Shown here piece by piece: positions 1 through 64,000 of a stretch of 64,000 nt of DNA. A program made the position numbers and the translations under genes. The DNA is taken from the NCBI GenBank assembly GCA_029582155.1, contig CM055899.1, positions 74,084,886 through 74,148,885 on the forward strand, written 5' to 3'. Numbering within the stretch: position 1 is the stretch's first letter; each line of letters opens with the position of its first letter. This DNA is from Panopea generosa (lineage: Eukaryota > Mollusca > Bivalvia > Adapedonta > Hiatellidae). A model generated the notes under the pieces. The model was not told the DNA's origin. It saw only the letters and a program-made list of their open reading frames with translations, and did no database searches.

Positions 1-2290
1 TCATAAGACTAAGTAATAGGTACATTGTTCAAATGTTATGAAGTTTTTCAGAGCTTCTCTTTCTAAATAGCCTTTGATAAATGCTACCATATGTTTTCAT
101 AGCCGTTGTATTTTAAAGGTTTAAAAGATACACAAACATTATCGAATAAATACGGTTCAAGAGCACAACAAATGAAAATAGTAGAAGTGAAGCATACTTC
201 AGGTCTCACTACTCAGTTACGCCCCTTTTTTTTCCCACGGTAGCAAGATTCGTACGCTTAACAATGGCCTATGTACTTTGGTTATGAAATATTTTCAAAA
301 TGGTTCACAGTGGCTGTGATTTCTTGCTGCAGATGAGTAGAGCAAAAGTTGGCATAGCATATACTGCAATAAGACATAATTGATGTTAAAAATGTGACTT
401 TTATAGGATTTCAACATATGCATGTATTTATGAGCATTTGAGGACTTCTTTTTTCAAAAAAGCTCAGGTGTCACTGCACCCTCTTTAAATAAACAAACGT
501 GGAAAACCAACCAGTTATTTTGCATTTTTATGTGGGTGTACATTCCTGCTATGAAAAACAAATACTGTAAAAAAATCTATGTGGAATCCTTTTTGTACCA
601 TTGAAATCCTAGACCTTATTTTACACAGAACAAAGAATAAAATTCAACAGTGTAGCGAGACCTTAAATGCCTTGATCCATTTTGTTTAATTGTTGCTGAA
701 GATAAGTTATTGCTGTAAGTTTCGGGCACAATTGATGCATCCTTCAACACACGTCAACAAATACTATTGAATTGTTATTTGTTAGAAGCAATTTAAAGTG
801 AATATTGGATTTTTTAAACTTAGAAATATCTTAGAATATTAAAAGTATTTTTAACGTCTCACACCACTGTTACATTTCCAAGAGAACTCCAGTGTAACCT
901 TAATGTTTAAAACACAGTAAAATAACAAAAGCTGCAGCAGGTGTCTGGGCTCAAATTCTTCACAGGTTCAAGATCTGCAGTTATAAAGGAAAAGAGCATA
1001 CATTGAGCAGGATGTGGGTCCTTTAGAAGAGATGACATACCTTTAAAAGTGATTTATTTCTTATGCGCGAGGTAAAGTAACTTTCGTTTTCCTTTTTTTA
1101 AGTGAAAGGCATAGCAAGAAGTAAGCTGTTGGATATTAATTGACTCACATACAAATATGTGTTACAAAATAATTGAAGAATGTTTCCTCATTTAAAATGT
1201 ATTAACATGTTAACATATGTGTCACTCGATCGTCATAAAATTATTAAAAGAAAATAAAGAATGAAAAAAGGAAAATTTAAAATATCTTTTCGAAATAAAG
1301 ACGAATGTCATTATCATGAATTTTATCTAACTTTAAATATATTTCGATTTATTCGAAAATTTAGTTCGAGTTTCTTCTTTGACCATTCACTCCAAATTTA
1401 ATGGACGCGGGAGCAAAAAATATATAAGATTTTTATTATTTTTATTTTTACTATGTTCGATCTCAAATACGGAAACAGTAATCTAGATATAACACAATTA
1501 GATTTAGACACGGATAGGAAGTCTTGACAAAAATAATACGATACAATGACTTACTGATTCTTGACTTATAATAATTCGCAAAAATCTAGAATATTTACTA
1601 CAAAATATCTATAGAAATTTTGTTTCAAAACCATAAAAAACATTGTCTTTATAGAATGCAACTGTTAATTGAAAAATGTGTGCTCGAAAATAATGGTCTA
1701 AGTATAAATACATTAAGTTGCTGCCTATACAGGTGGTGTTAAAACGTGACTTGTGTACTATTGACAAAATACCGTTTATTATTCAGACATGAGGGAAGTC
1801 CGTTTGTCCTGGCCACAAAGGTGCGATTTCCCATCGATACATGTAACGTGAACAGTGTAGGCTGAGTGGGAAACATATTATCGAAAGCTGTGAACACAGT
1901 CTAGAACGGCTAAAGACACCATTTATAGACCTTTATCAGGCAAGGCAGACTTTATCATATATATCTTTATTTATGTTAATAAAAACATCAAAAAGTTGCA
2001 TTATTTAATATATTATTGTAGTTGTCGATCCGTATAAAATGCCCAAAACGAAAATAATATTTCTTGATTTGTTAATTTATCCACCATATTTGATAGTGTT
2101 TTAGTTTCACACGACCAATTCTTTTCCGAAAAAAAACATGCTTTTGATGGTGATACTAAAGGATATCGAAATCATTATAAATTATGTTTTTATTTGCTAT
2201 TATCATAATGATTAAACCGACTGTTTAATAATCAAATCAATAAATAAGTTTAAGCTAAATATTTTGGTTCGTGTTTTTCTTTCTTCATAG
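1..2290. other. AT-rich non-coding stretch, probably intron of the aldo-keto reductase gene
   Basis: I see no exon, RNA gene or recognisable transposon here. The stretch ends in a splice acceptor (ttcttcatag) directly before the first aldo-keto reductase exon, so at least its right part is most simply an intron whose upstream exons lie outside the window. This is inference from position only. Confidence 0.4.
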
Positions 2291-5200
2291 CTGGGAAACC
2301 GATAGAGGAGACGCTTCGGACATTTGACGACCTCGTACGCTGTGGAAAAATACGTTACTATGGTACAAGTAACGCATGTGGTTGGCAGATACAAATGATC
2401 GTCGACAGAATTCAAGAAATGGGACTGAACAGGCGTATCAGTCTTCAGGTGGTTCGACTCGATTTTTGAAAAGATTTTGATTTAAACGTATAAAAAGACA
2501 TCTCTCCACCAACAAAATCGGATGCCAAATATATTCTGATTGTAATGATTTGCAAATGGTTGTATTCATTAAAACCAAAATATGTATAGATTTTGTGCAA
2601 TATGTGTTTCTTTTTTCATAAGCAAGTCTAAGTATCCTCATTTTGAATTACATGTAATTGTTATTGTTAAAATATATTCTAAAATATTATTGACTAGTAA
2701 ATGTTTGTTAATAGAGATAGAAAACTCGTACAACAAATAAAAGAACTGGCTCCACGTTCACTATATTTAGGTCAGGAAGCGTGGAATTGTTCAAACGTAT
2801 TGATAGATCGATAGAAGCAACGTTTTTAAGATATTTTTACATTTTCATTCTTTTATTAAAGAATAAATCATTTTTGAAATTTAATTCATCAAATTCCCTT
2901 AAGTATTAAGAAAGTTATTATAGAATTAAACGGGTTCGTTTGTCATAAAACTAATTTAGGATTACATTGGCCTAATAGCGTAAAATCGGCATCGTACGGT
3001 ATTTTAGGGTTTGTGTTTCATGATTTGCACGAAATTCACTAAGGTATATGGACGATTTTGCTATAAATGCTGACTCTGACTCAGGAATGCAATGTCCGGT
3101 TAACAGAATGATCTTTAGGTGTAGTTGTGACGAGAAATGTTGAGCATGTTACTGTTCCAGTACATAACGGCATATGGGTATGTGAATTTTATATTATGTT
3201 ATAGTTAAATGTCTGATATATTTATATATATTTGACATACTCAAATCTAAGTAAAGTTGTATAAATTGTTGATATCCAGGCCGATGGTAATGTATGTAAT
3301 TTAATACACCTCTACGGTATTGAGAAGCGTTTTGTTAGAATATAGGCCGAGGAATCTGAGAACGTATTTTGAGCTATTGATATCGTGTCTACGATGAAGT
3401 ATTGAGATTCACTATGTAAGAAGTGATTGATATGTGTAGTTAAATTTTGTTGATGTATATTCTGATATTCACAAAGTGAATAGATACAGAATTGATCTGT
3501 AATTGTTTATATTATAATGAAAAGTTATGTAGAGATATAATTGCTATGTTGAGATTGACGGAGGGTCGTATATGAGATGTTGTTTAAACTGCCATGAAAC
3601 TGCAGATAGTAAGAGTTGAATGAAATGTTATCATATATTGATAAATCTACCATGAAACTGTTAGATGGTAAAAATTGAATGAACTGTTATAATATTTTGA
3701 TAAATCTACCATGAAACTATAAGATGGCTAGAGATGAATGCACTGTTATCATATAATGATAAAAATATCATGAAATTGATAGATTGTAAGTAATAGACGT
3801 CATGTAATTACATATTTGAGTAACTAGTAAAACTGAGTTTATATATATATTGTAGCCGTTTTTTAGACGTAAGCGAGAAATGTGTCCGCTTCGTCAATAA
3901 CGACGTATAGATGTGACAGGAAGTCAGTTGGTGGTAGCACAGTCATAGGACAGCAACCCACATATTCGTCATATAAACGACTTGACGTTCCTGACGTCTG
4001 AATACGATCGCGGTACAGTTGTTGTATGGTGTTTAGCGTTGCTTTCAACAATTTTTCAGTCATATCGCGACGGTGTCTACTTGAGATAGAATTCTGAGCG
4101 CTGTCACACTGGAGTATCATGTCGCAGACACATGGTATGATACCCCACCTTGTCACATTATACTGACACCGTACCGACCAGACCTAGAACTCTCCTCTAA
4201 ATGCTGAGCGCCAAGCGAGGAAGCTTCTAGTATTTTGTACTCTTTGGTATGACCCTGCCGAGGATTGAACCCACGACCTCATGCATGCAAGGCGGACGCT
4301 CTACCACTAGATCACGCCGCGGTCTTTGCGGTGCAGGGCGACGTGAAGCCATATACTCAGTATAGAGTTCAAGGGGAGACAACCCAGTTATATAGCCACC
4401 GCCGCAAGGGACGAGTGATGCTAAATCTACGATATCCGGACGCGGAAAGTGTATAGTGTATTTATATAAACATTCGAATGATAGAAACAGTTTGGATCGC
4501 GATGTAGGTTACGTACGTGTAGGAGTTAGAACTGTGTGAAAATAAAAGTGTTTACACCACCAAAAGACTTTTTTTTAAACCAACTGTGGGGTTTTTTTGT
4601 GTTGAGTAATTATCTTTAATTTGTATATATTGTATACTTGTATATTCGTAATTTTATTCATGTAAAATTAAAATTGTAAATTTTACTTTGTGTACGACTG
4701 TTTTCTACCCTTGTGAGTTGTCGGCCCTTTGCCATTTTGCTACACTGATATGTATTCAAGCTGAAAGTTTGCAACTGCTTCTGTAGCTAGGCGCCCTCGT
4801 CGTAGTCTGGTCTGTCTGATCTGGTATGTCTGGTTGTTCACAAATAATTATATATGTATCTTCCTTTATGAAATAAATACATATGATTTCACTGTATCTC
4901 CATGATCCAACGGGTTTCAATGTATATCTTTATATAGCATGTGAGTAGTCACGAATCTTTGTTACATGCAAAACCATAGTTTTTAAGTCATGGTTGGATT
5001 TAATTCTATTGGATTAGTACATGCCTTGATATTGTGTCTATGACTTGCATTGTAACTAGGCGCGCTCGCCGTAGTCTGGTCTCTACATGTATGTATTTTT
5101 GTTCACAAATAAGTTTCTCCATATATATCATACATTGTGAATGTGCATCTCATAAGATCCCAAAAATCGAAAATTTCGTTGGTGTGAGTTCAATTGTCTC

Positions 5201-7468
5201 CCTTTATGAAATAAATATATGATTTCGCTGTATCTTCATAATCCAACGGGTATCTATATATTTCGTATAAAGCATGTGAGTAGTCATGAATCCTTAACTG
5301 GCCCAACTCAAATAAAGCTATCAGGTCATGTATGCAAATTGTCCGTCCAGTCCAGATACTTTCCATGTCTGATCTGTACAGTTATGTCTGTTTGTTCACA
5401 TTACACAAATATATATATATATATATTCTCAATAAAAATAAGATTTTATTTTTAAATTGCAACAACTCCAATATAAGAGAGGTCTTTAGTCTCGGTACTG
5501 TTTGCAAAATACATTTTGTATAAATAAACACTGCAGCATGAAATAAACATTTGGATGACATACTTCTCTAATTAAAATATTATAAAAAGGAAAATAAGAC
5601 AATGTCAATAGTTTCCTTTTACGATTTTGAATATTGAACGGTATTTTCAATAAAATTAATATTAAAGGGAATATATCAGTATTTTTCAAAATTTTAAAAT
5701 TGGCTTAATACTTTTTCCAATATATCATGCCTATATATACTCATTGAAAATAGACTGCCAAAAGGATACATATTTAAACACTGGAAAGGGATTTCCTAAC
5801 TTAGGCTATTTGCCTAGGTTAGACTTAAACAGATTGCAACATGTTTTGTGTCACATAACATCCCTAGGTTAGAATGAAATATCCCCCTCTTAAAATTGCA
5901 ACATATTTTGTGACACATGATTGTATTTCAGTTTGATCCGTTACACAGGTTTATATGTAATGAAAATTATTTCATCTTAGAAGGAGTCGAGCAGTATTTA
6001 AGTACTGTCCATGTTTTATAATGGAGATTGCGTTTCAAGTTTATAACAAAATCTAAATATCAATTTTGTCACGTTTTGGTGGATTCAACATACCAAAACA
6101 TTTGGATTTTTATTTATAAATGATAATGAGATGTATTTTATCCGTTTTAAAGTTTGTTTTTAGAATATTTATAATAATTTTCCCTCATATACTCCCTTAA
6201 AGATAGATACTGAAGAAACGCTTACATGTCACATTGTTGTTTTATTCCAGGAGCCCGTATGAGAAATTATGAGAAAGGTACTGTATGATGTATAGTGTAT
6301 CATTTTGAACGATTAATTAATTAATTATTTCAATTAATTAATTACCTAATTCATTATATATTTATTCATCAATTACTAATATGCGTTTTAATTCCAGGTA
6401 AATCAATTGCCCAGGTGCCCATGCGGTGGTTGTTACAGAAGGAGGTGGTAGCGTCAGTAATTATTGGAGTTACATCTGTCGAGCAGCTGGAAGACAATAT
6501 GGGAGTCGCTACGGGCTGGCAGCTTACATTGAAAGAAGTATAATAGTTTGTTTTGTAATGATTATTGTTTCAGGCAATGTAATAGACATTCGATAAAGCA
6601 TCATAGTAATTAAATATAAATTCGAAAGAACAAGTTACGTTTCGATTTTCGAGTACCATTATCAGTAAATACTAACCAACGTTTTGCAGTGAAACTGGCC
6701 TGAAATGTCATTGGATAAAATTATGATCAAAATAATTTGTCTAGAACTGATTTCGAAAACAGTTTTGTCATTCTAATAATCGTTAAATGGAAACACAACG
6801 TAAATCGTCTTCTTAACAAGCGCGTGTGTGTTCCGGGTACATTAAAATGCGGTTTGCATATATAAATGCGTCATTGAAAAAAGCCATGAGACACTAAAGA
6901 ATAGATTTGTTATATATTCAACCAATTTTATGTCTGTTTTAATAACTTTCTCTAGAGCCTAAATAAAAGTGTAAGTTTGCGTGTAACAGATAGTAAATAT
7001 AAAAAAAACAGTTCGGTGTAGTTTTGAGAAAAATATATTTCAATTATCTATGATATATAAATACGTAATATGCATAATAACCTATCAATACATTTGATAT
7101 ATGCTATTTCGATAGCTGTGTCCTGTTGAGCATATACTTCCTATATTGAAAGATTTGAACTTTTGCTTGGATAGAAAAGTTTAGTAATTTTCGTCTTTTG
7201 GTAATGTGTTAAATAATAGTTATTGTGATTGTATTTTTAGATGCAGCGGTTGGATGAGGTTAGTCCAAGAATGAATTTATATCAGGATGAAGTAATATTG
7301 AGATTGAATAAAGCTCGCCAGAATAAATTCAACGTGTATCATATACGAGTATGCATGTGGCATTCAGAAGTAGGTGGCGCGAAACCTCGGAACAATCTAA
7401 GTATACAGTATCAGTTACTATTAGTCTGTAGAACGGGCCAAGGTCTCCCGATTTGGTCCACTAAATAG
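2291..7468 (+). CDS. Aldo-keto reductase family protein, 3' exons (partial; probably missing its middle exons)
   Basis: Four exons can be read. 2291-2448 encodes a segment containing PIEETLRTFDDLVRCGKIRY, then YYGTSNACGW and ISLQ. A 27-nt exon at 6251-6277 encodes ARMRNYEK. 6398-6537 encodes KSIAQVPMRWLLQ, VVASVIIGVTS and QLEDNMG. 7241-7468 begins MQRLDEVSP and ends at a stop. The motifs match the C-terminal half of NADPH-dependent aldo-keto reductases of the YajO-like (TIM-barrel) type: the helix before the GxSN strand, then the cofactor-binding IIGxxxxxQLEDN region. Acceptors are all AG, and the donors of the two internal exons start GTA; phases agree between 6277/6398 (split Gly codon) and 6537/7241 (phase 0). 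Two oddities: the donor after 2448 is weak (gtggtt), and no exon encodes the usual 70-90 residues between ISLQ and the last helices. The gene may have lost these exons or be a pseudogene. The N-terminal exons with the catalytic Tyr lie upstream of the window or are absent. The tail after residue 35 of the last exon is longer than usual. Confidence 0.7.
3588..3800. repeat. Tandem repeat, about 60-bp unit, about four diverged copies
   Basis: The phrase CATGAAACT(G/A) followed by AGAT(A/G)GTAA and a GAATG..(C/A)TGTTAT block recurs at about 3591, 3651, 3710 and 3768. Copies differ by substitutions and small indels, so the array is old. Confidence 0.7.
4195..4345 (-). repeat. tRNA-derived SINE-like element (minus strand)
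   Basis: On the minus strand the sequence reads as a tRNA-like head: an A-box-like TGATCTAGTGG followed by AGAGCG, an anticodon-arm-like TTGCATG, and a B-box-like GGGTTCAATCC. The acceptor ends do not pair as in a functional tRNA, and the block sits in a longer GC-richer insert (about 3860-4480), so I call it a SINE relic rather than a tRNA gene. Confidence 0.5.
4780..5340. repeat. Dispersed repeat, two tandem diverged copies (third copy near 19.1-19.5 kb)
   Basis: The block TAGGCG(C)CTCG(T/C)CGTAGTCTGGTCT, then TTCACAAATAA, CTTTATGAAATAAATA, GATCCAACGGGT and AGCATGTGAGTAGTCA occurs from about 4787 and again from about 5056. A related copy with the same landmarks is at about 19060-19470. No coding capacity or terminal repeats were seen. 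Confidence 0.6.
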
Positions 7469-9380
7469 CAATATTGGGAAAGCCACATTTGAGCACGATG
7501 ATTGGCCAGCTGCTTAAACTGAAATATTGAACAACGTCACAGTGTAGTAAGCTTTCAGTTTCTATGCATTGTAAGCCAGGCATAGAATTCCCTGCTTTTT
7601 CATTGAGTATTCATAGACCAGATTCGGGAGAAATCAGATTCAGAGATAGACTAAATCTCACTGCCATTAGAAAATAAGACTAGTGTATATTGTAAAACTT
7701 ATTATAAAAAATAGTGTCGAACGACATATTTCTGGATGAAATCGATATGTTTTATCGACAGTATGTCCAAAATATGAATGGAGCTCCAAAACCGTAAAAA
7801 ATGATTTTGTTTGATGTCACAAACATCCAGATGTGAGATAAGCAAAGACGTTTACGAACACGAGGGTACAAAAGAACATTTTTGTTTGGACCAGGTGATT
7901 ATCAAGATGTAAAATACCTTTGTGATAAATTAGATTTCATAGACGAAAAAGCCTTTAAGAAATAAACTAGATAAGTTATTAGAATATATGACGAACAATC
8001 CTCAAAGATACATTGAGTTATTCCTATGTGAATTATGTGAATAAATATATCCCATGTAAATGTTTTAAATACATAGACACATTGAGTTATTGTGTGACTA
8101 GCGAATATTTATTCTATCCACGACTAGTGTATCTATTGGTTAACTTTTTATGAAAACAACCCAAACATCAGTATAATATCACACAAACTTTACGTAATCA
8201 CTGGGCGTGTCTCGAACTAATATATGAAATGATATACACTTGCATTTAGACGTTTTTCTGTGACTTGTATCGGTCAGGCTCGTAAGTGAGACCCTGCACC
8301 CCACGCAGGAGTTTTGCAAACATTTTTTTTTCAAATTTATCATCTAAGAAACAAAATGAGATTTGTTTGCCTAAATTACCATTGTCCATTTTGAATCATA
8401 AATAATCAAAGAGGGTGGGGGTAAAATGGTTCCGTAATATGTTTTCGATCATAACCCGAATTCGATCACTTCTGATAATAACGAATATCGCGCATGTATA
8501 TTTCAACTTCATGCCCAAAAGTCAATATTTACAAACAGTATCAATGTGGTCATTGAAAACTATCCAAAACAATGGTTTGATACAGGACCACGTGTTAAGT
8601 GTATTTGAAAAATAAATAAATAGTTGAAAAGATTTGTTATAAGAAATGGATAAGAAGAGGTTGATATATAAACATGCATTTATAAAGTTTACTTTTAACA
8701 AACGTATCACAACCGGTGTGTTATGTGACACAACCGGTCCAGTTATGTAACGGTAACATTGGAAATGTCATGAATGAATAAATCCGATCATCCAACGCAC
8801 ATATATTTGATACCAGCCGAACTTTTGAGAAGGTTATGCAGTAATTGTCTAATATCATCAATCCCTTTAATCTTGACCAGAAATATCACTTTGAATGTTT
8901 TTCATTAGGAGCAATTGTTCCAGATTTGATTGTTGATTGTTTGTTTAAAGTATACTGAACGGAACAGCTAACCCGACATTTTTGTATTTCCAATATCTTT
9001 GTCAAAAACTAGAGTAGCGCTATTAAAAGTTGTATATGTCATTAAAAGACAATTATGTCGTTTTACATAATCTAAATATTCTTTCTTATTCAAGTCAATA
9101 TTTCAAGGAAATTGCTTTGATACTTTTTACGAAAATACATAAAATGTCAGGTGGCGGGTTATCTGTTCCGTTCAGTAAAGATGAAATAGAAAGGTTGTTT
9201 TGAACAGTTTGTTGAGTCAATATTAGAACAAAAGAAAATACTGTTCCACGCGCCCCTTAATCTTTGAAAACGTTTTCTGACACCTACTAAACTGAAATTA
9301 TCAGGCAAATTGTGGCAGTTACTGCTCAACGTACCCTTTTCTGACAACTTCTCATGTTATCTGAATATAACTCAATATTA
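7469..9380. other. Non-coding stretch downstream of the aldo-keto reductase exons
   Basis: AT-rich and without supported genes. It would contain the 3' UTR and polyadenylation site of the reductase; several AATAAA-like hexamers exist, but none can be singled out. Confidence 0.4.
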
Positions 9381-9384
9381 CAAT

Positions 9385-9486
9385 CTTGGCAAGAAGAAGG
9401 TATTAACATATCCACTAGGGCCGATACCTTGGTCAGAAACCACAGCGGACGAGCTGTCTGTGAATACCAACACGTCAATCTTGCGC

Positions 9487-9537
<51 letters not shown>

Positions 9538-10230
9538 ACTCTCTCTCTCTCTCTCTCTGACCTTCCAAACACGTTTAGTGTGTTAGAACAGAAGATGTTC
9601 ACTGCTCTGGCAAGTGTTTATGGTGACAAATACCAACCTAGACTTCCATTGTGAGCGCCTGAGAAGAGGATCGTATAAGCCATACATTGTTAGCGGATCC
9701 TCAACAAATGTTCCCCGAAATGGGAAGGGTTTTCCCTGTAACATTTCCTTCAATGAAAACCGCATAAAACTTATACTCGGGGTGTGACTGAGCAACAACT
9801 ATGCTAACAAAATGCTTTAGAAGTTATTTTCGTTAGCATGGACAACGGTGTGTTTCTTACAAGCAGTGATTGTGAAACCACATATTGTAAACCTGTGACG
9901 GAGTTGAAATGCCACGAGAAGAAGCAGATACACGTATCAGCTTACACTGTTTGCATGCAACAAAAAATGAACAATACCCAGACATTGTACCGCTCTCCCC
10001 TATACTGATGTGTTCTTACTTTTACTTGTCTGTGGAGATCGAGTAAATAAGAAATTGCTTTCTGTCACAGGTGTTTGAATTAACGAAGAATAGCTTCTTA
10101 TTTTAAAAAATCATGGTCAATATTTCCGTTGTTCACTACTTGGATATCATGCCTTTACCGTCTGTGATTCGACAAGTGCTGTTGTCCGTAAATGAAAGAT
10201 CAAACCACTGTAGCTTCTAAAGAAGAACCA
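9385..10230 (+). pseudogene. Decayed multi-copy element protein with EADTR, SPxTDV and GxHAFTxCDxTSA motifs
   Basis: Fragments of one protein family appear in order on the plus strand but in different frames. At about 9400-9435 the reading is TYPLGPIPW. At about 9915-9945 it is REEADTRISLHCLHA. At about 10005-10060 it is TDVFLLLLVCGD. At about 10150-10200 it is GYHAFTVCDSTSAVVRK, followed by a stop. From memory these match a family of uncharacterised, repeat-associated invertebrate proteins with GPLPW, (H/R)EEADTR, SPDTDV and HAFTGCDTTSAF motifs; acidic residues of this kind suggest a nuclease-like fold, which is inference. At least two frame changes and in-frame stops separate the motifs, and a CT microsatellite has expanded inside the first part. 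It is a dead copy. Confidence 0.55.
9490..9559. repeat. (CT)n microsatellite
   Basis: About 70 bases of nearly pure CT dinucleotides with a short CACTCACT interruption near 9532. It creates spurious Ser-Leu and Arg-Glu ORFs on the two strands. Confidence 0.95.
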
Positions 10231-11310
10231 ACATTGGTTGCGACTACTCGAGTACTCTTGATTTTTTCTTTACCATCAAACATGTTTATATTCAGGAACT
10301 GTCTTTAAATTCTGAAACCAACCAAATTGGTCAATTACAATCTTATAATATGGCCCCTGAATTTTCCAAAAATGTATGAATTGACCTTTAACACCTTTAA
10401 TTAGTTTTTTATTATGGAATTGATGTACTTTATTTCAATGTTAGACAATATAAAATCTAAAAATGAAATAAAATATTTAAACTGGTATATGTGGTTCGAA
10501 ATATCATATTTACTAGTCAGGTCTGATAAGCAAGTAGAGCGATACGTAGCCTTATGGGTCTCTTGTTATGTAAAGCAAATCGTTAAAATAAAAGGTTCAA
10601 ATAAAAAAATGTTTTCAAATGAAGATTATGAAATAAGTTTACATGTAGTTGTTGTTATTGGTGATAGTTTTGTACAGTTCTGAATAACTACGAATCATGA
10701 TCTTGATCTCATTTTTTGTGTTTTGTTACATATTCGAAATGACATGGTATAAAATCGTAAGGAGCAAACTAAAAATTGGCAAATAAGCATTAGTTGGTTG
10801 TCTATATGATAATGCTTCAGAAAGAAAATATAGCCAACAAAACTCCACAATGGGTGCATGAAGGGTTTGAGTAGCCCAATGACTATTAAAATGAAAATAC
10901 AGTACTAAACTTCAGCTGTAGATATCTTTGTTTGTCACTGTAATAACTAACCAAGAAATATTACATACAAGGTTTTATGTCAGCTGCTTCTGGTTCAACA
11001 TTATCTTCTTAAAGTTTACTCAAATACTTTAAACTGAAATGAATTTTGACTGGTTCTTATTCATCTATTATAGTAATAGTGTTAGCTAAACCATTTGCAG
11101 TTGAATTGTAGTCAGTTTTAAATCGTGTCCACAAAATATATTTTCTTAGATTTAAGTTTTGAAGTATAAACTCAAATATGTTTATGAAACTAGAGTCTGC
11201 AACATACGAATTAAATGCACACGTTTTCAAAAATCAACGTAAAGAAAAAGAATGGTCTTCTTTTAAATAACTATTACTATATGTTACATTTTTAATTAAA
11301 AAAAAAAAAC

Positions 11311-11490
11311 GCTAGGCTGTGGTGTAGTGAATATAGTTTTGGCCACTCACGCCAGAGGCTGCGGGTCCGATTCCCAGCCCGACCCGATGCTTCTCAAAAT
11401 TAACAGTCAGCACTGTTTAGCTATAATGAAATGCAAGTCACTTTTAGGGGAGTAGCACATGGGAGTGAATTCACAGACTGATATATATTC
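11311..11490 (+). repeat. tRNA-derived SINE, family A
   Basis: A tRNA-like head (GTGGTGTAGTGAATA as A-box region, GGGTCCGATTCCC as B-box) follows a run of A. The same head, with 'ACTCACGCCAGAGG' or 'CTCATGCCAG', recurs at about 32895, 37141, 48172 and 62030. Later copies also share a 3' part reading TATAAGCTTTGA(G/A)CTTT. Confidence 0.65.
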
Positions 11491-11899
11491 AAACATTCCT
11501 AACATTTAATGACTGCTATAATTATTTTAGCCACATACTTTCAGCCCTCCATTTTATTAATCGCAGTTAATTAACAAATTATTGCAAATCCTGCTGAATA
11601 AATTGTTATTTAGCACATTAACAGCCCGCATTCAAAAGTGTATCAACATTACCAGCTGTCTGCTGTTCCAGTTAAAATGTGTTAAACCATTTTAAACGGT
11701 TAAAGGAAACATCATTATCATTGAATAAATAAGGCTGCAACAATTGAAGAATAAGCAATGGACATTGTAATAGCATAAGTGAACAAAATGTTTAGACTAT
11801 ATGTAATACAAACAATACAAATTCACAGAAGAAATAACAACAACGGTAACCGTCTTTAATGTAAACTATTTTGAACTTCGACTGCGAAACATGTATTTA

Positions 11900-12062
11900 C
11901 AACTAATACAAATCACGCTGGGCGTCTTCCTGTGTAGAACCAGTATTATGCATATGAGGAAAACGTGTTATGCTCAAGGACACTATACGCAGCCATAAGA
12001 AAGGATCGAATCCACGACCCCCTGATCCTTGGTTCGGTGCTTATCCAGATAGAGTTTTAAGC
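11900..12062 (-). repeat. tRNA-derived SINE, family D (minus strand)
   Basis: On the plus strand: AAATCACGCTGGGCGTCTTCC, a 'TGCTCAAGGACAC' block, then GGATCGAATCCACGACC, which is an inverted B-box. The same order is seen at 45370-45542 (minus) and, in opposite orientation, at 63126-63310 (plus). Confidence 0.65.
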
Positions 12063-12701
12063 TGTTTGCGATGGTTGCACCAAAAATCGCTGTTTTCCAC
12101 GTCGCCCAACCATTCAACAAGAAAGTATATATAAAAACCAGTAAAACAAAATCATGATTTATTCAAAGATTTCAATTTACTTCCCAATCCCGGGAGACGA
12201 AGAACTATCGCATCGGATAATGGACAAATATGAGAATATCAGAGAAAGTCGTTGTTAACTGGCTTCCAAAGTAAGTGTATTACAGTACATGTAAGAATTA
12301 GTTCACTGGTTAGTTATCTTAAATATCACATTCATGAACTGGCTAAAAAACTAAAAGGCAATATAATTGACCCCCCTCAATCCTCACAATTGCGGATACA
12401 AATAAGACACAAATAAGACACAGCTACAAAATTCGGACAATATTGATAAATTCAATCAACACATTATTGAATTTTGGATTGTTAATAGCATAAAATTAAC
12501 ATAATATCTTTATTCATAGAAGGTGACCCATTTTAACATAATACTTATTTACGATGTGGACTTCTGCAACAGCAATTAAAACGTTACAAAATAATATTAA
12601 CAAATTAAAACATTCAATTTAGTAATATATCTTTGCATTTATACATACTTATATACATTTATATCATTTTATTCCAACAACAACAAATATCGTTTATTAG
12701 G

Positions 12702-12879
12702 TGTTAAGAGGTTGCTTTGGGTTATAAAATAAGAACGACACGTATGTTCTCTAACTAATGTATTTACTATCAGATGTATATCGTAAGAGAGTCTGTACGA
12801 GATTGACCAGCAGTGTTATCAGAGAGGCTTATCAGTGAATTGACTGACATGAAGTAGGCGGAGCTACAATACTGTTACA
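12702..12879 (-). repeat. 3' LTR of the gypsy element
   Basis: 178 bp, begins tgttaagagg and ends ctgttaca on the plus strand. It matches the other LTR except for six substitutions and directly adjoins the polypurine tract. Confidence 0.92.
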
Positions 12880-12893
12880 TCTCCCTTCTTTTC
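12880..12893 (-). promoter_or_regulatory. Polypurine tract
   Basis: The minus strand reads GAAAAGAAGGGAGA immediately before the 3' LTR, the usual place and composition of the plus-strand primer of LTR retrotransposons. Confidence 0.8.
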
Positions 12894-13450
12894 AAAATAA
12901 ACTACCAACTAAACATCTTGTCGGTGAATTCCCAGAGAGGATTACACTTTAACCAATGGGGTTTATTATGTAAGCTAATTGGTAAAATAACACATTTCAT
13001 TTAAACTGACGCCTATAAATGTAATCTAACTGCAGCAACTGGCAGCTGTATTAGTTGTTTGACACACGATCTGGTCAAAGATTAAGTTCATGGCAGGGTT
13101 AATTCATCTTTCCCATGGTTTTATGTTTACAGGTAGAGTTATGTTGTCTTAATGAAATGACGCATGTTACAATTTATAGTTATATTATTAAAGTCATCTG
13201 CTGGTCACAGGAAGTTAATGAGGTATAACAAGTGTCATAATGAATTAACAACAACAAGTGTTATACAATGAACAAACATCATTATTGCAACCAGATATGT
13301 TGCCAAGAAATTGTATTGTAAGTAGTGCAACTATGTTCTACTTAAATGTTGTTTATATAAGCATTTCCTATATATTGTTTGTAATAGTCCGATGCTATTT
13401 TGACACATATGATTATATCCAGTCTTAATTTTTTGCACCCGATTGTCATT

Positions 13451-13882
13451 TTACATTGATTCAATCATTTTTCTTTTTACAAGTCTCCCATATCTCGACA
13501 CATATGGTTTGATGGGAGAATGTTCATCCTGTTGTGGTAATGGTGATGTATCTCCAGAGATAGGTGGTGGGATCGATTCTTTGTGCAGCGACTGAAAGGC
13601 AAACTTTTCAATATCCGTTGGTGTGCAAATATCATAATCATGGGTGTTAGTGATATGATGAGATTCATTTATCTTCAATAAATGACGCCTGTTTCGCCTA
13701 AACTCGGCCCCATCAGAGGTTTTAACCGAATAAGACCTGTCATTGTGCTTTTCAGTTACAACCGCTGGTGCCAAAGTTTTGTTTTGTTTTTGGATCCTAG
13801 CTGAATCCCCTACCTTTAAGATCTGAAGTGTTTTAGCCTGCTTATCATAATAATCTTTTCCCCTTTGCTTGTGTGAGATCAT
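13451..13882 (-). pseudogene. Gypsy integrase C-terminal domain and tail
   Basis: A 143-codon open frame on the minus strand. It contains VGDSARIQ, a PAVVTEKHNDRSYSV strand pair and RRNRRHLLKI, the SH3-like C-terminal DNA-binding fold that follows the catalytic core in gypsy integrases. A hydrophilic tail ends at 13451. It is separated by a frame break from the catalytic core (13999-14271). Confidence 0.8.
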
Positions 13883-13998
13883 TTTATGCTTAATGCTGTC
13901 TCGAGAGATATATGTTGGAAGAAGGTTTTCCTTTGAAGCAGGTAAAACTTACCTTAAATGTCTGCCCATTGATAGATGTGATGGGGAGTACCCACTGT

Positions 13999-14271
13999 CT
14001 AAGAGCTGGTTCTGTATTCAAGAAATTCTAACAATGGGTCTGATTTGGCTGACTTAGCTTTTGTGAGAATTCTTTTGCATATTTGCACATATTTCTCAGC
14101 AAGTCCTTTTGACTGTGGATAATGTGGACTAGAAGTCACATGCTTGAAATCCCATTCCTTAGCAAACTGAGAAAATTCCTGTGAGCTGTAGCATGGGCCA
14201 TTGTCAGAGATAAGGGTTTCACAGACCCCCCAGTGAGAAAGAATGCTCTTCATTCGATTAATCACAGTCAC
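13999..14271 (-). pseudogene. Gypsy integrase catalytic core (rve) fragment
   Basis: The frame contains LISDNGPCYSSQEF (second catalytic Asp) and SSPHYPQSKGLAEKYV (catalytic Glu in LAE) of the D,D-35-E integrase core. The first Asp region lies in the damaged stretch 14272-14348, where the frame is lost. The fragment ends at a frame break near 13999. Confidence 0.85.
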
Positions 14272-14348
14272 ACTTTTATATTTGGGAGTTCTTTGACCTC
14301 AAAGTATAGGCTGTAGTAGTCTACTACAAGAAGATAACTTTTATTGTC

Positions 14349-14774
14349 TCAGGTAAACAGATCAGCGGCTATCATTTGCCACGGATAATCAGGGAACTCT
14401 GTTGTACACAGCGGTTCTTTCTGATTAGAGTTACGATGCTGTACACAAATAGTGCAGTTAAGCACTAGACTGGTTATGTCATTTGAAATTCCTGGCCAGT
14501 ACATGACCTCACGTGCCCTTTTCAGACATTTATCAGTACCTGAGTGCCCGAGATGAATTATATCAAGCATGTTTGATCGAAGGGATTTTGGTATCACTAT
14601 CTTATGACCTTTCATCACAATTCCATCAACTAAGGTTAATTCATCTCGATAAGTCCAGAACGGAACTATATCAGGTTGACCCTGATTGGCAGCCTTGTAA
14701 GATAACTGTTTTAAGCGTACACAGTTGTATATCTTGCTCTGTGTGTAGTCTGATTTCTTGCATTTTTCTGTCAC
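14349..14774 (-). pseudogene. Gypsy integrase zinc-binding (HHCC) domain
   Basis: The frame contains HLGHSGTDKCLKRAREVMYW and then NCTICVQH, the H-x3-H ... C-x2-C zinc-binding domain preceding the integrase core. It ends with IAADLFT, which enters the core domain at its first catalytic Asp. Confidence 0.87.
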
Positions 14775-14846
14775 TTACAGGCATGCTTTTTATGACCATG
14801 TTGACTTGCAAATCCATACCTTTTGATAGGTCTGGACAAGTGTCGC

Positions 14847-15491
14847 TTAGAAATTTCCTACTAAGGTGTCTGCGATAGGGATTTGCTTTGAGAAGAAATG
14901 CTTAAGTTCAAGGCCATATCTCTGTAACCGTAACAACATGCGTTGTAGACGAGCGGGAGCGGCGTAGAGCGGTTTTTTGAAAATTGATACTAACGGCAGG
15001 TGATCGGTTTCGACATGCACCTTGCGCCCATAAACAAATTGGTGGAACCGCTCGCACCCGAATACAATGGCGTACATCTCTTTTTCTATTTGAGCATAGT
15101 TAATTTCGGATAGTGTGAGGGATTTCGATGCGTAAGCAATGGGTTTGCCGTCCTGCATTATGGCCGCACCCAGGCCAAACTTGCTTGCATCTACTTGAAG
15201 TGTTAATGATTTCTTAGGGTCATAATAGGACAAAATACTACCCGGTTGTGTTATAACCTGTTTAACCTTGTTAAAAGCTTCTACCTGAGGTTTGCCCCAT
15301 GAAAATTCAACATCCTTTGATAACACCTGTCTCAAAGGACTTGTTATTTCGGCCAGATTTGGGGCATATCTCGACAGATATGTAACCATCCCTAATATGG
15401 TCTCTACCTCAGCTTTGTTTGTTGGAGAGGGCATTTCTTTAATAGCCTTGACCTTGGCTGGGTCTGCTTTAAGACCTTCAGATGTAAGCAA
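14847..15491 (-). pseudogene. Gypsy reverse transcriptase thumb and RNase H
   Basis: A 214-codon frame. It starts with the RT connection (LTSEGLKADPAKVKAIKEMP), followed by the RNase H fold: LQVDASKFGLGAAIMQDGK (first Asp), IEKEMYAIVF (Glu) and VETDHLPLV (second Asp). The frame is otherwise well kept, but it is out of frame with the RT palm upstream. Confidence 0.9.
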
Positions 15492-15583
15492 ATGTCCGAA
15501 GTACTGTACTTCCGTGACACCTACTTGGAGTTTCTCTTCATTAAAGCGGATGCCTCTCTCAAGTGATCGGTTTAATACTGCCC

Positions 15584-15934
15584 TTAGATAAAGGTCATGT
15601 TCTTCTCGCGTTTACCCATAAAAAAAATGTCATCGACAATTGCAACTACCCCACTGAGACCCTCAAAGCTTTTGTCGACTTTGCGGATGAATTCGTCACC
15701 AGAACATACCAGACCAAATGGTAGTCTCAGATAATGATATCTGCCAAATATGGTGTTAAAGGTAGTCAGATAAGAGGACTTTGAAGCTAGTTTGATGGCC
15801 CAGTAACTGGATCGGGCATCTAGTTTGGTGAAATATTTTGCACCAGTGAGCTTGGGCAAAGTGTCATCCAAAGTTTTCATAGGGTAATGTGGTCGGAGGA
15901 TATTTGAGTTCAAGTCTTTGGTATCAATACACAT
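15584..15934 (-). pseudogene. Gypsy reverse transcriptase palm
   Basis: The frame holds KLDARSSYWAIKL (first catalytic Asp), LRLPFGLVCSGDEF and VVAIVDDIFF, where the usual YxDD box is IVDD, as is common in this gypsy group. It overlaps the preceding protease/RT frame at 15910-15934 in another frame, so a frameshift lies there. Confidence 0.9.
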
Positions 15935-16449
15935 CTAAGTTTGCCAGAACCTTTCTCTGCTACGACCATCGAATTGACCCAGTCAATAGGCTCGTTTACT
16001 TTTGCAATGATCCCATCACTCTCCATTCTGGAGAGTTCTTCCCTAAGCCTATCATGTAATGCTACAGGGACTTTTCGGGGAGTATGAACCACAGGAATAG
16101 CTTGGGGATCTAACCGTATGTTGCATTCCCCGGGAAACAGACCGATACCCTGAAATACTTTTGCATGTGTTTCTAAAACGGCCGATTTTGTGAGGGGTGT
16201 TACCTGACGGTTCCCTCCAACAGAGTATGTTAATTTAATAAGTCTGAAATCGATACATGACTGGAGACCAAACAAGGGTTTTGACTTAGTGTCAACAACA
16301 TGAAATGTTACAGGACCCGTGTGACCTGTAGCCAGATGCCTGCACTGTAGTGTGACACAACCCTTAACCTTAAGCTTACTACCGTCATATGCAGACAGAG
16401 TAGACAGAGGCTTATCTAACTTATTCTTTAGACTCAGATTCTGATACAC
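15910..16449 (-). pseudogene. Gypsy protease C-terminal part and reverse transcriptase N-terminus
   Basis: A 179-codon frame. The first half has the C-terminal part of a retropepsin, with PLFGLQSCIDFRLI as flap/helix region. The second half leads into RT with VPVALHDRLREELSRMESDG, IIAKVNEPIDWVNSMVV and KLRCVL. The catalytic DTG of the protease is not in this frame; it should lie near 16450-16500, where the frame changes. Confidence 0.8.
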
Positions 16450-16466
16450 ATCAAACGGTATGATAT

Positions 16467-17438
16467 TTACCTGAGCTCCAGTGTCCTGCTTTTAATTCTT
16501 TGTTTTGACGGTCCCACGTCTATCTCTGAAAATACCTGGTCATTCACCACTTTGGACTCAACACTATCAACAAAAATGTCTGAGTTATCTGAGTGTCCAT
16601 TTTCGACCTCGTGAACCTTGGCGGACTTGCACACTGACATTAAGTGGTTCCATTTTGAACATTTGTGGCACTGTTTGCCATGTGCCGGACACTGCTGCTT
16701 TGTTTTGTGCTGTGAGCCACCACAGTTATAACACTTATGTTTGTTGTGTCCATTCTGTGTTACTGTTTGTTTTGGTCTTGAAGCGACAGCGCCCTCTCGA
16801 TTGTTGGTCGCACCCTGGTATAAATCCCTGGCTGGACCTCCCTTGTGCCCTCCTCGCTTTGTTCGCGGTCTGTTGATTGTGTTAACGTTATCATATGGTT
16901 GACTGGGCTGCATGGAACGTAACTGCTCTTGAGCATACTCAAACGATTGACATATCCGAGTAGCTCTTTCAAGAGTTAGTTTTTCGCCCTCCGTCAATAA
17001 CTTCTCTCGAATTTTGTTTGCCAAACACAATGCGATCCCTAATCAGTTCATCTCTATAATCAACCCAAAAGCACAGTCCAAAGCTAGAGACTTGAGTTTT
17101 GTTATGAACTGTTCTATTGTGTTTGTTCCTTGGATTTCGTTGTTGAATTTAAATCTCGCAAACACGGGATTTGATTTGGGTTGCACGTGCGCCTGGAATG
17201 CATTAAATGTTAATTATACTGACTTGTTCTGTTCATCTGACAAGACGAGAGTGTTATATATTTCTCTGCCTGTCTCTCCAATCCAGAGAAGTAGATATGT
17301 TACTTTCACCTCTTCGGTTTGCTTTACCAGGGCTCCCGCAAAAATTAGTTCCTAATGCTGTCGAAATTTCTTGAATTGCTCTGAAAGATTCCCACTTTCC
17401 CAATTCATTGATGGCATCGGCACACCAGCTAATTCCAT
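16467..17438 (-). pseudogene. Gypsy gag-like protein with zinc knuckles
   Basis: The gag start is most likely the ATG at 17438-17436 on the minus strand, 117 bases inside the primer site. An in-frame TAG at 17354-17352, a further TAA near 17217 and a frame change near 17060 break the N-terminal capsid region. The open part 17030-16467 carries two CCHC-type knuckles (CYNCGGSQHKTKQQC and CHKCSKWNHLMSVC) in a basic, Asn/Gly-rich context, as in invertebrate gypsy gag. Confidence 0.85.
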
Positions 17439-17554
17439 TTTGTGTGAATGAGTAGATCTATTCAATATTCCAAATAATTATTTGAAATATATGAAATTCC
17501 GTCGCTTCACTAAGAATGTCCACTAATAATGTCCAGGAATGATTGAAATCCGTA

Positions 17555-17567
17555 ACTTCTGACACCA
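17555..17567 (-). promoter_or_regulatory. Primer-binding site complementary to tRNA-Leu 3' end
   Basis: The minus strand reads TGGTGTCAGAAGT five bases inside the 5' LTR. It is complementary to the ...ACTTCTGACACCA end typical of animal tRNA-Leu, giving a 13-base primer match. Confidence 0.75.
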
Positions 17568-17572
17568 TGTAA

Positions 17573-17750
17573 TGTTAGGAGGTTGCTTTGGGTTATAAAA
17601 TAAGAACAACACGTATGTGCTCTAACTAATGTATTTACTATCAGATGTATATCGTAAGAGAGTCTGTACAAGATTGACCAGCAGTGGTATCAGAGAGGCT
17701 TATCAGTGAATTGACTGACATGAAGTAGGTGGAGCTACAATACTGTTACA
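17573..17750 (-). repeat. 5' LTR of the gypsy element
   Basis: 178 bp, begins tgttaggagg and ends ctgttaca on the plus strand. Promoter and polyadenylation signals should lie here, but I cannot assign them with confidence. Confidence 0.92.
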
Positions 17751-19059
17751 ATATTGACATTTAAATGAGTAAATACGCTAAGCGCCTAGGTAAGCCTAAA
17801 ATAGATTTCCCGCTTAAAGTTGCAATATGTTTTATGACGTATTAAAATTAATCACGTCATTTCATTTTTATTTAAATTCTATCCGTTATACACGTAGTGA
17901 AAATTGTTTATCTAAGAAAGAGTACATAAGTCCTCAAGCAGTTTTAAGTGCTATCTTTTTTCATAATGCGGATTTCGTTTTATATATATATATATATATG
18001 TTGACGTATTTTAATTCAAATCCCTGACTGAATATAATTGCTACCCCTCTATCATTTGAAGTACATGAACTAAATAACATAATGTGACTTAACATATTCA
18101 TCTGTACATCCTTTTGACTTGTATGCTACGTTGTTTTGATTTAAAGCAATCAAAGACATCCCTCCGTTTTTTAATTGAGTCTAGCCCACGGCAATTAACA
18201 AATAACATTTTAATCGTTATCATACTGATAAAAATTTTATATAAAATATGTAAGCCCTGACAGATCTTAAGATATAAACAATATATGTGTATGTAAATGA
18301 TAAAATTCTTCCCCTCCTCCACCAACAGTAATACTAATGTGAAGCGATAGTATTAGATTATAAAAGTATTAATAATGATCGTGTAATAGTAATAGTTTAT
18401 TTGTTTGTTCGAATACATATTAAAACATTCGGGGGCTAACAGAGATCTGTTAATATATCCATGCTTTCGTTCGATCCTGGTAGATTTACAAGTCATCATG
18501 CGCACCCAACTCCGCAAGAAACCGATAACTGTCTCACTCGAATCAGCGATGAGAGACCAATGAAAGAGGCAATGTCCTATATCAATAATCACAGAAACTT
18601 TCAATTACATATTTCCAGTTAAACATGATATTTTAATGGAATCATCCTAGCCTTTGTCAGATTATGTACACAAATCAATATCCAGTAATTATTGTATATT
18701 TTATACTACATGTATTCATATTCATTCTGGTATCTCAGTTGAATTCAAAACCTAACGATTAGACTTAAAACTACGTAAAAATACCAAAACGTTTTGTCCT
18801 CAACTTGGATAACATGTCTCATATTGGACCAAAACATTTTTCAGTCCCCAAAATAGTTGCTAAAACATTGGTTGGGTATCTAAGTGAACATTGTGTGCCA
18901 CCTAACTCTGTACATGATCGCTGTACCCCGATCTAGCATGACGGCTCGTTTTCTCCCTAATTCTCCGTTTAGTTTTACCTTCCTAGCTAATGATGAACAG
19001 TTTGCTTTACCAACATTAGGCAGTTTCGGGAAAAAATGAAACTATCTTCATCAGAGTAT

Positions 19060-19470
19060 TAGAAATATTGATATTGCATTGTGAATGAGTATCTGAAAAA
19101 AAAGATCCCAAAAGTCGTCATTTCCGTTGTTGTGAATTCAATTATTTCCCTTTATGAAATTAAATATATATGAGTTCACTGTATCTATATGATCCAACGT
19201 GTTTATAAATCTGTCTTTTATATAGCATGTGAATAGTCATGAATCATTAACTGGATCCTACTTATATAAAGCTATCAGTTCTTGTATGTAAATTTGTCCA
19301 CCCTGTCCAGATGTGTTGCATGTACATGTAATTCCATAGAATATAAGTCATAGTCGACACCAAATTTATTGGTTTGGCAGAGGCCTTGATATTATATCTA
19401 TGGTTTACATTATAGCTAGGCGCACTCGCCATAGTCTTGTCTGTACATTCATGTCTTGGTTATTCACAAA
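19060..19470. repeat. Dispersed repeat, copy related to 4.8-5.3 kb
   Basis: Shares the landmarks CTTTATGAAAT(T)AAATATAT, GATCCAACG(T/G)GT, AGCATGTGA(A/G)TAGTCATGAATC, ATAAAGCTATCAG and TAGGCGCACTCGCCATAGTCT with the two copies near 5 kb. Function unknown. Confidence 0.6.
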
Positions 19471-19799
19471 TAATTATTTCCAAATATATATATCAGAGAA
19501 TTACAACTTGAGGGCAAATGAGGAAAATATATACATAACGAAGAAACAGATAAATTATGATATATAGAAATAACTATAAGCGTAAATATAAAACAAATAT
19601 TATTTTTAAGTTTGTTATTATAAAAATATTCATAAATATGTAATTTTGTTGATGTAAGTATTGTTTTTTAAAAGAATCTCCTTAATATTTTCTCCTTAAG
19701 TATTTTGATTGAGATATACATTTCTTCGTACTCATGTTTTATCTTTAAATAAGGACATAATTCGAAGGTCGGTCCCTGGGGTGAAATTCAGGGTCGGCC

Positions 19800-20560
19800 T
19801 ATGTTAAAATAACAATGTAGACGCGATAGCAACCCTGTTTTTTTATTGAATTTTAACTTAATTTTTACAGAGGTTATACAACAAATCGATCTCGGACGAG
19901 TTGTTGAACCAGTGTGATAAGATAACAATTGTCCCGCCATAGGGCTTATAAGCACATAATAAGCAAAGTATAAAAACATTTCAAGGTATAGACCTTAGAC
20001 ATTTGATATGTTACTTTGTATGGAGTTCCCCTAACACGTTTGTTGAAGTCAAATGTCAAATTTGGGGTCGTCGCATAGATCAATGTTCTACCATAGAGTT
20101 ATTTAGGGAATATATCAAAATGTTCGTGTAAATGCGATAGCACCCATAATTTTCATTAAATAAGTAAATACTAACCAAACTTGCACTTGCACAAAGAGGT
20201 TTTAAACCCAGTCGATCTCGAATGAGTTCTTGAACCAGTGTGACTCAACAACAAATACCAACGACACAGAGCTCAGAGCTTATAAGTACATTTAAGCGAA
20301 ATTTAAATTAAAACATTTTTTTTTTTAATTTTAAGGAACTGTTTGACATAGTTATGAGGAAACTGTTGAAATTCCCATTAGCCAAGATAGCTCCCCAGTT
20401 CGTAACACAACTTACACAGAGGTTGCTAACTAAATAATAACTAATACAGCATGTTTCCACCACAAAAAAAGACCCTGCCACAAGACACATAAGCACATTT
20501 TAAGCGAAACTTTAAAACTATTTTCTCTTAAAGTGAAATGCCTACACATTAGATATTTTA
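19800..20560. repeat. Diverged repeat of about 315 bp, two clear copies and one weak copy
   Basis: GCGATAGCA(A/-)CC, then ATCGATCTCG..GAGTT(G/C)TTGAACCAGTGTGA and GCTTATAAGCACAT recur at about 19810-20000 and 20120-20310. A weaker copy follows at about 20380-20510. They are arranged head to tail. Confidence 0.55.
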
Positions 20561-21935
20561 CATGTGGCATTGCATTGTTGTCCCCTTAATGGTTTGTTGA
20601 AACGGGTTTCTGGGGCCAGATTTTGGTGTGCCACAGGTGTCAATGTTTTACATATAGTTATATAGGAAAAATAATTGTCTCTAATATGTACATCTGTCCA
20701 TTTGTTGCCAATATATCAATCATTTAGTGTGTTTAAAGTTATAGGGAAACTGAATTAAACAGAAATCATATTTGTATGAAATAGTTTGCTGCTACCGGAA
20801 TTAAATTATACTCAAAAACCTTTAAGAGTTTAAAAGTATACATTAAGGGGGCAAACAAACTTCATATGCTGCCTTTAGAAATAAACACTTTTTCAAAATT
20901 AAGCTTAAGATCTACATGTATGTAGTGTTAAAAGCATTTTATTATTCAAACAGGCGTGGGATGATTAAAAAATACGAAGACTTTTGTCTGTTGCATAGAT
21001 TACACAGGTAAAAATACAAAATATGACATATTTGTTTTTTATCAGAATATTATTATTTGGTGATAAGACAACGATAAATTAGTTTTATCAGTTTAAACAA
21101 TGAGTGTGTTGCTTTTCACATGTTAGAATAACGACACGCATTAAAAACAGTTATCAAAAATAAAACAATACAAGAAAAATATTTTACTGTCAGTATCTAA
21201 AAAGATGATCTAGTACTTCATAGGAAAAATAAAGACAATACAGTATGCTAATATAAAGTGTTACACTTCGCAAGTTAAGATAACGACACTCTATTACAAG
21301 GAGTAATTAAAATATTGCATTTTGTAGTAAAATTGTACACAAGTACTACATAGAAAAACTAAAGACAATAACAGGGCAGGATAAAACAAAGTGTAAATGC
21401 AATACATTAGAAAAAATACAATAAGTGTGTTTCACTTCGCATATTAAAAAATATGACACTCTATTAAAATAGCTTTTAAAATAATTACGATTGAACATGT
21501 TTTGCCTTTTGTATTTAAAAATACATTAACACTACATGAAAAAAGTACGAAAAATCAAATGTATACTGCGTTTGTATTGTATTCATACCAGATATCCTTT
21601 TTGTGGAGACAAACAATAATATGTAAATAATAAATACTGTGTTAACTGTTCAATTGAACTAATATATGTCGAGTTTTTACATATCATATTGATGTTACAT
21701 GAAGATACCACCACCATGAATCGTAACATTATCAAAAATATTTTATCAGAACAAGTTGACATAATGCCGTATATTACGTAAGATATTGATGTTACAGGGA
21801 GACACAATCAGAATGAACATTTAAATTATTGAACAACTTTTATCATGAACTAAAGCGTGTTTCACATATCATATTGATGTTACAGGAATACATTACAGTT
21901 ATTTAACTGTTCATTTAAGTTGTGTAGTTAAATAA

Positions 21936-22445
21936 CTAGAGCAGGCGTTCTATTTGACACACAGCTAAAAGCTTGCTCTCTAAATGTAGCCCAGTCTGAC
22001 TTCTTTCGCCTGGGAGAGCGCAAAAGAACCCGAGTGTTTTGATAGGGGTGTCATGTTTTGTGCAGTGAAGGCGGCGCAGCTTTGCCCAAGCGTCACCCAA
22101 ATCCGATCTTAATTTAGAACTGATCACCTATTTGCGCCTGCAAGTATACCAAAGAACACAAGAATTTTGCCAGGGGTGTATTTTTATGTGCTGTGAGCCG
22201 ATTCGCCCCCAACGACACGAGAAACGGAAACCCTCGCAAAACAAAAAGTTAAACAACTAGTACAGGGGTTCTATTTGACCCTCAGTTAAAAGCTTGCTCT
22301 CTTAATGTAGCCCAGACCGACTTCTTTTGTCTGAGAGTGTGCCAAAGAACAGAACCCAAGGTGTTTGACCAAGGGGTGTCATTTCTTGTGCAGTGAAGGC
22401 AGTGTAGGCTGGCCCAAGAGTCGCTCGAATTCGATCACCCTGTCT
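21936..22445. repeat. Two direct copies of a roughly 190-bp block bordering the satellite
   Basis: AACTAG..CAGG.GTTCTATTTGAC, AAAGCTTGCTCTCT.AATGTAGCCCAG and GGGGTGTCAT.T.TTGTGCAGTGAAGGC occur from about 21936 and again from about 22253, separated by a short unrelated piece. They share 'CAAAGAAC' and 'AAGGGGTG' words with the adjoining satellite and may be an older relative. Confidence 0.6.
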
Positions 22446-22484
22446 AAACAGAAAAAACTAAACAACTCGTGCGCCAAAGAACCT

Positions 22485-25400
22485 TAATGTTGGCATGGGA
22501 AATGCATGTACAAGGTACACGAGTTGTGCAAAGAAACCCGAGTATTTTTCAAGGGGTAACATATGGGCCGGGAAGAAAAGCTATTTAACTACATTTCGTC
22601 AAAATCGCTGCACAGTCAATGAACTGAATGTGTGCACATCTTCAAACGAATCGTTGACGGCCTTCCAATTGAGCCAGAGTAAAAGGCTCGGTGTATCTGA
22701 GCTCGGGAAAGCATGAACAAGATACATGAGTTAAGCAATAAACTTAAGTATTTTCCAACGACCGACAGTTGCGACGGAATGGAAAACCAGTTAAGTATAT
22801 TTTGTCAAAATCGCTGCCCAGCCAATGCACTAAACGTAAGCACATCTTCACAACACTCGTCAACGGCCAGGGTGAAAAACTGGGTATCTCTGTGCTCGAG
22901 AAAGAATGTACAAGATACAAGAGTTGTACAATGAAACCAAAGTATTTTTCAACGGCCGGCAATTGAGGGTCTTCTCATTGAGCCACTTCGTCAAAATCGC
23001 AGCCAAACCAATGCACTGAACGTGTGCTCGGCTACAAACGACTCGTTGACGGCCTTCTAATTGAGCGAGCGTTATAAACTTGATGTCTCTGAGTCTGGAA
23101 TTGCATGTAGAAGACACATAAGTTGAACAATAAAACCCAAGTATTTTCCGACGGCTGGCAGGTGCGACGGAATGAAAAGTCAGTTCACTACCTTTCGTCA
23201 AAATCGCTGTCCAGCCAATGCACTGAATCTGTGCACAGCTATAAACGACTTGTTGACAGATTTTTTAATTGAGCCAGAGTTAAAAACATGGTGTCTGTGA
23301 GTCTGGAATTGCATGTAAAACACACATATTTTGTGCAATGAAATTCAAGTATTTTTAACGGCCGGCATTAGCGACAGAACGGAAAGCCAGTTTACTAAAT
23401 TTCGTCAAAATCGCTGCCCAGCCAATGCACTGAACGTGTGCATATCTTCACAATACTCACTGACGGCCTTTTAGATGAGCGAGAGTTATAAACCTGGTGT
23501 CTCTGAGCTGAAAATGGTCTGTAGTAGATACAAGAGTTGTGCAATTAAACCCAAGTATTTAGCAAGGGGTGGCATTTGGGCCGGGAAGAGAAGCCATCTT
23601 TTCGCTATATTTCGTTTAAATCGCTTCCAAGCCAATGCACTGAACGTGTGCACATTTTCACAAGATTCGTTGACGGCCTTCTAGACAAGCGGGAATTAAA
23701 ATATTGATATCTCTGAGCTGGAAATGGTATCTTGTAAATACAAAAGTTGTGCAATGAAATCCAAGTATTTGCCAAGGGGTTGAATTTGGGCCGGGAAGAG
23801 AAGCCATCTTTTCGCTATATTTCGTCAAAATCGCTGCCAAGCCAATGCTTGTACACATGAACGTGTGCACATGTTCATAAGACTCGTTGACGGCCTTTTA
23901 GTTGAGATAGAGTAAATAACTTGATGTTTCTAAGCAGTATATTGTCTATAGAAGATACCTGACTTGTGCACTGGAACCAAAGTATTTGCTAAAGGGTAAT
24001 ATTTGGGCCTGGAATAGAAGGAAGAAGAGCAGGAGATGGTCTGTAAATGATACCTGATTTGTGCATTGAACCCAACTTTTTGCAACGGGATCACATTTGG
24101 GTCTGTTATAAAAGCCATGTTTTCGCTACATTTTGTCAAAATCGCTGCCCAGCCAATGCACTGAACGTATGCACATCTTCACAAGACAAGTAAATGGCCT
24201 TCTAGACGAGCAAGAGTTAAAACATTTGGTGTATATGAGCTGGAAATGGTCTCAAGTAGATACCTAATATGTGCATTGAAACCCAAGTATTTGCCGAGAA
24301 GTGGCATTTTGGCCTTGAAGAGAAACCATCTTTTCGCTACATTTCGTCATCACTGAACGTGTGCACATGTTCACAAGACTCGTTAATGCCCTTCTAGATG
24401 AGAAAAAGTAAAAAATTTGGTGTTTCTGAGCAGGAGATGCTCCGTAGAAGATACCTCAGCTGTGCATTGAAACCCAAGTATTTGTTTTGCCAAGGGGTGA
24501 TATTTGGGCAGGGAAGAGAAGACATGTTTTCGCTACATTTCGTCAAATTCACAGCCAAGCCAATGCACTGAACGTATGCACATGTTTTGAAGACTCGTTG
24601 GCGGTCTTTTATATGAGACAGAGTCAAATATTTGGTAAATTTGGGCCGGGAAGAGGAGCCATGTTTTCGCTACATTTCGGCAAAATCGGCGCCCTGCCAA
24701 TGCACTGAACATGTGCACATGTTCACAAGACTCGTTGACGGCCTTCTAGATAAGACAGAGTAAAACATTTGGTATTTCTAAGCAGGAGATGGTCTGTAAA
24801 AGATTCCCGCGTTGTGCATTGAAAACCAAGTATTTGCCAAGGGTTGACATTTGGGCTGGGAAGAGAAACCATGTTTTCGCTACATTTCGTCGAAATCGCT
24901 GCCCAGCCAATGCACTGAACGTGTGCACATGTTCACAAGACTCGTTGAAGGCCTTCTCAATAAGAAAGAGTAAAAAAATGTGTTTCTGAGCAAGAGATAA
25001 TCTGAAAAAGATATCTGAGTTGTTTATTGCAACCCTAGCATTTGTCAAAGGGTAACATTTGGGCCGGCAATAGAAGCCATGTTTTCGCTTTCGCTGCCCG
25101 GCCATTGCACTGAACGTGTGAACATGTTCACAAGACTCGTCGACGGTTTTTGAGATAAGACAGAGTAAAAAAATTGGTGTTTCGAGAAGGAGGTGATCTG
25201 TAGAAAATACCTAAGTTGAGCATTGAAACCCTAGTATTTGCCAAGGGGTGACATTTGGGCCGGGAATAGTAGTCATGTTTTCGCTACATGTCGGCCAAGC
25301 CAATGCACTGAACGTGTGCACATGTTCGCAAGACTCGTTGACGGCCTTCTAGATGAGACAAAGTAATAAACTTAGTGTTTCTGATTAAGAAATGGTGTGT

Positions 25401-26735
25401 TGAAGATACCTTATTTGTGTATTAAAACCGAAGTATTTTTCAAGGCGTTACATTTGGGCCGGGAAAAGAAGCTATGTTTTCGCTACATTTCGTCAAAATC
25501 GCCACCCAGCTAATGCACTGAATGTGTGCATATGTTCACAAGACTAGTTGACGGCCTTTTAGATGAGATAGAGTAAAAAACTTAATGTTTCTAAGCACGA
25601 CATGGTCTGTAAAAGATACCTAAGTTGTGCATTGAAACTCAAGAACTTGCCAAATTGTGACATATTTGCCGGGAAGAGAGGCCAGGCTTTCGCTACATTC
25701 CGTCGAAATCACTGCCCAGCCAATGCACTGAACGTGTGCACATGTTCACAAGACTAGTTAACGGCCTTCTAGATAAGATAGAGTACAATACTTGGTGTTT
25801 CTAAGCAGGAGATGGTCTGTAAAAGATTCCCGCGTTGAGTATTTGGGCCGGGAATAGAAGTCATATTTTCGCTACATTTCGTAAAAATCGCTGCCTAGAC
25901 AATTCACTGAACGTGTGCACATGGTCACAAGTTTAGTTGACGCCCTTCTAAACGAGACAGAGTCCAAAAGTTGGTGTTTCGGATTAGGAGTTGGTCTGTA
26001 GAAGATACCTGAGTTGTGCACTAAAACAAAATAAATTGCGAAGTTGTGACATTTGGGCCGGGAAGAGAAACCATGTTTTCGCTACATTTCGTCAAATGTG
26101 CACATGTTAACTGGACGGCATTCTAGATGAAACAGAGTAAAGAAACTTGGTGTTTCTGATTAGGAGATGGTCTGTAGAAGATACCTTGTTTGTGCATTAA
26201 AGTATTTGCCAAGGCGTGACATTTGGGCCGGGAATAGGAGCCATGTTTTCGCTACATTTCGTCAAAATGGCTGCCCAGCCAATGCACTGAACGTGTACAC
26301 ATGTTCACAAGTCTGGTTGACGGCCTTCTAGATAAGACAGAGTAAAACACTTGTTTTTTTCCTAGCAAGAAATGGTCTGTAGAAGATACGTGAGTTGTGT
26401 ATTGTAACCGAAGTATTTGCTAAGGGTGTCATTTGGGCCTCGAAGAGAAACAATGTTTCCGCTCCAGTTTGTAAAAAGTCACTGCCCAGCAAGTGCACTG
26501 AACGTGTGCACATGTTCAGAAGACACGTTGATAGCCTTCTCAATAAGATAGAGTAAAACACTTGGTGTTTCTGGGCAGGAGATGGTCTGTAGAATATACC
26601 TGAGTTGTACATTGAAACCCAAATATTTGCCAAGAGTTGACATTTGGGCCGGGAAGAGAAGCCATGTTTCCGCTCCAGTTCGTAAAAAATCGCTGCCCAG
26701 CCAATGCACCGAATGTTTGCACATGTTCACTAGAT
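22485..26735. repeat. Satellite array, unit about 205 bp, about 20 copies
   Basis: The landmarks TTTCGTCAAAATCGCTGCCCA, CCAATGCACTGAACGTGTGC, CAAGACTCGTTGACGGCCTT, GAGTTGTGCA and CATTTGGGCCGGGAAGAG recur in fixed order about every 200-210 bases. Right-hand copies (24.8-26.7 kb) are more alike than left-hand ones, and some units are shortened (for example near 25840 and 26090). Every ORF in this span, on both strands, is a shadow of the repeat and has no coding meaning. Confidence 0.93.
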
Positions 26736-26904
26736 AAGAACTCGTCTATTTTGATCACTTTTATTGGTAGGTCACAAAAGTTAGGATCATCTAAAAGTAC
26801 AGTAATTACAAGTTGTATAAATGTTTCTATATTATTCTCTATCTCCCCCAAGTCTTTGGTATGTCTTTACTGAGGTAACAATATGAACTGAAGTAACTAT
26901 ATAA

Positions 26905-27068
26905 CAAGGGCTGATTAATAATGTGCATAATGAAAACATTTAGAATTAACCGTTCTGGTCAAACACTGATTAAGAATGTGTGTAATTAAAAAGATTTAAA
27001 CTATCCTATCAAACACTGATTAAGAATGTATATAATTAACGCGGTTTACACTATCCCATCAAACACTG
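26905..27068. repeat. Short tandem repeat, about 50-58-bp unit, three copies
   Basis: CTGATTAA(T/G)AATGT, then TAAT(G/T)AA and TCAAACACTG recur at about 26910, 26968 and 27018 just downstream of the second gypsy element's integrase end. Confidence 0.6.
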
Positions 27069-27103
27069 GAGATTGAGCCACTAAATAGTATTTACAGCCA
27101 TGA

Positions 27104-27661
27104 TTATTCTGTAGACATATCATAGTCTCCGGAGTTTTGCCAAGCAGGCCGTTTGCAGGTGCGTGTGGATCCCCTGGTGGCAGTGACTGATGGGCATTGT
27201 TGTGGTATCCGAGACACAGGTGTTTGACTTTGTCCTTTAGCTGGAAACGTACATGTAGGTGGATACGGAATCAGAGAAACTGAGAGCCGTCGCAGAGGTG
27301 TACCACATGTGGCTGGCATAGAGTGGGCAGGTGTGCTTGTGTTCTCGTCCAACGTTGGTGGTTCCAGCGTGGTGGCAGATGATGTATGAGCCATGGTTGT
27401 TCGTAAATTGGCCTTAACTGGTAACATAGGACTCTCCGGTGGTACATGAATTGTTGGTGATGGAGCAGGGCTGGGTGGTAAGGCCTGTTCAATGGGAATA
27501 GACTTTGTGGGGTTTTCAGGTGCGTGGTAAGGCCTGAAAGTACCATTCTTCATGTCATCCTCGATACTGATTCCTGGTCTCTGGTGATAGACTGGAACAT
27601 ATTTGCGTAAGAATTTTCTGTTGCGTAGTATCACTCTACCAGAGTCATCAATTCTCACCAC
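27104..27661 (-). pseudogene. Integrase C-terminal region and proline-rich tail of the second gypsy element
   Basis: A 185-codon frame. It starts with [20 protein letters not shown], the end of the integrase C-terminal fold, and continues with a long Pro/Ser/Thr-rich tail ending GDYDMSTE. It is in frame with the integrase core upstream and separated from it by a single stop codon (TAA at 27662-27664 on the minus strand). Confidence 0.8.
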
Positions 27662-28298
27662 ATATTAGTCATGTTGGCGTACCTCAAATAGCATGCCAGT
27701 TTTATCCCATTTTCGAGGGTTGGGTCCAGTCTGGTTTTGGATGCGGACATGGTCGCCAACGATGAGAGGTGGTAGTTGTTTGGTATGTTCAGACCAACGC
27801 TCAGCAGCCCTCATGTGTCTGTTTCTAAGTGCCTCTTCTCTGGAGGCCAAGGTCTCCTGCCAGGTGTTATGTGGTTTATATCGACCAGGGTGGACGGGAA
27901 TGAAATCATTGATATATCTGCCAAATACACACATAACTGGAGATAGTGTAGTGTTCTTGTCTGGGCAATTGCGGTACTGTAATATGGCTTGCTGGAAAGA
28001 GTCAGTGTCAAGTTCGCCAAGTGGTCCAGTGTTGTCGGTTATCAGTCTCTTCGTAGTCTTAACTCCGACCTCAGCACGGCAGTTGCTGTAGGGGAATGCG
28101 ACGGACGATAGGCGATGGTGAACTCCCCAGGTTTTCAAGAATTCACGTGTTTTGACGGCGGTGAACTCGGGGCCCCTATCGGATGAAAGCTCGTCGGGAA
28201 TGCCATATGTTACAAATGATCTGCAAAGACAGTCAATTAGACCAGTGGCGCCACCTGAGGTGTGTTCAACGATGGGCCAGTTGGAGTATCTGTCGACA
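27443..28298 (-). repeat. Left arm of an 855-bp inverted repeat
   Basis: Minus-strand integrase sequence from TGTCGACA (28291-28298) to TACATGAATTGTTGG (starting at 27443). The same sequence occurs on the plus strand at 31239-32093 with a few per cent differences by eye. Confidence 0.9.
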
Positions 28299-28345
28299 AC
28301 CACCAGATAGTTGATTCCTTTGTAATGAAAAATATTTGCGCACAC
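27665..28345 (-). pseudogene. Integrase catalytic core of the second gypsy element
   Basis: A 226-codon frame with the complete D,D,E triad of the rve fold: [10 protein letters not shown] (first Asp), [10 protein letters not shown] (second Asp) and [14 protein letters not shown] (Glu). It continues into the C-terminal fold ([20 protein letters not shown]). It ends at the TAA shared with the tail entry. This is the best preserved domain of the element. Confidence 0.88.
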
Positions 28346-28557
28346 ACATTGGATAGGGTATACTGGTGATTTTGCAGGCTCGGTGGTGCACTTGGTTTAG
28401 ATAGTGCCATTCTGTTGCATTGATTGCAGCTGTTCCTGAGAGTGGTGATTCCAGGCCAGAATACAGATGCCTCGGCTCTTGCAATCATTGATGACACGCC
28501 TTGGTGTGCAGCATGTCGCGCTGTCAGACAGTCTTGTCGGAGTGCGGGTGGAATCAC
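28237..28557 (-). pseudogene. Integrase zinc-binding domain of the second gypsy element
   Basis: Contains ARHAAHQGVSSMIARA, SVFWPGI and CNQCNRM, the HHCC zinc domain pattern (H-x3-H, C-x2-C). It overlaps the core frame at 28237-28345 in a different frame, so a frameshift lies in the overlap. Confidence 0.75.
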
Positions 28558-28746
28558 AACTCAGTCTTTGTAGACTACTACACCATCCACTGTGTACAGG
28601 TAATCACGGAGTTGATGGTTATCACGAAGCGGTTCAGGCAGCTGGTGGTGGAATTCCGGCTTTCCATCTTCAACTATGTTGTCTAAAGTGGACATATTCT
28701 CATCACTGGTAGTTGCAATGCGAACCTTGTCCCAGGTGATGGATTG

Positions 28747-29516
28747 TTATGTGTGCAGGGATGAAGTTGCAGCAAGGTGTACAGTTTCTTCGCTATCATC
28801 CTGGTGTGTCTCTATGCATCGAATGACAGCAAGGAAGGCATGCCGTAGGTCTGAGGGCGATGGTAATATAGACTCAAATGCTTCATTAAGTTGCATATGT
28901 GTAATAGTGGAGATGTCATCTCGTAGATACATCTTGGGAGGGTAACTGTCGCCTGTGGGGTAGCGGAAGACAGTATCGGCAGCCCGATGTTTCACTCCGG
29001 GTACGTAGGTCATGCGGAATCTGTACCGGAGCGATTTTTTCTTTCTTCAGTTTCGAAGTCGTGTGTTCGATATATCATCGAATGACCGGTCTCCGAATAA
29101 TTTAAGGAGTGGTCCACGGCTATAATGAGCTTCTCGCATCCTAGAACGAAGTAATGGGCCTTGTCCAGGGCATCGGCAACTGCTAGGGCTTTCCCCTCAA
29201 CTGGAGCATAACGGGATTCAGCACTGTGTGTGAAGTGGCTACCAACAAGTGATATTTCTCCAACTGTTGGGCAACAGAACAGCTCAGTCTTAGGGCAGCT
29301 ACAGTGTTTTTGAAAGAGCCAGAATCCTATCCCGACTTTAGACCAATCTGTGGCAAGGCATGTCGGTTTGGACTTGTCGAAAATCCGTACACCCTCTTCT
29401 ATCTCGCTCACAATCACTCGCTTCGATTCCGCCAGTAGCTCGTCGAGGTTTTCATTCCAATGGAAGGTTGTGCCTGACTTAAGGATGTCACGGAAGGGAA
29501 GCATTCGGTCAGTCAT
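28747..29516 (-). pseudogene. RT connection and RNase H of the second gypsy element
   Basis: Two abutting frames. 29516-29010 starts MTDRMLPFRDILKSGTTFHW (RT thumb/connection), then shows CLATDWSKVGIGFWLFQK (first RNase H Asp), EGKALAVADALDKA (Glu) and IAVDHSLN (Asp). 29013-28747 continues with TYVPGVKHRAADTVFRYP, the usual end of the RNase H region. The change of frame falls at about 29010. Confidence 0.85.
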
Positions 29517-29579
29517 GCTGAAGGCATATGAAACCTGGTTGATGAGCCCAAACCAGGATCGAATGTCCGTTATGTTTCT

Positions 29580-30234
29580 TGGTTATGGGAAATCAATGAT
29601 TGCATTGAGAAACTTTCTGCAAGGTCTTACACTGTCTCCATTGATTTCGAAGCCTGCACATTCCACTGTTTCCTGTCCAAAGATGAACTTCTCAGGATTG
29701 AGGGTTATGCCATTCTTACCACATATGTCCAGCCAGTTGCATGCCTGGAAGAAGCTTTCCTCCAGACTGTTGGACCAGAGGAGTGTGTCATCGATGCACT
29801 TAGTCTTGTTTGGGACCTCTGCGCAAATCTCATCAAACCGTCGAGACTAGCCATCGCCCGACGCAATGTAGCCCTGTGGTGCGGTGCAGTAACGGTATCT
29901 TCCCCAGGGGGTGATAAAGGTGGTAAGATGCCTATCTTCTTTTCTGAGAGGGACACTGTGATAGCCGTTCCATGCATCAAAAACAGACTTATTGTCCCCT
30001 GTGGCACTGATCTTACTTGATGGAATGGTGACTGCGTGTGATGTGTCTCACGTGTGCGTTCAGAGGTTGCAAGTTTACGGTGAGCCTCGGTTTGCCATTT
30101 TTCTTGGCACAAACGACCATGCGATGGCACCATTTCACTGGTTCGCCAACCGGTACTGGTTCGATCACTACTAATCTGACATCTCTATCTAGTCCCGCCT
30201 TGATATCGTCTCGCCAATGAATAGGTACTGGCAC
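29580..30234 (-). pseudogene. Reverse transcriptase of the second gypsy element, frameshifted
   Basis: 30234-30013 encodes PIHWRDDIKAGLDRDV, EPVPVGEPVKWCHRMVV and KKNGKPRLTVNLQPLNAHV, the RT fingers. The palm follows in other frames: THHTQSPFHQVRSVP near 30030, and the catalytic box as KCIDDT around 29790-29810. At least two frame changes separate these segments. Confidence 0.8.
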
Positions 30235-30825
30235 AGGAGTGTATCGCTACAGGTGCGGCAGAAGAGTCCACCAGAAGTTGAAGTGGGGAATCCTCCATCA
30301 TAGGTAATGGCTGATGTTCACACGTGTTGAATGTGCTAGACTGGTAGTGGTTGAGTAGATATTGTCGGAGTGCCTCACGGTTGTTCTCATTTGCAGGGAA
30401 TTGCAGCTTTGTAGGAGGAGATGGTGGTATCTGGCGGCATGGGCAGTTGCATTCAGTGGGTAGTCCATTGTCATTGCTATCACTAGCAGGTGGACCATTG
30501 TTCAAGGTGTGGATTGTCTTGTTGCCGTTAGTATCACCAATCGTTGGAAATGTGTCCGTAATCATTTGAAGGCAGACACAGGCCTCCCTGCTGATGTAGA
30601 CTTGTCTGTGTTGTCGGTAACATAGGTTATCTGACGGGTCTCGATCATGTTGCCCTGTTTGTCTTTGCCGGCGAATCGAAGTATGATTACACTTAAAATG
30701 GTTATCCCTTTGTTGTTGGCAGCATGCATCTTTAATGTAACGGGGATTAGGTCGCTCTTCTTCATTCCGAGTCGATAGACGAACTTGATGCCAGCTAGAT
30801 AACTCTGGCAAGCGGTGTCGGCCAT
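30185..30825 (-). pseudogene. Retropepsin and spacer of the second gypsy element
   Basis: 30825-30562 encodes ADTACQSYLAG, where the active-site DTG reads DTA, then YRLGMKKSDLIPVTLKMHAA and a flap-like segment. After a frame change the overlapping frame (to 30185) has CNCPCRQIPPSPPTKLQFPA and FNTCEHQPLPMM, the spacer between protease and RT. The Gly-to-Ala change in the catalytic triplet and the frame break indicate an inactive protease. Confidence 0.75.
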
Positions 30826-30879
30826 GCAGGGAAGGATGAATGTCTTAGGTGTAGAGATGAGATGGAAGCTGAGTGATTC

Positions 30880-31238
30880 CTAATCCTCGCGATGGACTCC
30901 CACAGTCAGGTTGACATATGGCTGTGGTTTGGAGGGACGCTTCACCCAAGTATCAGACAGCTGGCTATATAGGTGATGGTCAAGAGTAATAGCCTTACTA
31001 CCGCGGTGCTGACTAAGGTTGTTGATAGCGCAGAGGGAGTCGAACACGGCACCTTCATTTTCAGCAGACGATTTTGCCGTAGGTTCAAATTTGGTTTTAT
31101 TCCTACACATATTGTCAAAGTGGTGGATTCCACAATGTTTACATGTATGACCATAAGCTGCACACTCTTTTTTTCTAATATGTTGGGACGAGCGAATCCC
31201 GTGTCCTTTCTTTCCACAGTAAGAACACGATTCGTGTT
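30880..31238 (-). pseudogene. Gag zinc-knuckle region of the second gypsy element (5' truncated by the inversion)
   Basis: The minus-strand frame contains CSYCGKKGHGIRSSQHI and CAAYGHTCKHCGIHHFDNMC, a double zinc-knuckle module of invertebrate gypsy gag. The first 15 or so codons of the open frame (31275 to about 31238) are antisense to integrase and not gag, which places the fusion point exactly. Confidence 0.8.
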
Positions 31239-32105
31239 TGTCGACAGATATTCCAATTGGCCCATCGTTGAACAAACCTCAGGTGGCGCCACTGGTCTAA
31301 TTGACTGTCTTCGCAGATCATTTGTAACATATGGCATTCCCGACGAGCTTTCATCCGATGGGGCCCCGAGTTCACCGCCGTCAAAACACGTGAATTCTTG
31401 AAAACCTGGGGAGTTCACCATCGCCTATCATCCGTCGCATTTCCCCACAGCAACTGCCGTGCTGAGGTCGGAGTTAAGACTACGAAGAGACTGATAACCG
31501 ACAACACTGGACCACTTGGCGAACTTGACACTGACTCTTTCCAGCGAGCCATATTACAGTACCGCAATTGCCCAGACAAGGACACTACACTATCTCCAGC
31601 TATTTGTGTCTTTGGCAGATCTATCAAAGATTTTATTCCCGTCCTACCTGGTCGATATAAACCACATAACACCTGGCAGGAGACCTTGGCCGCCGGAGAA
31701 GAGGCACTTAGAAACAGACACATGAGGGCTGCTGAGCGTTGGTCTGAACATACCAAACAACTACCACCTCTCATTGTTGGCGACCATGTCCGCATCCAAA
31801 ACCAGACTAGACCCAACCGTCGAAAATGGGATAAAACTGGCAAGATAATTGAGGTACGCCAACATGACCAATATGTGGTGAGAATTGACGGCTCTGGTAG
31901 AGTGACACTACGCAACAGAAAATTCTTACGCAAATATGTTCCAGTCTATCCCCAGAGACCACGAATCAGTATCGAGGATGACATGAAGAATGGTACTTTC
32001 AGGCCTTACCACGCACCTGAAAGTCCCACAAAATCCATTCCCATCGAACAGGTCTTACCACTTAGCCCTGCTCCATCGCCAACAATTCATGTAAAAATTA
32101 ATTAA
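31239..32105 (+). pseudogene. Inverted partial copy of the second element's integrase
   Basis: The plus strand encodes the same integrase as 28298-27443: [20 protein letters not shown] at the start, then a small indel around 31360-31370 that destroys the frame at the second catalytic Asp. An open frame from 31398 follows ([20 protein letters not shown], the Glu in [14 protein letters not shown]) and runs through the former stop position to a stop at 32103-32105. Homology ends at 32093. It also serves as the right arm of the 855-bp inverted repeat. Confidence 0.9.
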
Positions 32106-32660
32106 AGCAATCATGCTGATTAACAAATAATAGATTATGGTGTATCATATTAAGCATATGCAGATAGAAATTGTGGGACTTCAATGTTTAGCATTCATTC
32201 TCATGAATTTATAGTAATGCAATGACGTTGATGCTTATGAATGTGATGATAACGATAACTTGTTCGTCCGATAGTCGCTTCATAAATTAGACATTTTGAA
32301 TACTTCCTGTTTTGAACTTGATATTTCTGTCATAACAAAATCATTTTATCTGTTTATCAATAGCACGTTTGTTAAAAATATTGTGTATTGAAAGCAAAGA
32401 TAAATCAATTAATGTAAGTTTTATATAAGATGAAAGTGGTGGTTTTATTTCATGTAGATAAATGTGTAAGAATATTTAGTTTGAAACTGTGAGTCAGTTC
32501 TCCGTGATTATTTCAAAATCTTGTACGATAGCAAGGAATTATATCCTTGATGATAGTATCTTACTGTGTAAGTCTTGTCAAATCAAGTGAAATGTAAATA
32601 AATTATATATTTATTTTTATTAATATATGTCTTATAAAATCGTGATCTTAAAGCAGGGGT
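32106..32660. other. AT-rich non-coding stretch
   Basis: No gene, repeat array or transposon is recognised between the inverted integrase copy and the next SINE. Confidence 0.4.
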
Positions 32661-32890
32661 GGGTCCTCCTTGGCTGAGTGGTCTAAGGCGCCGTCTCAAG
32701 ATCACTTACATCTCACCACTAAGGTTGTAGGTTCGAGTCTTGCTCACTCCAGAAATTTTGTGAGAACATTTCCAGTTACTTGCGGTGGTTCTACTCAGTC
32801 TGAGGTCTTCCGCCACCAGTAAAACTGGATATATGCCATATATAACCTGAAATGTGTTGAAAATGGTGTTAAACCCCATTTGAAAAAAAA
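32661..32890 (+). repeat. SINE with tRNA-Leu-like head, family B (complete copy)
   Basis: The head GGCTGAGTGGTCTAAGGCG followed by GGTTGTAGGTTCGAGTC resembles tRNA-Leu (A-box and B-box intact). A central core CCAGTTACTTGCGG...TTCTACTCAG follows, then a 3' part AACCTGAAATGTGTTGAAAA and TGGTGTTAAACCCC, ending in A-rich sequence. Truncated relatives with the same core and tail lie at about 39350, 41798, 45940 and 48615, all in the same orientation. Confidence 0.8.
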
Positions 32891-32894
32891 TTAA

Positions 32895-33080
32895 ATCACG
32901 GCGATAGTGCAATGGATAGAGTAGTTAAGTGTTTGCCTCTCGCTGTAGAAGTTTCGTGTCTGATTCCAAGCATGACTCGATGCCTCTTAAAATGCTACTC
33001 AGTACTGGATCTACACAGAGAGTGGACTAGACAGTGGTTTGTATAAGCTCTGAGCTTTCGAGCTAAAATAATTAAGTATA
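32895..33080 (+). repeat. tRNA-derived SINE, family A
   Basis: Begins right after the A-rich end of the family B copy. GATAGTGCAATGGATAGAGTAG is the tRNA-like A-box region, and GTGTCTGATTCC a decayed B-box. The 3' part TATAAGCTCTGAGCTTTCGAGCTAAAAT is shared with the copies at 48.2 and 62.1 kb. Confidence 0.65.
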
Positions 33081-33299
33081 AACTAAGTATAAATGACATA
33101 ATTAGTGACATCATAAAAGTTTTATCAATATTATTCTAACAAACCTAGTACATAATTGTTTATTTTTTTATGTAAAAGCCTTTTCCTTAAATATTTGGCA
33201 ACAATACGATAGAATCTGTAAACATTTACAAATACTACCCATGAAAAAAACAACTTTACATACACTAGTGCATGTTCAGAATGCAGCAAACCAACTTGT

Positions 33300-34045
33300 G
33301 ACTCTACATGCTCCTCCACTCTTGTGTGAGTGCTGCACAGAGTTCAGGCACTGAACGCTGCGGCTGAGTGTGGCTGTGAACAAATTTACCTAACTCATCC
33401 CATAGATAATCAATTGGCAATAAATCTGTCCTGAAACATCGTGGGCCAATCAAGAACTTGCACTCCATTGACCTGAAGGAAATTCATGTAAGACCTTGCC
33501 ATGCGTTGTTGAAGAACCATTATCCAGTAAGTTACGCTGCATGAATGGAATGACAACAGTCTGCAAAACATCATTCACATACGAGGCAGCAGTGACATTA
33601 CGATACAGTATAACGAGTGGTATCTTCTGAAATCTGATAATCCACCCCCACTCCCCCCCAATAAATGTGAACACTGCTGCGATTTACCTCCTGTATAAAG
33701 AATCTAGCATACCTCTCACCCCATTCTCCGCCATACACATCGTCTCCCATCAGTGTTACTTCTTAAAAAAGGAAAATGAAGCAAAAAAACAATTGTGAGC
33801 ACTCACCCATGTGTGCCTAGGGCTTCGATAAACCATTTTGTCACTGGGATGAACCTGTCACGTAAGACGAATGGTGCATTCTTGTCTCAGGGTGGTAACT
33901 CGAGGACTGTCTGCATGTGGCCGGACATGACGAGCTCCTGTCACTTGTACATATATCCACAAACGTTGAATAGTACACACTTTGCAGTTTAAACGTCTCT
34001 TAACTTCTTGTTTTGCTGTTCCCGCTCGTAGCATACCCAAGGCCT
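33300..34045 (-). pseudogene. Tc1-like (DDE) transposase relic
   Basis: On the minus strand, 34040-33858 reads LGMLRAGTAKQEVKRRLN, CTIQRLWIYVQVTGARHVRP and PRVTTLRQECTIRL, the paired helix-turn-helix DNA-binding region of Tc1 transposases. After stops and frame changes, 33674-33450 and the following frame carry YRNVTAASYVNDVLQTVVIP, VQVLDWP, YLWDELGKFVHSH and LCAALTQEWRSM, the C-terminal catalytic half. The catalytic 'D..NARPH' block is replaced by DNGSSTTHG. Inverted terminal repeats were not identified. The copy is clearly dead. Confidence 0.8.
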
Positions 34046-34049
34046 AATT

Positions 34050-35475
34050 TTACTCTGCATTGTCTAGTCTTGGCATTTCACATAGCACAATATCCCTTCA
34101 ATCAATGTTTCTTTTTTCCAATGACTGGTATGCCAATGACATGAATAAACCAACTTTCGATTGAAAAAATTTAACTCATCAATTTGCATACATGTGCAAA
34201 TGATGAAATTTTGTCATAATGGCTATAGCATTCATACAGTTCAGTAATTTATTGATATAAACACATTTTATGGATGGCGATTCATGCTGTAACAAAACAG
34301 ATTATTTGGATTATAAAAAACATGTATGAGATTGAAAAAAATAATTCTAGAAGCAGGCATTTCTGTTGTGGTTCAGTGTATTTTGTCAGGATTTTGTACT
34401 TCATAATTAAGCTATATATGTACAATAGAATGAATGTATGCACATGCCTCAATAATTAACAATATCTTATCTGTTTACTAAAAAACAAGGTTTTATGTAA
34501 GGAAATGCCTATATACCTTACTATAATATGACGTCTGTTTTGTTATTTTGGTGCCGTTTATTTGGGTGATTGAAGGGCATTTAAAAAGAACTTTAAAAAT
34601 TACATTTATTACATTGATTTTCACTTTTAAACAAAAATAAATGCTTAATGAAAAATATTATTTAACGTTATGTGAGAAATGCTATGGAATGGTGGTACAG
34701 TTGTACCATTATGGTTCATCTCCCTGACCTGTTTAGGTGTATGTGCGTGTGTCTGTCCATCCAATCTTGTCTGGGCTATAAGTTTTTAATGCACAAAAGT
34801 TCACCATAATGAAATATTGTCGTGCCCAAGACACAGCTCTAGCTCAGATGTCAAGGTCAAACAAAATATTTTGTCTGCTCCATATCTTGTAAATCACCTG
34901 ACAGATTTTGAAATAACATGGCACAAATGATCATCATAATCAGGCAATGGTTGTGAGCAAGACCCAGATCCATATCGAAAAGGTCAAGGTCAAAGTGACT
35001 TAAAGGTTCAAAGTCAGAAATAGGTACAAAAGTTTGTGCTTGCTTCATATCTTGTAATGTGCAACAAATGTTCACCATAATGAGATTGATTACGTTATAG
35101 CCATTGGGCATCTAGTTTCAATACAAACATTCATACAAATTGTAACTTTAAAATTTGATATGGAAAAGTGTCCATTCAATATTTTTTATATCATTTTATT
35201 TATTTATCAGTTGGAGATAAATGCAAATTTTCAATTCAAGCAATGCCACATGTTTTCAGAAATCAACTTTACATTAATATAAACAGTACAATACTGTACA
35301 TGGAGTGAAAATGCATGCAATAAATTTGTACCACAGGATAGAAAAAACATGAAATGGTTTCCGCGTTGCACATAATGGTAAACAACAAGATTTAAAGGAT
35401 TGTACGGTGTTACTAGAGCATGTCTATTAAGAGTCAATGGTTTATATATAAAAGCAACTACCTCTCATCTTTCAG
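34050..35475. other. Region upstream of VPS37; intergenic sequence, dispersed repeat and possible 5' end
   Basis: No supported coding exon. From about 34740 to 35110 there is a dispersed repeat with an internal duplication (ATATCTTGTAA, GTTCACCATAATGA and CAAGGTCAAA words occur twice). The non-coding first exon and promoter of VPS37 may lie here but are not recognisable. Confidence 0.4.
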
Positions 35476-35537
35476 ATCTACTTGTGGTCCAAACCTAAAA
35501 ACTGTAATGTACACAGGTTTGTGCATTTGTGAAAAAT

Positions 35538-38500
35538 ATGTATAAAGAGTTTCACAGACACGAATCCAGAATGAATTTAACACAGGCTCCAAAATATCAG
35601 CCAGATGAGGTGGCAGCCGTGTCGCTTTTACAGTATCTAAATATGGAAGAACTTGAGGACTACATGAACAACCCAGACAAAATAGATATACATGTGTCTG
35701 ACCTTCAGCAGGTAAATTAACAAATAGAAACAGTTTATAAGAAAATGATAACAGCAGATTACCACTTCACTTGATTACAGCAGATTACCACTTCACTTGA
35801 TTACAGCAGATTTCCACTTCACTTTATAACAGAAGATAACAAATTCACTTGATAACAGCATGTAACCACTTCACTTGATAACAGATAACCATTTCCCTTG
35901 ATATCAGTAGAATACCACTTAGTAATAACAGGTTACCACTTCACTTGATAACAGCAGATTAACACTTTACTTGATTACGGCATATTACAACTTCAATTGA
36001 TTAAAGCAGATTAAACTTCCCTTGATATCAGTAGATTACGGCTTTACTTGATTATAGCAGATTACCACTTCACTTGATTACAGCAGATTACCATTTCTCT
36101 TGATATCAGTGGATTACCACTTCACTTGGTTATAACAGATTATCACATCACTAGATAACAGCAGATTACCATGTCATTTGATAAAAACAGATTACCACTT
36201 CACTTGATTACAGCAGATTACCACTTCACTTGATTACAGTAGATTACAATTTCACTTGATAACAGCAAATTATCATGTCATTTGATAACAACAGATCACT
36301 ACTTCACTTGATTACAGCATATTACCACTTCACTTGATTACAACAGATTTACAACTTCACTTGATTACAGCAGATTGACACTTCACTTGATTATAACAGA
36401 TTGACACTTCACTTGATAATAGCAAGTTTGTTTGGGCATTGGTGATTGATTCGTTTAAGCTACGGCAATGCTTATGTAAAAGTTATGGCACCAAGGCACA
36501 TTACTGAATTTCATATACATATTTGGCAGAATTCATGACCATTATCATTGCTAGTAATCAAAAGTGGTCCTTCACCAAGATACATGATTTACATACAGTT
36601 CTGCTGAACCAGATATATATGATAATCAACTCTGAATACTGCATAAATCTTGTGTCTTGTCTAATTGGTTGTGTGTTTTTTCATAGGTCAAAGGTATACA
36701 GCGTGATCGAGAAAACATAACTATTAAGAACAGAAGTTTGGCTGAGTACAACATTGGGCTACAACCAAAGTTTGAATCTTTGAAACGTGAAGTTGCTACC
36801 AACTATGAAAGCGTGAATGCACTGAAAATGTCACTAGGAAAAGACGTAGCAAAACTAGGTGAATCTGTCAGACAGTTTTCTTCCATAGTTGAAATAAATC
36901 CTACACTGATGTGTATCTTTTATTATGTTGAATACAGATTAAAGTAGTTATTTGTTCTGCTATTTTAACAACCCGCTTGAGAGTCGGTAGGTGAATACAG
37001 GACTTACTGTGTCAGTCAGCAACCCGCTTGAAAGTGGGTAGGTGAATACAGGACATACTGTGTCAGTCAGCAACCCACCCTCCATTTTGGATTAATATCT
37101 TCAGTACCTGCCATTATGGAGTAATAACTTTAATAGCCTATTTGCGGCAATCTCAATGGTAGTGGTGTAAAGAAAAGGATGTTTGGCACTCATGCCAGAG
37201 GTTGTGGGTTTGATTCAGACTCGAACAACGGCCTCAAAAAGACAACATACAGTATTGGCTCTTTCCCTGTACAGATACTTACAGCACCATTAAGTGATCT
37301 AAATTTCATGCTATCAATGGAAATCTTTTTGTAGATGCTATGATATAAGAAAAATATATTTGTTCAACTACCTTCACTACTTTTGTTACAATATTTGTTG
37401 TTCTATTTCAGAATCATGCACAGGGCGACAGTCAAATGACACAATGTTAGCCATATTTCAGACTGAGGCTGCAACTGCTGATGAGCAATCAGAGGTAATG
37501 TTCCATGATTTCAGAAACGTTTTCATATCATCAAAGTTAAATCTGAAAATAAATCTAATATATTACCCTTCCTGATATGATCAATGATTGACTAATTGAT
37601 TGAATATTTATCATCGAGCACACCACATCTTGCAAGACACTGATTACTTTCACACTTGAATTAGTGGTGGGAGACGAATGCTTTTGAGACGCAATGTCAT
37701 ATATCAATCATCAGGGAGACTATGGCCGAGTGGGGATTCAAACTCAAGACCCCTGGATTGATAGTCGGTTAATATGATCAAGAATTTAATGTCCAGGAAA
37801 TTCTGTTACATCTTAAATAAACATTATCTTTTATACATTCCCCTAAAATTTATATTAAACTATACCATAATTAATGAAGCTAATTCCAGCACCTTCAAAA
37901 GAAGACACCAAGCCATCTGTGAGGTAACAAAATTTCCTTGACAGTGAATTCTTGATCATATTGCATTAAAGGTTAATTACTTTACGGCTTGCAGACAGTG
38001 TTCTGATAATTGAAAGGTTGCTGTGTGTATTCTGTTTTACTTTTTATTTTCATTATGTGTTTGTAAAAATGATGTAATATTATCATTTTAAGGCGTTGTC
38101 AGTCGGTTAAAGTTTTATGTATACCTCAGCTTTTTCTCTGTTTCTCAGCATATTACTTAAGGTATTGAGTCTAAACTTTATAAAAACATTCATATCATGT
38201 TATACAAACAATGTTTAGAGCTAAGTTACCAAAATTTCCATATTTTGGGCTCTTAAACCTTAGGTTAAAGTTTTTTGTTTAGCTTGTGTTTGATTAATTT
38301 ATTGATTTTTTACAGTAATATATATATTGATTCAATAAACTAATCACCATCATATTAAAGACGTTTACATTACTGACGTTTGCCAACATAATGGACATTA
38401 AAAAGACGAGTGTAGAGAGTTATTTTTTAGGGGAAATTCAAAAATATATAATTATAGTCATGTGTAGAGAGTTATTGTTTAGGGGATATTCAAAAATATA

Positions 38501-41152
38501 TAATTATAGTTATGTGTAGAGAGTTATTGTTTAAAGGAAATTAATAAATATATAATAAGTCGTGTGTAGAGAGTTATTGTTTAGGGGATATTGAAAAATA
38601 TATAATAATAGTCATGTGTAAAGAGTTATTGTTTAGGGGATATTGAAAAATATATAATTATAGTTATGTGTAGAGAGTTATTGTTTAGGGGATATTCAAA
38701 AATATATAATAATAGTTATGTGTAGAGAGTTATTGTTTAGGGGATATTCAAAAATATATAATTATAATCATGTGTAGAGAGTTATTGTTTAGGGGAAATT
38801 AATAAATATATAATTATAACCATGTGTAGAGAGTTATTGTTTAGGGGAAATTAATAAATATATAATTATAATCATGTGTAGAAAGTTATTGTTTAGGGGA
38901 TATTCAAAAATATATAATAATAGTCATGTGTAGAGAGTTATTGTTTAGGGGATATTCAAAAATATATAATTATAGTTATGTGTAGAGAGTTATTGTTTAG
39001 GGGAAATTAATAAATATATAATTATAATCATGTGTAGAGAGTTATTGTTTAGGGGATATTCAAAAATATATAATTATAGTTATGTGTAGAGAGTTATTGT
39101 TTAGGGGAAATTAATAAATATATAATTATAATCATGTGTAGAGAGTTATTGTTTAGGGGATATTCAAAAATATATAATAATAGTCATGTGTAGAGAGTTA
39201 TTGTTTAGGGGATATTCAAAAATATATAATAATAGTCATGTGTAGTGAGTTATTGTTTAGGGGATATTCAATAATATGTAATTATTTAATTTATGTACCA
39301 TTTGAATGAATATACAAACCTATCTGTTTCTTATATTTTTTTCGTTGTTTTTTTTCATCTCAAGATCATTTACCTCTCATTGCTAAGGTCGTTGGTTTGC
39401 GCTCTGCTTGGTCAAAAATTTTATGTGAGAAAGTTTGCCAGTTACTTGCGGAAGAAAGGTGGTTCTACTCAGATATATTCTTAGGTCTTCCTCTACCAAT
39501 AAAAACTTGATATGCCATATACCGTATATATAACTTGAAATGTGTTGAAAATGGTGTAAACCCCATTGTTTTCATTCACACATTGTCTGACCTGTTTGTT
39601 ATACAATGAAAGCTTTATTACCAATCTGCAATATCATATTGTTTGCTCATTTAAGATAACTAAGACTAGAAATGTGTCAATAGAACATGGAGTACACACC
39701 ATATGTTTGTAATTTTATGAAACATTCAGTAAAAAGGAGACCATAACTACATGTACTTTGAAATTTTCCCGACATTGACAAATATCAGACTTGACCTGTA
39801 TTAGAGAAACATACAGGTGCCCACAAAGTAGTTATTAGATACCAACCTTTTCAGAAGTTATTCCTCAGAAACATATTTGCTGGACGAATGACAGGGGTAA
39901 CACTTGATGTCCTTTCACCATTCTTCATATGGCTTAGGCCGTAATAAATTAATTGCTAGATTATCATCCCTGCCCACCCCCTAATTTTCATGCCGCCCCG
40001 ACCCTTTTTATTTTCATAAAAAACATCAAACAATTTTAAAAATAAAAAATAAAATTCTCCCGCCCTCCCTGTTTTTAGATAAAGTTGGAATTATAATCTA
40101 GCAATTAATTTATATTCAATTGTTTCAACGGTTAGAACTATTGTTCATTTAACAAGATATATAAGACAGAATTCTGTTTGAAAATAAATGTCCGACCTGG
40201 AAAATTGTCCTTATTGTATTCAATCGTTTTATGTATGTTTATCTTTATCATTAATTATTTTATTCAGAATTGTTTCAGTACAAAATTAACATACTAGAAT
40301 TCAATGGTTTTACTGATGCTGGTTTCAGCAAAGAACTTGTGTAGAAGGATAGGAAACTTACATCTCCTGACTAAACAATAATATACAGTACTTGAATGAT
40401 TAATTTTTTGGTAAATAAATAATTCAGAATTCAGAGGCAACTGATTTCTCATACGTAAAATGTGAGTTGCATACAACCTAAATGTTTTATGTTTTGATCG
40501 TGCAAAATGATCTTGAATTAAAAACATTACAGTTCAAGTCATCTTGTTGTTTGTCAAGTTACAGGAGACAAATTTTGTCATCATTGGTATTTCAATCATT
40601 TTTAACATTATTTACTGGGAATGGTCTTGTTATATGGAGTATTTCATTTTGTAAAGTAATAATTTGAATTTTTATTTCTGAGATGAATGGAAGTTTTTGA
40701 AATTGAAATTGAAAATGCGATTTCGCGAGATTTTGCGTGAATATACAAGCGTTAACAAAATTTCGATAGTAGCCCTTTCCTTCTTTACAATTTCTTTGTT
40801 TCAGTTAAATGAACGTTTATAAGTATCTTTACCATATATTTCTTTTCTTTTTTCACAGCAATTGGCAGATGACTTTTGTGAAAATAAAGTTGATATTGAC
40901 GTTTTCATCAGTGACTATATTACAAAACGTACAGAGGCATATATAAAAAAATCTAAAATAGACAAACTAGCTGAGCTACTGCGACACGGAGGAGGCGGGT
41001 CTGGAGCACCCTACCCTTCATCTTCAGTTCCACCTAGTAGTCCTCACAGTAATGTAGGCGGTATTGGATACAGCCCTTCTGTGGCGTATGGTGGTGCTCC
41101 ATACCCAACCTCGCAATATGGAGGGATGCCAACGCTGAATTACCCTAGATGA
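35538..41152 (+). CDS. VPS37: VPS37, ESCRT-I complex subunit (VPS37B/C/D type)
   Basis: Four coding exons: 35538-35711, 36687-36858, 37412-37494 and 40859-41152 (TGA), giving 240 residues. Junctions are GT..AG, with phases 0, 1 and 0. The Mod(r) domain that docks into the ESCRT-I core spans about residues 26-182. It includes SLLQYLNMEELEDYM, then NRSLAEYNIGLQPKFESLK and DDFCENKVDIDVFISDYITK. The tail (about 185-240) is rich in Gly, Pro, Tyr and Ser, as in VPS37B/C. ESCRT-I acts with TSG101, VPS28 and MVB12/UBAP1 at endosomes to sort ubiquitinated membrane proteins into intralumenal vesicles. The ATG at 35538 is chosen because an in-frame TAA lies at 35505-35507 within the same exon, whose acceptor is at 35475; an upstream non-coding exon is therefore likely. 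Length is close to vertebrate VPS37B/D. Introns 1 and 3 contain minisatellites. Which vertebrate paralogue it matches best cannot be decided by eye. Confidence 0.93.
35744..36424. repeat. 26-bp minisatellite in VPS37 intron 1, about 26 copies
   Basis: Unit TTGATTACAGCAGATTACCA followed by CTTCAC, repeated head to tail with many substitutions and a few short units. It fills about two thirds of the intron. Confidence 0.92.
36966..37077. repeat. 51-bp direct duplication in VPS37 intron 2
   Basis: AACCCGCTTGA(G/A)AGT(C/G)GG, then TAGGTGAATACAGGAC and TACTGTGTCAGTCAGC occur twice in tandem, with the start of a third copy (CAACCCACC). Confidence 0.85.
37141..37330 (+). repeat. tRNA-derived SINE, family A, in VPS37 intron 2
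   Basis: GTAGTGGTGTAAAGAA and TTTGGCACTCATGCCAGAGGT with GTGGGTTTGATTC give a decayed tRNA head as in the other family A copies. Confidence 0.55.
37620..37775 (-). repeat. tRNA-derived SINE, family C (minus strand), in VPS37 intron 3
   Basis: Reads as the reverse complement of the 62.2-kb copy: GGTGGGAGACGAATG, GACGCAATGTCATATATCAA, ACTATGGCCGAGTGGGGATT and CCTGGATTGATAGTCGG. It is truncated relative to that copy. Confidence 0.7.
38403..39285. repeat. 52-bp minisatellite in VPS37 intron 3, about 17 copies
   Basis: Unit TGTGTAGAGAGTTATTGTTT + AGGGGATATTCAAAAATATA + TAATTATAGTTA. Two variants (GATATTCAAAAA and GAAATTAATAAA) alternate irregularly, which points to mixing by unequal exchange. 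Copies are very alike, so the array is young. Confidence 0.95.
39350..39580 (+). repeat. SINE family B copy in VPS37 intron 3
   Basis: The 5' head is partly lost (CTCAAGATCATTTACCTCTC remains). The core GCCAGTTACTTGCGGAAG and tail AACTTGAAATGTGTTGAAAA with TGGTGTAAACCCC are clear. Confidence 0.75.
39944..40113. mobile_element. MITE-like element with inverted termini, in VPS37 intron 3
   Basis: Ends ATAAATTAATTGCTAGA and its reverse complement TCTAGCAATTAATTTAT, an inverted terminal repeat of about 17 bp. The interior is 170 bp of C/T- and A-rich sequence without coding capacity. A related copy lies at 53225-53393. Confidence 0.7.
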
Positions 41153-41797
41153 GAATATATTTATAAAAATAGTTTACAGCAAACTAATGCAAATTGTTAC
41201 GTTTTGTTTTACCTGCACTGTGATACAATGCAGAGTGTGTATTATGTTAATTTGAACAAAAATTTTCTAAATAGATATTCCAACAGCTGTTGCGATTAAA
41301 TTATGTTGGTTATTTTGTATATTCACTCATATCAAGTCAGCGTAATCTATTCTTATTTAACATTACTTAGTAGGAATCAAACATAGTCATTTTTGTTTTA
41401 ACCAATGGAAAAAGCTTATTGTAAATCAAGGGTAACAGGCAAATATTACTTCTCTTGCACTTATGCAGTGTGTATTGATACGATTCAACCAGATAGAATG
41501 TTACAGATGTGTATAAAGTTTTTGAATGTTTTGTTGATGCTTCTGTGAAATGTTTTGTCTATTTGTGGTCAAATTTAGTTTTATAAGTTGTTTCGAAATA
41601 ATGAAAGTTTGAATAAGAAAGTTAATTGGTACGTTATTATTTTACTGAGTGGTATAAAAGGCAGACTGAAGGTCCCGTGCCTCTCACTGCAGTGGTTGAA
41701 CTTGTTAAAATAGTTGATGAAATTGTGTTAATAACTCAAGAAGGCAGGAGAGTTGCTCAACTGGGAATCATTCTGAGTTCTTCTCCACTAATTATAG
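41153..41797 (+). other. Probable VPS37 3' UTR
   Basis: Sequence directly after the VPS37 stop with no splice signals or genes. The 3' end cannot be fixed; it presumably lies before the SINE at about 41.8 kb. Confidence 0.4.
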
Positions 41798-42010
41798 TGT
41801 CTGAGAGGTCTAAGGCACCCTCTCAGGACATATACCGCTATGGTTGTTGATTCCAGTTCTGCTCAATCTAAATAATTTATGTGAGAAAGTTTGTCAGTTA
41901 CTTGCGGAAGGACAGAGGCTTTACTCATTCTGTGGGTTACTCCACCAATAAAACTGGATGTATATATAACCTGAAATGTGTTAAAGATGGATTAAAACCA
42001 CATTCTCCAC
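41798..42010 (+). repeat. SINE family B copy
   Basis: TGTCTGAGAGGTCTAAGGCA is the decayed tRNA-Leu-like head, GTCAGTTACTTGCGGAAG the core and AACCTGAAATGTGTTAAAGA the tail. Confidence 0.75.
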
Positions 42011-42199
42011 AAGATTACAGAAGAAATTTTTTTTAAAAGTTATATTTTCTTAAATCATGTGTAATTTTCATTTCTGCATATAAATTGCTTGTTAAATGGA
42101 TTTAATGTAAAAGAGAGATTTGAAAATTTGATCCCAATTTTGGTGTTAACTAAATTATGACTACAAAATGAATATAGAATAAAGCTGCATTGTGGGTAA

Positions 42200-42620
42200 A
42201 GGGAGTATATCATAAAAAAATGGATAAAAACCATCTTTAATTATCATGAATGAATAAAATTTGACATCTTAAATGAAATGCCACTTCTAAAAATAGATAG
42301 CACATTAATACTGCTTGACAATCTTCATATCATTCAGACTCTCTACAATGAAACAAACTTTAGAATGTGTAAACCTGTATAACCAATAAAATAAATATCA
42401 ACATTTACTCATTTAATGTGTCATAAAGATTATTATAGACTAACCTAGTCAGGAAGCCAAAATTAGTAAATCTCTTTTCAATTTATTATTTTGGCATGTT
42501 TAAATATTCTATTGACAATACGGGGTCAGTGAGTATATACAGGCATAACATTTTGGGAAAAACATGTTTTAGCCAATTTCAAATTGATAATCCCAATATA
42601 CTCCCTTTCAAGTGAATCCT
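42200..42620. repeat. Dispersed repeat, copy 1 of 3
   Basis: Landmarks AATGAAATGCCACTTCTAAA, CATTCAGACTCT, TTCAATTTATTATTTTG and ATACGGGGTCAGTGAGTATA recur in the same order at 49.05-49.50 kb. Partial copies flank the 20-bp array at 43.97-44.72 kb. Confidence 0.65.
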
Positions 42621-43965
42621 ACATGAGTCCTTTTTGTTTATATTTACATTGATGATGATGAAACACCTACTTTGAATGTCGTTTTTTTTCCCCTGACTGC
42701 ATACCCATGCACCAACATTTAAGCTTCAAATACAGTTTACTATAAAATTGTTACCGAGTTACAACAGCTTAGGTCGACTTTGGTTCCCATTTCTGTTGTA
42801 GTTAAACTGTAAAACAGACGGGAACACAATGCAGGGGTGACTTTTGATGTTTGACTGACCATTTTCAGTGTAATGGATACTGTAATAATGTTGCTGGCAC
42901 AATAATACATGTTGGTACAGAATGTGTACATTAATAATATAAATGTAAAGAATGAACTTTTGCGTCTCTTTTTGAAATGCCAATTTTTTGCAAAATTGTT
43001 ATAGGTTGATGAAAGATAAAAGTATGCATGCTTAGAGCAACATTTTATTCATCGAATTTCAATACACATATTACAACATAGCAAATCTGTGTAAACACAA
43101 AACATCGCACACTCTCAGATGTACAGATTTTGTCAATATTGTGTATGCCCCCCATTGACGGCTGTATTATCACACCTTATAGTGTCTGTGACACTTGGTG
43201 ATATAAAGTCGGGCAGTAAAACACCTTTTTCGTATTACTGAGCCACAAAACTGAAAATGACCATCTGTGGACCAAATGTTTATTTCGTATAATAGAATTT
43301 TTTGCATTGTTAAATTTGGAAATAGTGAATCAAAACTGCATTGATATATATAGGGAGAAATTTCGGTTCTGACCTAGTATTTTGAACTACCACAAATTTT
43401 GTACTACCAAATACTAATGCAAAATCACTGTATTACATTTTTCCCATTGTGGTGTTAAAAAAGCAGATTATACACGTTAAGAGCAAAGTCAATGACCTTG
43501 GAACAGCGATGTCAACACACTGAATCAGTGCATGCTTTTTTAATTCTAAAAGGAATTATATACTGTGGTCTGACAGTTCTTTTTTAAACTATCATTACAG
43601 TAATAAAATCCCAACTTAACCATTGTTTTGGTTAATTTCTGAAATGAACTTTAAATATTATATGTTAATATGAAATTAAGAAATTTAAAGTATCTTATTT
43701 TGATGGAAGTTTAATATGGATGAAAATCATATGGGAGGGTTCAAATTATGTTTTATAGATAGAGGTATTTATTTTTAAGATTAGTTTTCTATTTACTTAT
43801 ATTTTAAAAGTTACTCATATATGTGTTATATTACTATGATTATTGATGCAATATTTATCCAAATGTTAATTTTAGTTATATAGCTCTTTAGCAAATGAAA
43901 TGTATTCATTATATTTTTTTCATTCAGATTTTTTCTTGTCAGCAGCTGAAACTTTAATGGCTGTA
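42621..43965. other. Gene-free AT-rich stretch
   Basis: No gene or repeat array is recognised. ORFs here are short and AT-driven. Confidence 0.4.
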
Positions 43966-43969
43966 TAAG

Positions 43970-44720
43970 AGGGAAAATCGCTGTAAATATCTAGGGAAAA
44001 AAGGGTATTTTTATAACTGACACTAATGATCTCATTAGCATAAGTTAATTTAATAAGTTGATCAGAGTGGTGATATTGAAACAAAATTCCCGTTCTAAGA
44101 AAAGATATCAGGCAAAAACTGCTAAACATTTACCTTGTCATTCAGGCTCTTTCTAATATATTACATAACAATATAGGTGATCGGTAAACAATATAGGTGA
44201 TCAGTAAACAATATAGGTGATTAGTAAACAATATAGGTGATCAGTAAATGATATAGGTGAGCAGTAAACGATAAAGGTGATCAGTAAACGATATAAATTA
44301 TCAGTAAACGATATAGGTGATCAGTAAACAATATAGGTGATCAGTAAAAAATATAGGTGATCAGTAAATGATATAGGTGAGCAGTAAACGATAAAGGTGA
44401 TCAGTAAACAATATAGGTGATCAGTAAACAATACAGGTGATCAGTAAACAATATAGATGGCCAGTAAACGATAAAGGTGATCAGTAAATGATATAGGTGA
44501 TCAGTAAACGATATAGGTGATCAGTAAATGATATAGGTGATCAGTTAACAATATAGGTGATCAGTAAACAATATAGGTGACCAGTAAACAATGTAGGTGA
44601 TCAAATCACAATAAACTCATATTATGTTACTTGTTAGATACATTACAACAGACTGCAATTTTAAGCAGGAAATCTACTTTAATCCAACCTGGGCACCAAG
44701 GTCAAGTTAGGAATCATTAT
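43970..44720. repeat. Dispersed repeat, copy 2 of 3, split by a minisatellite
   Basis: The left part (AAAATTCCCGTTCTAAGAAA, CATTCAGGCTCTTTC) and right part (GCAATTTTAAGCAGGAAATC, CAACCTGGGCACCAAGGTCA) match consecutive portions of the 49-kb copy. The 20-bp tandem array lies between them. Confidence 0.6.
44168..44607. repeat. 20-bp minisatellite, about 22 copies
   Basis: Unit ATATAGGTGATCAGTAAACA with variants (aatg, aacg, gagc). Nearly every unit contains GATC, mostly within TGATCA. Confidence 0.95.
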
Positions 44721-45369
44721 ATTAATAAAGCATGTTTAAATAGATGACACATGTACCCTAATGGCAATTTGGGTTAAGCATTATACTGGCATGATCTATT
44801 GAAAAACAGTTTTGCTAATTATTTTTTTTTAAAAATTCAATACTCTTATTAAATTAACGCTTAATAAAAGTCATCATTCAAATTGTTTAAATTTTGTTCT
44901 CAAAGGAAAGATTATTTATTTATAAGACATTTTTTCTTTGATTTTCATACATGAATATGAACGTGACACAGTAAACTTACAACACTGTTTTCTATGTAAA
45001 TATCGTCATTACACACTTCATCCTGTAATAACATTTATGCAACTCAAAAATTGGATGACATTCTATTTGTACATGGAATAAAACAATTTTATTTGGTTAT
45101 AGGTCATATTTTACATCCTTGAATTACTATTTTGTCTTTATATTTTGATTATTATTTATTAAAAATTAAATAACATTTACTTTGTGATTATCTGGGTAAT
45201 GTAAATCAATTCATATTGGACTCATTTATTATTGAATTATATTTTTTGCTTGAAATACTTCTCTTATCAATATTTTTACATTATATCTTGAAAACTGACC
45301 TGATTTCCATGTTATGTTAATCAAAGTATTAAATAACTAGTCAACTTATTTTTTTTTTTTATTCGATTG

Positions 45370-45545
45370 TGAAACAAATTAGACAAATCACGCTCTAAGT
45401 CTTCCAGGTTGGAAATAGTACTAAGCAAATGCAGAAAATGTGTCTTGCTCAAGGAGACCACACATAGCTGTGGCAGAGGATTGAACCCAAGACCCTCCGA
45501 TCATGGGTTCGGTGCTCTACCACTGGACCATGTGCTCCACTATAC
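45370..45545 (-). repeat. tRNA-derived SINE, family D (minus strand)
   Basis: AAATCACGCTCTAAGTCTTCC, TTGCTCAAGGAGACC, AGGATTGAACCCAAGACC (inverted B-box) and GTGCTCTACCACTGGACCAT (inverted A-box). Same layout as the 11.9-kb copy. Confidence 0.75.
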
Positions 45546-45939
45546 CTATATAATGCTCCTATATAATGCTTTGAAATTCATCTCTCATGAACTTGAATGT
45601 TTTCTCAGTTCCATTTCCATGAACAACATTGCTACTGTGCCAATGTGATAAGTGTAGTTTCCGAGGACTTGACCTGTCTATTAGTTAACAAGCATCTTGA
45701 CATCAGGTTAGGATTATGTGTTAACTGATAAACTATTTCATTAATGAGAAAGAGGATAATGTTAGGTCAACTTTGATAAAATAAAAAATCAATCAACAAC
45801 CTATGCTTTATCTTTTTTGCATTTGGTAAATTTTAATGCGATTTTTGTGTATACTTTCACCAAAAAATAAAATTATTTCATTTTTTATTGAAGACCATTC
45901 ATTATGCAAGGTCAAAACTTCATGAAAATTTTTTTGATG

Positions 45940-46085
45940 GCATACAAATTACTCAAAAAATTGTATGTGAGAAAACTCGCCAGCTATTTGTGGAAGAATA
46001 TTGATCCTACTCATCCACCAGTGAAACTGGAAATATAACATGGAATGTGTTGAAATGGTATTTAACCCTACTTAAAAAAAAATAC
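45940..46085 (+). repeat. SINE family B, 5'-truncated copy
   Basis: Core CGCCAGCTATTTGTGGAAGA, CCACCAGTGAAACTGG and tail ATGGAATGTGTTGAAATGGT with an A-rich end. Confidence 0.6.
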
Positions 46086-46959
46086 ACACAAAAAATGGTA
46101 CCAGTACATTTCATGTTGCTTGTAAAACATTAAACGATTAATTTTGCAAATATTTTAGCAACATATAGTCAGGAGTTCCTGTTCTTTTCTATGTTAGTCC
46201 TTGGTATAGATAAATAATACTGAAATTAAGAGACCTTAATTATGTATCTCTTTTTATTGTTGTGAATTTACATGTGTCACACAGTTATGTAATATTGGCT
46301 TAATGATCTTTTTTTTTATTCAAATACTGAATTAAAATCAATGTACCAGTATTTTATAAATGTGTTTTTGTTTATTTGCTGCCTACAAATTGATATACTA
46401 GTAAACATGTTCATATATTTCTATCATCTTTTATTAAACCTATTTGATTCATTTAAAGAATTTAATATTTAATATCTGTGAAGCCAAATGAGTTGATACA
46501 GCAACTGTTTTTTATTGAGAAATGAAGTGCAGTTGGTCAAACTCGTTTGTATAGAGCAACTGAAGTTAAACCTCAAATTTGACTTAATTAATTAACCCAC
46601 TTTCAGCATGTCTGTCTGTCTGTAGACAAACACATGGTTGCAACTCCTTTCTTGCTGCACAGATATCTTTCAAAGTTTCCATTGTTGTTGCTGATATTGT
46701 GCACACAAGATCGAGATCTGTAGTTCATACATGTTGGTTTTAAAAAAAAAGGTATTATATAAGTATGTACATGTAAAAAATAATACATGTAATAATTGAG
46801 TCTGGTCTGTAACTACGTCATTCTGAAATAGTCTGGCAAAAATAATCTCCATAAAGTCATGATTGTCTCATGCATGACCCAGCTCTGTAGCTCTATGGTG
46901 AAGGTCAAACAATTTCTGAAAACTAAACAATTAGGCTGCAGCGTGTATTAAAACGTGTC

Positions 46960-48030
46960 CTGTGGTGATGAGCCCAGTACAAGCTGTTACTATTCTGTCC
47001 CGTGGTGACGAGCCCAGTACAAGCTGTTACTATTCTGTCCCATGGTGATGAGCCCAGTACAAACTGTTACTATTCTGTCCCATGGTGATGAGCCCAGTAC
47101 AAGCTGGTACTATTCTGTCCCATGGTGACGAGCCCAGTACAAGCTGGTACTATTCTGTCCCATGGTGACGAGTCAAGTAGAAGCTGTTACTATTCTGTCC
47201 CATGGTGATGAGTCCAGCACAAGCTGTTTCTATTCTGTCTCATGGTGATGAGCCCAGTACAAGCTGTTACTATTCTGTCACATGGTGACGAGCCCAGTAC
47301 AAGCTGTTACTATTCTGTCACATGGTGATGAGCCCAGTACAAGCTGGTACTATTCTGTCCCATGGTGATGAGCACAGTTCAAGCTGGTACTATTCTGTCC
47401 GGTGGTGATGAGCCCAGTACAAGCTGTTACTATTCAGTCCCGTGGTGACAAGCCCAGTACAAGCTGTTACTATTCTGTCCCATGGTGACGAGCCCAGTAC
47501 AAGCTGTAACTATTCTGTCCAATGGTGACAAGCCCAGTACAAGCTGGTACTATTCTGTCCCATGGTGACGAGCCCAGTACAAACTGTTACTATTCTGTCC
47601 CATGGTGATGAGCCCAGTACAAGCTGGTACTATTCTGTCCCATGGTGACGAGCCCAGTACAAGCTGGTACTATTCTGTCCCATGGTGACGAGCCAAGTAG
47701 AAGCTGTTACTATTCTGTCCCATGGTGATGAGTCCAGCACAAGCTGTTTCTATTCTGTCCCATGGTGATGAGCCCAGTACAAGCTGTTACTATTCTGTCA
47801 CATGGTGACGAGCCCAGTACAAGCTGGTACTATTCTGTCACATGGTGATGAGCCCAGTACAAGCTGGTACTATTCTGTCCCATGGTGATGAGCACAGTTC
47901 AAGCTGGTACTATTCTGTCCCATGGTGATGAGCCCAGTACAATGTTACTATTCTGTCCAATGGTGATGAGCCCAGTACAAGCTGTTACTATTCTGTCCCA
48001 TGGTTATGAGCCCAGTACAAGCTGGTACTA
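46960..48030. repeat. 40-bp minisatellite with a 520-bp higher-order period
   Basis: Unit AAGCTGTTACTATTCTGTCC + CATGGTGATGAGCCCAGTAC, about 27 copies. Diagnostic variants recur exactly 13 units apart: the CAAGTAG variant at about 47170 and 47690, and AGCACAGTTC at about 47371 and 47891. A block of 13 units was therefore duplicated as one piece. ORFs in it are spurious. Confidence 0.95.
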
Positions 48031-48171
48031 TTTGTATAATCTGTTATTACAATATCCTTCCTGTGCGTGGAAAGATGATTGGTAAGCTTTGTTGTTGAAC
48101 ATAGAAGTGCACAAAGTTTTAAGGAATGTTTACCCAGCTTACACTACAAATACAAGCCACAACTGTGATAG

Positions 48172-48350
48172 ATGAGGTAGTAGTATAGTGAATATGTTGG
48201 CTGCTCTCACTACAGGTTGCGTGTTCAATCCCCATCTCCATCCAATGGCCTTCATTAATCAAATAAACAAATTTTGTACCCAAGAAATGGACTCAAAAGT
48301 GATTCATATAAGCTTCAAGCTTTTTGCAATTGAGCTAAAATTGTTTAGTA
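48172..48350 (+). repeat. tRNA-derived SINE, family A
   Basis: GTAGTAGTATAGTGAATATG and GGTTGCGTGTTCAATCCCC form the tRNA-like head. The 3' part CATATAAGCTTCAAGCTTTT, then GAGCTAAAATTG, is shared with other family A copies. Confidence 0.65.
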
Positions 48351-48614
48351 TAACTGTGATAAAATATCATATACTCCTTGCGGATGCATTTTGCAATAAG
48401 GGGTGATTATTTTGACCCAGGAAATCAAAATTAAAATTTGGCATGAAATGTGTGTGAAATGCCATAAAATACACAGCCGATAACAAAGCCTTTAGTCAAA
48501 TTAAAAATGTTTAAACCATATCTACATGTATTTATTCAGATGTAAGACCCAATTGTCAGTGGTAACTGGTAATTTATATCCATTAAAATGGGTAATTACT
48601 AGTAACTACCATTT

Positions 48615-48830
48615 GAATTGTGGTCTAAGAGTCCTTTGTAAGATACAGTCTAGAAATCCATCTCTCACCACTGAGGTTGTAGATTTCAGTCCATGAAAAA
48701 GTTTGCCAGTTACTTGAGGAAGCACAGTGGTTTTATTCCTCAACTAATACAAATAGCTTTTAATGGATATGCCATAGACATAACCTGAAATGTGTTGAAA
48801 ATAGCATTAAACGCCATTAAACAAGAGACC
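48615..48830 (+). repeat. SINE family B, diverged copy
   Basis: CACCACTGAGGTTGTAGATTTC (decayed B-box region), GCCAGTTACTTGAGGAAG core and AACCTGAAATGTGTTGAAAA tail, then TAGCATTAAACGCC. Confidence 0.7.
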
Positions 48831-49049
48831 AAAGAAGGCCTAGAACTCTTTTAAATATTTGTTTGCTGTTTCACTGAAAATGTAGTGTCCTTATTTCAAA
48901 ACATTTTTTTCAGATAAAAGGGTCGACTTTTATACTGTTATAAACCTTAACGGGAATACATCAAAGCTATAAATGTCATTAAAAAATAAAATAATTATAA
49001 AAATTGATAAAAAGCATCTTATAATCATTACTAAATAAAATCCAAACGG

Positions 49050-49500
49050 TTTGCTGTCCAATCTACCATAGGGGCAGCTCCAGGATTACCGTTTTCAGTG
49101 GAATATAGTGGATTTTAATATAATAGTAGATTCGCCATTGCACCAAAATGTGACAAAATCAATATCCAAATTTGAGTGGTAAACTTAAAATGAAATCCCG
49201 TTTCTAAAAATAGACAGCAATAAAATACTGCATGACGACCATCGCATTTACATTCAGACTTTTTTTTTAAGATGAAACAAATTTTTCTACGTGTATAATG
49301 GATCAAACTGAAATCAAAATGAAATCACTTGACTCATTTAACACGTCGCAAAATATTGCCATTTTAAGCGAGAAATCTATCTTAGTCTAACTTGGGCGCC
49401 CAAGTCAGGAAATCCCTTTTCAATATATTATTTTGTCATATTTAAATGGATATCCTTTTAGAAATACGGGATCAGTGAGTATAGGTATGATATATTGAAA
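49050..49500. repeat. Dispersed repeat, copy 3 of 3
   Basis: Uninterrupted relative of the copies at 42.2 and 44 kb; here no 20-bp array is present between the CATTCAGACTTTTT and GCCATTTTAAGCGAGAAATC landmarks. Confidence 0.65.
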
Positions 49501-50310
49501 AAAAACAAGAAATGTCACTGGTAAGTGTTACATGCCCCACAAATGGTCTGTGAAAATAACAATATTTTTAGCTCACCTGAGCCAAAGGCTCACAGGTGAG
49601 CTTTTGTGATCGCCTGGTGTCCGTCGTCTGTCATCCATCGCTAACTTTTAGCTTTTAACAACTTCTCCTCTGAAACCACTGGGCCAATTTTGATATAATT
49701 TCACAGAAATATTCCTTGGGTGACCCTTTACCAAGTTTGTTCAAGCCATCTTGATTCGTCAAAAAACATGGTGGCCAGAGGGTTGGAGTTAGTTTACTAT
49801 ATAAGCTATAGTAAAAACTTAAAAAATCTTCTTGTCAGAAACTACTGGCTCAATTTTAAAATAATTTCACAGAAATGTTCCTTGGGTGACTCTCTACCAA
49901 GTTTGTTCAAGCGATCTTGATTCGTCAAATAACATGGCAGCCAGGGAGAGGGGTTCATTTTATGTCAAATTACTCCCCATGTTTTATAGCATAAATGTGT
50001 ATATAGCAATTATTATAAGAAGAGGTAATAAACTCTTTAAATAAACTTTTTTTTTTTGCTATTATTATACAATATTATACTGGATATAAGTTTTGAAAGA
50101 TAATTCATAATGATACAATTATAATCAATGATTGAAATAGTATTCATAGTATTCAAATATCATGAACCATTTTTATAATAGGTGTTAATCTGAATATAAA
50201 AGTCAAGAGTTTTTATGATTCAGACAGGGATGGTTTAAAGCAATACAATATTTCTAGCTAGTTTCATAACAGCAAGAAGTCTGCTTGAGATTTTCAGTGT
50301 CAAAGTGTAC

Positions 50311-50383
50311 TTGAAATTTTGGAGGAGGAGCTTAATTGTTTTTGGGGGAGAGTGCACTGCGACAAAGATTCTTTCAAGTGATA
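50311..50383. repeat. Left copy of a 72-73-bp direct repeat flanking the LINE fragment
   Basis: TTGAAATTTTGGAGGAGGAG through AAGATTCTTTCAAGTGATA. It is identical to 51241-51312 except for one extra T, and abuts the LINE fragment, so it is best read as a target-site duplication. Confidence 0.85.
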
Positions 50384-50980
50384 CAAGTGAAGGGGTTAAA
50401 AAACTGGGTGACAAATAATAAATATTTGTTGAACACACATGGTTTTATGTACATATGGAATGAACCGTTAAATATCAACAATCACGGTGCATTTTTGTCT
50501 TTGTTCAGACAACACTTGGTGGACGAATTTACTCAAAATTGGATGGCTGACCTTTATAGTAACAGAGTACTGATTTTATATAAAGAAGTAAAGTTACAGT
50601 TTGGTTATGCTAACTATCTTAATCTATTTAGTACAAGACGTCTTCATATTGCATTTGCTAGGTTACAGTTGTCATCACATAGCTTAAGGATTGAAACCGG
50701 CAGATACGCAAGAGCATGAGTAGAGAGACATGAACATTTTTGTCAAATATGTAATTCTGGTGATATAGAAGACGAACTTCATTTTATTCTAATTTGTTCT
50801 GCATATAATGTCATAAGAGCCAAATTTATTCGCAGTTTTTATATACGTCATCCAAGTATGTTTAAATTTATAGCACTGCTGCAGTCAATAAATACATTTG
50901 AACTTGTTAAGTTAAGTAAATTCATTGTGGAAGCATTTGCTATTAGATGTGGCATTACTAATAATATTAACATATATTAA
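50384..50980 (+). pseudogene. LINE ORF2 C-terminus with zinc-finger motif
   Basis: The frame reads WVTNNKYLLNTHGFMYIWNE, LVDEFTQNWMADLYSN and RRLHIAFARLQLSSHSLRIE, then GRYARA. A TGA at 50717-50719 follows, after which the same frame stays open to TAA at 50980. The second part has CQICNSGDIEDELHFILIC, a C-x2-C-x9-H-x4-C finger found after the reverse transcriptase in many animal LINEs. Only one stop interrupts about 198 codons, so the insertion is fairly young; the TGA could be a CpG decay product. Confidence 0.82.
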
Positions 50981-51240
50981 AATACCAATATATTTTATTT
51001 TTCTGGCGACTAGGAAATATTCTAACACTCATTATTGATTAAGTAACTCATAGTTTGAAGTTCATCCTCAGTATATTTTAATACATCTAATAACATACAA
51101 AAATATACAATCTGAAATAATATTATATATGTTATTTATATTCTGAAAACTAGCATGTGAATATGTTATATATATATATATGTTTTTGTAACGAGAAACT
51201 GTAACAGTTTAAGTTAATAAAATTAATATTCTTCTTCTTC
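50384..51240 (+). mobile_element. 5'-truncated LINE (non-LTR retrotransposon) 3' fragment
   Basis: An 857-bp insert between the two 72-73-bp direct repeats. It encodes the C-terminal end of a LINE ORF2 (to 50980), then an AT-rich 3' UTR ending in a short (CTT)n tail at about 51229-51240. 5' truncation, a simple-repeat tail and flanking duplications are the marks of target-primed reverse transcription. Confidence 0.85.
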
Positions 51241-51312
51241 TTGAAATTTTGGAGGAGGAGCTTAATTGTTTTTGGGGGAGAGTGCACTGCGACAAAGATC
51301 TTTCAAGTGATA
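51241..51312. repeat. Right copy of the 72-73-bp direct repeat
   Basis: Immediately follows the (CTT)n tail of the LINE fragment and matches 50311-50383 with a single-base gap. Confidence 0.85.
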
Positions 51313-51759
51313 TACTTAGGGAAGGCTTGTGTTTGAAACTCAGGAATATTTATTGTGCTGGAACTGCAGATTGTTTCATGCAATAGTTTAGTCTAATGCT
51401 TTAGTTTGAAACCGTTCTCAAACATAACAGGTTAGTTTTGTGCTGGAACTGGATTTTTATCTTAGTTCGAAGACTTAGTATCTGTAGTAAAAACTTCAAA
51501 AGTCTTCTTGTCAGAATCTACTGACCTGATTTTGATGTAATTTCACCGACATTAACCTTAGGTTACATTAACCTCTACCAAGTTTGAACTCTTCTATGCA
51601 TCTGTTATATCTTCAAAACAAATCAAAATTCTAATTACTTGCCCATCTCATCTTTCTGGAATTTTGAGCATACATGTATTATATAATATACTTATGTTGG
51701 GTGACTCAAGGTCAGTCAGGTGAGCGATAAAGGGCCAACTTGGCCCTCTTGTTTATAAA

Positions 51760-53165
51760 AGGTAGCGATGTATCCATGAATATCAAGTCTTGGACTGATG
51801 TTTCAGACCAGACACGAAATTTCATGTTTTTTTTTTAACATTAAAATGTAACCTTGACCTTTGTGTAACCTTGACTTCAACATCTCATGTTAAGGTCTGG
51901 GTATTTCTACAGATAAATGGAGGTGAAACATCATCATGACATGTTGATCACTTGTGTCAAGCTATTTTAAATTCCCTCCATATAAAACAAAGTTTCAGAC
52001 CAGACATGAAATATCAAACAAACTAAATGTGTCACCTTGACCTTTGAGGTAAAGTTCTAGATCTTAACACACTTTGTAATGCCATGTTGATAAATTGAGC
52101 CAAATGTTTTTGAAATCCATCCATGTATGATAAAGTAAAAGACCGAACTTGAATTCTCAAACAGACTCAAAGTGTTTTTCGAACAAATTCAAAATGTGAC
52201 ATTGACCTTGAGGTATTGGTCTGGATCAATTAAGCTAAGTTTAAGACAAAGTTATAGCCCAGACACAAAATATCAAACAAATTGAAAGTGTGACCTTGAC
52301 CTTTAAGTAAAGGTTCTGGGTCTTACATGCGACACTTCATCATGTCATGTTGATCAACTGAGCCAAGTGTTTTTGAAATTTATCCATAGGTGATAAAGTT
52401 ACAGACTGGACACAAAATCTCAAACAGACTGAAAGTGTTGTCAAACAAAGTTAAATTATGACCTTGACCTTTGAAGTGGGAGTCTGAGTGTTACACGCGA
52501 AAACATTGTCATGTTATGTTGATCATTTGTAGCAAGTACTTATAAAATCCATTTATGCATGACAAAGATACAGGCCAGACATGAAATCTCACACAGACTC
52601 AAAGTGTTGTCAAACAAACCCAAAGTGTGACCTTTACCTTTGAGGTATGTATGGGTGTGGGTGTTATGCACGACACATCGTCATGTCATGGTGATGAATT
52701 GAGCCAAGTGGTTTAAAAATTTATCCATAAGTGACAAAGTTACAGACCTGACATAAAATCCCAAACAGACAAAGTGTTGTCAAACAGAGTTAAACTTTGA
52801 CCTTTACCTTTGAAGTGGGAGTCTGGGTGTTACGCGCGACATGTTGTCATGTTATATTGATCAATTGTACCAAGTATTTATAAAATCCATCTATACATGA
52901 CAAAGTAACAGACCAGACACGAAATCTCACACAGACTCAAAAGTGTTGTCAAACAAACTCAGAGTGTAACCTTGACCTTTGAGGTACGGGTGTGGGTCTT
53001 ACTGGCGACAAGTCGTCATGTTATGTTGATCATTTGTAGCAAGTATTAACAAAATCCATCAATGCATGACAAAGTTACAGGCTGGACACGAAATACCGGA
53101 TGGAAGGACAGATGGACACTGCGATTACTATATACCATCCCATAAATTTTGGGGGGGCATTAAAA
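51760..53165. repeat. Degenerate repeat array with TGACCTTGACCTTTGAGGTA words
   Basis: GTGACCTTGACCTTTGAGGT, then GGTCTGGGTCTTAC, CGACAC(A/T)TCGTCATGTTATG, TTGATCA.TTG.(G/A)CCAAGT and GACAAAGTTACAGACCAGAC recurs about every 160-180 bases, roughly eight times. It ends GGACAGATGGACACTGCGAT, TACTATATACC and CATAAATTTTGGGGGGG. This is a dispersed repeat type I associate with bivalves. Confidence 0.75.
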
Positions 53166-53224
53166 TGATTAAGCCAATTTTTATTTTTATTAAAAAATTC
53201 TGATATATTCCTTTTAAGCAATAA

Positions 53225-53393
53225 CAAATTGATTGCTAGATCATCATCCAATTTTTCTCAAAAAGGGGGAGGGAAGGGAGGATTTTATTTTTTTTTTTAA
53301 TTTTTAGTTGTTTGAAAAAAAATAAAAGTATATATTTATTTATTTTTTCTAAAAATTTAGGGGAGGTAGGGATTATAATCTAGCAATTAATAT
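53225..53393. mobile_element. MITE-like element related to 39944-40113
   Basis: Left end AAATTGATTGCTAGATCATC and right end GATTATAATCTAGCAATTAA are imperfect inverted repeats of the same terminal sequence. Interior T/G-rich, no coding capacity. Confidence 0.6.
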
Positions 53394-54030
53394 ATCATGG
53401 CCGTACATCTATTTTTTGGTGACCTTCCATTCCGTAGGGCAGAATCGCGCTGTATTGATGTAAATGGAAAAAAAAAAAAAAACAATAAAAATCTAATGTA
53501 TGTATGTTTAAAACAGTTTACAGGTCATATGCTCTGTTTTTCTTTTAAACTAGCATTAACATTAACAATTTTAAAAAAAAACACAATTTTTTTAGGGGAA
53601 CATGTTTTGGGAGGGAAATGGGGAAAAAACAATGACAGTTATGAAAAAAATAATCTGAATATTATATACCTATCCAAATAAAAAGATCTTGAATGGAGAT
53701 GGGGCACAGCAAACAACATATTTTGTTAATAAGACATTAGGTAAGTTTGATCAAGACTATGATAAGTTTTAAAGAAATAATCTACCAAATATAACTGTAA
53801 ACAAAACTTGTCAAAATATCATGGATATATGGATGACGAACATAGGGTGATCACAGAAACTTAGAGCCTTGGGCTTATATGAATCATTTTAATTGTAAAT
53901 AAAAATCACAAATTCATAACAATTATTTTTCTTCAACCTCAAGATAACAATAAATATGGAAAATATTATAATCACTGATAACATATGATTTGTACAGAAC
54001 TTTGCTAAAATATCCTAAACAAAAAAATTA

Positions 54031-54885
54031 TCATTTGCCTTTAAATAGCAAATACAATGTAACAATTAGGCAGGTGCCAACCATCATTGTTTTAAACTCG
54101 TTTGCAGATTTGAAACCTTTTGCTTCTTTGACATGATGTACTCGCTCTTCCCTATGTAAAAAGCGTTCATATTCTTCTTTTTTAAGTTTATCAGCCATGA
54201 CACGTTCTCTTGTTTCTTTATAGTGTTCCTTGTACCATTCATCAAAGTTATAGATATTGGACCTGCCCATTGGTGGCATACCACGTGCTTTATATTTGTC
54301 CTGTCCATGTCGGATGTCTCTGCGTTCAGAATGTTTATGAACATGGCCATGATGACCACTTCTTCTTTCCAAGTCGTAAAGTTCTCTAGTTCTATTATTT
54401 CTTAAAATTTCGTATGCTTCAGATATTTCTTGAAATTTTTTAACAGCAATTTCAGTTTTGTTTATATCAGGATGATACACTTTTGACAGCCTATAAAATG
54501 CCTGCTTTACTTTCAATCTGGAACAACTGGGCGTTACTCCAAGAACTTCGTAATAATTTATTTGTTTTGGAGGACGGGTGTGATGGCCTGTAGAATAACG
54601 CCTGCATACTTTAAAATTCCCTTTCCCATGTTGATTAGATAAGAGATGTTTTCTTCTGAATACCTGAGCTTGAGTGTCACTATACAAACTAACATCTATA
54701 TGGTGACCTTCATGTTTGAGGTCTTCTCTTACTGCAATAACATCATCAGACGATATACTACATTCAGTCGGACTATTTTCGAAGTATGTGTCGTATTTGA
54801 CAACATTACAGTTCGGTATATTTGGTACACATGTCGAAATAATTCTAGATTTACATTTGAAAGTTTGCGAAAACCATTTCTGCAT
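54031..54885 (-). CDS. DNAJC30: DNAJC30-like mitochondrial J-domain protein
   Basis: An intronless 284-residue frame. The J domain covers about residues 109-173: NYYEVLGVTPSCS, VKQAFYRLSKVYHPDINK with the HPD triad at 138-140, and FQEISEAYEILRN. It is followed by a His-rich linker, NIYNFDEWYKEHY and a charged helix (about 223-262). A single hydrophobic segment lies at about 267-281 (MMVGTCLIVTLYLL) with a short basic end (FKGK). This layout, J domain first and one membrane segment at the extreme C-terminus, is that of DNAJC30, a mitochondrial inner-membrane J protein linked to ATP synthase and complex I maintenance in vertebrates. The first 100 residues are basic and Ser-rich with RRYSTG before the J domain, compatible with a targeting peptide. 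It is longer than the human protein by roughly 60 residues, mostly N-terminal. The start at 54885 is the first ATG of the frame and abuts the shared promoter with BUD23. Confidence 0.92.
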   Translation of the reverse strand: MQKWFSQTFKCKSRIISTCVPNIPNCNVVKYDTYFENSPTECSISSDDVIAVREDLKHEGHHIDVSLYSDTQAQVFRRKHLLSNQHGKGNFKVCRRYSTGHHTRPPKQINYYEVLGVTPSCSRLKVKQAFYRLSKVYHPDINKTEIAVKKFQEISEAYEILRNNRTRELYDLERRSGHHGHVHKHSERRDIRHGQDKYKARGMPPMGRSNIYNFDEWYKEHYKETRERVMADKLKKEEYERFLHREERVHHVKEAKGFKSANEFKTMMVGTCLIVTLYLLFKGK

Positions 54886-55280
54886 TTTGTTTAATTTTGG
54901 TTAGCTCTACAACCGTGTACTCGAACTTTAAATTGGACTGGGTTCAAACGGTGAGCTAACCGAAAGTAAACGGAAATCGGTCTACTCGGCGTTGTCGCTC
55001 CAGTTCCCATTAAGTCACGTGATTAAAAACAAGCTAACAGCTCTTTGCTAACAAATTAAACGTTAAGCGAACTGAACGAAGCCTTGATGTTATATAACTA
55101 CATTAAATCTAATACATACTCTACGTTAAAAATATAAATGTAGTTTTGATAATAGATTATTAATTGAAATAACTCTTCGAAATACAATTATTTCATTATT
55201 TAAAATTAAACAAAAATAACTTCGAAACTAAGCATATAACTTTGAATAAAATGTCAACTTCCGGTTAATAAGAAATAAGC
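54886..55280. promoter_or_regulatory. Bidirectional promoter between DNAJC30 and BUD23
   Basis: Only 395 bp separate the divergent start codons. The DNAJC30-proximal third is richer in CG dinucleotides than the surroundings (for example 54958-55013); no TATA box is convincing on either side. The interval must hold both 5' UTRs and start sites. Inference from spacing and orientation. Confidence 0.7.
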
Positions 55281-58200
55281 ATGGCAAGTGGAAGGCCAGA
55301 ACAACAAGCTCCGCCGGAGATAGTAAGTATTCAAGTGTCCCGATGTTGTTAATGACATTTTCATATACAATGACATATTTTTACTTTAACTGTAAGCAAT
55401 ATGAATAAGGTAATCCCCAAAAGGCGGGCTATTCTTTGAACTGTAATAGGTACATGCTTTCTGACAGCTAAGGAAAAGAACTTCAATTACTTTTATAGAT
55501 GTAGATACTGCCTTGATACTGCACATGGAAGGGATCGAACCACAACACTTAATCTAAGATCCAATGCTTACTTACTGCTCTGGTCTTCATTCGTCAATAG
55601 CAGATCACTAGTGAAACAATCGCTGCATACACTAATCTAACCGCATAAACTCTTTTAGAAAATATCATAATATGTTAACTGAAAGAAAAACATTCCCTCT
55701 GTACACACCAGCCAACTTTTCCTTGAGCTAGTTCACTGTTACATGGGTATCTACATTTTACAAGAGACTGTGTAAGCAACAGTAACGGATCAAATACGCC
55801 ATTATCGTATCATATGATATTAGCACTTTCTCTGTCCTCAGGGAATATCTCAAAGCATAACATTGACTTGTCCATGGGCACTAACAGACAGTTACAATTC
55901 ATATGAGTATGGGCTATTCTTTAAAAAAAATGTTTGCTGTGCCCCTACCTACTCACACAAAATTGCAACTACCAAAACTTTTCTATTGACTTTAAAAGAG
56001 TTGACTCTTTTTTTTTCATGATTTCTATCCATTTTTGTTTAAAACGGCTGTAAAAAGTCAAAATTTGGCAAAAGAAAAAAAAATACCTTCCTACCAACCC
56101 ACAAGCAAAACACTGGGTCGGAGCACAGCAAACAAATATTCTTTTTAGGATGAACTTAGGTTAACCCAAAGATGTAAGAGAGCACCTTGAAGTCCTATAG
56201 TTCATTGGTAACACTGAAGGAAAATTAGTTCCCTAATTCATTCAGCAAGTTCAAATTATACTATTTTTCAGTTTGATTATTATCTTTTTTGTCTGACCAA
56301 ATGGCAGTAAACCATGCATTGGACTGACAGAACTTTTAGAACTATTTTAGCTTTACCAGCCTGGATAAGTGAAAAAGCTTGTTAAGATAAGGAAATAATT
56401 TCTTTGCCATTGTTTCATTGTACATTTCCTGTGCACATCATATTTCAAGCAAACATTGAAATACTGCGTGCGTAGTCAAAAAGAATAAAGTTTGGTGAAT
56501 AGAAGCAAAATCAATAAATAATACAGAAATATTTAAACATTTCTTCACGCACCATTTTAATGCCTAATGACTATGTGTAAACTGTTAAATCAATAAGGTA
56601 TATGCTATGTTTTTTATGGTAAGATTATTTCAGACAATTTTGATGATCAGTAACATTACCAATAAGAGAAACTAACAAATGTAACTAATGAAATATGAAA
56701 GAGTTTTCATAACTAGAAAAACGGTTTGAGCCATCGAAGTTCTAATGTATTACTATGATGTTAAATGAGATTTGTAAAATACAAGTCCACTGAACAGAAA
56801 ATTGATGTTTATGTTTTCAATGCTGCTCAAACGGGGCTATCCCACTCTTCTGATATGCTCTTTTTTCCCAGGATGACATTTTCTCCCGCTGTTCTTTTCA
56901 GCTATTGCACAGCCATTTTTGTGCTGTGCTGTTTGTGGGGTTCTTTGCATGAGCTACATTCTATACCAAAAAAAACATGTCACAAGTTATGTAATAATTG
57001 AACACCTGTAACAGTACAGTACATCCAAAAACAATGTTAGCTTCCAACATTATAGAAAAAACGCCAATGCAGTAATCAAATTTCATCCAATTTTCATTAC
57101 ATGTAAATGTGAAGACGGACGGACGGACATAGTTGTTTTGATGAAAATTTACAAGTAAACATTGGTACTGATCCGCTATTGGCACGTTCACTGAATTAGA
57201 GTAATATGGGGGAATATCAGGCACCTAAGGATTTGTGTCTGTCTTGCTATGCCAAATGAAATTCGAATAAACTCTAGTATTTCCTATAGATATGTTCATG
57301 TTCGAGAAGTTGTGTGGTCAAATGGCATGAAACTAGAACAATACGTACCAATCATCTGTTTTTCTAAGTACATCACTGCATGGGAAGTATCAGATAATTT
57401 GTTGGGTTTATCGGACAACAAAATAAGATTTATCAGACATTGAAATCTCATGTGGGGTTAGTCGGAGAGCTTATTGATATGTTCATAAGGTGTTTATCGG
57501 ACTCTTTTATTTTCATTTAAATTATTGTTTATAATAAAATAAAGCATATAATTTATATTTGTTTCAGTTTCTTATTCAGTACAATTTATTTCGTCAAATA
57601 AATGCAAAATCAATTTGTCGTATTTTAGTAACCAATTGAAACACTGATTTAAAACAAATAAATATATTTTTAACTTTATTAAATGCATCTTTATATATCC
57701 AGCTCTTCTTATCAAAACCTTTTCAAGTATTTCATTTTTTTTAATCTACGTTTAACATGGGGTTTTGTGATAATTTCAAACTTGTTCAACAAATTTCTAT
57801 TAGAGGGGTACATCTACGGAACCTCTATAATTTCTGACATGCGCAGTAAGTGATATCTATAACTTTCAACCTTGACCTGTATTGCATCAGTTTTCAGCAG
57901 ACCTGGTTGGAATTACTATTTGTAAACAAACTTATATTAGCTTTTGTCAAGGTTTTATATAAATGGAAAAGTGGACATAGTGAGAAATACATTTTTTAAA
58001 GTCTGTATCATAAAATGACTTTCTTGTATCGGAAGCATTATTTTTGATATTTTTCATTGCATTCAATGACCACATGGATTCTGTTTGTAAGTATTAACAT
58101 ATGTGCAGGAAGTTGAAATATGTAATATTCTTAATTCTCGGAAGTGATCAAATTCCGGTTGTGATCAAAAACAGGTTACGGCACCATCGTAGTTTTGCTC

Positions 58201-58627
58201 TGTTTGTAAATGCAAACAGTGACCAAACATATTTTAATTTGGTTTAAACAATATTTATATGTTATCAGCATATAACATATACATATATTCGATATACTGC
58301 GATAAATATAGCGGCAGAATTGAGAAGAAAGTTATTTCTAGCTTGTACAAAATCTCTCTTCTGAGTATCTTGCAAGGACTATACAATGTTATTACAAATG
58401 CAAAGAAAACTTGTGATGGAACAATAAATAAATATGTACAAATAACGTGATCGTTTAGAATATACAGTTGTAGCTGATTGGATATGTATATAGGCCACAG
58501 TGTATACGACACTTCAACTACAAACAGCTGTGTATAATAGCCTTGATCAATACTTGCAATATATATATGTAATATCAAATTATATTACAAACAATATGTG
58601 AGGAGAACAAAGTGGAAAGGGATAGGT

Positions 58628-58711
<84 letters not shown>

Positions 58712-61700
58712 AAGGAGAGTTATGATCATAGGATGCCTACTGAGGTGTTATGGGTCACTCTTATGGCAATAAAGGATAGTTCAACTAATTGAATGAAACG
58801 CTTGGTCTTCAAGATGTATGTTTGGACATGGTGAAATATTTGATGATTGACATCATCAGAAGAAGTGTCATTACAGTGTATTTAGGTCTGGACGAGTAAT
58901 AGGACGTCATAAAGTAGAGTTCATTGACGGTGGTATAAAGGGCATGTGAAGAGATAGTGATAAGTATCCTCAGTCTTTCATTTATTGCTAAAAAATATTT
59001 TTGAACAGATCTACAAAATTGTGCCTTAAGTTATGATTTGCCACTGAGATTGTATATTTCTGCGATCAGTATGTTACGTCACTGCAATGTTTGGGGTATA
59101 AATCACGTTTAGTGATAGGTCTGGTATATAAAGATTTGCATTGGTATTTATCTTTGGCTCAGTTTACTGTCATATATATATTTGTTTATTCCAGTTTTAC
59201 AATGAAAATGAGGCAAGAAAGTATACATCAAAGTAAGTAAACTGTCCTGCATTGGTTAGAGTTCTATAGCACCATAATGTTGTTGTGATACTGCTGCTTC
59301 ACATTGTTACAGATTAGGGAATAGTGTATATCAATTGGTTTATGGATGAACAACTTAATGGTAAGTTCACTGTGGTTTTAAGACTGTCATATTCGAGGGG
59401 TTATCCATAAGTTTGTGGACAAATTTAATAAAATCCATATTTATGCAAGTTCATCGCCGTATTTTGCTTTGCTTGAATATTGATATGTATAAAATTTGTT
59501 ATCAATATCTAATATTTTATTACATTTCTAACCTCAGCAATAATGTGATGGTATCCATCACAACATGCATACATCTTTAGGTCCACAGCTCAATATGTTG
59601 AACAATTTATCAGGTAAGCATATGAAGAATAACAATTGCTTGCCTGTAAAATTTGTGGTAAATCATATATTGTTGAGGACACATCATCAATGTCTGTAAA
59701 CGTCATTCCAGCAATAGCACTGTGTGCAAATGTTAGGAATTTAAACAAATTTACATTGAAAAGGAATATGTGCACATAAACAAAAATTGTGTATGAAGAA
59801 AAGGTGAAACAACAAGGGCTATACAGTTTTGTGTCAATATTACACTGATCCAGATGTTGGATGTTCTTGGTAAAGCTCCAAAAAGCCATCTGTTGCATGT
59901 TGAATCTCATATTGAATTTTATATTTTCTATTTGATGGCTTGTTTATGACTGATACACCTCCATAACTTGCATTATGCTGCAACCACGGGAAGGCTTTAA
60001 AACAAAAATGATTCTTGTTGTATTTGGAGGCAACTCTGAAAAGAGTTAAAGTTTAAATACATGTTGCTTAACATATTTGTTCATACACCAACACAGAAAC
60101 TTGATGCATTTCCTTGTAATTGCAAGTAAAAATGTGTTGGAATTTAAAACATTATATTTAGAGTGATCTGCATGCTATTAATATGCATAACAATCAACAA
60201 ACATGAATTACTTTGTCAACTGCTTTATTTATTTGATTATTTCTTATCCAGCACTCGCATGATTGAAATTCAAAGTCAACTCTCTGAGCGAGCTGTAGAG
60301 TTACTGGCCCTTCCTGAAGATACAGCATGTTTCATACTTGATGTTGGGTAAGTACTGACTCCTACTTGATGTTGAGTAAGTACTGACTCCTACTTTATGT
60401 AGGGTATGTGCTGATTCCTACTTGATGTTGGGTTAGTATTGACTCCTAATTGATGTTGGGTAAGTGCTGACTCAAGCTTGATGTTTGTTAAGTAATGACT
60501 CCTACTTTATGTAGGGTAAGTGCTGACTCCTGCTTGATGTTTGGTAAGTAATGACTCATACTTGATGTTTGGTAAGTAATGACTCCTACTTGATGCTGGG
60601 TAAGTACTGACTCATACTTGATGTTGGGTAAGTACTGACTCATACTTGATGTTCAGTAATTGCTGACTCCAACTTGATGTTGGAGCTTTACTTTGACTCC
60701 TACTTGATGTTTGGTAAGTACTGACTCATACTTGATGTTCAGTAATTACTGACTCCAACTTGATGTTGGAGCTTTACTTTGACTCCTACTTGATGTTTGG
60801 TAAGTGTTGACTCCTACTTGATGCTGGGTAATAAATAAATGAATGGTGCTTTACGGCACGTCGACACATAAATAGGTCATTTTGTGCGTGCAATGATGAT
60901 TGGTAAGTACTGATTCCTACTTGATGCTGGGTAAGTACTGACTCCTACTTGATGTTGGGTAAGTGCTGACTCCTACTTGATGTTGGGTAAGTACTGACTC
61001 CTGCTTGATGTTTGGTAAGTACTGACTCCTACTTGATGTTGGGTAAGTACTGACTCCTACTTGATGTTGGGTAAGTACTGACTCCTGCTTGATGCTGGGT
61101 TAGTAGTGCAGACTCATGCTTGATGTTAGGTAATTGCTGACTCCTACTTGATGTTGGGTAAGTGCTGATTCCTAGTTGATGCTTGGTAAGTGCTGACTCT
61201 TACTTGATGTTGGTAAGTGCTGACTCCTACGTGATGTTGGTAAGTGCAGACTCCTGCTTGATGCTGGGTAAGTACTGACTCCTACTTGATGTTGGATAAG
61301 TGCTGGCTCCTGCTTGATGTTGGGTAAGTGCTGACTCCTGCTTGATGTTAGTTAAGTGCTGACTCCTACTTGATGGTGGATGATTATTGACTCCTGCTTG
61401 ATGTTGAGTAAATATGCACACCTACTTTTTTGCTGCATGTTTCATACTTGATGCTTGAAGCAAACTACTTCTACAGTTTTCTGTTGATTGACTTGAAACT
61501 TTGCATACAGGATCAATGTCAAGTGTATATATGTTTGATTCATGTTTTGTGATACTGACTGAACTCCATGCAGAGTTATTGCCCTTGCACTTAGTAAAAG
61601 TGCTGTATTTACCATATTGCAATCTGAACTTTTTACACAGTTGTCAGCTGAATACATTGTTATTTTGTTTTATATATAGTAAACATGACTAATAGTAAAG

Positions 61701-63682
61701 GTTTTATTGAACCTATCATCGGGAAGCATTATTAAAAAGAAATATATATTTTCAACTGTAGGTGTGGTTCTGGTCTCAGTGGTGAAACTTTGACAGATCA
61801 GGGTCATTTCTGGGTAGGTGTTGATATCAGCCCACACATGCTTGGTGAGTATTACATGTTTGATAAATTTTTAACTTTAACATCAAGTGCACATTGTTTT
61901 CAATGCTGAAAATAAATTTTAGTAAATAGATTTCAATCAATAATCTAGTTTGTCTTCCCATTTTTTCTGCCATATGCAGAAACAGCCCTGCCTGCTCTGT
62001 AAGTTCTGAGTTTAAAGAGTCAAGGTTCAAGTGAATAGAGGGTTTGCTGCTCATGCCAGCAGTTGTGGGTTCGATCCCCAGCTTAACCTGATTCCTCTGG
62101 AAAAAAATTCAGTACAGATTCTACCCAGGAAGCAGTCTCGAGAAAGGTTCATATAAGCTTTGAACTTTCTGCTGGGCCCCCATTAGTTCAGTCGGTTTGG
62201 CGTCTGACTATCAATCCAGGGATCGTGAGTTTGAATCCCCACCCGGCAACAGTCTCCATGATGATTGATATACGACATTGTGTCTCATTATCATTCGTCT
62301 CTCACCAATTATTCAAGTGGGAAAGTTATCAATTACTTGCGGAGATGGAGTGTGCTTGAGTACTGGTTAATCCCAGGAAACAGTGGTTAGGTTAACTGAT
62401 CATCTGTTAGCCCTCGATGGGATAAAAATGACGCTAAATATTCAATTAATCAATCAATCAATCATTGAACTTTCATCACAATCAAGCTAAACTAAATTAG
62501 TATAAAAATAAGTATCAGGGTGACTGAGACTTGTTAATGATAAATTATTGTAAAACTGTAATGTTCAATTGGAATCTGTACATAAATCAAACTTGTTGTC
62601 ATTTAAAAATTGTCTGATTGAAATTTAACTGAATGTTGATTTTGAGATGCATCGTGTGAAGCTGAGGAGCAAACCCAGTCCTAGTGTGAGCAATCAACAC
62701 TATCTACTACACTACAACATAAACAAAATTCACAATGTGATTTTTCCAATTATTGTTCATGTGTATCAGATATGGAATTCATCCTTGGTTTAGATTGTAC
62801 AAATTCTTCAACTGAAATTTAACAATTGTTGATTTATTTTGTTTACTTTGCAGATGTAGCAGTGGAACGGGAGACAGAGGGAGACTTGGTGCTTGGGGAT
62901 ATGGGATATGGAATGCCATTCAAGTCCGGATCGTTTGATGGGGTTATCAGGTATTTTCTTCTTGCGTTTTGTAGTTGACATTCTTTTAGTTAATATTTTG
63001 CTTTCATTTATGAAAGATATTTTTAATTTACATGTCTGTTTTGTCCTTCCTTTGAGATAGTTCCCAGTAAAGAAAAACACAAATGTATTGACAACCAACC
63101 TTCAGCATAAAATTCAATTGAAAAGGAGTGCATGGTCCAGTAGTAGTGCATCAGACTCAGGATCAGAAGGTGGAAGGTTGTGGGTTCGATCCTCTAATAA
63201 GGCCATAAGTAGTTTCCTTGAGCAAGACACTTTATTTGTATATACTTTGTAATGATTCTACCGAGGAAGACTTTGAGTGTGATTTGTCTTAGTTGTAAGA
63301 ATTAGTTTCACAAACAATGTTGAATAAATAAGTTAACTAAAAGTACAAAAAATGTTCAAAATATAGTCAAACCCAGTCAAGAAAGGCGCAAATGTGTTGC
63401 TAAATACAGGTTAATTTGCTTTGAAAGCTTAGAAATGGAAATGAAAAAGAAAAAATAAATGTGATTGCTAAAGACAAGTGACTGCTTAATAGAGGTGACC
63501 CCTTACACAGGTTTGATTGTTTTGTGAGAATTAGTATGAAGATGCATTTATTGATGCTGTTCAAGTGAAGATAAATTATTTTCAGCATATCGGCCCTTCA
63601 GTGGCTGTGTAATGCAGACAAGAAGTACCATCATCCGCCGAAAAGATTATTAAAGTTCTTCTCCACACTCTATGCATGTTTG
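55281..63682 (+). CDS. BUD23: BUD23, 18S rRNA (guanine-N7) methyltransferase, 5' six exons (partial)
   Basis: Exons 55281-55322, 59195-59232, 60252-60347, 61762-61844, 62854-62950 and 63586-63682 join in phase and encode the first 151 residues; each is flanked by AG and GT, most donors being GTAAGT-like. The protein starts [29 protein letters not shown] follows, then SAM motif I as FILDVGCGSGLSG (residues 54-66), the acidic ribose-binding loop [11 protein letters not shown] (Asp80), [31 protein letters not shown] and [18 protein letters not shown]. These are hallmarks of BUD23/WBSCR22, which with TRMT112 methylates a conserved guanine N7 in 18S rRNA during small-subunit assembly. The last window exon ends in a good donor (gtaaga), so the remaining roughly 130 residues with the basic nuclear tail lie to the right. 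Intron 1 is 3.9 kb, and intron 3 contains an array of copies of this gene's own splice donor. Confidence 0.95.
55323..59194 (+). other. BUD23 intron 1
   Basis: A 3.9-kb intron without internal genes. A decayed tRNA-like piece on the minus strand (GGGATCGAACCA near 55533) and a GATA microsatellite are the only recognisable features; ORFs inside lack known motifs. Confidence 0.6.
58626..58710. repeat. (GATA)n microsatellite in BUD23 intron 1
   Basis: About 20 nearly perfect tandem AGAT units. Confidence 0.97.
60336..61453 (+). repeat. 28-bp minisatellite built from the BUD23 exon 3 / intron 3 junction
   Basis: The unit is CTTGATGTTGG|GTAAGT followed by ACTGACTCCTA, about 35 copies. The first unit is the real end of exon 3 (codons for LDVG) with its 5' splice site at 60348. 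At the far end, GCATGTTTCATACTTGATG (61435-61453) exactly repeats exon 3 bases 60325-60343. A piece of another repeat of about 70 bp interrupts the array at about 60829-60900. Confidence 0.93.
62030..62172 (+). repeat. tRNA-derived SINE, family A, in BUD23 intron 4
   Basis: GCTGCTCATGCCAGCAGTTG with GTGGGTTCGATCCCC (intact B-box), and 3' part CATATAAGCTTTGAACTTTC. Confidence 0.7.
62173..62465 (+). repeat. tRNA-derived SINE, family C, in BUD23 intron 4
   Basis: Head TTAGTTCAGTCGGTTTGGCG (A-box) and GTGAGTTTGAATCCCC (B-box). Core AAGTTATCAATTACTTGCGG, related to the family B core. Tail GGGATAAAAATGACGCTAAA and a (TCAA)n end at about 62440-62463. Directly joined to the family A copy. Confidence 0.8.
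63126..63315 (+). repeat. tRNA-derived SINE, family D, in BUD23 intron 5
   Basis: GAGTGCATGGTCCAGTAGTA (A-box), GTTGTGGGTTCGATCC (B-box), CCTTGAGCAAGACAC and GAAGACTTTGAGTGTGATTT. It is the reverse-complement layout of the 11.9- and 45.4-kb copies. Confidence 0.78.
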
Positions 63683-64000
63683 GTAAGAGATGTTATCATA
63701 CACTGTGTATTGTATGTGTTCAAGTTTTCTAGAAAAATACTTTTGTGATAAATATTTTAAAACTTATTAAGGGCTTTTCCAGAATTAAATGTATGGGGGG
63801 GTCGGACGGCAGTATAATTAAAATTTTATGCCTGGTGGGTGTTTTCATAAAAAAAAATGATGCCTTGTGGGGTAAAAGCTTATTAAAATTTTATGCCTTG
63901 CCGGTATTTCCGTCTCTGAACCGAATTTTTTCTTCAACACCGTTTTTCTTCTCGAAATTTTATACATTTTCTGCCCAGATATTTCCTCCCGTCGTATACA
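63683..64000 (+). other. Start of BUD23 intron 6, with a partial repeat at the window edge
   Basis: After the donor the sequence soon becomes a repeat-like stretch (AAATTTTATGCCT occurs twice, at about 63820 and 63890). It runs off the window, so its type cannot be judged. Confidence 0.45.

Follow-up and report, generated by a model that had tools for sequence, protein, structure and literature searches.

A minisatellite spanning an exon-intron boundary of BUD23 in the bivalve Panopea generosa and its likeness to amphioxus mirages

Minisatellite-like duplications of exon-intron boundaries, termed mirages, have been described in the globin genes and Adh3 of amphioxus, where both 5' and 3' boundaries are affected, length is unstable and regular splicing was suggested by RT-PCR (PMC3087553). 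A further mirage was reported in amphioxus TnC, together with similar repeats in PGBD5 (PMC3902484), and a 31-bp VNTR named c.1444_1467+7(16_21) is present in human CBS (PMC2630376). Within the scope of our literature search, no boundary arrays besides those of amphioxus and CBS were recognised, and none in molluscs. Here we describe an array of this kind in a mollusc gene.

BUD23 and the array in its third intron

The window analysed comprises 64,000 nucleotides of Panopea generosa (G000:C6:74084886-74148885, from an assembly of 1.47 Gb in 39 contigs), and all positions follow its numbering. The original prediction had recognised BUD23 and assigned the array to its intron 3, and the protein matches and the exon structure bore this out. 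The gene has 11 exons from 55281 to 76543 in window-equivalent positions, the later ones lying past the window end (L010, L011), and its product of 280 amino acids matched Pfam WBS_methylT (3.1e-22) and, in PDB, the 18S rRNA (guanine-N7)-methyltransferase 6g4w (9.6e-117). The closest homologue among the matches listed (120 of 5,263 proteins) was that of Mercenaria mercenaria, with 89% identity. No second copy of BUD23 was found by whole-genome protein search, as all seven matches (nine candidates scored) fell in the same gene. Exon 3 (60252..60347, plus strand), which matched human BUD23 both by tblastn and in PDB, is preceded by an AG acceptor and followed by a GTAAGT donor at 60348..60353 (9-mer TGGGTAAGT), and its frame joins those of exons 2 and 4. 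The acceptor partner is exon 4 (61762..61844, plus strand), also supported by the frame join, so that intron 3 spans 60348-61761 (1,414 bases, GT..AG). The coding flanks of this intron are conserved and join normally in an intact host gene, as expected of a mirage.

Other features of the gene and the window were recorded alongside. Intron 10 (around window-equivalent 74707, L011) was set by hand as a GC-AG intron (AG|GCAAGT), a reading that restores a conserved REVR. Intron 9 contains a 65-bp array of 10.1 copies (window-equivalent 71258-71920) beginning 26 bases past exon 9, and a second one with a 38-bp unit and 66.6 copies (72056-74499); a perfect AGAT microsatellite of 20.8 copies occupies 58629-58711 in intron 1. 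Further tandem arrays, with units of about 20 to 390 bp, lie at 22987-26734, 35746-36424, 38410-39285, 44167-44603, 46956-48032 and 52273-53094.

TRF delimited the array of intron 3 at 60335-61427, with period 28, 39.2 copies, 77% matches and consensus TACTTGATGTTGGGTAAGTACTGACTCC; segmentation gave 37 units on the plus strand (60335..61422). As had been predicted, the unit is the exon 3/intron 3 junction itself: it joins the last 13 bases of exon 3 (..CTTGATGTTGG, 60335-60347) to the first 15 bases of the intron, starting with GTAAGT, and the first unit sits astride the donor. Four of the 37 units, including that one, are identical to the consensus. The tandem units thus span an exon-intron boundary, as in mirages, and hold an exon end and a donor within one unit, as in the boundary VNTR of CBS. 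GTAAGT occurs 23 times over the 37 units, so that many of them, not all, carry the splice signal. These 23 comprise the true donor and 22 decoys, of which 11 share its full 9-mer. The predicted count of about 35 copies was therefore fair for units, but not for donors, since only 22 decoys keep GTAAGT and 11 the whole 9-mer; that many intronic donors possess authentic exonic context was confirmed. The window contains 41 GTAAGT in total, 23 in 60325-61453 and 18 outside (0.29 per kb), and the density in intron 3 was 16.3 per kb vs. 0, 0.77, 0.99 and 1.96 per kb in four other introns.

A dispersed repeat of around 74 bp, with matches in at least 40 other genomic places, interrupts the array at about 60830..60903. 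Reverse-strand open frames over the array are probably a product of its 28-bp repeat, as 28 is not a multiple of three. At the far end, a 19-base stretch of exon 3 (60325-60343) reappears at 61435..61453 on the plus strand, where no further copies were found in the window. The original prediction was right that this copy is exact; its likeness to the unit stops there, the 30 bases that follow being no more similar than shuffled sequences (127 of 1000 shuffles scored as well), and the copy was rejected as the terminus of a longer founding unit. Its first 10 bases fall outside the repeat unit, and simple growth of a 28-bp unit does not explain it; a longer founding duplication or conversion may have been involved.

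Several observations bear on where the unit came from. The 13 exonic bases of the unit specify LDVG, a stretch of SAM motif I. When this BUD23 protein was aligned with 18 homologues chosen from the 120 listed, from coral to frog, L56, D57, G59 and C60-G66 were invariant in 19 of 19 proteins, whereas V58 varied. The exon therefore has its own reason for this sequence, which indicates that the exon seeded the array, in agreement with the proposal that the array had grown from the exon junction; the first unit, astride that junction, equals the consensus. The last 22 bases of exon 3, containing no intron base, reached a score of 16 with the BUD23 array; 11 other arrays gave 5-11. A better match of the unit to an unrelated satellite would have pointed the other way, and the search of this genome gave the opposite result: apart from its own locus, recovered in four pieces, a 486-bp array query found the array nowhere else save for one weak match in a different array (C4:1675732-1675855, E 1.5e-5). 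The 16-mer TTGATGTTGGGTAAGT, with at most one mismatch, was found in 86 genomic places (40 for the reversed word), of which the BUD23 array accounts for 20 and a stretch at C1:61.78 Mb for 16, the other 50 lying elsewhere. The C1 stretch, the one other rich place, was a 19-bp satellite otherwise unlike the BUD23 unit in the two pieces examined. At G000:C4:39946259-39946274 (L080), what appears by eye to be the exon end of another gene carries the same CTTGATGTTGGGTAAGT, and no array was present in 801 bases.

Decoy donors in intron 3

Agreement with the consensus was compared column by column in 29 units (31 of the 37 were free of indels relative to the consensus, and two of them were set aside because other events had disturbed them). 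It reached 0.937 in the GTAAGT columns, 0.912 in the exonic ones and 0.897 in the other intronic ones, and the GTAAGT window ranked 19th of 28 in rising order. Per-column identity thus revealed no selection for or against the decoys, GTAAGT being neither specially kept nor purged.

Of the 119 GT sites downstream of the donor in intron 3, 11 match the true donor in strength of U1 pairing (-9.8 kcal/mol), and all 11 lie within the array. In messages assembled in silico from exons 1-6, each of the 22 decoys gave a stop at codon 60, because GGG is followed in frame by the TAA within GTAAGT. Predicted accessibility did not single the true donor out: 16 of 22 decoys appeared at least as open, and the true donor was predicted to be less accessible than the four other BUD23 donors tested, so that RNA structure was rejected as a factor favouring it. 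Folding of a 171-nt stretch of the array was predicted to be more stable than that of shuffled sequences (z -2.39), 2 of 200 of which equalled it. Recursive splicing was also discarded, as none of the three AGGT in intron 3, two of which fall within the array region, showed a convincing pyrimidine tract on visual inspection. Competition between duplicated donors is common in model systems. Neither the sequence nor the predicted structure of this intron gives ground for the first donor winning. Presumably exon definition favours it: recognition of exon 3 as a unit would lead most transcripts to be spliced from the donor lying furthest upstream.

Arrays at other junctions of the genome

Three close MAGGTRAGT words were found 1,339 times, and the reversed word in the same arrangement 686 times. 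When the first 100 matches listed were sorted by hand, they fell into 29 groups in 221 Mb: seven of one dispersed family, two near-duplicates, one microsatellite and 19 others. The DNA on the 5' side was examined for all 19 of these, and 10 start where a likely exon meets its donor, one is founded on an acceptor and eight lack a clear exon (L058, L059, L061, L062, L066, L071, L072 and L075; the array of L061 exceeds the 3 kb examined).

The donor arrays follow exons matching an Ig domain (L057, 3e-10), ASH2 (L063, 1.3e-4), ABCE1 (L056/L068, 1.7e-13), a Snf2-type 'helicase-like protein', presumably Mot1/BTAF1 (L065/L070, 5e-18) and, weakly, WBP11 (L074, 0.0083), and in five cases putative exons identified by an open frame (L060, L064, L067, L076 and L077), that of L064 being presumably RAD54B-like. 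Short exon peptides of L064 and L060 gave no match in PDB, nor did L060, L063 and L064 in Pfam. The acceptor array (L073, G000:C2:12325133-12326632, minus strand) precedes an exon of an ACSM-type acyl-CoA synthetase (ACSM2A, 5.3e-9), and its units carry TGTCTATTGCAG plus the first exon bases.

Similar arrays, with a 27-bp unit resembling exon end plus donor, were noticed in the intron after an EF-hand exon (L017:5602-7565; G000:C4:1675602-1677565), and the weak match of the BUD23 array query at C4:1675732-1675855 corresponds to this boundary-like repeat. The exon (Pfam EF-hand_7, 5.7e-4, below the family cut-off) ends in ..ATGGCATTTGATGCACAAT|GTAAGTATT, the unit is TGAATGTCATTTGATGTAGGGTATGTA, and degenerate copies precede the regular array, which sets in some 190 bases from the 5' end of the intron.

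When the exon ends of BUD23, EF-hand and the ten donor cases were scored against their own arrays, 10 of 12 beat all 132 cross-comparisons (maximum 11), a partly circular test, since it was visual likeness that had led to the selection of the cases. The exon ends of ABCE1 (9) and the helicase (8), whose exonic parts are short, did not.

Origin of the array and its relation to known systems

All these factors taken together indicated that the BUD23 array is, with good probability, a neutral minisatellite of the mirage type that arose when the exon 3/intron 3 boundary was duplicated in tandem; the presence of the same anatomy at other junctions of the genome was counted in favour of the splice-junction minisatellite reading, as was the estimate that array density by itself would yield hundreds of such events. 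A 28-bp stretch across the donor would have been duplicated and would then have grown by slippage or unequal exchange; to judge from the anatomy, protein and splicing constraint would hold the exon copy, so that the array could grow only into the intron. Mutation and homogenisation acted evenly along the unit, as the column agreement shows. Any use of decoys would lead to the stop at codon 60 seen in silico, and the resulting transcripts would be prone to degradation. Counted against this explanation were the 11 decoys that equal the true donor in U1 pairing, the 16 of 22 predicted to be no less accessible than it, the competition common among duplicated donors of model systems and the exact far-end copy with its 10 bases beyond the unit. 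Nothing points to a functional role of the array, which is most likely a tolerated by-product of a minisatellite-rich genome and not an adaptation.

An unrelated satellite or mobile element might have landed beside exon 3, with the 19 bases as a target-site duplication or a chance likeness. The exact direct repeat flanking the array and the dispersed repeat within it would fit such an event, but the unit itself is the exon junction, the genome holds no other copy of the array, the sequence past the right-hand 19-base copy does not continue the exon junction and the dispersed repeat spans only about 74 bases; an insertion is thus hardly credible. It also appears very unlikely that splice donors are preferred founding sites of minisatellites, for example through a transcription- or R-loop-linked process. 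Single MAGGTRAGT words were about as common as reversed ones (60,007 vs. 57,547), although among the matches listed the donor word formed 29 groups in 221 Mb and the reversed one 27 in 467 Mb (p=0.0024). This difference faded, however, without the dispersed family (22 groups, p=0.066) and then also without the two near-duplicates and the microsatellite (19 groups, p=0.21). GTAAGT triples were not enriched but rarer than those of the reversed word (34,223 vs. 54,752), one repeat family and a C1 microsatellite dominating among the matches listed. Moreover, one array was founded on an acceptor (L073), the same junction sequence at C4:39946259 was not amplified, and random founding already predicts hundreds of cases: 363-606 donor-spanning arrays, for an assumed 150,000-250,000 donors and a density of about 9 arrays of at least 8 copies in 104 kb, which is biased upward because part of the 104 kb was chosen for its arrays. 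The ten donor cases would scale to around 67 genome-wide, for the strong donor word alone.

That the array regulates BUD23, its decoys diverting pre-mRNA into stop-containing, degraded messages so that length tunes output, or its units concentrating U1 locally, we regard as unlikely. The 22 decoys, 11 of them with an identical 9-mer, and the stop that every one of them produced in silico speak for it, and in human CBS, of the same anatomy, a study, to go by its title, reportedly links the VNTR to reduced CBS activity. On the other side, the donor columns are not specially conserved, and the roles that had been envisaged for the array (U1 sink, splicing buffer, donor slippage) found no support, given those columns, the truncation at codon 60 and the regular splicing by RT-PCR described for amphioxus genes of the same kind (PMC3087553, PMC3902484). 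In a broader version, hundreds of genes of this genome, including ones that act in translation (BUD23, ABCE1), would carry splice-junction minisatellites, some decoys would be used and array length would set the share of stop-containing message; this seems rather doubtful. If it were true, the arrays would be polymorphic, would adjust gene output according to their length and would give introns a way to grow.

Under the neutral boundary-duplication reading, the locus is of interest as a natural experiment and because such arrays recur in this genome, rather than for a new mechanism. The true donor and the 11 decoys with the same 9-mer form a natural duplicated-splice-site experiment, which asks what beyond the donor sequence marks the right site; as the genome holds several introns of this type, RNA data could be used to address it.

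The BUD23 array belongs, with mirages and the CBS VNTR, to a kind already described but little known. With the amphioxus mirages, as described in PMC3087553 and PMC3902484, it shares units that span an exon-intron boundary and of which many, not all, carry splice signals; in those of Adh3, BflGb6, BflGb9 and TnC, 5' and 3' boundaries are affected, as in this genome, and unit lengths overlap (10-72 bp in Adh3). It differs in its mollusc host and in its 37-39 units, vs. 3 or 6 in two BflGb6 haplotypes, and length instability and regular splicing are observations made in amphioxus, whereas the BUD23 array is known from the sequence of one assembly. The CBS VNTR likewise unites exon end and donor, by its name with 24 exonic and 7 intronic bases in 16-21 copies (PMC2630376), whereas the BUD23 unit has 13 exonic and 15 intronic bases, more copies and an unrelated host gene; the former is polymorphic in human and the latter was seen in one haplotype. 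A further parallel is intron gain through internal tandem duplication of splice sites, which PMC3087553 considers in connection with mirages; it too involves tandem copying of such sequence within a gene, but no new intron is evident in BUD23. Mirages are thereby extended from lancelets to a mollusc, which suggests that such arrays are to be expected as a matter of course where minisatellites abound.
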